Positions 1 to 64,000 of a stretch of 64,000 nt of DNA are shown here, piece by piece. The notes under the pieces were generated by a model. It was not told where the DNA came from and made no database searches. It saw only the letters and a program-made list of their open reading frames with translations. The translations under genes and the position numbers were made by a program. The DNA comes from Diplonema papillatum (Eukaryota > Euglenozoa > Diplonemea > Diplonemida > Diplonemidae): assembly GCA_030068145.1 (NCBI GenBank), contig JAPJBO010000092.1:124001-188000 (forward strand). The letters run 5' to 3'. The stretch's first letter is position 1. Each line of letters opens with the position of its first letter.

Positions 1-90
1 GCACGCGCTCAGCATTGAGTTATTTTGAGTACATGAACCACATGGATTAGCGTGCACTGAGATATTTTGAGTACATGAACCACATGGATT
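1..90. repeat. Two tandem copies of a 42-bp unit
   Basis: The unit containing TTTTGAGTACATGAACCACA occurs twice, 42 bp apart. The same core with its upstream context (AGCATTGAGTT) appears again near 54645-54675 inside the kinase intron, so this is a dispersed repeat and not a local duplication only. No coding content is seen. Confidence 0.75.
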
Positions 91-295
91 AGCGTGCACT
101 ATCAGCATCGAGAGGGTAGCAAGTGCAGGCGCCATGCATGCAGGCGTGCACTGATCAGGGGCTGCATGATAACCTTTACCTTGGTGTAGCTACGTTTGGC
201 CTGCCTAGTGTCCCCTTCATGGTTGAGCTACCTTGGTATGTCGTTGAACTACTTGAAAACGCAGGCCGCGCTGCGCAGTGAGAGAGAAAAGTTAC

Positions 296-2014
296 CTCCT
301 CCTGCAACCGCGACAAGTACGTCGTTCACGAACACAGACGTTGCACCACCGCCTTCTGCAGCTGAGCCACCGCTGCCAATCTGAAACGTCACACGATCGC
401 CTTCTTGAACTGGAACAGCTTTCTCACAAAAGCCACCGTGGCCTCCGTGTCCAATCACTGGGATAAACGAATGTCCCTCGCCCTCGCACTGAGCCTTGTT
501 GTCAGCCAAGCTGGCGACCACCTCGGGAACTACGTCCTGGTCATTCCAGTTGCTTGTTTCATAGCAAGTTCCCTTCGGCCCTGTGTTTGCTGTGGACGTG
601 CGAGCTGCTCCACCGGCACCCCACAGTTTCAGCAACAAGCTGCCAGTTTTTTCGGGAACGACGAAGGTCGTTTGTTCCATCGCTGAATCGATCGTTGTGT
701 ACTTCGAGTACGTCTGAGTTGCTGGGTTTGCACGGGGCGCCGACACGTCGTTGATCGAGAACAAAACGCCGTTCAGGCACACATCCGGCTTGCCCGCAGG
801 GTCGACTCTGATCTTGGTAATGGACCCGTGGTCGCCTGAGACGTGGGTTGTTTCCGGTGGCATTCTATATATAGAGACGGTTTGGCCGCCCCCCCAATAT
901 TGAGGCCCCCCGCGTTGGGCAGCTCTTACAGTGTTCCTTCTGACATGCCGAAAGGCTTCGGCATCAGACTGTACAGGGCTCCGAACCCTGGCACAGAGGA
1001 GACAAAGCAGAGGATGTCTGAGCGAGGGAAAACAGGGATGCATCTTCCCCTTCACCCGTACTTTTGCGCACTCACACAGCGTCTTCGCCGTCCCCGGTTT
1101 TTCTGATCCAGTCCTTACTTTGCCAGAGCGCACATGGATTTTCACTGATATTATATTATATCACCCGCGCCCCAGTTTCTGTTTGTCGTCGTAAATACCG
1201 CAAGTTTTCCTCACCCGGAAACAACGACGGGCTGGGGTTCCCACAGAAACCATCGGGACCGGTTTGTTGTGTATGATGCAGCATTTCGATCCAACATGTG
1301 TGACGAAATCTGAGGTGAACCTGCTCTTGATGCCTCGGTCCCACAAATTCAAGGCGGTTGTCAAGTCTCGTACCGGACGCAAATGTTGTGTGGGTCTTTG
1401 GGTCACGGTTCATGATACCAGTGTTTGCTGTGGCACAACATGCCAAGGCAAGTCGTATCTCAATCGGATTAAGAGTCTGTAATGAGCTGCACCGTATTGC
1501 AAGCCGAAGCTTCAAAGATTCGTTGAGATTGCACAACGAACGTACCTGTGAGCCGGAAGAGTCCGTCGGAAGACTTCGTCACCATCTTCGTAGACGTGTC
1601 CTCGAATGTAAAAACAACGTCCCATTCAACGTCGTTGTACCACACGTCGATGGCAGCGTCGCGCACCTGGGTGGCAAACTCGATTTCAAACGGCTGCATT
1701 CCCGTGCACGAGCACTGGGGCCCGTTGGTGATGCCAACACCGTCGCCTCGGCGGTTGTAGGCGGGTTCAATGTTTGTGTGACTGGCGTACCAAGGATCGC
1801 TGGTCGCCACCGTGAACGGTGTCGATAAAGTGTAGTACTGGGAAAATGCGTCACCGACCTTCGCACAGCCATCGCTGGGGAGTTTGGTAAGCGACCCTGC
1901 GGCCTCTTGCATTGTATGCTCATATTCGAAAGCGCTTCTGATCGAAGCAGCATTCGACACAGTCGCACAAAATACGACCAGCCACCCCCCGGAGAGGGTT
2001 GGTGCGGTCTTCAT
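296..2014 (-). CDS. Secreted glycine-rich domain protein, two exons, 3' part missing
   Basis: Exon 1 is 2014-1546 and exon 2 is 835-296, joined across a 710-bp intron with donor CAG/GTACGT and acceptor CTCAG/GC. Both junctions are phase 1 and recreate a glycine codon, which supports the model. The protein starts with a signal peptide (MKTAPT, then a hydrophobic run to about residue 23). A beta-rich region follows with paired cysteines (QCSCTG) and repeated acidic/aromatic strands. Exon 2 encodes a segment of the glycine-rich type: FVVP, then LLKLWGAGGA, GGHGGF, IGSGGSAAEGGG and VAVAGGG. This matches the known pattern of glycine-rich beta domains in which strands alternate with GAGGG loops. 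Exon 2 ends at a good donor (GGAG/GTAAC), so more exons must lie within 1-295 or beyond the left edge; I could not place them. The likely role is an extracellular or surface structural protein, which is an inference. No named family member is recognised. Confidence 0.65.
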
Positions 2015-2688
2015 AGGATCGCAACGAAGACTGAGTGACCTCAGTCTTTGAGCGTGTCACGCTCCCGACTTGTTCGGGGTAAAGAAGTCTGGGGGTGGGT
2101 TGGTAGGACTATGGTGTACCCTTAGGGGTGTCAAAAAAATGGTGGGTTTGGTCACGGCAAGACCTGTTTTCGTGTTCAAAAGTTTTTCCCCTTTATTTTC
2201 TCCTGGATGTTTAGTGGTTGCGTCAAAGGTCGGGTTCGGATGTCGGGTGTCTGTTCGTTGCATAAAAAGACCTACATGGCCTGGACACCGAATATCCAAC
2301 CGTCTGGAGGGACCCCAGTTCGGGAAAAGGGGTCATGTCAATACAGGAATGGGGTCCTCCCCTCCTGGAAGCTCTAGGTGGGTTTTGGCTCTGGACGCAA
2401 TTAGGTAAGGCGCAGGTTGGGCAGGGTAAAAAGCCTTCCGAGTTGGTCGTTAACGACAAGGAACCTGTCAACAGCTGCTGCCTCATATACTGTTCCTCGC
2501 CGAGACTTGTGCCGCGAAGAGGATATGGGGTTCTGTTGTAATGCTTGTTCCGTCCATGCGGGTTTCAGTGTGGGCGGACGGAACTTGGAGCCCTGACCGG
2601 CCTCCCTGCTCCACTTCATCCCCTTTTGTTCTTCGCTTAGGACTCGGGCCATCCACTTATTTTCTAGCAGAAAAAATCACAGAATTCC
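2015..2688. other. Intergenic, nothing recognised
   Basis: This stretch lies upstream of the glycine-rich gene and ends at the left target-site copy of the LINE. The short reading frames here have no family signature and no repeat was found in it. The promoter of the glycine-rich gene should lie here, but no clear TATA or initiator signal can be called. Confidence 0.4.
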
Positions 2689-2699
2689 AAATCAATTCA
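2689..2699. repeat. Target-site duplication, 3' side of full-length LINE
   Basis: AAATCAATTCA stands directly next to the LINE 3' end and is repeated exactly at 9782-9792 next to its 5' end. Confidence 0.8.
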
Positions 2700-3098
2700 C
2701 AACGTTGCGTCGTCTTGTTGCGTTAGTGGGGAGTCATTTGCATGCAAATGAGTACCACACTATGCCAGCTTTTCGCTACGTGACTCCAGAAGGGTCACTT
2801 TTTCCGCGCTTTTTTCGGCGCGGCGCAACTCTAGTCGGTTGCAACTGTTCTTGGAAGTTACTGACGATTTCATAATCCGAAAAGGAATCGGAATCTTCGC
2901 TTTCTCGTTTGCGCCGATAGGCACGCCGCGATGCGGAGGACGCGAGTAGCCGGGAAGAGCCGGCGGGAGGGCGCGATCGTTGTGTGACCCGTGGAGGGTC
3001 GGAACCAGAATCAGAAAAAGGGCCCGAGTCAGGGCCGCCATCGAAGAGGGCCGGGCGGGGCCCGTGCCGTCGTCGCCGAGATCGGCGCGTCGTCGTCG
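2700..3098 (-). other. LINE-1w 3' UTR with three conserved hairpins
   Basis: The segment is nearly identical in the copies beginning at 11444, 12883 and 21862. It holds a palindrome around CATTTGCATGCAAATG (2735-2750), a stem GTGAC/GTCAC (2780-2798) and a stem CGCGC/GCGCG separated by a short T-rich loop. Its spread with otherwise truncated copies suggests that it is the part recognised by the reverse transcriptase. That role is inferred from how LINE 3' ends work in general. Confidence 0.7.
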
Positions 3099-6000
3099 TC
3101 ATGGCGGGGGGGCGCGCTTCGGGGGCGACTTCGTCGTCCGCCTCCTCCGGCCACGGCTGGCAGGTGTCCCAGGTGGGGACGGCGCGCGCCGCTTCCGGCC
3201 TGTGAGGCCGTCGCTCTCGCCAAGGCTGCGACCGCCACCGCCGCCGCCGCGTTCCCCGCCGCGAACGCTGCCGCGACCGCCGCCGCGTGCACGGCCGCGA
3301 CCAGTGCCGCGGCCGCCGCCCCCGTCTCCGCCACTGTCGTCTTCGCCGCCTCGGCCGCCATGACCACCGCCACCCCCGTCGCCACTGCTGCTGTCGCGGC
3401 CAGCACCACCCCTGTGATGCCCCCGTCCGCAGCACGCGTCGGCGTTCGGGCAGGTCCCGCATCGCGTCAGCCGATGCGCCCGGCAGCACTGAATGCGCAG
3501 GCCGTCGTCCGGGTGGTGGTGCACCTGGCAGCACTGGTCAACTACAAGGCTGTAGTTTCTTCGCATGCCAGTGCACACCGCGCACTTCTGCTTTGCGCAG
3601 GCATCGCAGACCGACTGCGTGCGGAGCAGAGGGTCCGCCTGCGCAGCCGGTACAAGCACGGGAAGGCGCGGGCGTTGCGGCAGAGGGGTGGGCACGTCCC
3701 AGCGCAGCGAACGCTGTGCCCGCCGCGCCGCGTCGTACTGCGGGAACACGTCCCCGCCCCAGTTCTTCCCGTCCCCGGCAGCTGCCCGCGGAAAGCTCGT
3801 CTCCAGCACCCCGTGCGTCTCCTCGCCCCCGGCGAAGCGTGGGCGAGGTGTCAATCCCCCCCACAGCATCGGCGCCCCCAGGGTCCTCATCGAGCCCACC
3901 CGGACCTTCCGCTCGGCAGGCAACGGCGACGGCAGCTGCAGGTCTCGGCACAGGCGGCACAATGTCGACAGCATCGTCCAGAGGGTCTTCCCCCTCTGGT
4001 TGGCGGCGAGCCTTCGTATTCCCGGGGGGGCAGGGACGTCGACCCCGGTGTGGACCTCGAAGTCCACTGCCAGCTCGACGCACGACACCTCGCCTGCGTT
4101 CGTCCACCTCAGTGCCGACAGCCAGCCCTTGAGCGCCCGCATCGCACGGCCGCCGTACGGCCATCTCGGCGGCTCATCCGGAAGGCGGTCGAAGTTGAAC
4201 AGGTGTTGCACCGCCGGCAGCGGCGCAGCTGCGTGCCAGGGGTGCATCGGTTGCACTGCGGAGAGGCGGCGTCGCTCCGCCTCCACGCGTGCAGTGTACA
4301 CCGCCGCCATGAGGCGGTGAAGGGCCGCGACCTCCACCCGCATTCCTTCGACAATAACCCCATGCACACGCGTGCAAGACGGCCACCTCGCCCGGTCCGC
4401 CCGCAGGAGTTCGGCGAAGCAAGGACGGCCGCGAATCTCGTCGTAGGCGGGGCACTCCCACCACAGGTGATCCGCTGTGTCCTGGACGCCCAGGTCGCAG
4501 TCCCTGCAGCCGCGAGCGTCAGCCGTCGCCAGGCGCAGTTCGTTCGTACGCCTGCAGTCCACCCCTGCCTGCACACCGTCGTAAGACGGTCGTTGCCTCG
4601 CAAGCTGCGTCCAGGTAGTCTGCCGTAGCCGCGCCCGGATGGCGTGGTGCCTCTCGCCCCTCTCCATGTCGAGAAGCCGGCGGCCCTCGAGCGCCGCGGT
4701 CGCAAAATCGCGACCTTCGAAACCGATGCCCGCGACCGTGAAACCGTCAGAGATGGCGATCCCGACAGGTCCTAGGCGCGCCTCCGGCAACAACACACCG
4801 TGCCGGCTGTAAAGCCGGGCGATGTTCAGCATGCGGGCATACACGCGGGGGAGCCTCTCGCACGCGTCGAAAAACGAGCATAGAATCCTGTACGGCCGAG
4901 CAATCATCGGATCAAGACGGTGACCCTTCGCCAGGATCGACAGCACCGCCGTCACGCTTCTCGACGGCTGCCTGCTCCCAAAAGCGCCCCTTACGACCCG
5001 CGTCCGGAGCCCCTTCAGGCGCGTCTGCGTGTACGTCTCGTAGGAGCACCCCGCAAGGACACTGCTGAGAACGTTCGAACTCGCCACCTCGCAGCGGACA
5101 TCGAACGGAAGCTTCGAGGTACTCAGCCTGTCAATCAGACCGTCATGTGCGCTCAGACGCGCATCGTTGGCCCGACTCGCTCGGACGCTCTCCACACTCG
5201 TTCGCACCCCGAGGATCTTCGCAGACGTCGCCGTCACTATGGCCTCGCCGCCCACCTTCACCGCGCTGGCGTACGGTCGCCGCCTGCGCTGCTGCGTCGA
5301 GCCCGCACGGATACCCATTGCCACGGTTTTCGACATGTTGAGGCGCATCCCGGTCAGGGCACAGAACCGCGCGACGATGTCGACCGCCTGCTGCAGCTCG
5401 GCTTCCGCCGGCGCAAGGAGCGTGGCGTCATCCGCCAACGACTCCGAAGACACCTCCGGCACCCGCACCGAAACCGCGCGGAGCACTACCGACAATAGCG
5501 CGTTGATCAGTATGACCGACAGCGGGCAGCCCTGCAGAATGCCATTTGTCACCTCGAACTCGGAGCCCACGCCGAGCGGCAGCTTGAACCGTCGCTTCAT
5601 GCCGCGGTACATGGCGCGCAAGGGGCGCAAGATGCGCGCGTCGAGACCCATCTCCTCTGCAAGACTGAGAACGATACCCTGCGGAACCCGGTCAAAACAT
5701 TTCGCGAAGTCCAGCGCCACCATGTAAAGCGATTTCGTCTCGTCCAGCAGCGTCTCCTCGATCAACGTCGTCAGCTCCATGAGGACATCGTCCGTTCTGT
5801 GCCCCGAGCGGAAGCCATGCTGTGTCGGTAGCACCCAGCCCTCTTGCCACTCCATGACGTCTTGCAAACGCCTGCAGGCCCACAACCGATAGACGCAGCT
5901 CGTCACGGTGATTGGCCGCAAGTTCGTTGGCGAGGTGTCGTCGGTCTTTGGGATGAGCGACACCAACGACGTCAGCATACCCTTCGGCCACTCCCCTCGC

Positions 6001-6689
6001 TCCTCTACCAGATTGAAGAGCGTCGCGAACCCGTCCAGCAGCTCGTCGGGCAGGGCCTTCAGCTCGTCCAAGCGCCAGCCGTCCACCCCACACGCCGTAG
6101 TCTTCTTCTTCCGCTTGTTGAGCACATCCCGTAGCTCCCTCCCGGTCACATCCCGCAGGTCCATCTGGCGGCGGGGAATAAAACCCTCGAAGGCCCTGCG
6201 GAACACCTCGTACTCGGGCTCTGGGCGTCCTTCCCCGTACATGCGCAGGATCGGGTCCCACGCCTCCTGCAGCACCTCGTCCATCTCCTCGACGTTGGCG
6301 GTGAGCCGCCCGTCCGCTGTTCGCACCGCATCGGCCGCCTGCCCCGGACCCCCCCGTAGCATCGTCACAAGAGCCCGGCGATCCGTCCCAAACATCGTCA
6401 GCTGCCTCTCGTGTTGCTGCCTCTTCCGTACCCTCGCCGCAGCCGCGTTGTATCTCGCACTGCGCAGTCGTACGTCGTGCAAGTAAACGCGGGCGACCTC
6501 TGCGCTCGGCGGGTCGGAGGGGGGCGGCCCGCCGCCCCGCCGCCACGGATCACGGCGAGACAGCGCAGCCAGCACAAGCGGAGTTCTTGGGGCACCTGGA
6601 AAGGTCCGGACGCTTCCAGGCGAGCTCGCTGGTAGACGTAGTGCTCCAGGCGTCGGATCGTATTCCCGTGCCTCAGCTCCGTCTCGCAC
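3099..6689 (-). CDS. LINE-1w ORF2: reverse transcriptase with cysteine cluster and RGG tail
   Basis: The open frame is about 1,196 codons; it begins at a non-ATG codon because the upstream endonuclease part lies in another frame. RT motifs are in order: ACGVDGW, LIPKTDD with NLRPITV, motif A LDFAKCFDRV, motif B NGILQGCPLS and motif C LADD (the catalytic aspartates are present, with Leu for the usual Tyr or Phe). A histidine/cysteine patch (CRDCDLGVQDTADHLWWECP) matches the knuckle that follows RT in many LINEs. The last 250 residues are unusual. They hold a cluster of paired cysteines (CDACAKQKCAVC, later CCQVHH, CCRAHR, CGTCPNADACC), then a long glycine/arginine run, then a basic Ser-Pro segment. 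The product would copy LINE RNA at the nicked target. The catalytic core looks whole. Confidence 0.92.
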   Translation of the reverse strand: MRDGAEAREYDPTPGALRLPASSPGSVRTFPGAPRTPLVLAALSRRDPWRRGGGPPPSDPPSAEVARVYLHDVRLRSARYNAAAARVRKRQQHERQLTMFGTDRRALVTMLRGGPGQAADAVRTADGRLTANVEEMDEVLQEAWDPILRMYGEGRPEPEYEVFRRAFEGFIPRRQMDLRDVTGRELRDVLNKRKKKTTACGVDGWRLDELKALPDELLDGFATLFNLVEERGEWPKGMLTSLVSLIPKTDDTSPTNLRPITVTSCVYRLWACRRLQDVMEWQEGWVLPTQHGFRSGHRTDDVLMELTTLIEETLLDETKSLYMVALDFAKCFDRVPQGIVLSLAEEMGLDARILRPLRAMYRGMKRRFKLPLGVGSEFEVTNGILQGCPLSVILINALLSVVLRAVSVRVPEVSSESLADDATLLAPAEAELQQAVDIVARFCALTGMRLNMSKTVAMGIRAGSTQQRRRRPYASAVKVGGEAIVTATSAKILGVRTSVESVRASRANDARLSAHDGLIDRLSTSKLPFDVRCEVASSNVLSSVLAGCSYETYTQTRLKGLRTRVVRGAFGSRQPSRSVTAVLSILAKGHRLDPMIARPYRILCSFFDACERLPRVYARMLNIARLYSRHGVLLPEARLGPVGIAISDGFTVAGIGFEGRDFATAALEGRRLLDMERGERHHAIRARLRQTTWTQLARQRPSYDGVQAGVDCRRTNELRLATADARGCRDCDLGVQDTADHLWWECPAYDEIRGRPCFAELLRADRARWPSCTRVHGVIVEGMRVEVAALHRLMAAVYTARVEAERRRLSAVQPMHPWHAAAPLPAVQHLFNFDRLPDEPPRWPYGGRAMRALKGWLSALRWTNAGEVSCVELAVDFEVHTGVDVPAPPGIRRLAANQRGKTLWTMLSTLCRLCRDLQLPSPLPAERKVRVGSMRTLGAPMLWGGLTPRPRFAGGEETHGVLETSFPRAAAGDGKNWGGDVFPQYDAARRAQRSLRWDVPTPLPQRPRLPVLVPAAQADPLLRTQSVCDACAKQKCAVCTGMRRNYSLVVDQCCQVHHHPDDGLRIQCCRAHRLTRCGTCPNADACCGRGHHRGGAGRDSSSGDGGGGGHGGRGGEDDSGGDGGGGRGTGRGRARGGGRGSVRGGERGGGGGGRSLGESDGLTGRKRRAPSPPGTPASRGRRRRTTKSPPKRAPPP

Positions 6690-7382
6690 ATCACGCCCCG
6701 GTCCGGCGTACTCCTCGCCGCAACGCGAGTCATCTTCAGCTCCGAGTTACCACGGCCGGTGTGCGCACGTCTTTCACAGGCAGGCATCCCGCTGCGGTCC
6801 AGCAGGTACTGCTCGCACATTGCGGAGGACGCTCAAGGTCCGTGTTGAAGTCGCCCATCACGACCGCCGGGGCCTGCCCCACTATGGCCTGCGCCTCGAA
6901 GAAGACCGTCTGCAGGAGCCGCTCCCGGGACGCCGCTGCCGTGTTCCCCGATGGGGCGTAGACTGCAAAGAAGTGCATGAACATCCGTCCGACCCCCGTC
7001 GCGATCATCGTGTGGATGACCCGGTTGCGCACTTCCTGCAGCGATTCGTTGGGCAGCAGGTGGGCCACCCCCGGCTGCCTGGCAAGCACAACGACTCCGC
7101 CCCCCTCTGCCCGGAATGCGGGTTTCCGTGCGGACAGTGCTTGCTGCGCTTCGGCGGTTGCGGCGGCCCCCACAGCGTCTTCCACCTCGACCCGTCGACG
7201 GCGCACGGTCTCGCGAGATAATCCGTCGCCTGCGCCTGCTGCAACTCGCTCATCGACGTTTCCACCACCGCAATCGCGTCTGCGGGGGCCATCGCACGCA
7301 CCTCGTCAATGTGCAGGGCCAGCGAGCCAACATTGACTGCAGCAAGAGTGGGGGACCAGGGTTCGGGTGGACGTCCCCGCAC
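6398..7382 (-). pseudogene. LINE-1w apurinic-type endonuclease region, frame-shifted
   Basis: Three overlapping minus frames together cover the endonuclease. The N-terminal part reads VNVGSLALHIDEV and then VVETSM, as in APE-type nucleases. The middle part has FFAVYAPSG and the strong motif VVMGDFNTDL, whose Asp and Asn belong to the active site. The last part links it to the RT. The frame changes near 7190 and again near 6820-6690, so this copy cannot make one continuous ORF2 protein without recoding. It would nick target DNA to prime reverse transcription. Confidence 0.8.
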
Positions 7383-7693
7383 CTCAAGAGCCGTTCCCCC
7401 GCGGCGTACGCATACTTACGGGCGTCGTGCTTCGACGGTAGCCACGCACATTCAACAAGCCCACGCCGCGAGGCAACCCGGGAACCCACGCCCCGCGCGC
7501 GATGCAGCACACGCGCGGCAACGTACCGGGCTGCGCCGGCCGGCCGTCGGCGACGTCCGCGGCGGAAAGCCGCCGCGGCGGTCGAGGCGAGCGTTCGGCG
7601 CCCGGGGCCAGGGTTGGGATGCACATCCCCACATCGCATCAAGCGGACTCCCGCAGCATCGCCGTCCGCGCGGGCGTCGTGGCTTGACGGCAG
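7350..7693 (-). other. Tandem 2A-like peptide units between ORF1 and endonuclease
   Basis: The motif GDVHPNPGP is encoded twice, at 7604-7630 and 7352-7378, exactly 252 bp apart and in the same frame. Each is preceded by a related stretch (LPSSHDAR then AAGVRLMRC, and LPSKHDAR then AAGERLLRC), so a unit of about 30 residues is duplicated around a basic spacer. The motif is close to the 2A consensus D-V/I-E-x-N-P-G-P, known from viruses and from several LINEs to make the ribosome skip a peptide bond; His stands where Glu is usual. The frame is the same as that of the end of ORF1, with one TGA between them. The endonuclease begins right after the second motif, but in another frame in this copy. 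Confidence 0.75.
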
Positions 7694-9638
7694 TCAGGCG
7701 CGCGAGCACGTGACACACACGCTGGCGCCGCACTCTTCGCACCTCCTCTGCATGCGGCCCTTTTGGATTGTCTTCTGACAATCGCCGCATTCAAACTCCA
7801 CTGGAGCCCGCACTCCATCGGTCAGCTCGTGCCGGTGATCGGCCTTCTCACCCTCGACCGGCTCCTTCAGACGCTGGCGCGGCGGGGACAGCATCTCGAC
7901 CACACCGGCCACAGCTCGCCGGATTAGCGACTGTCCCGCTTCCGCCGGCTGCGCCACCTCCTCGTGCTTCCGCTTGTTGGACGGAGCCGGCTCCGGATCC
8001 GTGTGCACTTCGGCGGCGGGCAGCTTCATGCGCCGCCTCTGGCCGGGCGTCGTCGGGAGGGAGGAGGCGAGGCGCTTGGAACGCGGCCGCGGCATCTCGC
8101 CCTTGTCGTAGTCGTTGACGACAATGAAGGGCGACCCTTCCCTTTCGATCACCCGAAACGGCGGGCCGCCATCCCCCGTCACCACGCACGTCCGCATGCC
8201 GCTTCTCACGAAGGATGTCGTGACCGTCGCAGCCCAGCCAGCGAGCCTGAGCAGCATCTCGACGTCGGCCTCGTGTTCTCGCGCCCTGGCACCGGACACG
8301 AGGTACCGCAGTTTCGTTTCGAGCGGGGGCGCCGCGTGCTCACCAGCAGCCGCCCGCACGCGCGCCAGCATCCCCGAGCCGCGCGCCCGCAGCAGAAGAC
8401 GTCTTCCACCAAGAACGACACCGCCCCCGGCCTCGCCGCACTTCTTCAACAACGCCAACGCGGTCTCCCGCGTCACGTCCGCATTTAATGCGACGACCGG
8501 CGTGGCGTCGCGCGCTTCCCTCCCGACTGGTCGCCAGAAGCAGCCATCCCTACCCGACCCCTGCAGGATGGCGTCCACGTGTCCCGCAGGTACGCGAACC
8601 AGGAGTTCACGGCGGCCCTGCTGCGACGTCACGCCCCACATGGAGGCCGCTTCGAGGCGCGTCTGCGCCGAAGTCGCCTTCACCGCCCGGCGGCAGAGAC
8701 GCGTCATCGCCGTGTGCGGGTCCTTCTACGCATGCCCACGTTTCGGCCGCCGTGTGCTTGCGTGCCACGGTGAGGACGAGTACCGCCGTGGCCGCGCCGG
8801 GCTTCTGTCCGCCTTCTGTCGCCGCCTGCCGGACCTTCCCTACCTTCCCGGCCTGCCGAACGTCCCCGTGCGTCCAAAGGTGCATCCGCTGCACCACGCC
8901 CGTCTCCATGAGGACGTGGCGCGCCTCGCTCTTCTCGAACGGCTGTCGGCACAACACCGCGTACCGAACCTCCTCTGTCGCCAGCGCCGCAGCATCGACC
9001 GCCACGCCCATCGCCGTCTCGGCCTCATCGACGCTGGGTGCGACCCAGAGCCCCTCCTTCTTCGCCTCGAATGAGCACGACTCGAGGATCGGCACGTTCC
9101 AGTCGAAACTGTGCACGCCGCACACGGTCGCCTTACGTCTGACGACGTCTACCCACTGCTGATGTTGCCGCTGCTGCGGTTGCTCTTGTTGTTGCGGTCG
9201 GTTCCGCCGTTGCTGTTGCGGTTGCTGTTGTTGCTGTGGCTGTTGTTGCTGCTGTTGCGGTTGCTGGTGTTGTTGCTGCTGCTGTTGTTGCTGTTGCGGT
9301 TGCCTCTGTTGCTGTCGCTGCTGTTGTTGTGGTTGCTGTTGTGCTTGTTGCCGCGGTTGCCGTTGTTGTTGTGGCTGACGCTGCTGTTGCTGGTGCGGTT
9401 GCTGTTGCTGTTGTTGCTGTTGCGGTTGCTGTTGCTGTTGTTGCTGTTGCGGTGCTCCTTCACGATCCTCGCCTTGGTACTTCGGCCGTCCTTGCGACAG
9501 CGCCGGTTCCCACTGGCTCGTCTCGTTCCGCTGCTCCGCCTCCAGGAGGCTGATCGCCGCCTCCAGGAGTGTCAGTGCCACCCCTCGCTCCTTCTGACTC
9601 CGAGCCGCCGCTGCTGCCCGGCTAGCCCGCTGCTGCAT
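7694..9638 (-). pseudogene. LINE-1w ORF1: polyglutamine protein with C-terminal zinc ribbon
   Basis: The frame starts at ATG 9638 with a helical segment (ALTLLEAAISLLEAEQ). It runs through about 100 residues made almost only of Gln with Pro, His and Arg (9150-9460), and then a globular part (QWVDVVRRKATVCGV onward). At about 8700-8760 the frame shifts and continues as a second globular part of about 300 residues, ending with a basic nuclear-type stretch and a zinc ribbon (FECGDCQ, RRCEECGASVCVTC). It is probably the RNA-binding ORF1 protein of the LINE by position; no RRM or zinc knuckle of the usual ORF1 kind is visible. The single shift makes this copy defective. Confidence 0.75.
9150..9460 (-). 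repeat. CAG/CAA-type microsatellite coding polyglutamine
   Basis: On the plus strand the tract is built of CTG and TTG triplets with CGG interruptions. On the minus strand it codes Gln runs in ORF1. The plus-strand leucine frame over it is a shadow. Confidence 0.9.
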
Positions 9639-9781
9639 CTCCGAGGCGGTCGAGCATCGACGATGGCGCCGCCGAAAGCGCCGCCATCGCCGTGATGTGT
9701 TCCCCCCGCTCCCAGAAAAATCGTCAATAAAGTACAGAAACTGTAGCTTTTAAATCGTTGGTGGAAAACTCCAGGAAAACA

Positions 9782-9792
9782 AAATCAATTCA
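9782..9792. repeat. Target-site duplication, 5' side of full-length LINE
   Basis: AAATCAATTCA is identical to 2689-2699 and fixes the LINE 5' end at 9781. Confidence 0.8.
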
Positions 9793-11442
9793 GGGTAGGC
9801 GGGTTTTTTTTTTTTTTTTTTGGACCATGTCCGTCGGCCCACAGAAATTTACGCGCGCGCGCGCAAAAAAAAAAACTTTCAGAAAAAAAAAAACTTTTGC
9901 CACAAGACTTTCTGCTACTGGATGTCACACCATATGTGCCGGCTATACTACTGGCCGGTCCGCTGTTGGCACTTTTGTGCCCGTTCTTGGTGGAATTCCT
10001 GGACAATGAGCTCAAAGATGAGTGTGATGATGAACTTGATGTGTCCGAGGGGTTGCGGTGGCAGTCTAGAGTTCAATAGTCCTGAACGTCGCGCGGGGTG
10101 CGTTTCGACAAAACTTTCCATAGTCGAATGCGAAGGAGAAAAAACACTCGGGTTTGAACTCGAGATCGCGGTTCGCTGGGTACGCCGCGAACGATAAAGC
10201 AGTGACCCAGAGGACTGTCGATTGTGCGGGTGTCCGTCAATCTTGTATCTCCTGACATGCCCCATTGCGATGTCACGGTCCTACCGAGCCACCGTACTGA
10301 CGGCTGGTCGGTGGCATTTCCATCGGCGAATAAGCGCCAGCTACCCGCAGATAGTATGGTGAACTTCAACTTCTGCTTTCCTCCACCTTGTGCAAGGATG
10401 GTTGCTCTCGCGGCTTCTGCGGCGGTCTGCTGTTGAAACCCCAAAAGTCGGACGTCGACCCCGTCGTTTCGGGTGTGGCTTTGTCGATGTTACTCGAGTT
10501 CACAAAGATGAACTGTTTGGTGTAAACGGAGTTTGTCGGTACTCTGCCGACCCTCCTGTCAGCAAGCTGTAGCCAGTGGCCACCTTCTCATGCGTAGCAA
10601 ACGGCCGGACTCACAAGATGTACCTCACCCACATCGAAAGAGACCAGTGATGTCTCGACATCCGCACGGAGGGCAGGTGCTTCTAGCACACGGCAATTGG
10701 TTAGACGCCGTGTGCAACGAAGGCAGTTATGCTCAGGGGTGTGCGGTCTAGACTGTCAGGTGACGAGTGCCATTTTCTTCGCAAATATACACCGCACCAC
10801 AAGGCATTGCCGCCGGTCGAGTGCACTATGTCGCAAGCACCGTGAACGCATCGCTTGCCCGCGTCCTTTTAATGCCTCCTCAGTCGAGTCTCAGATACGT
10901 CCCTACTAGTAACTGCTTCAGGCGTCGGAAGGCATAGACGCGTGCACTGCCCCGGACTGGTTCTGTGTGATAATCGCACCACAGCGGCAAACCCTCCCGA
11001 CATGCCTTGCCGGTAAAACCGCGCACACTTTCGAGGCTGAGGCTGTGCTTGTATCCCGCATGCTTCGACTGCGTCCAGCAGGAGCTGGCTAAAGCTACGC
11101 GATTCTTGCTGTTTAGATTGACACCAACGTCAAAGTAGCACGATATTGCTTGCCCAGCGCAACCCAGCACCGGGCATAGTCGGCTTCAAAGTCCATACAC
11201 ATTGAGGTAAACAACGTCTACGCGATTCGCATCGCCGTGAAGTATCGGTGTGATGAACAGGGTTTCGACTTTTCCCGAGCCGGACACGCTCGTGACTACG
11301 CCTGCAGTCGCTCTCACGACCGGTTCCAATGCACAGATCCCAAAAGTTTTTTTTTTGGCAAAAGTTTTTTTTTTCTGGGGGTTTCCAAAAATTTACGCGC
11401 GCGCGGACATGGGCCAAAAAAAAAAAAAAAAACCGCCTACCC
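9793..11442. mobile_element. Inverted-repeat element with arms of about 110 bp
   Basis: The left arm (9793-about 9905) runs GGGTAGGCGGG, poly(T), a CATGTCCG block, AAATTTACGCGCGCGC, poly(A) and AAACTTTTGCC. The right arm (about 11335-11442) is the same in reverse complement, ending CCGCCTACCC. TCA flanks both sides (9790-9792 and 11443-11445), a possible 3-bp target duplication. The interior of about 1.4 kb has one unrecognised minus frame (10073-10444, containing KLKFTILSAG and WLGRTVTSQWGM) and no transposase signature. It is probably a non-autonomous DNA element, possibly carrying captured host DNA. Confidence 0.7.
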
Positions 11443-11443
11443 T

Positions 11444-12877
11444 CACAACTTTTCACAACTTTTCGTCGTCTTGTTGCGCTAGTGGGGAGTCATTTGCAAG
11501 CAAATGAGTACCACACTATGCCAGCTTTTCGCTACGTGACTCCAGAAGGGTCACTTTTTCCGCGCTTTCGGCGCGGCGCAACTCTAGTCGGTTGCAACTG
11601 TTCTTGGAAACTACTGACGATTTCATAATCCGAAAAGGAATCGGAATCTTCGCTTTCTCGTTTGCGCCGGTAGGCACGCCGCGATGCGGAGGACGCGAGT
11701 TGCCGGGAAGAGCCGGCGGGAGGGCGCGATCGTTGTGTGACCCGTGGAGGGTCGGAACCAGAATCAGTAAAAGGGCCCGAGTCAGGGCCTGCCATCGAAG
11801 AGGGCCGGGCGGGGCCGGGTGGGCGCGGTGTGTTCGGGCCGGCGAGGCCAGTGCCGTCGTCGCCGAGATCGGCGCGTCGTCGTCGTCGTGCGCGCAGCGC
11901 GGCTGCGGGAGAGGCCGTGGGGGTGCATGGCGCGGGTCGCTTCCTGCCTGCTGGCGGGGGGGCGCGCTTCGGGGGCGACTTCGTCGTCCGCCTCCTCCGG
12001 CCACGGCTGGTAGGTGTTCCAGGTGGGGACGGCGCGCGCCGCTTCCGGCCTGTGAGGCCGTCGCTCTCGCCTAGGCTGCGACCGCCACCGCCGCCGCCGC
12101 CGCGATCCCCGCCGCGACCGCTGCCGCGACCGCCGCCGCGTGCGCGGCCGCGACCAGTGCCGCGGCCGCCGCCACCGTCTCCGTCACTGTCGTCTCCGCC
12201 GCCTCGGCCGCCGCGGCCGCGGCCACGGCCGCGGCCGCCATGACCACCGCCACCCCCGTTGCCACTGCTGCCGTCGCGGCCAGCACCACCCCTGTGATGC
12301 CCCCGTCCGCAGCACGCGTCGGCGTTCGGGCAGGTCCCACATCGCGTCAGCCGATGCGCCCGGCAGCACTGAATGCGCAGACCGTCGTCAGGGCGGTGGT
12401 GCACCTGGCAGCACTGGTCAACTACAAGGCTGTAGTTTCTTCGCATGCCAGTGCACACCGCGCACTTCTGCTTCGCGCAGGCATCGCAGACCGACTGCGT
12501 GCGGAGCAGAGGGTCCGCCTGCGCAGCCGGTACAAGCACGGGAAGGCGCGGGCGTTGCGGCAGAGGGGTGAGCACGTCCCAGCGCAGCGAACGCTGTGCC
12601 CGCCGCGCCGCGTCGTACTGCGGGAACACGTCCCCGCCCCAGTTCTTCCCGTCCCCGGCAGCTGCCCGCGGAAAGCTCGTCCCCAGCACCCCGTGCGTCT
12701 CCTCGCCCCCGGCGAAGCGTGGGCGAGGTGTCAATCCCCCCCACAGCATCGGCGCCCCCAGGGTCCTCATCGAGCCCACCCGGACCTTCCGCTCGGCAGG
12801 CAACGGCGACGGCAGCACAATGTCGACAGCATCGTCCAGAGGGTCTTCCCCCTCTGGTTGGCGGCGAGCCTTCGTAT
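11444..12877 (-). mobile_element. LINE-1w copy, 5'-truncated
   Basis: The 3' UTR and the last 450 codons of ORF2 (cysteine cluster, RGG run, basic tail) are present and open from 12887 to 11532. The 3' end carries two copies of CACAACTTTT. The homology to the full-length LINE stops abruptly at the sequence GCGAGCCTTCGTAT. Compared with the full copy it has an extra segment in the RGG/proline region. Confidence 0.9.
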
Positions 12878-13147
12878 CACAGCACAACTTTTCACAACTT
12901 TTCGTCGTCTTGTTGCGTTAGTGGGGAGTCATTTGCAAGCAAATGAGTACCACACTATGCCAGCTTCTCGCTACGTGACTCCAGAAGGGTCACTTTTTCC
13001 GCGCTTTCGGCGCGGCGCAACTCTAGTCGGTTGCAACTGTTCTTGGAAATTACTGACGATTTCCGAAAAGGAATCGGAATCTTCGCTTTCTCGTTTGCGC
13101 CGATAGGCACGCTGCGATGCGGAGGCCGGGAAGAGCCGGCGGGAGGG

Positions 13148-14193
13148 GAAACGTTTCCCGTTTCCGTTTCCATACTTTCAAGGAAACGGCGTTTCCGTAT
13201 TTGGGAAACGGCTGCTGCAGATTGCAGTGTGTAAGGTGACCACACCTCGGATGGGCGGGGGGAAAAAAAATTAGGGGTATTTCTCAACGAGCCAGCAAAA
13301 CAAATTTTTCTGTGCAAACGGTGCTGTCTCCGAAATAGTCCCGAACTGCGCGGTCAACATCCTGGTGGCAACCAAGCACTCAAAGAATTGGGCCTGGTGA
13401 CCTCCCCGTTTCTTTTCTCGACGAGGCCGTATGCACGACATCATTTTCGGTTTTGGCTGCAAGTTGACACACCCTGTGCGGGATGTGAGCAGCCTCAGAA
13501 GCTGGAGTTAAAGCTGGAGTTAAAAAAGCGGGTGTCACACCCGCTCTTTGGATGTGACTCGGGCACCCTCTTCAACTCCAACTTCTGGGGCTGGACTTCA
13601 CCGTGTAGTAACCCCTGGTGGTGTTGCGTGGTTTCCCCGGGGTAGCCTGCAAAACCAAGGAGCCGTTTCCGTTTCCGTTTCCATGTTTTGGAAAAAACGG
13701 ATGGAAACGCGTTTACTTGCCAACATAGCCCTGCCTTTGTGCACTTAGGAAAATTAGGCAGCGCCGTCGTCCGATCCGGCCTCGAAGCCTCGCGGCGTAC
13801 GGGTCCCGCGGCCTCTTCGCCCCGCGACCCGTTGTCCCTTCCACCCAGCCGTGACTTTCTGTCGGGCTCTTGGCCATGCTAGCGCGGTAAGTCGGCAATC
13901 ACCTCGGTTCTCTCTACTTGACCCGTCAGAGTACCTCAGAAAAAGAAGACCCTACTGCTCTTCTGGAAGAACCCGCCGCCCGGGTCCCACTTTTATTTCT
14001 ATCTTGTACCCGGAGACTTGTACCGGTATCCACAACCTCGAGCACCCCTAGAACTGGTAACCCCGACTCAGGGGATCGTCCACCTTTCGAGTTCCACAGT
14101 TGCAAACTTCCTGTCCGCGTAGCCAGATCAGCCTCCTCGCGTCTGATTCGACTCAGACTCTTCACTTTGACTTTAGTAGTGGCATGTCGTGGA
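13148..14193. other. Insertion splitting the LINE copy
   Basis: The 1.05-kb piece is absent from the other LINE copies. It begins with clustered GGAAACG/GTTTCC motifs (13148-13210), has a second cluster at 13661-13720, and contains a MITE at 13490-13593. The left and right ends show no clear target duplication, and a few LINE bases (GCGCGATCG in the intact copy) are missing at the junction. No coding signature is seen. Confidence 0.6.
13490..13593. mobile_element. MITE, family with CAGCCTCAGAAGCTGGAG ends
   Basis: The 104-bp element has inverted ends (CAGCCTCAGAAGCTGGAG and its diverged complement). A second copy lies in opposite orientation at 29154-29252, sharing the inner block AAAAAAGCGGGTG. 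Confidence 0.65.
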
Positions 14194-14566
14194 TTGTGTG
14201 ACCCGTGGAGGGTCGGAACCAGAATCAGTAAAAGGGCCCGAGTCAGGGCCTGCCGTCGAAGAGGGCCGGGCGGGGCCGGGTGGGCGCGGTGTGTTCGCCG
14301 GCGAGGCCAGTGCCGTCGTCGCCGAGATCGGCGCGTCGTCGTCGTCGTGCGCGCAGCGCGGCTGCGGGAGAGGCCGTGGGGGTGCATGGCGCGGGTCGCT
14401 TCCTGCCTGCTGGCGGGGGGGCGCGCTTCGGGGACTTCGTCGTCCGCCTCCTCCGGCCACGGCTGGTAGGTGTTCCAGGTGGGAACAGCGCGCGCCGCTT
14501 CCGGCCTGTGAGGCCGTCACTCTCGCCTAGGCTGCGACCGCCACCGCCGCCGCCGCGATCCCCGCC

Positions 14567-14668
14567 GCGACCGCTGCCGCGACCGCTGCCGCGACCGCTG
14601 CCGCGACCGCTGCCGCGACCGCTGCCGCGACCGCTGCCGCGACCGCTGCCGCGACCGCTGCCGCGACC
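14567..14668 (-). repeat. 12-bp tandem expansion in LINE RGG region
   Basis: CGACCGCTGCCG is repeated about eight times and would code Gly-Ser-Gly-Arg repeats on the minus strand. The full-length LINE has only one or two such units here. Confidence 0.85.
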
Positions 14669-15433
14669 GCCGCCGCTTGCGCGGCCGCGGCCAGTGCCGC
14701 GGCCGCCGCCACCGTCTCCGCCACTGTCGTCTCCTCCGCCCCGGCCGCCGCGGCCACGGCCACGGCCGCGGCAGCGGCCGCCACGACCACCGCCACCCCC
14801 GTCGCCACTGCTGCTGTCGCGGCCAGCACCACCCCTGTGATGCCCCCGTCCGCAGCACGCGTCAGCGTTCGGGCAGGTCCCGCATCCGGCAGCACTGAAT
14901 GCGCAGGCCGTCGTCCGGTTGGTGGTGCACCTGGCACTACAAGGCTGTAGTTTCTCCGCATGCCCGAGCACAATGCGCACTTCTGCTTCGCGCACGCGTG
15001 ACAGACGGACTGTGAGCGGAGCAGGGGGTCTGCCTGCGACTCCGGGACGAGCACCGGGAGGCGTGGTCGTTGCGGCATTGGTGTGGGCTCGGCCCAGCGC
15101 GCCGAACGCTGCGCTCGCCTCGTCGCGTCATAGAGCGGGAACACGTCCCCGCCCCAGTTCTTCCCGTCCCCGAGCGCCGCACGCGGGAAGTTCTTCTCCA
15201 AGACTTCGAACGTCTCCTCCCCCCCAGCGAAATGTGGCCGCGGTGTCAGACCACCCCACAGCATCGGCGCCCCCAGCGTCCTCATCGAGCCCACCCGGTC
15301 CTTCCGCTCGGCCGGAAGCGGCGACGGCAGCTGCAGTTCCCGACACAGGCGGCACAGCGTCGCTAGCATCGTCCAAAGGGTTTTTCCCCTTCGGTTGGCG
15401 GCGAGGTTCGGGGGGCCCAGGATGTCGTGCCCA

Positions 15434-15850
15434 ACTTTTCACAACTTTGCAGACGTTTGCAGAGCTCTGCAGAACAATGTGTCAATCCTAATTATGAAAA
15501 GTGTGATTTTTTGTGCTAAAAAATAGGTGGATCACCCCACTAGAGGTATGGTAATAGCTCTATTGAGCCAACCCCACTTTTTAGGGGGTCCGCGGGCGAA
15601 GCCCGGGGGCACTTTTTTATAGTGTCGTTTCGTAAAGGGTCTCCTTAGGAAGTTTTCCTCCCTGGAACTGACACCGTGATGGCAGAGTGAACGGCGCACG
15701 CCTTCAGGGCTTGAAGACCCCGGTTCGAACCCGGCCGAGGACACTTTTCCGGTCGAAAATGATTTTTCGGGGTTTGTTGGTTTTCAGTGTGCCCGAAACT
15801 TGCGTTTTTTGCAGAGTTTCTAAATATCTCGCGGTTTTGGGCCACCTTGG
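15434..15850 (+). ncRNA. tRNA-like (probable SINE head) segment
   Basis: At about 15676-15743 there is an A-box-like TGGCAGAGTGAACGG followed by a B box GGTTCGAACCC, with a T-arm that pairs four of five bases. The acceptor strands do not pair, so this is not a working tRNA gene; a tRNA-derived SINE or tRNA pseudogene fits better. Upstream lies a GC hairpin (GGGTCCGCGGGCGAAGCCC), and downstream is TTTTGGGCCACCTTGGG, which also occurs at 40705. Confidence 0.5.
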
Positions 15851-15867
15851 GTAGTTTGAGTCAGCTT

Positions 15868-16450
15868 ACCAGAACGTAGCATCGCCCATTTGCCTCACCA
15901 GAACTTTGCTACGCCCGAACTTTGCTTTGCTTCGCCTGAACTTTGTTTTCGCCAGAACTTTGCTTCACCAGAACTTAGCATCGCGAACTATGCTTTGCTT
16001 CGCCCGAACTTAGCTTCACCAGAATCAGTCTCACCAGACCTTAGCTTCACCCGAACTATGCATTGCTTCGACCGAACTTAGCATCGCCCATTTGCCTTAC
16101 CAGAACTTAGCATCGCCCGAACTTTGCTTTGCTTCGCCGGAACTTTGCTTCATCAGAACTTAGCATCGCCCGAATGATGCTTTGCTTCCCCCGAACTTTG
16201 CTTTAGCATCGCCCGAACTTTGCTTCACCAGAACTTAGCATCGCCCAAACTTTGCTTTGCTTCGAACGAACTTTGCTTTCAAGAATTAGCCTCACCAGAA
16301 CTTAGCTTCACCCGAACTATGCGTTGCTTCGCCCGAACTTAGCATCGCCCGAACTTTGCTTAGCTTCGCCAGAACTTCGCTTCGCCAGAACTTTAGCTTC
16401 GCGCGAACTTAGCTTCGCCCGAACTTTACTGTTTCCCGAACTTTATCTGC
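15868..16450. repeat. Irregular minisatellite of CAGAACTTAGC / CGAACTTTGC units
   Basis: About 580 bp are built from short variants of ACCAGAACTTAGCATCGCC and CGAACTTTGCTTTGCTTCGC in shifting order. Reading frames across it only reflect the repeat. Confidence 0.85.
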
Positions 16451-16654
16451 TGCCTCTAGTCTCGCTGGGCGCCGGTCTTTACCGGCGCAAATGTACTTTT
16501 TTTGCGCATTTGAGGTGCGCAAAAGACCCCCTGTAGTATCCTATGTCGGGGTGGCCCCGAGCCCCAGACCATATACAAATCACTGGTTGCAAGAGGGTCC
16601 CGGCTGCCGAGAGTTAGGGATATGTGCGCCGCACAAATAAGCGCGAGCCAAAAA

Positions 16655-17055
16655 TAATAATAAGCATTTATTCGGCAAGATAATTTCCGTTTATTTTGTC
16701 GAGGTGTCGGTTTTATTCCCGAGGGAGGCCCGAGGGGGGGTTTGCAACCCCGAGCCACGAGCGGAGCGAGTGGCGAGGGAGTCAAACCCCCCCGAGGGCC
16801 TCCCGAGGCGACCAAAACCGACACCGAGGCAAAATGGCGAAATTTTTTGCCGAATAATAAGCATTTATTCGGCAAGATAATTTCCGTTTATTTTGCCGAG
16901 GTGTCGGTTTTAGTCCCGAGGGAGGCCCGAGGGGGGGTTTGCAACCCCGAGCCACGAGCGGAGCGAGTGGCGAGGGGTTGCAAACCCCCCCGAGGGCCTC
17001 CCGAGGGACTAAAACCGACACCGAGGCAAAATTGGCGGAAATTATTGCCGAATAA
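16655..17055. repeat. Two tandem near-perfect palindromes (foldback element)
   Basis: Each unit of about 190 bp reads GGCAAGATAATTTCCGTTTA, GAGGTGTCGGTTTTA, CCCGAGGGAGGCCCGAGG, then a GAGCCACGAGCGGAGCGAG loop zone, and returns as the reverse complement to an AATTATTGCCGAATAA-type end. The two units differ by a few bases. The edge sequence TTATTGGGAAAACTAAATTC at 17058 recurs at 17869, so this is one member of a local family. Confidence 0.85.
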
Positions 17056-17509
17056 ATGATTTTATTGGGAAAACTAAATTCCCGAGGATGGAAAGAAAAC
17101 CATACTGCTTTGCAGTTATGTTGGTGTCTAGCAGAACGTTGCGTAGCAAATGTGCACGGCAGAACGTTGTGTAAGACGTTGAGCATATTGCTTTGCAGTT
17201 ACGTTGGTGTTTAGCAGAACGTTGCGTAGCAGAACGTTGTGTGTCTGAGACATTGCGTAGCAGAACGTTGTGTAGGAGTGGAGTTGTTGTAAGTGACGGG
17301 TCACAGATCAATGTGCCTGGTTGTTCTGCTGCAACTGGGGGAGTCCCGGCAGGTTGACGTTGTAGTTCACAACATACGATGCTGCTTGCATGGGCGCTTG
17401 CATGAAGGACTGCACAGGTGCTGTCGTGCTGGGTAGGACTGCTGGATAAGCGCTGCGGACAAGTGCTGCGGTTTTCTTTCTGCGAGGTCTTGATATGGAT
17501 CAGAAAGGA

Positions 17510-18333
17510 TGAATTAGACTCAAAACGAGCTCAAAACACGCGATTTCACTCACCACAGGGAGAAAAAAAAATTTGCGAGGGGTCTCCCCTACAGATTTCT
17601 GCCTACGACCTTATTCTGCGCCTCCAGCTATTTTCAGTCGGAAAAATAAACGAATTTATTTCCCTAGGGACAATAAATTTCATTTATTTGTTTCGACTGA
17701 AAATAGCTGGCGGCGCAAAATAAATTCCGAGATCGGAAAAAATAAATTCGTTTATTTGTCCGGCCTGTGCAAACACAACGGAATCCTGTCAAAAAATAAA
17801 CGAAATTTATCGTCACGCTCCTCAAGCCATTTCCACCAGAGGGAATTTATTTTTCCCAATAAATGATTTCATTGGGAAAACTAAATTCCCGAGGGTGGAA
17901 ACAAAACATCGTTGCTTGGACGGCGTGAAATTTTGATAAGTCGCGGGGAGTTGATGTGGTGTTAGTTTGCAACGCGAGTGCTCGGCCGCTTGCACATGCA
18001 CAGCAGGCGATCAGCAGATGAACTCAGACAGCTGGAATCCAGTGTGCTCAGGCAGACCCACAGATGTTCTTGCAACGAGACTCAAGCACACTGAATTGGT
18101 ACAAGTTTTCTACGCACTTGGACCTGGAATTCAGCATGGGTGAGTTCGCTGGCGGTGAACTTCATCTGACACTTACTGGGCTGGAGCGTTCACGGGAGGG
18201 GTTTTCTTCACAGGCCTTTGAGCACCGAGGATGAGACACCAATGAATTCGGCTCAAAACGAGCTCAAAACACGCGATTTCACTCACCACAGGGAGAAAAA
18301 AAAATTTGCGAGGGGTCTCCCCTACAGATTTCT
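17510..18333. repeat. Pair of direct repeats of about 85 bp flanking a palindrome-rich segment
   Basis: The block running from CTCAAAACGAGCTCAAAACA through GAGGGGTCTCCCCTACAG is almost identical at 17519-17600 and 18252-18333. Between the copies lies a 98-bp hairpin (17617-17714, arms CAGCTATTTTCAGTCG and complement) and the repeat TTATTGGGAAAACTAAATTC. No coding content is seen. They may be termini of two related foldback elements. Confidence 0.75.
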
Positions 18334-18429
18334 CTGTATAACCCCCACGCAAAAATAAACGTTTATTTTTTTCGCGATACAAAATACAATTTCGTTTACT
18401 GCCTGTCACCTGACTTTTCTGCATCCTTG

Positions 18430-18560
18430 AGAGCTACTTTTCTTACACGCATAGCTACTTTTCTTGCACGCATAACTACTTTTCGTGCACGCATAACTAC
18501 TTTTCTTGCACGCATAACTACTTTTCTTGCACGCATAACTACTTTTCTTGCACGCATAGC
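18430..18560. repeat. 21-bp tandem repeat
   Basis: About six copies of a unit containing CTACTTTTCTTGCACGCATA. It adjoins TTTACTGCCTGTCACCTGAC (18402-18421), whose inverted form occurs at about 18946-18980. Confidence 0.85.
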
Positions 18561-18999
18561 AGTTTTGGTTTCCAGGTGCTTTTGTGGGCAATACAGGTGC
18601 ATTCGTGGGCAATCCGGTGTCTTCGTGGGCAATTCAGGTGCATTCCTGTGGAAGTCACAGTGCCAAAGAACAGCAAGGGACAAGGTTGACGCGCATGATC
18701 TGACACTACTGAGCGAACGGAAGAATGATTCGAATGGCAGGACCAGCTCATTCGTTGCAGGATGCGGAGCAGGAGTCGGAGACCGCCAGTGCCATGGAAA
18801 CTTGGGATGCTGACGTGCAGCGTACACTGTGTGAGCCGACTGTGCTGTTGTACACGACAGGAACTTGGCCAGTAGCTGGTGTGTGGCACGCCATCTTTCT
18901 TGGCCTTCGGCGTCTCCCACACCCTGTGCGTAGCTCTCTCGGACGCAGAAAAGTCAGGTGATGCGGCAGTAAAGCAATCTTCTTACCTCGAGACGTCGG

Positions 19000-19078
19000 T
19001 TTCTTGCACTCGGTTTTCCAGATTGCCACTCGAGCCCTGCGGGCTCTCGTGGCAATCTGGAAAACCTCGTGCAAGAAA
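19000..19078. repeat. Long hairpin, copy 1
   Basis: TTTCTTGCAC, GTTTTCCAGATTGCCAC and GAGCCC return in inverted form as GGGCTC, GTGGCAATCTGGAAAAC and GTGCAAGAAA. A second copy lies at 46762-46830, with flanks (CAGTAAAG, TACCTCGAG) that are also shared. Confidence 0.85.
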
Positions 19079-19135
19079 ACGACTTTTCTCTCGGTGAATA
19101 AATAGCTATTTCCCAATAATAATAAAAAGTCAGCC

Positions 19136-19322
19136 CTTACACCACTGTGTTGTTTTCTCACTCAGTACTTTGACCTGTTATGTTTGTGTGATTTGTCGTG
19201 TAGAGGTAGACCCGCGTCCGTTCAACACGTGGTTCGTTAGTTAGTGTTAGGATCCCTTCTGTTCTTTGTCGGGCAGCATCGTCGAGCATTTCCTTTAAAG
19301 CTGGCGCTTATGTAAAAAAAAA
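19136..19322 (+). repeat. Dispersed repeat ending in GCGCTTATGTAAAA, copy 1
   Basis: About 185 bp (GTTGTTTTCTCACTCA, TTTGTGTGATTTGTC, CGTTCAACACGTGGTTCG, TCGGGCAGCATCGTCGAGCA) match 51692-51890 in the same orientation. Both end in an A run, which suggests a SINE or a LINE 3' end. Confidence 0.75.
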
Positions 19323-20165
19323 ACAGCCAGGTAGGGCAGGTAGCCTGGCCTACCTGAACCTTATCGCAAAATGAATTGCGGTCGCCCTGGCATGACACCA
19401 CTGGGAGGGAGTCGAAAACCTCCGGCCTCGTCTCTGACGAAATAGCACGATTTTCCCCTCCTGCCGCGAACGAAGTGACGAAAAGTGAGTAATGAAGCAT
19501 AGAGCGGAAAGGTGAAAGGGGAACGAAGCAGAAAACAAGAAAAAGTAAAGAAAACGAGATGAAACGGAGAAACGGAGAACGGAGGCAAGTGGTGTTTCGA
19601 GGGTGCTGTTCTTTTGACCCAGAAGGAAGGAAGAAAGTGTCGCCGCGACACTGGCGTGCTGCTCGAGCACGCACAGCACAATCTTGAGTTTGTTGAGGTG
19701 GCCGCTTTCCTGCGCGGGTGCAGCAGGCGTATTGGCTTCAGCAGTGACACTGAGCGTAATACAGGGTAGTACATTCCAGCATTTCAAATAAAGCGCTTGT
19801 GCTGAACACACCTCGCACGTTCGCGACGGCTAAGTGCGTGTCAGGGGACAAGGGCTTACCTTTTGCGTGTTGTCCGTCTGGAAAAAAAAAAAAAAAAAAA
19901 TGCCGCGGGGCTTGTACGTACAAATTGTGTAAATGGTCGAGGCTTGCCACGGCATCCATGATACATGTCGCTAATATGACGGATGAATGAAGCGACGTGA
20001 AATGCACACGCCCCCTTGCAAGAAGAAAAGCTAGGTCGTGTGTGGTCATGGTCGGCAGTCGCCACCTGGGTCACAGTTTTGAGTCCTGTTCCGAGACTCG
20101 CTCGCACGGGGAAGTGGCGCGAATCAGTTGTTGCAAAGCATTCTGCAATGCTGACGATATGGGTG

Positions 20166-20307
<142 letters not shown>

Positions 20308-20739
20308 GGACCCGTTTTAACGTGGTGCCTCCCAGAAAGTAAGACCACGCTTGTCTTGCAAACTCCAGCAGTCGGGCAGGGCTAGCTTGAGGAAGGGTAT
20401 TCCTGGTCGAATCCCACTACGTTTTCGGAAAACTGGTTGGCCTTAAATAGTGTAGATCCCTTTGTTGGCCGGAGGAATACGCAGTACAGTAACAATGCAA
20501 CAATGCGGTATGTGCTACTGAAGCGCTTCGCTCCCACTGCTGCTGGATTGTGAAAAGAAAACAACGCACGCACGATTGACATGAGACTCGTGATATCTTT
20601 TCCCGAGTGGGGGGTGGGAAAAGAAAAGGAATAAAAATACATTGAAAGGCCTGATTTCCCGGCCGGGGAGAAGCCCGTAGTGTAGTGTGTAGGCAGTGTG
20701 TTCTGGTAGAGGAGTTAAACCTCTTTCGAATGCAGCAAG

Positions 20740-20832
20740 CGGCCATCGACACCGCAGTTCATTCGATAGCGACATCGAAGTGTGGTACACATTTGCATGC
20801 AACTGACTCCCCACTAACGCAACAAAGCATTG
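20740..20832 (+). mobile_element. Diverged LINE-1w tail, plus orientation
   Basis: CATTTGCATGCAACTGACTC and CCCACTAACGCAACAAAG match the LINE 3' UTR palindrome in reverse complement. The remaining UTR is not clearly alignable, so this is an old copy or a related family. Confidence 0.6.
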
Positions 20833-21022
20833 ACTCGCTCTGTCTAAGGACAAATAGCACTAAGGGTAGAAAGTTTTTTTTTTTAGAGTTAAAGTTCGCT
20901 TGAAATTCCGGGGTTTTAGGGTCTCCGTGTGACCGTTCATGAATGGGTTCTCTTAGAGCAAGAAAGGGCTATGTGGATACGGGTTGTATTTAGTTAGTGC
21001 ACGCTTTCGTTATGGGTTATGG

Positions 21023-21864
21023 CTAGCCATGTCCGGGACTGTTTGTGACCGACACCAAGTACTTTCTTTCGTGGAGTGTAGTCTTGGGCCCCCCACGTTC
21101 TACAAGTTGAGCAGGGGTTGCCTTGTAGCCCGTACCGGTCTGTTGTCCGCGTTTATATGTATTTTCTCGCAGTGTGGTGCTTGGATTTCGCGGCACTTGC
21201 GGTGCTTCATGTGGTGCGGGTTGCTTCCGTCCTAAGATAAGGTTTTTTTTGGGTAGATTGCAGGGTAAAACTGTTCGTTGCTCGCCACAGTTAAGGCACT
21301 CTGGGCACACTGGGTACCCGTGGTTAGTGAGGTTATTCGTCTGATGGAGTCGTCATGGTGTCGTAGACTTTTGAAAAGTGGTTTCCCCACGGTTCGTCCG
21401 TCGCTGTGGCAGTAGGGACATCTCTCTCGTTTCTGGGTGGTGCTTCGCAGCGTTGGTTCTGCTTGTGACTTAGTTCTGGTTGGTTTCTTCTTGCAGTAAC
21501 GTAGGTGCGTCCGTAATCCTTGTTTTCCCTTCAGTTTGAGGCCGGTTGTTGTTGTGCGTGTGTGGCAGTGGGGACATCGTAAGTCGTCTTCACTGCTGGT
21601 CTCTGTTTCCGCGGTGGTACTGGAGGTCTGTGACGTGCCTGGTGTTGTGGGTGTTTGTGTGGGGGGTGTGTTGTCGTGTCGTTGTGTGGGTGTGTCGGTA
21701 GATGTCTCGTCTCCGCGCATGGCTCTAAGTATACTTTGCGTCGAGTCCGGCTCTTGTGTTGTGGTTCTAGACGTGGCAGGCTTTGGGGGTTCATAGTGGT
21801 TGTGGTCTATGGGTGGCGGGACATCCGTCTGTGGGTAGTCTTTGAGCTGGTAGACGCCGAGCAC
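21023..21864 (-). pseudogene. Zinc-finger reading-frame fragment, probable LINE ORF N-terminus
   Basis: A minus frame (21864-21232) starts with a Ser/Thr/Pro-rich linker and then has two fingers: CPHCHTRTTTTGLKLK with HLRYC, and CPYCHSDGRTVGKPL with a following His pair. A neighbouring frame (21310-21023) carries CPECLNCG and a basic stretch. Clusters of C2H2/C2HC fingers like this are found at the N-terminus of some non-LTR ORFs. The upstream side is cut by the LINE-1w tail at 21862, so the fragment has no start. A host zinc-finger gene fragment is the alternative. Confidence 0.45.
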
Positions 21865-22030
21865 AACTTTTCACAACTTTTCGTCGTCTTGTTGCGTTAG
21901 TGGGGAGTCATTTGCATGCAAATGAGTACCACACTATGCCAGCTTTTCGCTACGTGACTCCAGAAGGGTCACTTTTTCCGCGCTTTCGGCGCGGCGCAAC
22001 TCTAGTCGGCTGCAACTGTTGTTGGCAGTT
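21862..22030 (-). mobile_element. LINE-1w 3' tail, about 165 bp
   Basis: Two CACAACTTTT units and the three hairpins of the 3' UTR are conserved. Homology to the full LINE ends near 22030. Confidence 0.85.
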
Positions 22031-22049
22031 CATCGTTTCACACTGGTTC

Positions 22050-22165
22050 AGCTCTTTTCGCAAGCCTTCACAGACGTTCATACCGGGTTGTGTGACAGTT
22101 TTCTACGATGTGCTGCATGGATTCGTCCCCTTTAACACATGTGACCGCCAAGGTGTAGGCACTTG
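22050..22165 (-). pseudogene. LINE ORF C-terminal knuckle fragment
   Basis: The minus frame encodes CVKGDESMQHIVENC followed by HTTRYERL and a stop. Cys, His and Cys spaced with an acidic residue before the His are typical of the short domain after RT in non-LTR elements. It directly precedes the LINE-1w tail but is not part of LINE-1w ORF2, so it may belong to a relative with a shared tail. Confidence 0.45.
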
Positions 22166-23150
22166 ATTGACCGATAAATGGCCGAAAAAACGAAAAGGGG
22201 AAACGGTCGGTGCCCCTCGAGCTCGGGAACTAGTCACTCCCGCTTCCCTTTTCGGTCTTCCGGTTTAGCACGTTCACCACCAGTGTGCGTGTTCTCCATT
22301 CGGACCGCGTTGTTCCTTACCCGGACCGTCAGCCCTACGTGCGTTGTGGATCGGAAGTGATCAACAAGACGAATCGGCAATTATGCCCGCTCACTACGGC
22401 GAGACGCATTACGACTACGTCCCTGGGGTTTTTCGAGCAAGCTGCGCGGAGCAGTGGTGTCAAGGGCTCGGTAGCCCGGCTGATAGCCCAGCGCGAGACG
22501 AAGGCGACCACCTGGAGGTACGAACCTCACCAGAACCTCAGCGCCAGCACTGCGACCTCACCGACGTCTTCAAGCACATCCACCACATCCACGGCCGAAC
22601 GAGGAGCTTCTTCATCTCAAAGAGTGTCAACGCCACTCTTTCTATAACATAAACATACATACAAAAGGTGTCACGGGATAAGCCGGCAGCCGCTGCTTAA
22701 CGGCTTATATAAATCCTGAGATTACCCCCTCAGGTGACGATACTTCAACCTTCTTTTCGTTTCAAAATGAAGACTGGAGTCTTCTGAAATGAAGACGGGG
22801 CTTGGTCAAATCTCGCTCAGATGTTGGATGGTGTCCTGTTACGTTTCGGGTGAAGCTACGGGCCTACTATGGGAAAGCCGTCAGCGACGTGGTTTTCCCT
22901 GGCACGGCATGTGCCGCAATTCTGAAGGTGGTGATCACTATAAATATTCCGAGGAAGCGCATAACAAGTGCCAAGCTACTCTACCACGAATCACGTTTGG
23001 TGACGTCAACAAATATGCGCTGCGCTAAGAAGCAAATGAGGTTTGCTGGCGGCATGTCAGGGGGGTATGTCAGGGGGTGTCGTGCGGTCGGACAAGGCGA
23101 TGCCGGATGGTCGTCGATGCCAAGTGACGCCTGCGGTGCGGACAAGCAAG
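22166..23150. other. Intergenic, unrecognised
   Basis: Overlapping plus frames at 22285-22652 (one begins MPAHYGETHYDYVPGVF) have no recognised domain. A small hairpin ATAAGCCG/CGGCTTAT lies at about 22677-22712, followed by TACCCCCTCAGGTGAC, a motif found again with one change at about 28349-28364. Confidence 0.35.
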
Positions 23151-23159
23151 CTTGGGATT

Positions 23160-23230
23160 GCCTTGCCCAAGGCAATCCCATTGGGATATAAGGGAACAAA
23201 ATTTAAGTGTTGGGATATAAGGGAATTACA
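23160..23230. repeat. Perfect short palindrome
   Basis: GGGATTGCCTTG and CAAGGCAATCCC form a 12-bp stem, followed by two copies of GGGATATAAGGGAA. Confidence 0.8.
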
Positions 23231-23234
23231 CCAA

Positions 23235-25100
23235 AGTTAAATGGTAAACCCTTTGGGCGGGGGGCGTAGCCCCCCGCACCCCTGTTTTGCATGTTTTCTG
23301 GCGGGATATCTGATTTTTTTCTGAAAAACTCGCGGAGAACACCAATCCGGAGTGATTCCAGAATTCTGGAAAACCGGACTCTCCTGGGGGGAAAAGGTGG
23401 GTCCCCCAGACCCCCCCTATGCCGCTAAGGAAAAATCTGTCTTAGGGCTGACTATTTTCTATTTTTGGCTCGCGCTCGGCACCTCAAAAAACTCTGGGCG
23501 CGCGCAAAAAAAAAAAAAAAAGAATTGGGCAGAAAGTATGTGAGAAAATTACAAACTGAGAAAACTACAAATAAAATAGTTTGACGGACACCTGGCCGCA
23601 GTGCCATTCGAGCCCTGAGTCCAATCTTGGGTTGCCTTTCACCCTTCTCCCCCTCAAAAAAACCCGAAACATGCGGACAACGCCAACAAGAGTCCGCAAA
23701 GTATTTAAAAGACAAGACCAGCAGGCACATGGTACGCCGTTGCTTGCAGGCAAACATCATGCACCGACAAATATGTGGGGATTTTCTGATAGAACGGCGA
23801 GTACATGGTTGGGCAACCACCATGGGTGGCTACAGCCACCGGTGGTTGCCATCCTAGTGGCTGTCGGTGGTTATTCCTCTCCTACGCTGTCGGTAGGGAT
23901 CCTGCTTCACAACAGGGAGAAGAGTACTCACTGAAACCTGCGGCATGAATCTGTGCAACGAATCTGTGCAACGAGTGTCGACGCTCCCGGCTTCGTGAAG
24001 TTCATTGTGGATGCCAAGAAACTGGAAGGAAACAATGCGAATACGCAGTTCCACAGCCGGAAGAAGGTGCCCACAGTGTGGTAGATGCGTCCAAGGATGG
24101 GCAAGCTCATCGAGTGCCAGCAGAAGTAGGGCCCATCGTCCCATGACCCCAGATTCCGGGCCAGGTACAGTCTCACAACACAAGGGGTTCTTCTTCGCCC
24201 CTCAGCCTCAGTCAATCGCAGCTAGATGGCTTTCCACACAAACAGAGCACAGGCTCATCCGACTCGCTTGCAAGCAGTTCTCGTTTCCCTACCTTCCTTC
24301 CTATGTAGCAGTGTTGCGCCTGTGCAGCCGTAGTGTTGCACAGGTGCTCCAATGGGCATCGTCCGCACCACAGAATTGAAAGTTTTGTGACTTTTGTTGA
24401 AGGGTTCTCATTTTCTTGCACGACCGTGCATCGTTCAAGGAATAGTTTCTTGCCATGCCAAAAACAGCCAGCCCTAGGGCTGGTTGAGATCCCTTTTGGC
24501 CGGGCACCTGGTATTGGCCGCCATTGGAGTCGTGTCTGCAGTTTGCAGGTATTCCCAGGCGGGGACTTTTGCTTCCGAGATGACTCAAAATTTTCCGAGT
24601 CCGAAGTGCTCCAGGTGACCCAGAAGTGGCGGAGTCGTCCGAGTTGTCATGTTGACCCTGCTGCACAACACTATTTTTTCCCCCAACTATTTTTTTTTTC
24701 GAGGTTTCGCGAACTTGGTACCAGGGAAAGCCTGCTACACGGGAGCCAAGCTTCACGTGTTCGGCGGTACTGCAGAGCCACGGGTCTACGGGTCAAGTGG
24801 CTACCGATTTCCCACACTGAAGCATCAAGGCGTGGCGCACCTTCGCTCGCGCTGAACACAAACTCGTCGAGACGGTCAGCCGCAGGGCAGAGCGGATGGG
24901 GTTGTGGCACTGTGTTGCCTCCGACTCAAGCTTTGCAAGCTGTGATTGACCGTCACGTTCCTGGACCAGGAGCGGCCTTTTTCTTTTTTCTTCTTCTTCT
25001 TCTTTTTCTCTTTTCTTCGAGGTTTCGCAAAAATTCGGGCACGCGCGAGCGCGAGCCAAAAATAAAGTACATGGGTGTTAGGACCACCCTTAGCGAGTCT
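23235..25100. other. Intergenic with simple repeats
   Basis: A GC hairpin GGGCGGGGGGCGTAGCCCCC lies near 23250. Poly(A) and CT-rich tracts (23505-23521, 24968-25020) adjoin the motif GCGCGAGCCAAAAATA, seen at 25049, in inverted form at 23460 and again at 16631. No reading frame here shows a known domain. Confidence 0.4.
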
Positions 25101-25118
25101 AGAGGTAACCTTTTGCTC

Positions 25119-25905
25119 AGTCCGGCGTTTGCGCAAACCCGAACCTTTTTGCCCAGTCCGGCGTTTGTGCAAACCCGAACCTTTTTGTCCAGTCAGGCGT
25201 TTGCGCAACCCGAACCGTTTGCCCAGTCCGGCGTTTGTGCAAACCCGGTCCAGTTTGTCCAACCCGAATTGTTTTGCTCAGTCTGGCGTTGGTGCAAATC
25301 CGCACCTTTTGCCCAGTCCCGCGTTGATGCAAACCCGAACCTTTTTGCCCAGTCCGGCGTTTGAGCAAACCCGAACCTTTTTGTCCAGTCCGGCGTTTGT
25401 GCAACCCGAACCTTTTTGCCCAGTCCGGCGTTTGTGCAAACCCGAACCTTTTTGTCCAGTCCGGCGTTGGTGCAAACCCGAGCCTTTTTGCCCAGTCCGG
25501 CGTTTGTGCAAACCCGAACCTTTTTGTCGGCGTTGGTGCAAACCCGGACCTTTTTGTCCAGTCCGGCGTTGGTGCAAACCCGAGCCTTTTTGCCCAGTCC
25601 GGCGTTTGTGCAAACCCGAACCTTTTTGTCCAGTCCGTCGTTTGCGCAAACCCGAGCCTTTTTGTCCAGTCCGGCATTTGTGCGACCCGAACCGTTTGCC
25701 CAGTCCGGCGTTTGTGCAAACCCGGTCCGGTTTGTCCAACCCGAATTGTTTTGCTCAGTCCGGCGTTGGTGCAAACCCGAGCCTTTTTGCCCAGTCCGGC
25801 GTTTGTGCAAACCCGAACCTTTTTGTCCAGTCCGGCGCTGGTGCAACCCGAACCTTTTTTGCCCAGTCCGGCGTTTGTGCAAACCCGCACCTTTTTGTCC
25901 CCCCC
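25119..25905. repeat. 36-37-bp minisatellite with higher-order copy
   Basis: About twenty units of CCCAGTCCGGCGTTTGTGCA followed by AACCCGAACCTTTTTG. A variant block (CCAGTTTGTCCAACCCGAAT, TTGTTTTGCTCAG) occurs near 25247 and again near 25724, giving a higher-order period of about 478 bp. Because the unit is close to a multiple of three and lacks stops, several frames on both strands are open for up to 290 codons; I do not call them genes. Confidence 0.9.
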
Positions 25906-26247
25906 CGGAAAACCCTTTGATGCTGAGTGGAGACCCGGAAAAAAGTCCACATGCCCGCCACGCAAACCCGTTGGGGATTCCGGCAACGGTCTTCAGGAAA
26001 ACCCCAACACTCTGTGTGACGCTTCCGCAGCTGCACGTCGAAGCCACCGCCTACGTACCGACTTTTTCCCGTGAGATAGAGAGAGTTAGAAATGTGCATC
26101 TATTTGATACCGGAAAGTAGGTCCGAGATCAGGCAAACCTTGTGCGCTAGCTTCGTTTAACCGTGAAACCAATAATCAGGGCTTGCCCCAAATTCTCGCT
26201 TTCATTTTATTTCATTCTCCTATTTCCCTGGTTATACCTCACTCCCG

Positions 26248-26352
26248 ATGCCCGAGTGTGAGCACTGCGGAGGTACATACGACGCTAAAGGTCTATCGAC
26301 CCACCAAAAGGCGTGTAAAAGGAAACACCGGGAGGAAGATGAAGAAGTGTGA
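26248..26352 (+). pseudogene. Small C2HC zinc-finger frame at the head of a decayed coding region
   Basis: A 34-codon frame starts at ATG and reads CEHCGGTYDAKGLSTHQKAC followed by a basic and acidic tail. The Cys-Cys-His-Cys spacing is that of a C2HC finger. GC-rich, codon-like sequence continues downstream to about 27171 in several short frames. The family is not recognised; the N-terminus of a retroelement or transposon protein is the likely origin. Confidence 0.45.
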
Positions 26353-27171
26353 AAACGGGTTTGGACGAAAGGAGAACACCCGAGAAAGGAACTCAACTCG
26401 AGGGTCGCAGGCCTCGAAGCCGAGCGCCCGAGGAAACAGGCGAGCGACCGTCGTGTCGCCGCCCTCGGAGGACAGCGACGACCAGGCGGAAGGCCTGGAC
26501 GTCTCGACGCCATGTGAAGTCCAGTCAAAGAAGAAAGAAGTGGCTGGACTTACAGACGGGTCGTGGCCCGTAAATTCCTGGCTGTAGGTCGAGCACGAGG
26601 AGCTGCTGCGGGCAGCATGGAACACAAGGCGAAGAGCCTCCTTGCCCTATTGGGCAAGTAGCAGAAGGGCGACCTCGAGGCCGCCGTGGTCGAAGTGGGC
26701 ACTCGCCTCCGCGAGCTCCGGGGCGTCAGCGCGCTCCCGCTCGTCGGGAAAGGGGGGGAAAGGCGGCCGCAAATGAAGCTGGGCGTGGAGCAGCCGGCTG
26801 GGGGACTGGCCCCCTCCAGCCGTTGACGTCAATGGATCCGACGAGAGCGAGGCGGCTCCTCGACACGCGTCTCTGGACAGAGCGGCAACGCGGGCGATCA
26901 GGCGAAGGCCCTGGTAAAGACCGCGCGGCAGACGGGGGTGAAGACCGACGACCCCCTGCAGATGGCCCGTTGCATCGCGCAACTCGGGCGCGGCCGTCAG
27001 CACTCCGCCGCCACCCAGACGGTTTTAACGAGCTTCCAAACCTTTTTGGACTCGGTGCCGTCGCCACCGAGGGGCCTGGCGAACGAGATTGCTGCCTGGG
27101 GAGCCTGGCTCATCACTGTAAGACAAGTCACCGGCTCGACGGTCGGCAAGTACGTCAGTTGGCAAATTTGA
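26353..27171 (+). pseudogene. Decayed coding-like region
   Basis: Short plus frames contain EHKAKSLLALLGK, LEAAVVEVGTRLRELRG and, at 26938-27171, PLQMARCIAQLGRGRQHSAA followed by a helical segment. GC content is well above that of the surroundings. Together these suggest a degraded gene of an element, but no family can be named. Confidence 0.35.
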
Positions 27172-27194
27172 ACGCAACCACTAATCTCAGTTTC

Positions 27195-27372
27195 AGGACA
27201 AAGAGAAAGAGAGAGAGAGAAAGAGAGAGAACACATAAAACAAGGCGGGGGTTGTCACGCCTTAGCAGTGCCAGGGCCTCTCCCCACCCACCTGTATGTG
27301 TTCTCGTGGTCACCGCTACCGCGTTGACCTTTCCCGAGAGAGAGAGAGAGAGAGAGGGAGAGAGGAAGAGAT
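27195..27372. repeat. GA-rich microsatellites
   Basis: GAGAGAGAGAAAGAGAGAGA (27205-27230) and a second run of GA repeats at 27338-27366. Confidence 0.9.
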
Positions 27373-28670
27373 TTGCCCGAAAAACGTAGAACGGAAGAAC
27401 GGAAGTGTGGGAGAAGTGGACGACGCGGTGAGACGGGAGTTGTGGCAACGGGAGCATATTGTATGCGGGTTCCTTATTTTAGCAGCTTTGTTGGAAGATT
27501 GTCAAGAACATTTCCGGAAAATGATGCACCTGGTAATAAAGAGAGGCATTTCGGGGAAAGAATGCCTGCCATTTTCTCCTCGTAAAAGTGCATGCTTAAT
27601 CGCCCGTTCATCAGTGCAGGAAACTACTTCCGGAACTGTTCTCTAGCTTTGTTTCGGCGTGGTACGCATTGGCATCCGCTGACGTAGCAAGAGCTCAATA
27701 GAGTGAGTGCGAACATGCTGACGTCGGGGGGGCTCAACAAAAGGCCGAAGTGGTGAACAGGCATGCGTTTGAAGCCGTGAACAACCGAACCAACGAGGGT
27801 TGAGCGGTTCGGTGCACGACGCTTCTAAGAAACAATTTTCCCCATCTGTACGTGTAAGGAAACTGTTGAGCGGCAATTGGCTAAAGTGCAAAGGATGTGC
27901 GGCCATAGCCTGCATCTTTGGGGAGTGGAATGTTTGACGTGATGCAAGCGAAGCGGCGAGCATACTGGTGGATGGGTTGTGGTACACAAAGTTGTCGACG
28001 TTTCATTTTTTAGAGTTGAAGTTCGCTTTTTGTTTTACCTTTCGGGGCGCTTCGATTGTTCACCTGCGCGCACTAGTTATTTTTCCTATTCCCATCTGCG
28101 ATCTCAATCAACGCTCGAGTGCAGGCGTCCAGAGGGTGGATCAGAATAACGTTTTGTTTGCATTATGAGCCCGTCCGTCCCTATCTCTTGAAACTGCATC
28201 GAAGTGCCTGCTGCTGTTTATCACAGTGAATCACGGTCCACCACGGTCTATCAGGTCCATCCCTAGTCCCAAGAGCTACATCGAATTGCCCGGTGCTGTA
28301 TTCTTCGGTCGATCACGGTCTATCAAGAGGACGGACCGGCTCACATTAGCTACCCCCTCGGGTGACAGCGTTCTTGTTTAGAGCGTGGTTCGGTAACTAT
28401 TGGCACAGTTAAATGTTAAATGGCACATTTTGTGGAGAATCCTGTCCTGCTGCAAAAGAAAAGAAGAAAGGGGGGTGGATGAATGAATTCAGCGGACCTG
28501 CCGACGTCGGCAGTGGCTTTTGTCGCGCACAATTTCCGAACGAGTGTCTTAGTATTCGTCATCCGTACGTGGTGGCGCGCTGAAATCAGGACCAGTTGCG
28601 TCGGCTTTGTTTGACATTTTGGGCTGGTAGTCCTTTCTGTGCAGGTCAGAATCGTTTCCGAGAGCATCAT
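27373..28670. other. Intergenic, unrecognised
   Basis: The motif TTTTTAGAGTTGAAGTTCGC is at 28007, one of several such copies in the window. A partial duplication lies at 28200-28330 (ATCACGGTC and CACGGTCTATCA). No coding signature is seen. Confidence 0.4.
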
Positions 28671-28674
28671 GTAC

Positions 28675-28868
28675 CATGCAGGGTCAAAACCTTGTGTCTT
28701 TTTTGGTAAATGGCCACCAATTTCTTTCCAGAAAAAAATTGGGGTTTCTAAATTTAAAAATTTTGGAACAAACACCGCAGTAATTTTTGATGATGTTGAG
28801 CAAAAATAAAATTCCAATTTTTTTTTTGGGGGCAATCGGCTCCGCGGCAGCGTTTTTGACCCTGCATG
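28675..28868. mobile_element. MITE with 4-bp GTAC target duplication
   Basis: Inverted ends CATGCAGGGTCAAAA and TTTTGACCCTGCATG enclose 194 bp and are flanked exactly by GTAC at 28671-28674 and 28869-28872. The interior is AT-rich and non-coding. Confidence 0.85.
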
Positions 28869-28944
28869 GTACCCTTAAGAAATGCTGGTTACTTAACAGG
28901 CAACTGGCGCCATTAGCGCGACGATCCAAGCCGGCAGACATATG

Positions 28945-29045
28945 AACGTCGTTCTGATGTCTGACGACTTTGTTTATTTGCTTGCTTTGGCTTTTTCTTG
29001 AGGTGTTTTTCAGCGCTCCGGCTTACCTCCGAAATGCCGGAGGAA
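28945..29045 (-). mobile_element. Short tail matching the second LINE family
   Basis: ACGTCGTTCTGATGTCTGAC plus GACTTTGTTT and TTTGCTTGCTTT are shared with 49319-49365, the 3' UTR of the RNase H LINE. The similarity fades near 28995. Confidence 0.55.
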
Positions 29046-29153
29046 GCCTAAGTCCGGAAAAGTCTTTTGTGTTTCCTTTTTTTTTGGTGTTGTCACGGTG
29101 TCGCGCTTTTTTAGCATTTTTAGCAGTGTCAGTCAGTGCTCCCACGTGAGGTC

Positions 29154-29252
29154 CAGCCTCAGAAGCTGGAGATAGAGGGGTTGCTCCACCACAACCAAAA
29201 TGCGTGAATCCACCCGCTTTTTTCACTCTAGCTTTGACTCCAGCCTCTGAGA
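29154..29252. mobile_element. MITE, second copy of the CAGCCTCAGAAGCTGGAG family
   Basis: The inverted ends match 13490-13593 in opposite orientation. It is flanked by ACCTCCGAAATGCCGGAG-like sequence at 29025 and 29271. Confidence 0.6.
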
Positions 29253-29255
29253 TTG

Positions 29256-29845
29256 GATCCCAACGCCAACCTCCGATATGCCGGAGAAAGCAAACGCCAG
29301 TAATTTCATGCTGTTCGTGCGGTGCATTTCCTAGATGGTAGCAGATGCCACTGCAGTGTGCCAGTCGAAAGGTGCTGGAGCACTAGAAATCCTTATAAGC
29401 GGGATCTCATGCCACCCGGTATATCACTGCACTCCTATCAGTTATCAGCTTTTTAGAGTTATAGTTCGCTTTGAGAATCTAATGAAGAAATTATTCAGCG
29501 TTCCTGTTGGGTAAATTTCGTTCCCTGCCGGGGCATTGCGCGAAATTAGCTGACATTAAACTACCACTTTTTAATTTGATATGAATCCTTTGACGGTGGA
29601 CAACCCCACTATGGAAGCAGACACAGACAAGAATACCTGCGCCGCAGGCGCGGAAAAAGAATGGAGGCTTTTCGTGCCAGAGGCGGTACAAAGATCGCCG
29701 AAAACTGGCATTTTGTCACAGCGGTCTGTTCAGTGTTTGAGGCACAAGAACTCCTGATAGCATTGTCCTCCCTCTTCACAGTTTTGTAGCGTTATTTGTG
29801 GTTTGTGGCAGTTTTGTGTTCGACTCAGTCAGTTTTGACGCCAAA
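29256..29845. other. Intergenic, unrecognised
   Basis: TTTTTAGAGTTATAGTTCGC occurs at 29451. No gene or further repeat is seen. Confidence 0.35.
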
Positions 29846-29848
29846 TGT

Positions 29849-30045
29849 GACAAGATGCTCGTACCATCAGCCACATCTTGTGCCCCAGGCATGAAGACTT
29901 TGAAGCCTCGGCCGTGCCACAGGTGCAGGTAGAGAGGTTCTGCAAAGACTTCGGTACCAGTACTAGTCGCGAGCTACACCCACACGGGTTCACTCCCTCG
30001 TACAGGCACCTCATGCCGGAGGAATTCCTCCGGTTTTTTCCTTAG
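29849..30045 (+). pseudogene. Possible LINE ORF2 C-terminal fragment
   Basis: A plus frame encodes DARTISHILCPRHEDFEA and continues to a stop at 30045 (ending EEFLRFFP). The Asp/Thr/Ser-His-Ile-Leu-Cys pattern matches the knuckle that follows RT in LINEs. A stop lies just upstream, so the rest is lost. Confidence 0.35.
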
Positions 30046-31440
30046 CGGGGGCACTGGGTGTTTTTTCATGGCCGGACGCAATCTTATACACGGGGGGGCG
30101 CTAGGTATTTGCTTCTCAGGGCAGACGTATTCATATTTTTTTTTTTTCCGCTGTTTCACTTTTTCCCAGTTTCTGTTGGGAATATGCCCGCCAGGGAAGT
30201 AGCTGGGGTCCGAGCTCCACGTAAAATCCCACCAAATGTTGTACAGAGCACTTTTCAGGGTCCTCGTGGCACTTCGTGCATGTGGAGCCCAGACACTGTG
30301 TTGAGGGCGCGGGGTGTTCGAACGAAACAGCCTCCGGACAGTGCGTTTTGCCGTGCTCGCGAAAAAAATGAGAACGTGATGGGCGGGGGAATGACAGAAT
30401 AATCGGCGACGACAGCTGCGGTCTTCTTGGCAACACGACATGAAACACGACACAAGCCAAAAATAGCCTCCTCCTTATTTTTCAAACTTTTAGACGGTCC
30501 CTATATCGCTCGAGCTGTGGGACCGCGCGCTGCGGGGCTCTTCCATCAAGCTGTCGTTGTCGGGTGTGTCACAGGTTTCAGTGTGCAGGTGTCGTGTAGC
30601 AAACGACGTTCTTCGGTTGAGCTTCTTTGTTTACGTTGTTTCCAGACATCGTTTTTTTCGTTGTAAAAAATATTGAAAACATGGCAGTTAATCACGCGCG
30701 TCCCAAAGAAAAGCTCGTTGCGTGAGTCACGTGACGCGCGTGGTACGTGCGTGAAGAGCGTGGCAAAACAAAACACGTTTTTTTGTCCTCTGCCCTCTGG
30801 GCGGCGGGGTCGGATTGCAAGTCGTCGCGCACCAGCAATGGAAATTCTTCTTCCTCAACCACGGCAAAGGGGCCTTCGCTTTTTTCGAACAGGACGTTCT
30901 TGGATTTCACTTTCTCTCACGGATGCGGGAACGGACGGCCTTCATCATCGTCTTCGTCTGGTTGCCTAAAAACACTACCACTAGTAGGCACTACTTGATC
31001 CTGCTACTGCTCGGCTACCCGGAACTTTTTTTAGTATTCGACAAATCAAATAATAACACAGGTGTTATTATTTGACCCCCCCCCCCGTTTACCCACTCAG
31101 GGAATTTGCATAAAGAGGATGTGCGGAAGTGCGCGTACTAACAACAAGGTAGCGAGTAGCTAACTGTTGAAAATTTGCCCACCTTCCCTTTCCCCCAGAT
31201 AGACTTCGCCGGGTTGTTTCTCAACTTTGGTGAGACATTTTCTTCCTTCTCGCACGTTACCAAGTATTCGATTGAGACTCTTGAACGAGTTTTCGCTTCC
31301 TTTCCGAGAGCCGGCGACGGAACGGGCGTGTGAAAAGCGGAAGTTTCTTTGTTTTCTTAATAGTACATCTGTACTGACGGGAACATTTCCGGAACAACGG
31401 TTGCGCATGAAAGAGAAAACGAAGCCAACGAAAAAGTGCT
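30046..31440. other. Intergenic with a CG-rich palindromic repeat
   Basis: At about 30735-30765 GACGCGCGTGGTACGTGCGT followed by GAAGAGCGTGG matches 54543-54572. A run of C lies at 31075-31086. No reading frame with a known domain is seen. Confidence 0.4.
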
Positions 31441-34170
31441 ACTATGGTGTGATCCGCCCTCCAGTTTTCCGTAGTTCTTCCGTACTTCTTCCGTAGTCTT
31501 GCCGTACTAAGGGGTGTCCAAAAATTATTTTTACAGTGAAAGTTCGCTTTTACCCAACTACGTGCGCAGGGCTGTCAGTTTGGTCTCTGCATGCCTGGAG
31601 CATCAAAAATCTGCCTCTTCTGCAACCAAAAAAGAGTGTGCTTACTTCGAAGGAGGCTAGAGGGGGAGAAACAATACAACTACAAAATGGGTCTTTTTTG
31701 TTGAACGCTTACGCCCGCCACTAAACCCAGATTCACCTGTGTTTCATGTGGGCTACAGCACATTTACCTCCTTTGATCTTTTGCAGCTGGCAGTCTCCTC
31801 AAGTATTTCCGACAAAGCAGGTGCTTATACAAAAAAAACGAGGCAGAAAATCGACCGCTAGATTCTACTGGTTGTGTCACAGAATATCTGTATTTGCATC
31901 ATGTCATGTTTGACGTCTTCGTTTAGGGTAGTCGCTGTTGTCGCTGTCTCCACCGCTCTCAAAGTGTCCGTCTTCAATATCATCCTCCGACACAGACTCG
32001 TTGCCATCATCGACAGTTAACATGGAGTCTTTCACCGATGATGGCAACGGCAACTTGTCGTCATACTCTTGCAGTTTTTTGAGCAGGGTGGGTGTTGTGC
32101 TCGAAGGACCAACTCTACTGATGCCGCGCTTCAAGAAGCGCCGCGTTCGTATTCCTGCATCGCACCCTTGAATGCGGGAGACCAAGTCCTTCTTGTTCAA
32201 CTTCTGTGACGCGGTGAAGCGACGAGCGTCAGCTTGCTCCATGGGGAGCTCCTTCGGCCAGTTGGTGTCATAATCGAACCGCAATTCCACGTTCTGGCGG
32301 TACGCCTCCCGCCGTTGCTTTCTCCTGCGAGCTTTACCGGCTATCTTCTCTTTCTTGGCGAGGTAGTCCAACTTCAAGCGCCCCAGGCGTACTTTGCGAT
32401 CGATGCTTTCGATGATTGCTGACGCCACCGTATTTTCAAGGCATCTTTGCACCCGAAGTGGCGGCGTACCGTAGACGGGGAGGTGCCGCGGTGCACAACT
32501 TGGCGCGACAGCAAATGTCGAATCCGCCGGTTTCCTGATCCGCTATTTCTCGCTTGAGCTTTCCGACCGTGCCGGGTCTTCCTGAGTGCAAAACCTTTGT
32601 ACTTCCAAGATGAACCCGCAGGCTGCGTGGTGCAGCAGGCCTTTCACTTGTGTTGCAGTCGGAAAGTGGGGTGATCGCCCGAGACGAAGTGCCTTTGCTC
32701 CATAGTACTTTCAAATTCCGTGACGTACAACACCGTCGGGAAGGTTGGCGTTCACTTGTGTCACTGCTTCGGGATCGGGATACGGTTGTCTTCCACGACA
32801 GCGTCTCAGGTGTGACCCGACATTCCTGAGGAACACCCAGCACAGTTTCCCTACGTCGCACCATTCTCGCAATGTCTGCTTTCATTGCAACGATGGACAA
32901 ACTTGAGGACAGCGATTTCACGATGCCAACCGTGAATGTGAAGTTTGTGTGATTACCATCAGCAAACCCCCACAGAGCTCTGAAGAAAGGGTACACAACA
33001 AGAGCGAAGCCTAGACCCAACCTGCGATCTGTAAGCGGTGCAGGACGTTCGTCTTTGCAGATGACTGCGATACCATCTTAGGGAACTTACCGAAGAACAC
33101 GAGTAGCAACTCAAGTACCGACTTTCCCGAGTTTCCAACATGGGCTCTCATGCAGAACGCAGCAGCCCATGCAGGGCCAAACCTGCCTAGTGTGGCGCAC
33201 TGCCACAAGAACCCCTTGACCTCTTGAATGCTGTATTCGGCGGCAAGCCATTCCTGAAACTCTGGACCGACTGACGTAATTTGCGGCCTAGCATACAGCC
33301 TTTGTCTCCTTCTCAAAGTGAAGCGACGAGATCGCTGTTGTGGCAACCCGGTGCATGCGGTGGACAACTTCAAAGCCCCGCGTGCACGCGAATCCACCCA
33401 TCGACATACACGACACAAAAACGGTCTTGCCCAAATGGGGCTTCCTCGTCCAGTACATTCAACGCAATCAGTTCGTCTGTCAACTTCGCGAAGTACTGAA
33501 TCATCTTCTGGATGATACCATTGACGGCATGTGATGTGAACGTCGAGGTGGTGCCACAGGATTCTCCCTTCATCGTTTTTCCATGTCGCTGTAAAGTGGC
33601 CACCGACCCGTTGCGAAGCCGGGTCTGGTGGCCCAGCTGTAGGGCGACAATGCAGGTTTGGGTTCCTTCAGGAACTCCATATCTCGCGAGACTAGGTTCA
33701 AGGCCCAGATCTCTTCGACGCGCCGACGAGACACCTTTGCTTACCCACTCGTGCATGAGAATACCTACGACGGTGCGCAACCGTGTCGTCTGCTTCCTGG
33801 CTGCCAGCGACATAACGTCTCTCGCACTCAACCAGAACAGTTACGTCTAGGATGCGTGGGATGCCAAAGGAAAACGAAAGTGACAATGCACTCGAGTCTG
33901 GTCGAACAACATCGTCAGCCTCCATCACTTCTCCTTTCCTCGTTGCAAATCCCCGTTTTCACGTTTCTTTCGCTCCCAGTGCTCAAATGTCATCAAAAGG
34001 CTGCATGAAAAGGTGCGGAAACCCGCATTACCCCCTAGCCGAAACCCGGGTTCCTGGAAAAATCCCGAGCGCCGGAAAAAATAATTTTTGGACACCCCTT
34101 TCGAGTTTTCCGTAGTTCTTCCGTAGTTCCATCATGGTTTCACCGTACTATATGGATCACACCATAATAC
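31441..34170. repeat. Short host repeat split by the helicase-bearing element
   Basis: TATGGTGTGATCC at 31443 and GGATCACACCATA at 34157 are inverted ends. Next to the insertion on both sides stands the direct repeat TTTTCCGTAGTTCTTCCGTA (31463 and 34106). The inserted element occupies 31509-34100. Confidence 0.6.
31509..34100 (-). mobile_element. Inverted-repeat element with D5-like SF3 helicase piece, fossil
   Basis: Perfect 24-bp terminal inverted repeats (beginning AAGGGGTGTCCAAAAATT) bound a 2.6-kb element. The coding pieces read on the minus strand. One carries a Walker A loop HVGNSGKS followed by LELLLVFFGKF, preceded by a region resembling the N-terminal part of D5-type primase-helicases of large DNA viruses and their satellite-like relatives. 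A second piece (31904-32452) is basic with an acidic tail and is not recognised. No capsid gene, integrase or polymerase is visible. The element is broken, with several interruptions; the perfect terminal repeats suggest moderate age. Assignment to a virus-like or plasmid-like family is an inference from the helicase piece. Confidence 0.55.
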
Positions 34171-34949
34171 AGGAAACCCCCCCAGAGAGGTTTATACCCT
34201 GTACACGCGAAGAACAAGAAAGTTGAAGTATGGCTAAAGACTTTTGCCTTATCATTTTCATCACCTTTGGTCAGTTGATGCTGATCGTCCGTTGCTTCGT
34301 TTATCAGCAAACCCCAACTCCGGAAATGTTCTCGTCGCGACAGCACAGCGGTTTCGCAAGTCGATGCTCTCCTTGCAATCGCAATATTTCAGTTGCCCCC
34401 AAGGCCTTTCGTCCGTACGGACCTGATCACGGTGTGTCAGGGGCCCCGAGCGCAAGCTGGCTTGGGGGGGAACACAACTGGCATTGATGTACGTCTCCGA
34501 ATGGGGTATCCGCAGAGGGTAAGAGTCCCGTATCTCCTCGACGCCAGCACGAGTCGCTCAGTTTGGGATGCTGAGCTGATCGGCAGGTGTACCTCTGTCA
34601 CGAATACCTTTTTCCCGGAGGCCGATAGTGAAGAATTGACAGATGGTAGGCACTGGTACATACACCTAGGATACTATTTTTTTCTCTGCGTCTTCAAAAC
34701 ATGCGTTGCGACAATCTTTAGCGTTTGACGACTGCTTTAATCCTTGCGTCCCCTTCCAATCGCCATCCTCTTGCTCGGAGTCCAATTCTTTGTGTTTCCG
34801 ACGATTCCAGGCGCACACACCGGCGTCGACTTTTTTCCCAGTCTCTTTTAGTTTCCCCGCTTTCTTTGATGGGGTGTTAGCTTAACTGTTGCGTGTGAGA
34901 GCAAGTCGGGGCTGCAACAACGTTGGACGACGGATCGAAAGATGAAAGG
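34171..34949. other. Intergenic, nothing recognised
   Basis: Short frames only, with no domain signature and no repeat identified. Confidence 0.35.
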
Positions 34950-35121
34950 GGGAATAGTTGAGTTGCAGCTCTTGACAAAGATAGATGGAAAAAAGAAGGT
35001 GTTTTTATTCTTCGCTTTTTCTCACGAACGGGGGGGTCGGTCCTGCTTTTGGCTTTGTAGGTTCTCCCGACTCCCCTATTCGTGGTCAGCACAAACTCAA
35101 GAGGTCTAGTCAACTATTCCC
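34950..35121. mobile_element. MITE, GGGAATAGTTGA family, copy 1
   Basis: The inverted ends are GGGAATAGTTGA and TCAACTATTCCC. The interior shares GCTCTTGACA-type and CTCACGAA-plus-G-run blocks with 60920-61061. Confidence 0.7.
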
Positions 35122-37380
35122 TGCAGTATTGGCATACTTTCAAGAAAAAAACTCGTGGAAGCCCTCTGAGCCCCTAAACCCGCACTGAACGCCCCGCATG
35201 TGTCCGCAGAGCCGAATCCTTTTCCCGAAGTTACCGATGCAGTTTGCCGACTTTCACAGGCCGGAGGCATTTAGCTTGGGCTTCCGAGTGCCAAGACGTC
35301 AGTGGAAGCGCACCGCAACAATTGACAAGTCCGGCAGAGGCGTGCTGAAAACACACTTTTTGTGGTGCATATTTGATTTGATGTGCTTCCTTACAGTCGC
35401 GCTCCACAAAGCAAGGGGCTTCACGAGTATGACACGCCTTGATCGTCTTCGCGGCATGGCGGTTCGTAGAATAAACTGGAACAGCGCCGGCAAGAGGAGT
35501 TTCCAAGCGGCGTGCGCGTGTGGGGGGAAGTACCAATGGAATGGGGGGACGGGAGGGAAGCAGAAGTGAAGGGGCGAGGAAGCCAAATGTCTGCCTTTTC
35601 TAGCGTTTATTGTGGTTCGGGCTGTGAGGCGGGTAGTATGAGGGTAGTAGGTATGATTATACACTTTAACTACGGCTAGCCAAGTTTGTAAGTGTTGCGA
35701 CCAATAGCAAGAAGAAATTCGCTCTGAATTTAGTCTTGGGCTCCCCACTTTTTCGAGAGTTGAAGAAGGATCGGTTGGTCACGTGACACGAAGGCTCATG
35801 TGTACGAAGACTGGCAGGCAAGAGGCTGGATTCACTCGTAGGCGGGAGCGCACTTCCAGATTTTGCGAGAATTGCCCTGGTGGCAGGAATACATCGTCAG
35901 CGAACAGGCCCTGCTGGGCACAACTTCTCCAAAATCGGCGGCCACCATTCTTCCTTTTTCTTCATACTCGGTACACTTCTTAAATATGGGTTGAAAACGG
36001 GGCGAGATATAAAGGCCAACGATAGTTGAAGGTAGAAGGCAGAATGCCTGTAGCGATGGCCTGCATTAGTCACTCGATAGACACATCACCTGCTTGGCAG
36101 TAGAGTCCGACCCTTGTAAGCCGTTACCCATGGCGCTTGGGGCCGTCACGTTCTTCGACGTCGCAAAAATGGCAGAGACGATGCGGTCGCGTTCCTGCTG
36201 TTGAGTGCTGAAGCCCCTGGCAAATTCAGCTAGCTTTTTGGCGAAGTGTAGGAGCCAATTCATTCCCTGTCTGACTGAGTGTTGTCGAACGTAATTTGTG
36301 GCGATAACCTGCAGCGTCGATTACCTCTTCGCACGAGTGGTGGATTCGTCTCTCCAACTCGTTTTGATCGGATCGTCGCGTTCAGTTCAAGCGCGCGCTT
36401 CGTAGCTTAATCGAGCCAATAATTGAGCGGAATAGTTTGGGTTAGTTTGGGTTAGAAGCAAGATGCAAAGAATCTGTGGCGATAATCTGCATCTGCTCAC
36501 GTTCGTGACTACCTCTTAGAGCGCACCCTTCCGGAATCGCCGCGCAATCGAGCTCAGGTTGTCTTCAGGGGGGGAATTGGCTCACGAAGTTTGCGTGTTT
36601 TGCTTTTGAAAAGGATGCGTGGTGTTTTCTTCATAATTGCTGCGTCCCTTACTTTGTGCAGGAGCTCAATTGAAATTCGTTAAAAGTTAAACTCAATTTT
36701 TTTGTGTTTCCGGCGATATTCTTTTTTTCCGAAGCCGGCTTTCGAAACCTTGCTGTTGGGGAGGAAAGTTTTGTTACAGTTTTATGGTTGTGTTTTTTTT
36801 TCTCTGCTGTATCCCCGTTTTTGTATCCCGTTTCGAGTGAAGTGTGGTAGCGACGGGCCAGTTCCGGGCTAGGGGATCTCATCTTTTCGCCCCGCGCCCT
36901 CCCCATGCTGGATAAGGAGCTTCTGCACTTCTGATTGTTCTGACAAGAACTGCTTTGGCAATGTTGAGTGACTGCCTTACTGGTCATTTTTCAAAAAGAT
37001 CGGAAAAAGTTGCGGAGAATAAGATTGACCAAAAGGTTTACATGCTGGTCATCCCGCCTTCCCAGAACACAATCCTGATGCATATCGGTTGTGGAAATAA
37101 TCAGCGTTTTGAGCTGGTGTCGAATGGGCTCAAGCAGCCCCCCATCGCCCTCGAGACCATAGCAACTGTTGTCGCCAACACACATGAGGGGAACAGGGCT
37201 ACTGTTTTTTTTGTGTTTTCCGACGATCCCAAACGGACGTACCGATATTTTTTTTATTTTTTTAATTAACCAGCCTGGGCAGGCTATTAGCTTCATTTTG
37301 CCTCAGTTTTCCAAATTCCGTCTCAATAGCCAATTTGCTTTTCCCGCTCTGAAACCGAGAAGCCTTTGTTTGGGCTTCCA
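35122..37380. other. Intergenic with dispersed terminal motifs
   Basis: TGTGGCGATAACCTGCAG (36297) and CTGTGGCGATAATCTGCAT (36474) belong to a family also present at 58391, 58912, 59173 and 60152. The flanks CTCTTCGCACG and TTGTCGAACG are shared too. No supported gene is seen. Confidence 0.4.
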
Positions 37381-37383
37381 AAA

Positions 37384-37440
37384 GGGGGGGGGGTCCGGGG
37401 GGCTCCGCCCCCCGGCAAACGGTACGGTACATTCAGGTGG
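37384..37440. repeat. GGGGGTCC hairpin family, copy 1
   Basis: A GC stem (GTCCGGGGGGCTCCGCCCCC) is followed by CGGTACGGTACAT. The same layout recurs at 47746 and 47907. Confidence 0.75.
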
Positions 37441-37919
37441 AGAAAGAGTTTGCACTTCTCAGTCCGTTTGTCACGTTAAACATATCGACCAACGTACTGG
37501 TGGCACTGTTTGCCATCTGTGTGACCCTCCCCTGGTGCACACTCCTGAAGCCAACAGCCGTAAGTTTGTTGCATTAGTGTGATTGTCAGGCCTTCGACTA
37601 TCCTGAGCAACGCACTATAACAGCCAACAGCCCATTTCAAATTCATCCACCACTCAGATACTGTATGCTGGTTAATCATTGGCATGAGTAGATGCAGACC
37701 GGAGATCACACGGAACAAGGCACTTGTGTCAACTCGGAGAGAATCTGTCAAGAATTCCGGGCTGCTTCTGAGCTTCGATCGGCTCAGCACCCACAGCCCC
37801 AAACTTCTGCCAGCCAGCCCACCATGCCCAGCGGCGACCCACCGATGGCCAGCCCCTGCCGCCAGCAGCCCTTGACCGCCAGCCAGCTTCCTGGCACAGC
37901 TGGCCTAACCCACGCCTCC

Positions 37920-38400
37920 ACCGGACCCCCACGACTTTCCAGATTTTGGCGACTTTGGCCATTGTTGCCCACTTTGCCGATTTTTCCAGATTTTGGCCGC
38001 TTTTGCCAAATCTGCCAGATTGTGGTCATTTCTAGACATTTCTAGAGAGGAGTGTACAAAGCTGCAAACGTCCAATACAAAAATGGCCAAAAATGGTCAA
38101 AATCTGGAAAATCTGGAAAAATCGGCAAAGATGGCCAAAATCTGGAAAAATCGGCAAAAATGGGAAAAATCGGCAAAAATCGGCCAAAGTGGCCAAAATC
38201 TGCCAAAATCTGGAAAAATCGGCAAAGTTGGCCAAAATCTGGAAAATCGGCAAAAATGGCCAAAAAGACCAAAAATGGCCAAAATCTGGAAAAATCGGCA
38301 AAAATGGCCAAAATCTGCCAAAATCGGCCAAAATCGGCCAAAATCCGAAAAATCTGAAAATTTCAGAAAATTTGCTAAAAATTTGCTAAAAATTTGCTAA
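37920..38400. repeat. Low-complexity foldback array
   Basis: GCCAAAATCTGGAAAAATCG variants repeat over 38085-38345. The left part (37930-38025) carries the same motif inverted (CCGATTTTTCCAGATTTTGG), so the whole can fold back. Lys/Asn-rich frames over it are artefacts. Confidence 0.85.
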
Positions 38401-38410
38401 GTACACTTCT

Positions 38411-40431
38411 GGTGTTACCCACTAAGAGCCTACACAACTTCTATCAAACTTCTATATTCAGGGGGGTGTGTCACTTTTTATTTTGATATGTCAAAAATGA
38501 CCACCCTTTGGCAGCGCACACAGTCACCAAAGGTTTCACTAAATCGACCATTTTTTGATGCTATGAGCGCAGGTGTCACCAGTCTCTCTGTTCCCGAGGG
38601 TTTAGAAAAAAAGATGACCCCCCTTGGACGCGTTCAACCCGATATAATTATATTTTAGATCATACCGGGAGCGCGTGTAATACGTGTGATATGTGTTGCT
38701 CCCGAGAAGACACGGAATGGAAAGATCGGTCACGAAATCGTCAGAATACCACCTCGGATCCCAGAAAGGTTGTCCCCCACGGCCCCTCCTTTTGCACTTC
38801 ACTTCACCAGGCATATTGCCATCCCCTATGAGCGCACTTCAGAACTGGGATGGCGGGTACTGAAGAACAGGGATGCTGCAAAATCTGCGGTGCGAAAACC
38901 TGGAGAAAGGTTGCTTCGTTTCCTCAGCCCGAAGTGAAGAAGAGACTGGTACAAGAGGATTCATCTGCTTGAAGTGCCTCCAGGAGTGTGGTGCCACGCA
39001 CACCTTCGGAGGAAGTGCACACGACTACGACTGCAGCAACAACTACGACGGCAAGGTGCAAGGTTCCAAACAGCGACAGCAACGAGGCGCCTTCAAGCTG
39101 TCCGAATTGGATGCTTGTTGTGAAAGCTCCTGTCTATGCACCAGCAGTATCTGCTTCGGATGCTACACAGCGTGCCTTTCGGCGGAGCAGAACCCATCTG
39201 CCTCTCGATATCCTTTAGCCATACTTCAACCCTCTTGAAGGAGTGAATTCGGGCAAAGTGCCGACCACGACTGCGGTGAGAACAATGCCACACGCATTCT
39301 TTAACGAGGTTCCGACACTGCCAGCTGATTTTTTGCCGCATGGTTTTGCAACACAGCTCGTTGACATGGAATACAATGAGAAGGAGAACATGCAACGTTT
39401 TGCGATTGAAGAATTCGGATGCAGTTGCAGAGAATTCTTCAGGAGCCTGCTGACAGTCGCAAAACCTCGGCCATACAAGGAATACAACGCATTATCGCAT
39501 CTTGGTGGTGGGATGGTAGTTCGCCTGATACCAGCCGGCAGCAAAATAAACGGGTACTCTTCAAGACGGCACAGAAGGTGGGGCGTTCCACAGGGTTGTG
39601 CACGAGCCGGACATCGTATTATCATGCAGGATTCGAAGGTGAGCGTATCTTGCTCTCACTTCTGCAAGCGACGACCGTCCAAACAAAAAGAGCCGGCGCA
39701 GTTAGTGCGATCGGAGACGGAAACTGTGCGGTGGCCAAATACCACCGCTAGCTCGGTAAGTCTTCTGAGGGTTGTTCTAAAATACGTGGTATATCAGTCA
39801 TTCCCAGAGAAGTAAGAGGAAGAGTACCGGGAGTTTAGCTAAAATGCTGGTCGGGTGGCCGGGGGTCGGCAAAAGGCCCAACCAATCCAGAAGCTCAGGA
39901 CATCTCGACGCTCGACAGACATCCTGTCCTGAGGCCCACCGTGTGTATCGCTTACGAGCAGTGCATGGCGGGATTGCCGCGGCTGTTTTGAAATACGGTG
40001 ACCACGTCAGCAACGCCGGTGGCCCGTCGTTTTGGCGCGGCTGTGATGCAAAACGGAGCCAGTCTCCCAGCCAGTCGCCCAGCCAGCTGCCCAGCCAGCT
40101 GCCAGGACAACACCCTTGTGAGCTGGTAGCCTTCCAGTGCATCAGCACAAGAAACGCAAGGTAGGTTGCACATCGGTCTCTTGCCAAGATGAACATCACA
40201 GGTGGTCAGAAAGTACTGGAGGTGTTGGCAAGGCCAGTGTCTTTACCTCGCCCGAAATGGGTACAAAGTGCAGCGCGAACCACAACCGCGGTTGGGCTTG
40301 CGCGCAGAAAACGGGAGTTTGGCTCAAGAAAACGTCAGCGTTGTGCACCATGATCATAACAATAAAAAGTGACACCCCCTACTCCATACAACTTCTATCA
40401 AACTTCTATATTCAGCATTGTGGGTAACACC
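38411..40431. mobile_element. Nested inverted-repeat elements
   Basis: The outer ends are GGTGTTACCCAC (38411) and GTGGGTAACACC (40420). A 28-bp direct repeat starting ACAACTTCTATCAAACTTCT lies inside each end (38434 and 40388). Within it an inner element begins AGGGGGGTGTGTCACTTTTT (38460) and ends AAAAAGTGACACCCCCT (40380). Inner plus frames at 38.87-39.8 kb include Cys-rich pieces (CCKICGAKTW, CLKCLQECG) that may be remnants of a coding region; no transposase motif is clear. The outer terminus recurs at 45215-45232. Confidence 0.65.
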
Positions 40432-40464
40432 AACTTCCCTGGCAAAAAGTCCAATGAAACTGTT

Positions 40465-41300
40465 TGCCCTTAGGGGACTAGTCCCCCCTAAGGGCACATT
40501 TTCATTGGGAAGTACTGGGAAATGCACTTAGCAACTTTTTTGCAAATTCTTACCAGGAATTGTAATGTAAAATAGGGACTACTGGAGGGGGTCAAATACA
40601 ATAGGTATAATATTGTATTTGCTGGGGGAGGATAGAGAAAACCGGGTTTTCAAAAAAGTCCGAATTTCGACACATAGTCAAATACAATATTATACTGGTT
40701 TTGGGTTTTGGGCCACCTTGGGGGTTAACAATGGAGGAAATTTGGCAAAACCGTTGCGGGACGGAAAGAGCTATCCCTGGCATGCATCGGCACCTTTTCT
40801 ACACTCGATATACCTAAAATCTGACCCCCAGGTGGCACTCCAGACTTTGGAAAAACCACTCCGCCAGGAATCGAACCAGCACCCTCAGCACCACATGTGG
40901 GTGTGGGAACCGCTGGACCACGTGCTAAAAAAAAGCGGGCCATTTCTATTCGGGTTCGGGTGGTTCTCAGAAATTATTGAATCCGAATCCGAGGAAAATG
41001 CCATCGACAGCGAAATCAAGCTGTAAGATTGGACTCCCGGCTTCAGGAGCGTTCCACATTGAACTTCTCTCGAAAAAGAAGCTGCTCTCGAGTGGGGAAG
41101 CCCGTGGAAACCCCTGCAAACCCCCACTGAGGACAGATAATATTGTATTCCAAGACTATGCTCACCAAAGATCCCCTTTTCAGCGTACCTATTGTATTTG
41201 CCAATAATATTGTATTTGACTACCTACAGTATTTGACCCCCCCCAGTTGTCCCCTAAGGGCACATTTCACATTGGGACTAGTCCCCTAAGGCACTTTTCC
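40465..41300. repeat. Palindromic repeat split by an element
   Basis: CCCTTAGGGGACTAGTCCCC and CTAAGGGCACATTTTCATTG on the left recur on the right as GTCCCCTAAGGGCACATTTC and TTGGGACTAGTCCCCTAAGG, with the element 40581-41247 between them. Confidence 0.65.
40581..41247. mobile_element. 667-bp inverted-repeat element with tRNA-like core
   Basis: The ends ACTGGAGGGGGTCAAATAC and GTATTTGACCCC run into AATACAATA-type subterminal repeats on both sides. Inside, on the minus strand at 40926-40838, stands an A box TGGTCCAGCGGTT and a perfect B box GGTTCGATTCC separated by about 35 bp, as in tRNA-derived SINEs. The element has no protein frame of note. Confidence 0.65.
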
Positions 41301-42100
41301 CTTTCTTTTTATTTTTTGAGCCGCCCGGATTTCCAAATTCCGTCAGCTGACAGAACTTGGAATGGGAAGCTAATGCCCTGAGCCTGGCCCTCTCCCCTTG
41401 TAACTTAACCTCTTGTTGTGATACACGATGGTTGTCCGCTTGTGTTTCTTGACTTCTGTTTTTCCTCCCGAGAAATCGACGTTCTCTAGAAATTTCAGAG
41501 ACAGGAAAACGATAGATACAGAGGACAGAGAGAAAGAGAGAGAGGAAGACGCTGCTAACAGACCCACCGCGGCAAAATAATACGTCGGTTCACATATTAG
41601 CCGTACGGGCGGTGCTGAAACGACTTTGCTTCGGTTGCCACGGCAGTCTGCGTCCGACGTGTCGAGGAGACCACGGGTTGCTTCGTGATGCCCGAGGTAG
41701 AATTGATGGAATTGTCTTCCTGCGTCGGGATATCGTAGGCAGACTGCGACCCTTCCCAGCCAGCAGGCGTGAACGGCTGGGCATACGGGGACGGCGTGTG
41801 GTGCGATACCTGCGTGTTTTGCTTCTTTTTGTGTTGCCGTCGATCCCGAAGGACGATCAGTTTGTGACTTTCGTTTGTTTGGCAAGGAGTTTTGGTGACG
41901 GGTTTGCGGGTTTGTGTTTTGGACGCGACGATGTTATTGTTTTCGATGGCCCGGTCTGTTTTAAAATGGCTCCTGGGCATAGCATCGGCCGCTCTTGCAT
42001 CAAGGTACCTTGCTCGCTTGCAACACAGCAGTCCAGAGATTCTTCCGCCATTGTACGACGCTTTCATACGATAGCGGCCAGTTTGAACTTGAGTTCCTGC
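41301..42100 (-). other. Intergenic; one unassigned minus frame
   Basis: The minus frame 42067-41597 (156 codons, with SHHTPSPYAQPFTPAGWEG) is Ser/Thr/Gln-rich without a known domain. It could be an exon of the downstream CCCH gene region or chance. Confidence that it codes is low. Confidence 0.25.
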
Positions 42101-42109
42101 AGGCAGTGT

Positions 42110-42190
42110 GAGACTTAGCTATAGCTAGCTGATAGCTAGCTATAGCTAGCTAGCTATAGCTGAAAATAGCTAAAATAGCTAAAATAGCTG
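42110..42190. repeat. TAGCTA palindromic simple repeat
   Basis: Overlapping TAGCTATAGCTAGC units followed by AAATAGCT repeats. Confidence 0.85.
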
Positions 42191-42389
42191 ACTGAGCATT
42201 TTCAACGGAAATGTCACTATTCCGACTATTTTCTCGGATTTTGTGCCGTTTTCCACAGTTTTCCGGGATTTTTCAGGCACATGATCAGCATGAGGTTCAC
42301 ACTGTGCTACCCCCCCCTTCATCGGGCTTCCCCCCTGTAGACTACTGCACAGTAGGACTGGACCTGGGTCTGGCTTGCTGCACTCTGGC

Positions 42390-43443
42390 CAGTGTGGGGG
42401 CTGGCACCACAGCACCGGTGCTGGCACCGGAGAGCACCGGCCGGTGCTCTCCGGTGCTGGGTCTGTTACTTGACTTCAACCACCCCGTAGCAAACCTTTT
42501 TCAACGAGTTTTTGCTCGCGAGCAGCTCCGATGAAGAGAGCCGTGAGAAATGGATCCGGTGACCAAAAAGTATGTGCGCGTTTCTTGGGTTCGTACGAGG
42601 TAAAGGGCACCGGGTTACGGCGGATAAGGAACCCGCCAGTTTTGCAATGATAAATCCCCTGTTTTGTGACATTCTTTTGCTGGCCCGTGGAGCAGACCTT
42701 TCTCGTCGACTTTATGCTCACGTTCAGCTCCGATGAGGAGATTTGTGCAAAATGGACCCAGGGAACCCATAGTATTTGCGTGGTTCGTTGAGGCTTTCCG
42801 ATGTTCAGGGCACCAGGCATGAAAATTACACCGCGGAATGCAAAACTTTGCATCACAGAATCACGCCAAAACGGTCAAAACTACCAGCGCAATAGTGTTG
42901 TTTCGTCGGGGTCAAATGTCAAAAAACACACCCTGCGGGAATTGATAATTTCACGTGCACAGGCATTTGAACCAAGAAATCTGAAATGGAAACTTCGATT
43001 TCCACGATTTCCGTTTTCACGCGGATCCACGTCCCGGTCCCTGGCTCGACGAACCACGTACCAACTCTTTGGCCCCCCGGGTCTATTATCCACAGATCTC
43101 TTCATCGGAGTTGATCTCGAGCAAAAAGTCGTCGAAAAAGGTCTGGTACTGTGGACCGGCTTCCAGGAGCCAGGATCAGGCCCACAGTCGTAATGGGGAA
43201 GCACCCACTGCGACCCAGACTCACTGCGTGGGGGGGGGTGCAACTCAAAAGATTTCTGCTCAAAAAACCGAGAACGAGGCCCAAACTATGGTTTCAACAC
43301 TTTTTCTTCGTTTTGTTGAGCTTTTTGAGGTGTGAAAACCGAAATCATTTTTCCAGCACCGGAGAGCACCGCCAGCACCGCGGTGCCCGGTGCTGGTGCT
43401 CAGCAGCGGGCACCGGCCAGCACCGGTGCCAGCCCCCACACTG
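42390..43443. mobile_element. CAGTGTGG element A, with CACCGG subterminal arrays
   Basis: The inverted ends CAGTGTGGGGGCTGGCAC and complement are flanked by the direct repeat CTCTGGC at 42383-42389 and 43444-43450. Just inside both ends are arrays of GCACCGG/CCGGTGC motifs that can pair with one another. The 0.9-kb interior consists of the 200-bp repeat units described separately. There is no transposase, so it is non-autonomous. Confidence 0.75.
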
Positions 43444-44815
43444 CTCTGGCAGTCTCTGCTAACAATGCTGGTAGACTTGTATCGTAGGGCCTGGGCCTGG
43501 GGGAAAACCCGACGCACCACAAACAATCCTTTTCATTTCCGGGTCCATTTCTCGCATCGGAGCTGATCGCGAGCAGGAATTCGAAAAAAGTCTGCCACGT
43601 GGAGTCACGGTGGACCAGCCAAGAAATGTCACCAGCCAGGGATCGATTCCTGTCCTTCCCACTGCAAACCTGGTGCGGTTCCCACGCCCGGTGCCTGCAT
43701 CTTGTAAAGACCCCCGAACCACGCACGTACTGGATGGTCCCTGGTCTATTTTTCACGGATCTCTTCATCTGAGCTGATCGCGAGCAAAAAGTCGTCGAAA
43801 AAGGTCTGCTGCGTGAACCAGCAACATAATGCCACCACCAGGGGATCGATACCCGTCCTGCTCAATGCACACCGGGTGGTTTCCAAGCCCGGTGCTCTGC
43901 ATCCTATAAGAACCCACGGACCACGCACGTAGTGTTAGATTCCCGGGTCTATTTTTCACGGATCTCTTCATCGAAGCTGATCGCGAGCAAAACTTTGTCG
44001 ACAAAGGTCTGCTACGCGGACCAGCAACAGAATGCCACCACCAGGGGATCGATACCCGTCCTGCTCAATGCACACCTGGCAGTGTGGCTCCTGCGCCAGC
44101 CGCGCCAGGCCGCGCCAGAAAACCCTGTTTTCTGGCGCGTTTGGCGCGTTTGGCGCGATTGGCGCGCCCTTAGCGTTTTCACCAGGAATTGACAACCTTT
44201 TCATTTTGGGTTCATCATTCGTCCATTTTCTCTGCGATCCCGGCGTGCGTTCCGACAAATCTTTTCTTCGATGAGAAGATCGATGACGAAATCTTCCAGA
44301 GAACCTGTTCTCAGAAGGTGTCAACCTATTCTGGTGCCTTCCCACACCCCCTGTCCTTCCAGAGCCACTGAAAAACAAGCTTTTTCCAGGGGATCGATCC
44401 CTGCAAGCAGCGTTTTTGGACCGGTTTGGACGTGTTCGCCACGGTATTCCATGGTACCCTGCGGCAATGCAAGGCCGACGAACCACAGGGATCCACTTAC
44501 GGTTCCGGGTCTATTTGGCACCGTTCTCTTCATCCGAGAAAAAATCGAGCAAAAAGTCGTCGGGAAAAAGTTGCTACGTGGACCAGCGGGAAATTGTCAC
44601 CTACCTGGGGACGATTCCTGTCCTTCCCGTGGTAAACCTGCCGCCCGGTGCTCTGCATCTTATGAGGAGTCACGAACCACACACATACGTATGGGTCCCC
44701 GAGTCTATTTTGAACCGTTCCCTTCATCGGAGCTGAGGGCGAGCAAAACGTCGTTGAAAAAGATCTTCTACGTTGACCAGCGGGAAAATATCACCACAAC
44801 TTTTGCCAGACCCAG
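42475..44815. repeat. Field of diverged units of about 200 bp
   Basis: At least seven units share TTCATCGGAGCTGATCGCGA, CAAAAAGTCGTCGAAAAAGG, TCTGCTACGTGGACCAGC, GGGGATCGATACCCGTCC and CGGTGCTCTGCATCTTAT. Those at about 42490 and 42690 are inverted relative to those at 43090, 43545, 43745, 43945, 44510 and 44705. In the minus direction the units carry a weak A box (TGGTCCGTGGGTT) and a T-arm-like GGGTATCGATCCCC. Tandem tRNA-derived SINEs are a possible origin. Confidence 0.65.
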
Positions 44816-45027
44816 ATTCCACTGTTTGTGCATTGGAAAATGGCCCGGGAAAATTATCAATTCCCCCGAGGCACTCTTTTTGCCCCGTGCATGTGACGAG
44901 GGAGCCTAAATTTCCTTGGGGCTACAGGGTGCGCCAAACGCGCCGCGCCGCGCCAAACGCGCCAGGCTTGGCGCGCTTGGCGCGCGCCACGCCACGCCAA
45001 ACGCGCCAGGCCCCAGGAGCCACACTG
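44080..45027. mobile_element. CAGTGTGG element B, with GGCGCG subterminal arrays
   Basis: The ends CAGTGTGGCTCCTG and CAGGAGCCACACTG enclose 948 bp. Arrays of GGCGCGTTTGGCGCG-type motifs lie directly inside each end (44094-44172 and 44932-45012) in opposite orientations. The terminal eight bases equal those of element A but the arrays are unrelated. No target duplication is clear. Confidence 0.7.
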
Positions 45028-45340
45028 AAACTACGGTGTCAAAATGAAAATATGTCGGACATATAGTGTTGGGCATATAAGGGGGATTTGAAACTATAGC
45101 CGGACATTTAAGGTAGTTTGCCCTACAATAAAATACAATAAACGATTCTTCTTGATTCATTAAAAGCGAGTGAGCGAGTCTGGGGCGAGTCGTGACTCGC
45201 CCGCCACCTATGCCTAGTGGGTAACACCAGAAAAGGCCGGCTTTTTCCTTAGCGGGAGCGCACTGCACCTGCGACTGTTTGCAAAGGCTGCTGATGTGTC
45301 CGCCTGACAGAAACAAGTGATAAGGGCATACCGAACTCAC

Positions 45341-46138
45341 TTCATACGAGCTCCGATACGGTTGGTGGACACTGGCCATCGCGGTGCAAGGCGTCTCTTC
45401 CGGATACATTGGCTCAGAGCGGTAGGCGTTGGCTGAGTTCACATGCATGAAGCCCGACGTGTTTGTGTAAGAATCCAACGAATTGCTTGACAGGTCGGTA
45501 GTGTGGTAGTACACGGGACCGTGCGGGGGTTCCTGCGGGTATAGCGTCGGCGGTTTGTAGTGCGGGCGCATGTTGTTGAAGGTCAGGACGTGCGTGAACT
45601 TGCATTTGTCGCCGCGCATGCATTTCCCGACAGAAAAGTCTTTGCACGCGACGGTAGACTTGAGCTGCCCGACGTCCTCGGCCAGCTTGCATTCGGACAT
45701 GGGCGTGAATGCTGCAGCATGGGGATGCAGGCCGCTCGCCTTGCACTGGGCACCGCCGTGTTGCGGCAACGGGTCTGCGTGCAGGAAGCCGCAGACCGTG
45801 CCCCTGTTGCAATAACCTCTTGCCCAATGGCGGCAGATGTCGCGCTGTTTGCGCGGGTGGCCGGACTGGATGTGCATCGGGCCCGCAATCGGTGTGAGAA
45901 CGCCGCCGGACATGCCTGACATGCTGCTTGCCGGTATTATCGACGCGCTGCTGCAGGGTGTTCCCAAGTGCGACGGTGTGTATCCGGTCACACTGCTCAC
46001 GCTTGACGAGGCCAAGGAAGGGAACGACCGGTTTGCGTCACTGTCCGCACTCATAACCGCGCTGGACACAAGCATACCACTCTGGTGGATCATCTCGTTG
46101 GACAACGTCGATGCCGTGCTTGTGGTAGGGCTAGTCAT
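45341..46138 (-). CDS. Tandem CCCH zinc-finger protein, first exon
   Basis: The exon starts at ATG 46138 and ends at a consensus donor (GAA/GTGAGT) after 266 codons in phase 0; later exons were not found, and reading on into the intron gives no sensible protein. The first 95 residues are Ser/Thr-rich. Two fingers follow with the same spacing C-x7-C-x5-C-x3-H: CRHWARGYCNRGTVCGFLH (about residues 102-120) and CKDFSVGKCMRGDKCKFTH (about 165-183). About 80 residues rich in Pro, Tyr and Ser follow. Tandem CCCH fingers of this kind bind RNA, so a role in mRNA stability or translation is likely; the exact family is not clear. The downstream intron region holds a copy of the GTGGGTAACACC terminus and element B. 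Confidence 0.75.
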
Positions 46139-46760
46139 CAGGTGACACGGGAGGTGATGTTGTGGGTTCCCTCTTTACTGCCTTTTTGACACCCTACAGA
46201 AATACGCGTTTTGGAGAGCAATAATTAGAGTGCGGGGACTTATCTCGGGGGAGGTCAGCGCAATAGCCCCCCAGGGAGCCGCCTCGGATCTAGCCTGGCC
46301 CACCTGACAGCGGACGCCACCCTTCGACTTTGTTTGATAGATGTTCTCTCCGAAAAGCTTCCGGTACCCTTATGTATTCGGACGCAAGTCGTTCCGTCGG
46401 AGGATCGCAGCCAGCGGCCCCCGTCACTGACGGAGCTATTTAGAGGCGGAGCTATTTAGAGGCACCTTCTACGCGAAACCAGGTGCGCTTTACCACAGGT
46501 ATAATTGATGTGTTCTAGCCAAATGTTGGCGGTGTTGTTTCTTGCATGTTCGTCGCACGGAGCCGAGCCAGTCGTCTACCAGCAATGTGTACGAAAAACG
46601 AGAAATGGAAAGTCGAGCTGAGCTAACGACGACATACTAGGAAGGGTACAATCAAAAAAGAAGAAGGTAGCGACATGTAAGCGGCATTGCAAAAAAACTT
46701 GGTACACAGGGCCGGGGGGAAATAACTACTTTTTACCGGGAAGAAAATAGCTATTACGAG
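46139..46760. other. Intergenic upstream of the CCCH gene
   Basis: No repeat or frame is recognised apart from a small direct repeat GCGGAGCTATTTAGAGG-like at 46432-46465. The promoter of the CCCH gene should lie here. Confidence 0.35.
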
Positions 46761-46761
46761 A

Positions 46762-46880
46762 GTTTTCCAGATTGCCACGACAGCCCGTAGGGCTCGAGTG
46801 GCAATCTGGAAAACTCCGTGCAAGAAAACAACTTCTCGAGGCAAGAAGGTAGCTTTACTGTCTGTCAGCTGACTTTGATA
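46762..46880. repeat. Long hairpin, copy 2
   Basis: GTTTTCCAGATTGCCAC (46762-46778) and GTGGCAATCTGGAAAAC (46798-46814) with GTGCAAGAAAA beyond match the hairpin at 19000-19078. The flank, including AAGGTAGCTTTACTGTCTGT, corresponds to 18945-18999 in inverted orientation. Confidence 0.85.
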
Positions 46881-47740
46881 CACTGCGGGTGGTGTACGTA
46901 ATGCTGCAAACCCCTAACGCCTTCGGGCGTGGCCTCGTGCAAAAACCAGCCCTCGGGACAAAATGACAGATATTTTGTCCGGTAAAAAATAGACATTACG
47001 CAAACCGTTTTTTACCGTCGGGAACTACCGATACATGGGGAGGAGGGAAAAAAAGTACACACCCGGTTAAAAACCAACTTAGAGAACAAAACAGAAAAAT
47101 GGTGTGGTACAACACGGTGTTCTACGATGGAAGCCAAATGAAAAGATCGAACGTGCTCCTGCGATTCTCTTGCACAAAGGGTCCGGTACCCCACCCGGCT
47201 ACGCGTGGTTGCGGATGCAAATATATAGCGGTTCGTTCTGAATAGGATGCGGGCGAGAGCCGCAGGAGCAGAGGCAAGTTGTGAGGAGGCAGGATTTGAA
47301 TTCAAAGGGAGAGGGCGAAATTGTGTACAATACGTTCATCAGGTTCTGACAAGATTACGCACGCAGGGAAACGAGTGTTGCGGCTCAGAATCGGCGCTCG
47401 GTGAAAGGCAGGTTGTCGTTCACGGTCGTTGTACATGACAGATGACATACTTAGACTTCGCGTTCCCAAGTGCGGAAGCAGGACTGGTCGGGCGGGGAAA
47501 AAAAAAAAAAAAAACGTGAGATTCAGATCCCATTTGTTTGCATCGGCCGTGGAAAACCACCAGGTCTCCTCGGAAAGCGACCCAGTGACCCGGGTAAAAG
47601 TCTGAGACAATGTGATGTCTTTTTCTGGGGGGAGCTCACGTTCTCAGAACTCGACTTACACGCACGGGTTACCCAGGACCTTATGCAGCCCATTTTCACC
47701 TTCAGACTAGACACCAAGCCCATTTTCTCTGGTGAGTCTT
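46881..47740. other. Intergenic, nothing recognised
   Basis: There is a poly(A) tract at 47498-47514. The short frames carry no domain. Confidence 0.35.
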
Positions 47741-47744
47741 GATG

Positions 47745-47970
47745 CAGGGGGGGTCCGGGGGGCACCGCCCCCCGGGAGACGGTACGGTACATGGAACTTC
47801 AGATTCTGTCTTGTTCGGAACCTGTAACAGGAAACTGATACCTGGTTACAGGCCTCTGGCGAAAATTCGAAATCTTGTAGATAGTTTATATACCGGTATA
47901 TAAATGGGGGGTCCAGGGGGCACCGCCCCCTGCGAGACGGTATGGTACATGGTGCCTCAGAATCTGATGT
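47745..47970. repeat. GGGGGTCC hairpin family, copies 2 and 3
   Basis: GTCCGGGGGGCACCGCCCCC with GAGACGGTACGGTACATGG (47753) and GTCCAGGGGGCACCGCCCCC with GAGACGGTATGGTACATGG (47912) lie about 160 bp apart in the same orientation. Both are followed by CAGAATCTG/CAGATTCTG. Confidence 0.8.
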
Positions 47971-48775
47971 CCTGACTAAGCCAGTGTTCTCCTCCAGAAA
48001 ACACCTAGCCTACTGAAATAATGATTGTTCTGATGAAAGGTCTCACCCTTCTTCTGCAGCACAGCCAGAAAAGGAGAAATAATTACCACTACAGACACCC
48101 AAAACCTCTGCCCAACCCAAGATTACAGACTCCAAACTCCTGCCCAACCCAATCCGAGGTAGTGTAAACCAACCCAACCTCCCACCCGATTTTCAATTTT
48201 TTTTTTTGGGTGAGTTACCTCACCCAACCGCTGCAGTGCATAACCCCCTGCCGACGACAACTAGCCTACCCGCTCTACGCAGGTTTTATCCTACCGGCGG
48301 ATGTTGTTTGGGTTAGCATTTTTTTTCTCTTGTCGGCCGCCAATGCAGCTTGGAACAAAATCCAAAAAGAATTAACGTGTGGAAATCCACACGTTCATAT
48401 CCGCGGCCGGGACCCTTGCAACGATGCAAAAAAAAAAAATATCTGCATACTGCCCAAAGACGAATAATTACTAGTGCACGTCTTCTTGGCGGATAGTCAC
48501 CTACCGTGAAGCCAAAGCTCGAGAGACCAGCAGCAGCGGCCTTTCGCACTTTTCCTACCTTTGCGGTTCTCCTAGGTCAGCAACGATTCTGGCTCCGTAT
48601 TCACCGGTCCAGGGGTCACTTCTGCTGTCTCCCGAGGCCGGACTTGCACGGGAACACGCGATTGCGAAAGAGGTTTATCATCAAGAGATGAATCGTCGTC
48701 GTCCGCCGAAGAAGTGTTATCCACCGAAGAGTCGCTCACGTCGCTGTCACTGGCTTCATCAGCCGACACGCCAGC
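47971..48775. other. Intergenic; acidic minus frame not supported
   Basis: A minus frame at 48769-48572 is Asp/Ser-rich and joins the CAT microsatellite, so it is probably not a gene. Nothing else is recognised. Confidence 0.3.
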
Positions 48776-48777
48776 TC

Positions 48778-48812
48778 ATCATCATCATCATCATCGTCAT
48801 CATCATCACCAT
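48778..48812. repeat. (CAT)n microsatellite
   Basis: About eleven ATC/CAT triplets with one interruption. Confidence 0.95.
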
Positions 48813-48854
48813 CCACTTGGTTCATCACAGGTAGTTGCAACAACATACTGAACC

Positions 48855-49220
48855 AACCAACCATTGCATCGTTGCATTGTGTCCTATAGTTGCACTACTA
48901 CTGCATACGCAGTTCAAACCTATGGTTTGTTACTCCTATCGTTGCACGACATCGCATCGCTGCACTGCATCGTTGCACTACATCGTTGGACTACATCGTT
49001 GGACTACATCGTTGCACTACATCGTTGCACTACATCGTTACACTACATCGTTGCACTACATCGTTGCATTACATCGTTGCACTACATCGTTGCACTGCAT
49101 CGTTGCATGGTTGCCCTATGCCTACCATAGTGAGCAACGATCATGCAACGATGCAACGATGCAAAAAAAAAAAAAAAAAAAAAAAAAAACCATGATTTCC
49201 TGCAACGATGCAACGATGGT
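48855..49220. repeat. 15-bp tandem repeat with inverted copies and poly(A)
   Basis: CACTACATCGTTG repeats at a 15-bp period over 48950-49110. After a short gap the inverted form GCAACGATG occurs at 49144-49160 and, past 27 adenines, again at 49202-49216, so the array can fold back on itself. Confidence 0.9.
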
Positions 49221-49434
49221 TAGGGATATGTGCGATTCCACACGTGGAGCGTAAGCCCTGCGCCAATGTCCACTCTCCTTTTGTGGTTTTTTTTTTTTTT
49301 TTGTGCGGTCGACGATATACGTCGTTCTGATGTCTGACGACTTTGTTTCTTTGCTTGCTTTTTTTCCTTGTGGACCTTTTATTTCTTCCTTTCAAACTAA
49401 AACGTCTTCCTCTGGGACAATCCCTTCTCACCAA

Positions 49435-49776
49435 TCAGTTTACTCCCTTTTGCAAATAGAAATTCAGCCAGGTGGCCCATTCTGACGCTTTGTCTCCAGG
49501 CTCTTGCTTAATTATCCGTAGACATACACTTCTCATGACAACTCGTTCACATTTGGCAAAGTCGGCTAAAACTTGTTGAAGGGTCGGTTGTACCGTACTC
49601 CTGTCGATGGTCAATGTGCCGTAGAAACTTCGATGGCGGCGGTCCCTGGTGGTTAGTACGTGCGTGGCGGTGGCTCTTTCTGTACACCCTGGCATCAAAC
49701 ACGGCGCTCTAGCTCTGTCTGGCATGAGGGCTCGTCGCACAAGGGCCTGTAGCAAGTCTGTCGCTCCCGGATACAT
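49435..49776 (-). pseudogene. LINE-2w C-terminal finger region
   Basis: The frame contains CLMPGCTERATATHVLTT, a Cys-Cys-His pattern of the short domain that closes many LINE ORFs, and ends LNFYLQKGVN. It lies in another frame than the RNase H part, so one frame change separates them. Confidence 0.55.
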
Positions 49777-49850
49777 TTTCAGCCGTTTGAAGGTGTCGGT
49801 GCTTAGACATATCTGAGGTGCATTGATGCGCGTGCGGACCGCTCTTCCTC

Positions 49851-51059
49851 TCAGGTACTCCCGGTCTTCGCTATGAAGCGGCCTGCTTCTTCCATCTGCA
49901 CGACTTCTTCCGTCTTATGTGCACAAACTCTTGACACCCCACTCCTATGGTAGCACCACTCCAAATCGAATGGGACCCGCGCCGATTGCCAGGCTGCCCC
50001 CGCCGCTCTGATGTCGGCATTGCCAACATGTCCCCTAGCCCATTCTAGCCGTGGTGCTCCGCGCAGTGCTTGTGTGAGGGGGTCGCCTTTTACGTGTTTC
50101 TCTACTCTCTCGATAGCGCTCTGACTGTCGCTTCTCCACGTTGCCTGTCGCGTGAAGCCAACTTCCTTCATTGCTGTCGCCAGTGCAACTATTGCACACA
50201 ACTCCGCCTGGGTGCTTGATGTAATGCGTCCCCTTATCTTGGCTCCGTATGCCTCTCCATTGACGTACACCCCAATCGTCCCTTCGCCGGTTTCCTCGGA
50301 AAAACTACCATCGGTTGCTAACTCCACTCTGTCCGCCGGCTTTCGCAGCGCTGTTTCTAGCTCGCTGATTATGCGTGGCTTCCGCTCTCTTCTCGGTGCT
50401 CGCAGCTCAAAGTCCTCTGCTGGGAGCCATCCCCTGGTTCCACGGGGATCAACTGCTAGCTGTGCCCGCGTCCGTTGGATTTGTGTGAAGTCCTTCACTG
50501 TCGTCATCCGGTAGCCGAAAACGCATGCTGGGAAATCAGCTATCCCTTTGCTCCTGTGATGCGTCGGGTACAGCGCGGTATAGGCCCTTGCTAGCTTCGG
50601 GTGGCCTGGGTCGAAACATTTCGAGATGGCGTGCGTTGAGAGCACGGGCAGCGCGTGGCCTCTGTACAACGCACCTTTTCCCCGCGTGGAGCACAGGTAG
50701 GACTGGGCTACCAGGTTGCACACACGGGTGAAGCGCTCCATTTTTTGGGCGTTCCTCGTACACCCTCCCACCGGTCCCGCGTGCAGGCACCCACCTAATA
50801 GTCGGGCTGTGTTGGTCGCCTTAACTTGACCGATACCCTGGACTCTGTAGGTGACCGACCGCGCAGTGACGACGACCAATTTTTTCTTCGCCATCTTGAA
50901 TCCCTTGGCCCGCATCCATCTCTCCAGTTCCTTTATTTGCGTCGGCACTCGGCTAATAGTTGTGTGTGTCGTTGTGTCGTCCACGTAGGCTCTGCTGTAA
51001 GGTATAGTTTGACGATCCGGCGGGGTTGCAGTGTACAGGAGGACCGTTCCGTTTTCCAA
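49851..51059 (-). pseudogene. LINE-2w RT thumb plus RNase H
   Basis: The open frame is about 400 codons. YVDD is at the start. The RNase H residues are all visible: ELATDGSFSEETG (first Asp), QAELCAIVAL (Glu), WRSDSQSAIE (second Asp) and WARGHVGNADIRAAG (His and final Asp). Such a domain removes the RNA strand after first-strand synthesis. The frame lacks its 5' two thirds because of truncation. Confidence 0.85.
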
Positions 51060-51069
51060 GGTGGACTAG

Positions 51070-51690
51070 AGGATGTGACACCAGTTTCCTCCCCAGATTT
51101 TTTTGTCAACAACAGCAGCTCGTGCTGGGCTCCTTTTTTTTTTCGTTTTTTTTTTTTTTTTTTCAAAATGTGAGGATTTGCCTCACAATTGAAACTGACG
51201 CTTACCCTATGATAGTGTGAGTTCGCTTGAGAATAATTGCAACATTGAAACAACCGCTACTGTGAACCCATTCGAGCCACCTCGGTTTCCTTTCTCTAAT
51301 TGTTATCATCGAGGGTCGTGTGGGTGGCATGACAACGTCCTTTTATGGGTTATTCTTCGAAGACTCGACCAAAAAAGTGTTGCTTTGGCTGTAATTCTGC
51401 CAGCGGGCACCACATGATCCTCTTGGACGAATATGAGAGGTGGGTTTCTATCTTCAGTAGGTTGTATGTCTTGGACACGTGGCGCCGAACCGAGCGCAAC
51501 CAGCAGCACAAAAAAACGAGAAGAACTTATTCTTTTCCATTTGCATCAAATGGGAGAATGCGGTTGGTCGTTTCTTCAAGGTTCCTTCTGCAAGATCTGC
51601 AAGAAATACTCGACGTAGCTGCTTCGACTCCGAATGGAAGGGGAGAGGTAAGGGGCAAACACAATACAAACACAATCTGATTTGTTCTTC
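51070..51690. other. Intergenic, poly(T) tracts
   Basis: T runs lie at 51137-51165, and a GTGTGAGTTCGCTTGAGAAT motif of the AGTTCGCTT family is near 51217. No gene is recognised. Confidence 0.35.
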
Positions 51691-51691
51691 G

Positions 51692-51890
51692 CTTACACCA
51701 CCGTGTGTTGTTTTCTCACTCAGGACTTTTGACCTGTTGTGTTTGTGTGATTTGTCTTGTAGGGGTAGACCCGCATGACCTCACGTCCGTTCAACACGTG
51801 GTTCGGTAGTTACAGCACGTTGGATCCCTTCTGTTCTTTGTCGGGCAGCATCGTCGAGCATTTCCTTCAAGCTGGCGCTTATGTAAAAAA
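51692..51890 (+). repeat. Dispersed repeat ending in GCGCTTATGTAAAA, copy 2
   Basis: It matches 19136-19322 over its whole length with small indels. Confidence 0.75.
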
Positions 51891-52390
51891 TTTGAGGCGG
51901 GGACGGGACAAGTCAAAGTATGACGTGGTTTAACAACTACTTTTGGAAGTTGATTGCTGCTAGAAACTGAAACTGTTTGCTTGGCTCTTTATCGGGTTAT
52001 TTAGCGTTTCTTTCTTTCGTTGATGTTGTTTTTTTTTTACTGCTCTACAATACGTACAAGACAGGGGAATGGCGTGATGCAATCCGCAAGAAAGAGGAGG
52101 GAAGAAAATGAGTGCGGTACGAGGAATTATCAATAATCGCTGGCTACTTAAACTGTTTTCGGTGTTTCTGCATTAGATTGCTGCTGAGAGTAGCTGCTGT
52201 GTGATACAGCTTCGAGGCGTACTTTTCTGCGTCTTCGTGAAATCTCTTTCCGTCAGATTCGATGCTCGATGCTGGCAAACCAATCGGCTTCGGGAAGAAA
52301 GGAAAGAGGAGAGCGAGAGACGAGATAGAGTGCACGACTAACTCTACGATCTCTCTTTACGATCTCTACGAGGAGTTCCCGTAGTGTAGT
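51891..52390. other. Intergenic, nothing recognised
   Basis: No repeat or frame of note is seen before the rRNA-derived segment. Confidence 0.3.
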
Positions 52391-52685
52391 GACTACCGTG
52401 GCTGTAACGGGTAACGGGGAATTAGGGTTCGATTCCAAAAAGGGAGCCTGAGAAACGGCTACCACATCTAAGGATAGCAGCCGGTACGCAAAATAGCAAC
52501 ACTGCTGAGGCAGCGAAGAGAAATAGCCTCGACACGTACTTAGTACGTTCGAAGCAATGGATGATACCTAAACCTGTCAGTGAACACAATTGGTGGACAA
52601 GTCTGGTGCCAGCACCCGCAGTAATTCCAGCACCAATAGCGTATATTAATGCTGCTGCTGTTAAAAAGCTCGTAGTTGGATCCAG
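52391..52685 (+). pseudogene. Degenerate 18S rRNA segment
   Basis: The stretch follows small-subunit rRNA: ACCGTGGCTGTAACGGGTAA, GGGGAATTAGGGTTCGATTC, GAGCCTGAGAAACGGCTACC, CACATCTAAGGA, then AATTGGTGGACAAGTCTGGT, GCCAGCACCCGCAGTAATTC, CAATAGCGTATATTAATGC and TTAAAAAGCTCGTAGTTGGA. It covers about 290 nt of the 5' domain up to the start of the V4 region. The universal 530 loop (GCCAGCxGCCGCGGTAA) is altered here, and the parts between the conserved blocks are scrambled, so it cannot be working rRNA. No other rRNA gene is in the window. Confidence 0.88.
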
Positions 52686-53220
52686 AGCTAAGGTTGCAAG
52701 GTGGCCCAGTTTGCTGGGTCCTCCTCACTCACAAAAGGAGAGACAGGGCACGAAAAACCGGAGCTGTGTACCGGACGACGGCCTGTTCCGTATGACAACG
52801 CATAGAAAATCGGTTGAGTGCGGAATTGGAATAGTTGCGCTGCGGGAACGATAGGTCAACATTGCAACGCGCCCGGACAAAGCAAATGGAGTTCAGGGCG
52901 TGCGTTACTTCGGTCCGCAAGACAGTTTTGCTTGAGATTCTCTATTGAAGAATTTGCTCGTGTATTCCGAAGCGGTCAGGGCAAGCACCCGGGGCTCCGC
53001 CCGTGTTCGCTTCGATCAACGGAGCTCAACAGAGAGTATACCTCACCCAGAAGGTACAGGTGGGTGCCAAGCACAGCCATACAACCATTCACAGGTCTAC
53101 ACACACCTACGACTACTAGGCACGGTTCCTGAGATGCTGCCCTCAAATTTGCCTTGTGTGGTCCGTTTCCGGGTGACTAACGCTAGCTGTGTCATTTGGG
53201 CGGATGGTGCGCACAACAGG
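52686..53220. other. Spacer between the rRNA piece and the kinase 3' end
   Basis: It may contain further very diverged rRNA sequence, but I could not align it. It includes the 3' UTR of the kinase gene. Confidence 0.3.
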
Positions 53221-56200
53221 CTAGATACGGCGCAGGTGCGCGTGCGCGTCCGGCTTTGCCAAGAACGGGTGCTTGAGGCAGTCGCTGGCGGTGGGGCGCT
53301 CGAGCACGTTCGGGGATTTGAGGCAGAAGAGCACGAATGACGCGAGCTTGCTGGCTTCTGGGGCCGGCAAGAACGCGCGGAGCTCGGCTTCAAGATCGCG
53401 CTTCGGAAACTGTTTCTGCACCTTCGAACGGAAGCGGAACCTGCCGTCGCGGTGGAAGTACTTCCTCTTGTGCTTGCCGTCCAAGTCGAACGCGAACTCG
53501 CCCAGCAGCTGCTGGTACATGCAGGCGTGGTCGATGTTGATTTCGTCCTCGGGTTTCGGTTGCGCTTTGTTGGCCGACTTCTTTGGGTCCATCAAGAAGT
53601 CGCCTGTGATCAGCTCGTGCGCGATGCACCCGACCGACCAAATGTCCGACGCCGCCGTGAACTGCGAGCCGAACAGAATTTCGGGCGCTCGGTACTCCCG
53701 TGTCTGCATGGTGACCCCAAGTGGATTTTGCGCCAAGCCCGGGTTGTTGACGACGACCTTCGAAGCATTCGCGCCGAGCTTGCGGTCCTCCGGCTCCAGG
53801 AGGAGGGACAGCCCGAAATCGGACACTTTCACGGGCGCCGCTCGCCCGCCGTGGCACCCGGCTTCTTCGCTGTACATTTCTGTGGTCGGGACGACGGTCG
53901 TCGAGTCGAACGCGGCGAGGCCTTTCGACATCAGCTCGTCTTGGTATGCACGCATTTCTTTCCTAATCTTCAGCGACACGCTTGCCAACAGAATGTTCTC
54001 CGGCTTCAGATCGGTATGGATCACGTTCACGTCGTCAAGCGCCGAGAGCCCTGCAAGGGTAACTTAGTAGTGGAAAGCTGCCTGGCTTTGGATTTCTCTT
54101 TGTTTTGGGTAATCTCCTACCCCGATGTGCAAAACCCCCGCTGGGAGGTGACATACTTAATAGTTTGCAGAGGCCATCTGAGCCTCGGCTGGGGGGAGAT
54201 GTCCTCAGCAGCCTTTCGAGGACACGACCGACCAGAGATCACCAAAGCCAACTTTTCCGCATTCGGAGCTTAAAATTGTATCAAGAGAGATCGCTTTCAG
54301 GTTGTTCACAGTGGATGTCAGTGTTTGGGATCCCAATTTCAGTGTCTTCAAATTTCGCAGACCAAGTTTTGTCTGCTCAAAAGTGTGGGGCCCGAAATTC
54401 AGTTCAAATATTGTACATGGTAGTGAAACGCGCGCGACGCTCTCGCTATTTATTTATTTTCGGGAGGTCTGCGGCGTGAGCGTGGGCGTGATTCACGCGC
54501 ACCAAAAAAAAGCCCGTTTTGGACGCGCGTGAATCACGCGCGTGACGCGCGTGGTACGCGCGTGAAGAGCGTGGGAAGAATTGCGTAGTTTTGTTTTATT
54601 CTTTTACTTCAGATGTAAATCCAAAGCCGCCCACGTCAAAGCATTGAGTTCTTTTGAGTACATGAACCACATAGCTTTTTTAGTCACGCGCGTCACGCGC
54701 GTATTTTGCGATGAGTGGGAGGGCGAGCGGGCGGAACGCGCGTTTCACTACCATGACCCAGATTTCGTCTGTACAGGAGCACTTGATTGTGTGTGGGGGT
54801 ACCATTTCCAGAGTATTTGTGTTTGGCTGCCTGCCTTTCTCAACGTCAATCTGAGATTTTCGGGTGTGCAAGCTGAGATTTTGGCTCGTCCGCACAAGCT
54901 GGGATCTGTCACACCCACAAAAGTCACCAACAATGCTCACCCAGAATTTCACTCCTCAGGTGCATGTAGTAAGTCTAATAAATTTTGGGCAGTGCATATC
55001 CAGACCCCGGTAGAAAGTCGGTAAGAAGTCGCCAAGAACCCGGCAGAAACCCGGCAGAACTCAGGGTGGGGTCCATTTTTTTATTTTTGCCCTTCCTGCA
55101 GGAACTCTCAGAACTTCTCCGGGTTTTGAGGGATGCACACAGGGGGCTTGTATCCTGCGCGCCCCTCTCCCCGGGCCCAAGGCAAAAAGGTGGGACTTCA
55201 GGACCTCCTCCTCACGCGGCCTCTCCGGAAGGGCGACGGGATTCCTTCACCGGTCAGCCTGGTCCTCGTCCCTGCCGCCGTAGGCCGTGCAACTGCCAAA
55301 AAAGAAAAGAGTCCGACGTGTCAAGACGGTTCCCCCTCGCCCGCGAGACGGGCTCGCCAGCCAGAACGGCCCCAGCTGTGTCAACGTCGGACGCTGTCAC
55401 CCTCGGTAACGGGGCCGCGGCTTGCGCACTTGCCGCCAGAGTCGGCTAACGTCGTGATGGGAAACTTCAGCTTCCGTTGAAAAAATGGGCACATCTTACG
55501 GGTACTCAGACACGGTATCGTTCTAACGGTCGCGGGCGCAGATCGTCTCCAATTTGCGCAGCATACACTCTGTCTTTCGACCAGCAGTGATGTATTTGGC
55601 GGGGGAAACCCCTTTCGAATGGGGGTGAGCAAAAGGGGGTACACGACTCCGTGGCTTGGGTACGCCCGGTGATGTGCGCATTTCGTTCTTCGTCTCGGGT
55701 TTCAATTCGTAAGCTCCCGGGGTGGTGGATGAAAACCGTCCGAGAAGGATCGGAAATGGGCTCAAATCATACCGGTCAAAATGCACCGCAGTGTCTCCTT
55801 GACGAACTCGATGTCTTGCGCGGTGCGGAGCCCCTTCGATGTCTTGTTCGCAACGGCAACCTTGTGTCTGTGGCCTTGCTCAACGAGGCAGAGGATGTTT
55901 TGTCCCAGGACAGGGAAGACCATCACGATATGCGAGCCGTACGGGCCTTGGTGCTCGAATGAGTCGAGAATGGTCGTCAGCGCTTCGGGTTCCGCATAGT
56001 CGGAAGCGACCCTCGTCCTCTTACTGCGCACGGCCTTATCGATGAACTTGAGAAGGCTGACTTCATCCTTGGTCGTTTTGAGAACGCCCGGCGAACACTT
56101 GGAGACCTTCAACGCCACAAACTGCTTGGTGCCCGTCCTGCTTCTGTTGCCGAGCGTCTCGGAATCCCAACACAGCCACACGGTGCTGAATTCACCCCAG

Positions 56201-58047
56201 CCGAGTTTCGTGATGACGTGGTAGCGGTCGTTCGGGCCAAGCTTCGTCCCCCGCTGCAACTTCAGGTAGCCGCCGACGCTGTAGTCGTTCTGGTTCTCGT
56301 TGCCTGAAGAAGACCACGTGCACACCAAGTTGCTGATGTGCGAGGGCACAGCGCCCGAGCTTCCTTCCGACGCCAAGCTGGCGTCCGACAGCTTCCTGCC
56401 AACCGACGACTTGTCGGCTTGCGACTCGCTTGCACTACTCTTCCACGACGGGACGCTAGCCATCGAGCAGCAAGCACCTCCTAGACTGCTGGTCGCTGTT
56501 GCTGTGGACGCGGCAGCGACGGGGACGCAGGCAGCTGTTGACTTTGCCGTCGCCCATTTTTCGTCGGCGGTGTCGTTCGACGCGAAACTGCTGACGTCAA
56601 GTGCGTCGGCGGCGCCGCTTGCTTTGAACACCCGCTTTCCGCTGCTCCCGAGCGGCGAGGCGACCAGCCCGGCAAAGCTCGCAAAGTGGGCGTCGTCGGC
56701 CGCCCGCCCTGCCCGTGAAGAAGCGGGCCTGTCGTGCGACCCAGTGTGTGCGTTGCGCTTCCCCGGCTTCGGGCTCGCCGACGCAGCCTGCACGTCGGAC
56801 GACTTCCCGGTGCCGGCAGGTTCCCGCTGCCGCAGGGTGCCGTATTTCTCGGCTTTCGCTGTCCAAGACAGAGCCCGCAGCAGCGTCGCCGTGTACGTCG
56901 CCGCGGCATCGGTCGCCTTGTGCGAGGGGGTCTGCTGCTGCTGGGGCTGGGGCTTCTTCGCAGAGTCGCGGACGCAGGCGTTGAGATTGGCGGGCGAAGC
57001 TCCGGCGGAGGGGGCGGCGAAGGCGGGCGACGCGAGGTCTTTCGGCGCATCTTGCTGCCGGGGGCGGCGGGCAACGGGGCCGGCCTGCAGCTTGCGGGGC
57101 CCGGCGGGGCCCGGCGCGTCGGCCAGCTGCGGCGACGAGCTACGGTGCGTCGCCTTCCCAGGCGCCTGCCCATGCTGCTGCTGCTGCTGCTGCGGGGTGT
57201 GCGGGACACCGGCGGTTGTTTGCAGCGGGGCGGAAGCCTTCTTACCGGGGGCGGTGGCTGCGCGCTTGCCAGCCGCGTTCTTCGAAGCGGGGCGCGGGGT
57301 CCTGAACTCGGTGATGATGTTGTCGAAGGCGTACCTCTTGTGCGCCTGAGGGGTCAGAGACGGCCCTGTCTGCTGCCCGTGGGACAAGCGAGGCGTGTGC
57401 TCCGACGACTTCTGGTCGACAGGCGTGCACACGTTCGGGAAGGCTGCTGGGGTGCTTGGCGTCGAAGGGAGCTGGTTCATCTTGCGCCGGGCGCAGGCCG
57501 AAGGGCTTGGAGATACGCACACATTGTGCGCCCTCGACCCAAAGCCGAAGGTTGGCGTGTGCGGTGCGTACGTCGGCGTTGCGGCCCCGACGACGGTGGT
57601 GCAACACTTGTGCTTGCCCGGCGACGTGAACCGCTTGGACAGCCACTCGGCGCCACTGCCAGCGGCCTTGCCAGAGTCTTTTCCACTGCTGCTAAGAGGC
57701 GTGCTTCCTGTCGCGGGGCTGCGGGGCTCTCGCAACTTCGCAGGTGTGCCCATCCCTGGAGAGGCCACAGCGCGACTGCCGACTTGAGATGAACGTGCTC
57801 TGCGAGCACCGGGACTGATAGCTCGCCTGGCTGGGTTGGCAATCGGGAACTTTCCCACGATCGGATTCACTGACCAACCAGGCTCCACCGCCGACGGTTG
57901 AGCCGGGGTTCTTTGCGTCGAAGCAAAGTATCCCGATGTCCCGTCGCCACGGGTCGCATGCTTGCTTCCTGCGCCGGCGCTGTGGTGAGGCCGCTCTGCG
58001 TCCGAAAACCAGCTAAGGGGGCCGATGTCTAGCTGCGGGATCTTCAT
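53221..58047 (-). CDS. SRPK-family serine/arginine-protein kinase, two exons
   Basis: Exon 1 is 58047-55773 (ATG at MKIPQLDIGPLSWF) and exon 2 is 54050-53221. The intron of 1,722 bp has donor ACCG/GTATGA and acceptor TTGCAG/GG, phase 1 on both sides, and restores the kinase sequence CILTG-LSALDDVNVIHTDLK. The product is about 1,034 residues. The first 600 are low-complexity (Ala, Ser, Pro, Gln). The N-lobe has LGWGEFSTVWLCWD and the lysine in VALKVSK. Exon 2 has HTDLKPENIL with His-Thr-Asp for His-Arg-Asp as in SRPKs, a short spacer of about 45 residues where animal SRPKs have a long one, then VSDFGLSL, QTREYRAPEILFG, DIWSVGCIAHELITGDFL, LLGEFAF and the end LKHPFL. SRPKs phosphorylate SR splicing factors. 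DFG-LS is unlike the usual SRPK DLGNA. No upstream ATG is found before the in-frame stop near 58265. Confidence 0.88.
54051..55772 (-). other. Kinase intron containing repeats
   Basis: The intron holds the CG-rich palindromic repeat (54475-54700, GCGTGGTACGCGCGTGAAG) and the TTTTGAGTACATGAACCACA unit also present at 1-90. Frames inside it are not coding. Confidence 0.75.
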
Positions 58048-58269
58048 CTTCGCTCCGGCGACAAGAAAAGCGAGCGACGGCGGTTCTGCTTCTCCTTCTT
58101 TTTGGCGTTGCTGCGCTGCCTGCCGGCTTGCTTTCTTCTTCACGCTTTGCCGTGCGCTGCTTTGGTCGGTCCCTCGCCCTGCTCCTCTTCCCCCCTCTTC
58201 GAAAATCCTGCGGTGGGTGCAATTGGTAGGTTCCTCCTTGCATTCGAGAATCGGTCAGAATGTGCGGGC

Positions 58270-60915
58270 GTAGTCTGGCCCCATTCGCGTGTGGAAGATG
58301 CTAAAAGGCTGGCTAGGAAGGCCGTGACCCAATTCACCCCGGAGTTGTCGACGTTGTCGAACGCTATCTTTTGGAATATAATGCAGACAATCTGTGGCGA
58401 TAATCTGCATCGCTGGCGTCTAGCAGTGAGCGGACGCTCTCTGCTCCGTCGCAGGACTAGGCGGCGCCGTAGGGGTCGACGTCGCACTCGTTTTGGAGCA
58501 CAGAGCGGCCCGTTCGTTGGTGCGATCGAGCTGTTGGGCAGGGAGTTCGGAGCCGGCTTCGGGTCCCGGCGCCACACGGAAGCGAACTGCACCCGGGGCA
58601 AGTTGGTGGCGGGGCCCATCACAGGGAAGACGGCACAGTCAGCAGGCCGAGAAGGCGGAGAAAATGGGCAGCACTGCGCCGGAGCACCTGGGGGAATCAC
58701 AAGCCTGAACAGGGAGGGAGCCACTCAGGTGAGCAACTCGTGCCAGTCGCGTCTGGGCAGGGGCTGGTGGTGCTGGCGGAGCGGCGCAGCGGTGCAAGAG
58801 GCACCGGCCGCAGGGGCCTGGTCACGTAGGCGAAGAAAAGGAGAATCACCAAGCGCGCGCCAGAACGCGTGACAACATCAACGCGTGCGAAGAAATGACC
58901 GTGAAGCCGGCGATGCAGAGTATCGCCGCAAATTTGCTTTCCAATCCAAATTGCTAAACTCGATCACGTTCTACGAGTATGGCACACCAGGTAACCGCGA
59001 ACTACACCGGCGCTGGCACGCGTTGCACTTCACTTTCTGGTGCTGGTGGACCCCACTTTTCGTGGCTGGGGACTCCTGAGCACCAGGCGTGCGCCAGAGC
59101 ACGACGATCAAGACGAGATGAAGAGGCGAACACACGATATTTCACGTGCGAAGAGGTGACCGCGACGCCGGCCATGCAGATTATCGCCAGATGCTTTGCT
59201 TAACATAAACTACTCCAAACAATTACGCTCGATTACAATGGAGGGAGTTGGATTTTCCGGCAGTGTGGTCGTAAATAGGGGGGTACAGAGACGATGCTCG
59301 TGCTCGAGTCGCAGCTGGGACGAACAGGCACTGGGGGATGGACGTATTTTCCACGTATGGGGATCGGGTTTGCGGGGAGGAAAGGAGTGGACGTGCTGGT
59401 GGGACGCCTTCGAAGACGACACCTCTGGCAAGAAGGGCAGAAGAGGGTAAATTTCGCCGGCGGCGGAGACCAGCGCATGCGTCCAGGCCACCACCAACGA
59501 CGAGAGAGTGCACGAGACATCACAAAGTGAAATGCAAAGAGTGCAATCGTAGGCAAGCGTCGGTAGCGCGCTGCTGCCGAGGCACACCACGCGGCAAGGG
59601 ACGGTTTCGCCGTGAAGTATTGCGAGAAGCACAGGATGACGCAGTGCGGGACGTGCACGACGATCGCGGAATGCTGTTTGCCGCTGCCACCGTGCTCATG
59701 AGAAACACAAGTGCAGGAGAAGGGGTAGGGGTGAGAAAATCTTGATGTTTTGGCAGAATACTGCCCAGTGTGCTGAAGGTCTCATGCCCTCAAACAATGC
59801 TCGTGTCGGGAGCTTCCACTGCAGGAACTCACACCGCGGATGCCTGCAGCACGATATGCCGATGTGCGGAGTCGGCGGCGAAGAGACGGAAGCGCGGGCC
59901 TTCGCCCCCGGGGACGCCCGAAGCGACGCCGAAGTCGAGACGCAACCTGCGACCATCGGCCCAAAGCGGAAGCGGCGGATGCCGGCGCCAACACCGCCAT
60001 CGAGAACGCCGCAGAAGGCGACCCGCTGGCAACGAAGCGGCGTCGTAAGGACTCGCCATCAGAGACGTGCACTCCGCGGCGGGCAGAGGTGCAAGATGAA
60101 GTGCCAGTGACGAAGAGAGGTGGCACGAAGAGATAGTCACGAAAGAGAGCAGATGCAGAGTATCGCCACAGGCTCTTTGCATGCTAACCCTAACCACCAG
60201 GACCAGGGGCAGTTACGGTCGAAGACGGCAATTCGAGCGAGGAGTAAGGTTGATAACCAAAATGTGAGGCACGATGGCCATCCTGAAAGCAGGGTTGCAG
60301 GATGATGCTTGGCCGAGGATAAGGTTGCACTCGGACAGAGAGATGACGCAAGATAGAGAGTCCTCCTTATGGGCACGCCTTCGCAGTCCCAGGGCCTCCA
60401 CCCACCTGCATGCAGCCCCACTTTTTCCCACAAAATCGGGCTGGGTATCTTCGGGGAGTTTCGGGGAATTTCGGGGAAGTGTCGGGGAACTTACCAGGAG
60501 CCCGGACCAGGTGGAGGCGGACCATAAAAAGGACTCAAAAAAAACCCCCCCTGAAAGAGCTCTGAAAGAGCCCCTACCTACCGAAAAGGACGCGCAGCCG
60601 GAATCTCCTGCCCGAGCTGACACGGCCTCGTATTTGCGGAACCACAATTTTGAGAGAGAGAGCGAGTGAGAACGAGGCGCGAACACGTGCATTTCTGTTA
60701 CCGATCGCCGGGCGTTTTCAAGTAGTATGTGTCGTTCTGGTCCGGGAACAAGTCTGGGAGAAGAACGGAGCACTCTTTACAAACAAACGAGTGACTTAAG
60801 GTGGCCGCTTGAGCGGCGCCAATCCGAGCGCACACAGCGCCAGTGACGCATCGCCAGTATTTGCACTTCAGGGTGGGCTGCCGTCATGAACTGCGGCGCT
60901 GCCCGACTGTTCGTG
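58270..60915. other. Intergenic with dispersed GATTATCGCC-type termini
   Basis: ATGCAGATTATCGCC-like motifs occur at 58391 (inverted), 58912, 59173 and 60152. Each is linked to a GTGCGAAGAxxTGACCG-type flank, also seen at 36310. The GC-rich stretch 58400-58870 is open in several frames without a domain. No gene is supported. Confidence 0.4.
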
Positions 60916-60919
60916 CACA

Positions 60920-61061
60920 GGAATAGTTGGGTCGCAACTCTTGACGGAACCGATGAAAAAAGGAGGGCGATTTCAGCTCACGAAAGGGGGGAGGGAGTGT
61001 CTTCCGACACCGCAATAGTGAGCAGGACTAACTCTGGCGACGAGGTCTGGCCAACTACTCC
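60920..61061. mobile_element. MITE, GGGAATAGTTGA family, copy 2
   Basis: The ends GGAATAGTTGG and CCAACTACTCC and the interior blocks match 34950-35121. Confidence 0.6.
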
Positions 61062-62063
61062 TTGAAACAGACTCGGAGGTGGCTGGTGCTTGGTGCCGGA
61101 GGCTAGAGGGGGAGAACACAACAACTACAAGTTCGTCATTCTTTTGAACGATTGGCGCTGACCCCGTGTGGGCTACTGCATATTTCCTGACTCTTCGATA
61201 GTATCGTCCTTTGGGTTGTATTGACAAGGGGTTTTCATCGGACGGATGAGCTTCGTCACTTCACCGCTGTATGTTCCCCTCTGCCTGCTCTGGGAGGTCT
61301 GCGATAGTGAGGAGTCATCGGCATGCTGATGAGTACCACAGTTTCTCGTCAGTTGGGAGTATTGTGAGGACTCTTACCTAGCAGGTGCTTATTCAAATAG
61401 AAATGCGTAGGTCTGTTTTGTTCTTTGAAAACAGCACGCTGCCAGTTTGCTTACCGGATGTGTTTCACGAGTGAGTTGTCATGGCATGAGCGCGCCGGAA
61501 AGTGCGCTTCTCTTTATTTTCGCGGAGTAAGCGGATGTGCCGCATTTCCATCGTGGCATAGCAAACAAACCCGGTGGCTCGCCTACATGTTCTGGTTCGA
61601 GTTGCATATGCCGCCGGAGCTGCGTGGGAGGTCCGTCACCATTCATCGGATGCCCCTCTGGTATCTCACGAAGTCAAAATACATCTATCCGTTTGAAATT
61701 CTTCGCATCACGGCCGGTCTGGTAACATTATGTCGTAGCTTGCGCTTAACTGGCACAAGGACTGAAGACAGGAAGGATGACTCTCCCGTCCTCTGCGGGG
61801 TCCTTGAAGCCACGACTGCGATTCGCTTACGTATTGACACCATTTTGTTCTGTGCAGCGCAGCACGGTGCAACCCTGATGACAAAGTCTGGTTGCCTGCG
61901 AAGTCTACGGTCATCGACTGAGACAGTACCCGATGAGTTTGAGAATGGGTACGGTCACGAAGATCACGGGTATGGCGCGCTGTATGTTGTGTAAGCGATG
62001 TGAGTCTGGTTCATGAGGGGGAGTGTGCCCAACTCTGTCTTCCTGGCACCATGTTTCGGTCCT
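61062..62063. other. Intergenic, 3' of the proline-rich gene
   Basis: GGAGGCTAGAGGGGGAGA with ACAACTACAA at 61100 matches 31651. GAGGAGTCATCGGCATGCTGATGAGTACCAC-like sequence at 61308-61345 is a diverged LINE-1w tail palindrome. A plus frame of 189 codons (61425-61994) has no domain and lies antisense to the probable 3' UTR; I do not call it a gene. Confidence 0.4.
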
Positions 62064-64000
62064 TCAAGCTACGGACGAACAGTCCTCCGTGCGGAACCAG
62101 AGTATCTGAGACGGAACGGTAATGTGTGCCGGTTTGAGATGTGGCTTTCCGTTGCTTGCCATCCGGATCCGTCTCAAGGAGAAAGCCCCAAACTGTGTCC
62201 AGCAATGTGAGCCGGATCCGTGAGGGGTGGTGGGGAATCCTATTTCAATGGTGGACAGAATCCTCACATCATGTCTCCCACGAGGAGTTGGGAAGTATAC
62301 CTGCGTGATGTCGTTAGCAGCCGTCGGTGCCTGCTGTGGGTTTGCCTTCGTGGGAGTCGCTGTACCAGTAGCCGTCGTGGCGGCTGCTGGCATCGCGGGC
62401 GCTTCCTGGGAGCTATTTGGCCGCGGTGCCGGCCCTAAATCCGCCGGAATCACGGGACCCTTGGGCCTGGTCGGACCGCCGAAGAACTGTGTGAAGGGAT
62501 AAGTAATGAGGATGAGGAGAGGGCAGAACGCCACCTCGGTTCGGCGCTTGTTTCAAGGGGCGGGCATGGTACGGGTGATTGAGCCGTGGCCAGTTCCCAC
62601 GGTTCTCCGAACCGTTTTACTCGTGAATTAATTAAGCGACAGTGTATGATAACTTCACCGGTTCTTCCAAAAATTATGCTAACATGCACTTCTTGTGTTT
62701 GCTGAATACGCAAGAATAAACGGTGGCAGCCACACATACTTGTTGAAGCAACAAGCAGAGAACGAGGAAACTGGCAACGAACGTGCCCATCTTGTTCAAA
62801 GTGCGCAATTCTTGCATTTCCTTCTGCAGTCGAGCCAACTCGTCAGCTTCCTCTGGCGATGGCTCTTCGGGAGCGGGAGGTGCAACGGGATGTTGCGGCC
62901 GGCTTGCAGCCGGCTGCCGCAGTGGAGGTCTCGTCGTGGGTCGCGCTGTAATCGGTATGTCGGGTGCCGTCTGTTGCGCACCTTTCTTCCCGTCTGACGC
63001 AGATTCTGATTCTTCTACTCCGAGAGCTTGTCCAGCACTCGACGTGGGCGTGGGGAGTGTCTTCAAGTACGAGGGAAGCTTCCCCCCGTCTCCCGCAGGC
63101 TGCGTTGCCGGTGGTGCGGCTGGTTGAGGGGGTGCAACGGGCGGCAGGTGTTCATTTGTCGGAATGCTGCTGGCGGGCGGCGGTGGCGGCTGGGTGGGTG
63201 CTGCGCTTGTCTCAATCGCTACGTCGACGCCGAGAGACGTGCGTGTTGCAGCAGCAGTATCCGAAGCTGGCTGTTTAAGCGGTGGCGGCGGTGGTGGCGG
63301 CGGCGGTGCTGGAGGCACACACCCGGCGGAAGTCGGCGTAGAGCTCGGCTCAACATGTACGCCTGGAGGAGGTGGAGGCGTGGGTGTTCCCATGCCTGGA
63401 GGATGTGGAGGCGTGGGTGTTCCCATGCCTGGAGGATGTGGAGGCGTGGGTGTTCCCATGCCTGGAGGATGTGGAGGCGTGGGTGTTCCCATGCCTAGAG
63501 GATGTGGAGGCGTGGGTATTCCCACGCCTGGAGGATGTGGAGGCGTGGGTGTCCCCACGCATGGAGGAAGTGGAGGCGTGGGTGTTCCCACGCCTGGAGG
63601 AGGTGGAGGCGTGGGTGCCAGTTCAGCAACTGCTGCAGACGGTGGTGGCGGCGGTGCTGAAGCGGGCGGTGCCGGTGCAGCAGGAGGCCGAGGTGGGAGA
63701 GGCGCCGCTTCAGGCTCTGGCGAAGTAGTGGGGGCGGCCTCAGTTCGTGCGATGGGCGGCGGCAGCGGCGCTGCAGCAGCAGTGGGTGGGACAGCAGGGG
63801 CACCTGCAGCAGGCGGAAGCGGAGGAGAGGGCGCTGCAGCGTTTCCGCCAGCAGCCCCCGCGGCAGTCGTTACGGGCGGGGGCGGCGGCGGCGTTACAGC
63901 TGATGCAGTTGCAGGAGCAGCAGTTTCCCGCATCTGAGAGCTCTGCAACGGCGGTGGGGGAGGAGGGGGAGGCGCACGCACGTCTGCCAGCGACACTGCA
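62064..64000 (-). CDS. Proline-rich protein with C-terminal hydrophobic segment, 5' part missing
   Basis: The gene enters from the right edge (no ATG before the edge). Exon 1 ends at 62740 with donor CAA/GTATGT, exon 2 is 62486-62301 (acceptor CACAG/TT, donor CAG/GTATAC) and a probable exon 3 is 62193-62064 with a stop. All junctions are phase 0. The visible part has about 300 residues of polyproline and PPHPPGMGTPT repeats, then a Pro-rich linker, a short charged helix (ELARLQKEMQELRTLNK) and a hydrophobic run MGTFVASFLVLCLLLQQ. Exon 2 adds FFGGPTRP and an Ala/Thr/Pro-rich tail. If the first intron is kept, the frame instead reads VCVAATVYSCVF and stops, giving a longer membrane segment. A membrane-anchored polyproline protein that binds SH3, WW or profilin-like partners is possible, but this is inference. 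Exon 3 is less certain. Confidence 0.65.
63363..63612 (-). repeat. 33-bp coding minisatellite
   Basis: GGCGTGGGTGTTCCCATGCC plus TGGAGGATGTGGA repeats about seven times. On the minus strand it codes PPHPPGMGTPT; copy number is likely to vary between strains. Confidence 0.92.

Follow-up and report, generated by a model that had tools for sequence, protein, structure and literature searches.

Tandem 2A-like motifs beyond an in-frame UGA in Diplonema papillatum LINEs suggest stop-codon readthrough followed by StopGo skipping

How the second open reading frame of a bicistronic LINE is produced is an old question, and the printed answers that were found are reinitiation at an AUG. In the locus described here, in a window of 64,000 nucleotides (the whole stretch of DNA that was analysed) of a Diplonema papillatum contig, ORF1 ends at a TGA beyond which the same frame carries two 2A-like motifs. 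D. papillatum is a marine single-celled diplonemid (Euglenozoa) with a genome of about 280 Mb, whose authors, in the part of their text at hand, deferred the rigorous identification of transposons (PMC10161547).

The element concerned is a defective LINE copy of a family named A hereafter, and its parts are the following (positions are those of the window):

2694..9713, minus strand: defective copy of the family A LINE (ORF1, junction and ORF2 remnants), delimited by blastn to the sister loci L036 and L029
7694..8707, minus strand: 3' part of ORF1 with its Cys-rich end, CGDCQKTIQKGRMQRRCEECGASVCVTCSRA, taken from the ORF listing; sister copies have the same C-terminus
7694..7696, minus strand: in-frame TGA in the context GCC TGA CTG, the proposed readthrough stop, seen in the sequence and in the genome-wide junction pattern
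7604..7693, minus strand: unit 1, LPSSHDARADGDAAGVRLMRCGDVHPNPGP, the 30 codons immediately 3' of the TGA, used in the comparison of A1 with B1
7604..7630, minus strand: 2A-like motif 1, GDVHPNPGP, a pattern match kept in 28/28 aligned copies
7379..7603, minus strand: inter-motif stretch of 75 codons, from the pattern matches and the alignment of copies
7442..7444, minus strand: TGG at the place that corresponds to the TGA before unit 1 (alignment of the units)
7352..7441, minus strand: unit 2, LPSKHDARKYAYAAGERLLRCGDVHPNPGP, a duplicate of unit 1 with 23/30 residues identical
7352..7378, minus strand: 2A-like motif 2, GDVHPNPGP, a pattern match kept in 28/28 aligned copies
7350..7351, minus strand: site of a 10-nt gap of the window copy that breaks the frame, the 10 nt being present in 27/27 other aligned copies
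7005..7349, minus strand: first part of the APE-type endonuclease (TLAAVNVGSLALHIDEV...), which in the window copy does not share the frame of the motifs, from the ORF listing and PF03372 in the sister ORF2 P0001

A sequence-only reading of this locus had described two in-frame GDVHPNPGP motifs 252 bp apart, duplicated as a unit at the ORF1/ORF2 border of a LINE and sharing the frame of the end of ORF1 across a single TGA, and this description was borne out. Indeed, (i) GDVHPNPGP has two matches on the minus strand of the window and none in each of 100 shuffles, (ii) the two motifs are 252 nt apart in one frame and each closes a 30-codon unit, the two units having 23 of 30 residues in common (counted in the sister copy L036, to which the window residues are identical), (iii) the TGA that ends ORF1 adjoins unit 1 in the same frame, and unit 2 is preceded by TGG instead of TGA at the equivalent position, and (iv) the family A sister ORF2 P0001 encodes an APE-type endonuclease (PF03372, E 3.8e-13) and a reverse transcriptase (PF00078, E 2.3e-23), which identifies the element as an APE-type LINE. 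The continuation of this frame into ORF2 was found in 27 sister copies and not in the window copy, which is frameshifted after motif 2 by the loss of the 10 nt at about 7350/7351. A blastn comparison with the sister loci L036 and L029 revealed two larger gaps in the window copy, of about 378 nt at 6827/6830 and of about 212 nt at 4511/4514; the window element is dead and belongs to a young family.

Other repeated sequences lie near this element. Pieces of related LINE 3' ends are present at 11443-13147, 14194-15432 and 21862-22030, and on the 5' side of the LINE (9792-11443) imperfect inverted repeats with A/T runs, of which the outermost pair is 28 nt long with 96% identity, flank a segment of about 1.6 kb that is perhaps a non-autonomous DNA element.

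The motif DVHPNPGP is the rare p14=H form of the 2A core, with His instead of the canonical Glu. The core octapeptide has been given as (D/G/C/N)(V/I)ExNPGP, with rare p14=H forms reported as functional, and DVHPNPGP matches it if p14=H is allowed; according to the accessible part of the same source, natural p14=H StopGo variants showed activities above 95% in reticulocyte lysate (PMC12846837). Whether His in place of Glu permits skipping had been the point left open by the sequence-only reading, and this assay answers it in principle, with the same substitution as here, but for other peptides, which were viral and tested in their own upstream context. GDVHPNPGP itself has been termed 2A-like in two yadokariviruses (PMC10817634), and their relative YkV1 has GDVEKNPG^P (PMC9600902). 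Four related proteins were compared from EukProt: in two of them GDVHPNPGP stands once ahead of the endonuclease, and the other two have no NPGP, P0011 beginning just ahead of the endonuclease with its upstream part unseen, and P0012 having an OTU cysteine-protease domain (PF02338) first, followed by the endonuclease and the reverse transcriptase.

Genome-wide searches were carried out in the 271-Mb D. papillatum assembly that contains the window contig (C92). A DNA search for sister copies gave 91 candidates, of which 40 were scored and 28 of these 40 aligned, and both motifs and the TGA are kept in all 28. The family A junction, searched as a 45-base pattern with at most three mismatches, is present at 76 places of the genome, and 75 of them have TGA; the remaining one, among the 12 copies left unaligned, has AGA (C669:39282-39326) and is thus a natural family A copy without the junction stop. 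Among the listed places matching D(V/I/M)(H/D)PNPGP (up to contig C202), 21 family A pairs with a spacing of 252 nt and five single motifs were found; four of these five places still have the junction pattern, one motif having been lost or altered there. The family is dispersed and multicopy with 5'-truncated members, as seen from at least 40 matches, the 76 junction places and the 3' pieces in the window. Among 12 long loci, both frames are long in two (675 and 1882 codons from stop to stop in L029, 713 and 1881 in L036) and ORF2 reaches 1881-1887 codons in four. The proteins nearest to P0001 are annotated D. papillatum proteins (99% over all of the searched part, 100% over 80% of it), and its C-terminal part has a Cys/His-rich stretch followed by a long Gly-Arg-rich tail of ORF2. 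Since the copies within the family are young, the conservation among them says little.

Further evidence came from a second tandem family, named B. The pattern D(V/I/M)(H/D)PNPGP has 488 matches in the genome and one in the reversed control. Among the listed places up to contig C202, family B is represented by six pairs with a spacing of 336 nt, one pair with a spacing of 170 nt and one single motif. In four copies (L041-L044), ORF1, TGACTG, unit 1, unit 2 and the endonuclease all lie in one frame; in the copy with motifs 170 nt apart (L045) the TGA is kept and the frame between the motifs is lost, and in L046 motif 2 alone is present. The family B junction pattern was found at 28 places of the genome, all with TGA. 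ORF1 is 49% identical between A and B (498 aligned positions) and the endonuclease region 53% identical (360 positions). Over the 30 codons after the TGA, A1 and B1 agree in 24 of 30 residues (pN 0.15, pS 0.77; pN 0.04 in the final 12 codons), and the final 12 codons of the unit give pN 0.04-0.08 and pS 0.59-1.00 in four A/B comparisons. The 30 codons past the stop are therefore, to judge from these substitutions, under purifying selection between A and B, and in the 2A core, where the peptide is nearly invariant and the codons differ, it is the peptide rather than its codons on which this selection acts. Because the stop, the frame and both motifs have been kept despite such divergence of ORF1 and of the endonuclease, the pair of motifs is older than the split of the two families. 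The A and B spacers outside the units have no similarity detectable by eye. The stretch between the motifs had been called a basic spacer; its net charge per residue is 0.193 in A and 0.180 in B (shuffle means 0.121 and 0.113); among 2000 shuffles, 8.3% and 5.2%, respectively, reach these values, which are hardly beyond composition, and a special basicity is not claimed.

The order ORF1, in-frame TGA, 2A, endonuclease was found in 8 of the 14 groups read (A, B and six further families, D to I), and the stop is always TGA. In families D to I the 2A is single and the nearest in-frame stop upstream of it is a TGA ending an ORF1-like frame; as this stop was sought in the frame of the motif itself, the absence of stops up to motif 1 is a consequence of the method, and an ORF1 lying in a different frame could be missed. 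Inspection of all three upstream frames showed frame 0 to hold the longest ORF in A, B, D, E, F and G; in the short stretches available for the other two families, the lengths are about equal in H and another frame is longer in I. Stops within the junction stretch number 0 in the shared frame versus 14 and 17 in the others, a difference that, like its shuffle control, is partly due to construction and is not taken as a test; a simple product of the chances over families, which would presuppose their independence, is likewise left aside. The gap from the TGA to the motif is 22 codons in A and B, 99 in D, 18 in E, 26 in F, 34 in G, 100 in H and 101 in I. The junction is kept in 5/6 of the copies read for D, 2/2 for E, 7/7 for F, 6/6 for G, 3/4 for H and 3/4 for I, the copies of D to H being 24 of the 40 listed places plus L050; the exceptions (L073, L050, L088) differ upstream. 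In frame 3' of the motif, PF03372 was detected in B, D, E, F and G (E 8.4e-10 to 8.1e-14, in stretches that end before the reverse transcriptase), and the endonuclease start was recognised by eye only in H and I. Family I has the canonical DIEENPGP. These families are not independent of one another: A is related to B, and D to H share ORF1 tails, those of D to G being alike (KRxATPPE or RxPTPPE, then a Lys-rich end) and that of H less so (Lys-rich end). The tails of A, B and I are Cys-rich.

The other 6 of the 14 groups have a different layout or are undecided. In the group of L047-L049, L057, L082 and L085, the first three loci have no upstream stop and a long frame with two 2A-like motifs, and in L057, L082 and L085 a TGA lies 219, 16 and 20 codons upstream, respectively, in unassignable sequence, with a longer frame out of phase in L057. 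L051, of the group L051/L052, has no upstream stop; in L056, which is perhaps a ninth case of the layout, a TGA lies 340 codons upstream, after a frame of 152 codons; L083 has a TAG 37 codons upstream and is apparently cut; and in L086 a TGA lies 165 codons upstream, near the edge. In L079-L081, the 2A is 3' of an oxygenase domain in one frame.

Several of these groups deserve mention in their own right. The pattern D(V/I/M)ExNPGP gave 360 further matches in the genome and none in the control; those read are L079-L085, three more, and the first motif of L057. L079-L081 (C1:861 kb, C1:323 kb and C1:55 kb) form a LINE group with canonical DVEQNPGP or DIEQNPGP, and in L079, the only one of the three that was scanned, a 2OG-Fe(II) oxygenase (PF13532, E 6.5e-13) lies upstream of the 2A in the same frame. 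L057 and L085 have DVERNPGP then DIHPNPGP in one frame, 111 nt apart in L085, and L047-L049 are of the same group; the first of the two in-frame motifs of L047-L049 is DVQRHPGP or DVPRHPGP. These loci possibly represent an independent duplication of 2A.

The best explanation of this layout, with a probability of roughly three in four, would be readthrough of the UGA followed by StopGo/2A skipping at the ORF1/ORF2 border. Most ribosomes would stop at the UGA after ORF1 and yield free ORF1 protein, and a minority would pass it. About 22 codons further in A and B, GDVHPNPG^P would free the ORF1 protein, extended by a short tail; at a second StopGo site, 84 or 112 codons further, a short spacer peptide would be released, and the ORF2 protein, comprising the endonuclease and the reverse transcriptase, would begin with Pro. 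In the six other families, a single StopGo would suffice. Readthrough could thereby set the ratio of ORF1 to ORF2, as in gag-pol, and StopGo could leave the ORF2 protein free instead of fused.

The positions of the AUG codons and the constraint on the codons past the stop support this reading. The first in-frame AUG after the TGA is at codon 179 in family B (4/4 copies with intact spacing), within the endonuclease domain (156-371), at codon 64 in family F (domain 44-206), and at codon 278 in family G, past the domain (55-275). Readthrough is favoured because no AUG precedes the endonuclease in these three families and because the post-stop codons evolve as coding sequence. In 8 of the 14 groups read, homologues continue in frame for a long way past a single stop, which was chosen as the nearest one in the frame of the motif. 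From the stop on, the bases are UGACUG in A and B, UGACGU in D, UGAAAC in E, UGAGGC in F, UGAGUC in G, UGAAAG in H and UGACUA in I; the context UGA-CUN is thus present in A, B and I only and UGAC in A, B, D and I, and in E to H the UGA is followed by A or G. UGA-C and UGA-CUA are leaky contexts for readthrough. No RNA structure with z below -2 was detected 3' of the TGA in 27 folds, pseudoknots being outside the scope of the method; the lowest z (-1.87) was found in one subfamily only, its sister subfamily having -0.04. Stimulatory 3' RNA structure is not always required for readthrough. The coupling of ORF1 to ORF2 by readthrough and skipping, offered by the sequence-only reading, thus gives the best fit to the AUG positions and to the coding constraint, as two processes that we infer.

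Translation could instead terminate and reinitiate near the UGA, at the AUG that lies in frame between the TGA and the motif in A, D, H and I, or at the CUG that follows the UGA in A and B (TGACTG), and the 2A would then trim the N-terminus. Family E could also be served in this way, its AUG at codon 37 being just ahead of the endonuclease domain (from codon 39), and the route has precedents in SART1, for which it is described, and in L1, for which it is proposed (PMC5972666). However, reinitiation can do without a shared frame and without constraint on the codons beyond the stop, so that the frame common to eight families at six or more different gap lengths (subject to the bias of selecting stops in the motif frame) and the constrained codons fit a crossing of the stop better. 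In addition, B, F and G have no AUG before the endonuclease, and D to H have no CTG after the stop with which to restart. The AUG of family A would moreover place the conserved GDVHPNPGP at residue 4. Skipping by 2A needs a certain length of peptide upstream, and residue 4 is too close to the N-terminus. Reinitiation at an AUG was therefore rejected as the general route; it may operate in A, D, H and I, which have an AUG before the motif, and in E, and as an account of the layout it is unlikely.

The TGA might be removed as part of a short intron or bypassed through an internal spliced-leader acceptor, with ORF2 translated from another mRNA. Diplonema has introns and spliced-leader trans-splicing (PMC10161547), and a public gene model, P0002, omits 12 codons (36 nt) at the TGA (CVTCSRA*LPSS), a stretch that starts with GT and ends with AG. 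A LINE copies its RNA, however, so that copies without these 36 nt would be expected if the junction were commonly spliced, and all 28 aligned copies retain them; for this reason the omission is taken for an annotation artefact, and it resembles an automatic model dodging a stop. An ORF2 mRNA made by trans-splicing would also have no AUG ahead of the endonuclease in B, F and G. Removal of the TGA by splicing was thus discarded and, as an explanation, is quite improbable.

The motifs could also be functionless, the pair being a chance local duplication, a reading that the break of the window copy directly after motif 2 and the five single motifs against 21 pairs of family A would suit, and that the sequence-only reading would have accepted if sister copies lacked the second motif or its frame. 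For the family as a whole this is contradicted by both motifs and the TGA in 28/28 aligned copies, by TGA at 75/76 junction places in A and 28/28 in B, by the persistence of the pair with mostly synonymous change across families about 50% identical, and by the 488 genome matches against one in the reversed control, all of which make it very improbable. That the TGA is a sense codon (Trp) or encodes selenocysteine, ORF1 and ORF2 forming one polyprotein cut by 2A alone, has the TGG at the aligned place before unit 2 in its favour and is hardly credible, since all 26 Trp codons in each of four long ORF2s are TGG, since no excess of ORF1 protein would result, and since Rfam gave no match at E 0.1 in the two loci searched (L036 and L034). 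Rfam includes SECIS models of selenocysteine elements.

Under the favoured reading, UGA readthrough followed by StopGo, a wider proposal can be made, tentatively and with the odds somewhat against it: diplonemid LINEs may in general express their proteins in a gag-pol-like way, the amount of ORF2 protein being set by UGA readthrough and its release being due to StopGo. A and B would then give three products, the middle one a free Arg-rich peptide of 84 or 112 residues between the StopGo sites, kept either because it has its own function or as a safeguard against an unskipped ORF1-ORF2 fusion. The sequence record points to readthrough with StopGo as another route to ORF2 in eight families of one genome, and the junction is directly testable. 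The genome has 848 matches to 2A-like motifs (488 + 360), many of them copies of one family; since StopGo is described as mostly a feature of viruses, seldom met in cells (PMC12846837), this genome would offer a natural collection of StopGo variants, including the His form and the tandem pairs.

In summary, the parts of this arrangement are known, namely 2A in LINEs, UGA between the frames of retroelements, and serial 2A in picornaviruses. In the open-licence literature (titles and beginnings of abstracts), no LINE was found to be described with a tandem 2A or with a 2A reached by reading through the ORF1 stop, and we found no printed account of this combination in LINEs or of a tandem 2A that has persisted while the proteins diverged by about 50%. 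For L1Tc/ingi of trypanosomes, to which D. papillatum is related, Heras is said to have described in 2006 a single 2A, inside an ORF or at its start, and Odon reportedly did so in 2013 for APE-type elements of animals. Those elements and the present ones share a 2A-like peptide with APE-type LINE proteins; the 2A described here differs in following an in-frame stop, the TGA of ORF1, and in being duplicated in two families. SART1 and L1 (PMC5972666) are bicistronic LINEs as well, but with restart at an AUG, and in the bicistronic LINE Zorro3 the first AUG of ORF2 is reported to matter (PMC1965478), whereas three families here have no AUG before the endonuclease. Tca2 likewise has a UGA between its structural and polymerase frames, but it is an LTR element with a potential 3' pseudoknot, for which the available part of the source leaves the route past the UGA in question (PMC2194720), whereas the present elements are LINEs with StopGo motifs and no signal of structure. 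Finally, picornaviruses with several 2A(NPGP) have serial StopGo sites about 50-150 residues apart, as in families A and B, but within a viral polyprotein for which the part of the source at hand mentions no stop codon ahead of the first 2A (PMC11512398), whereas in the D. papillatum LINEs a TGA precedes it.
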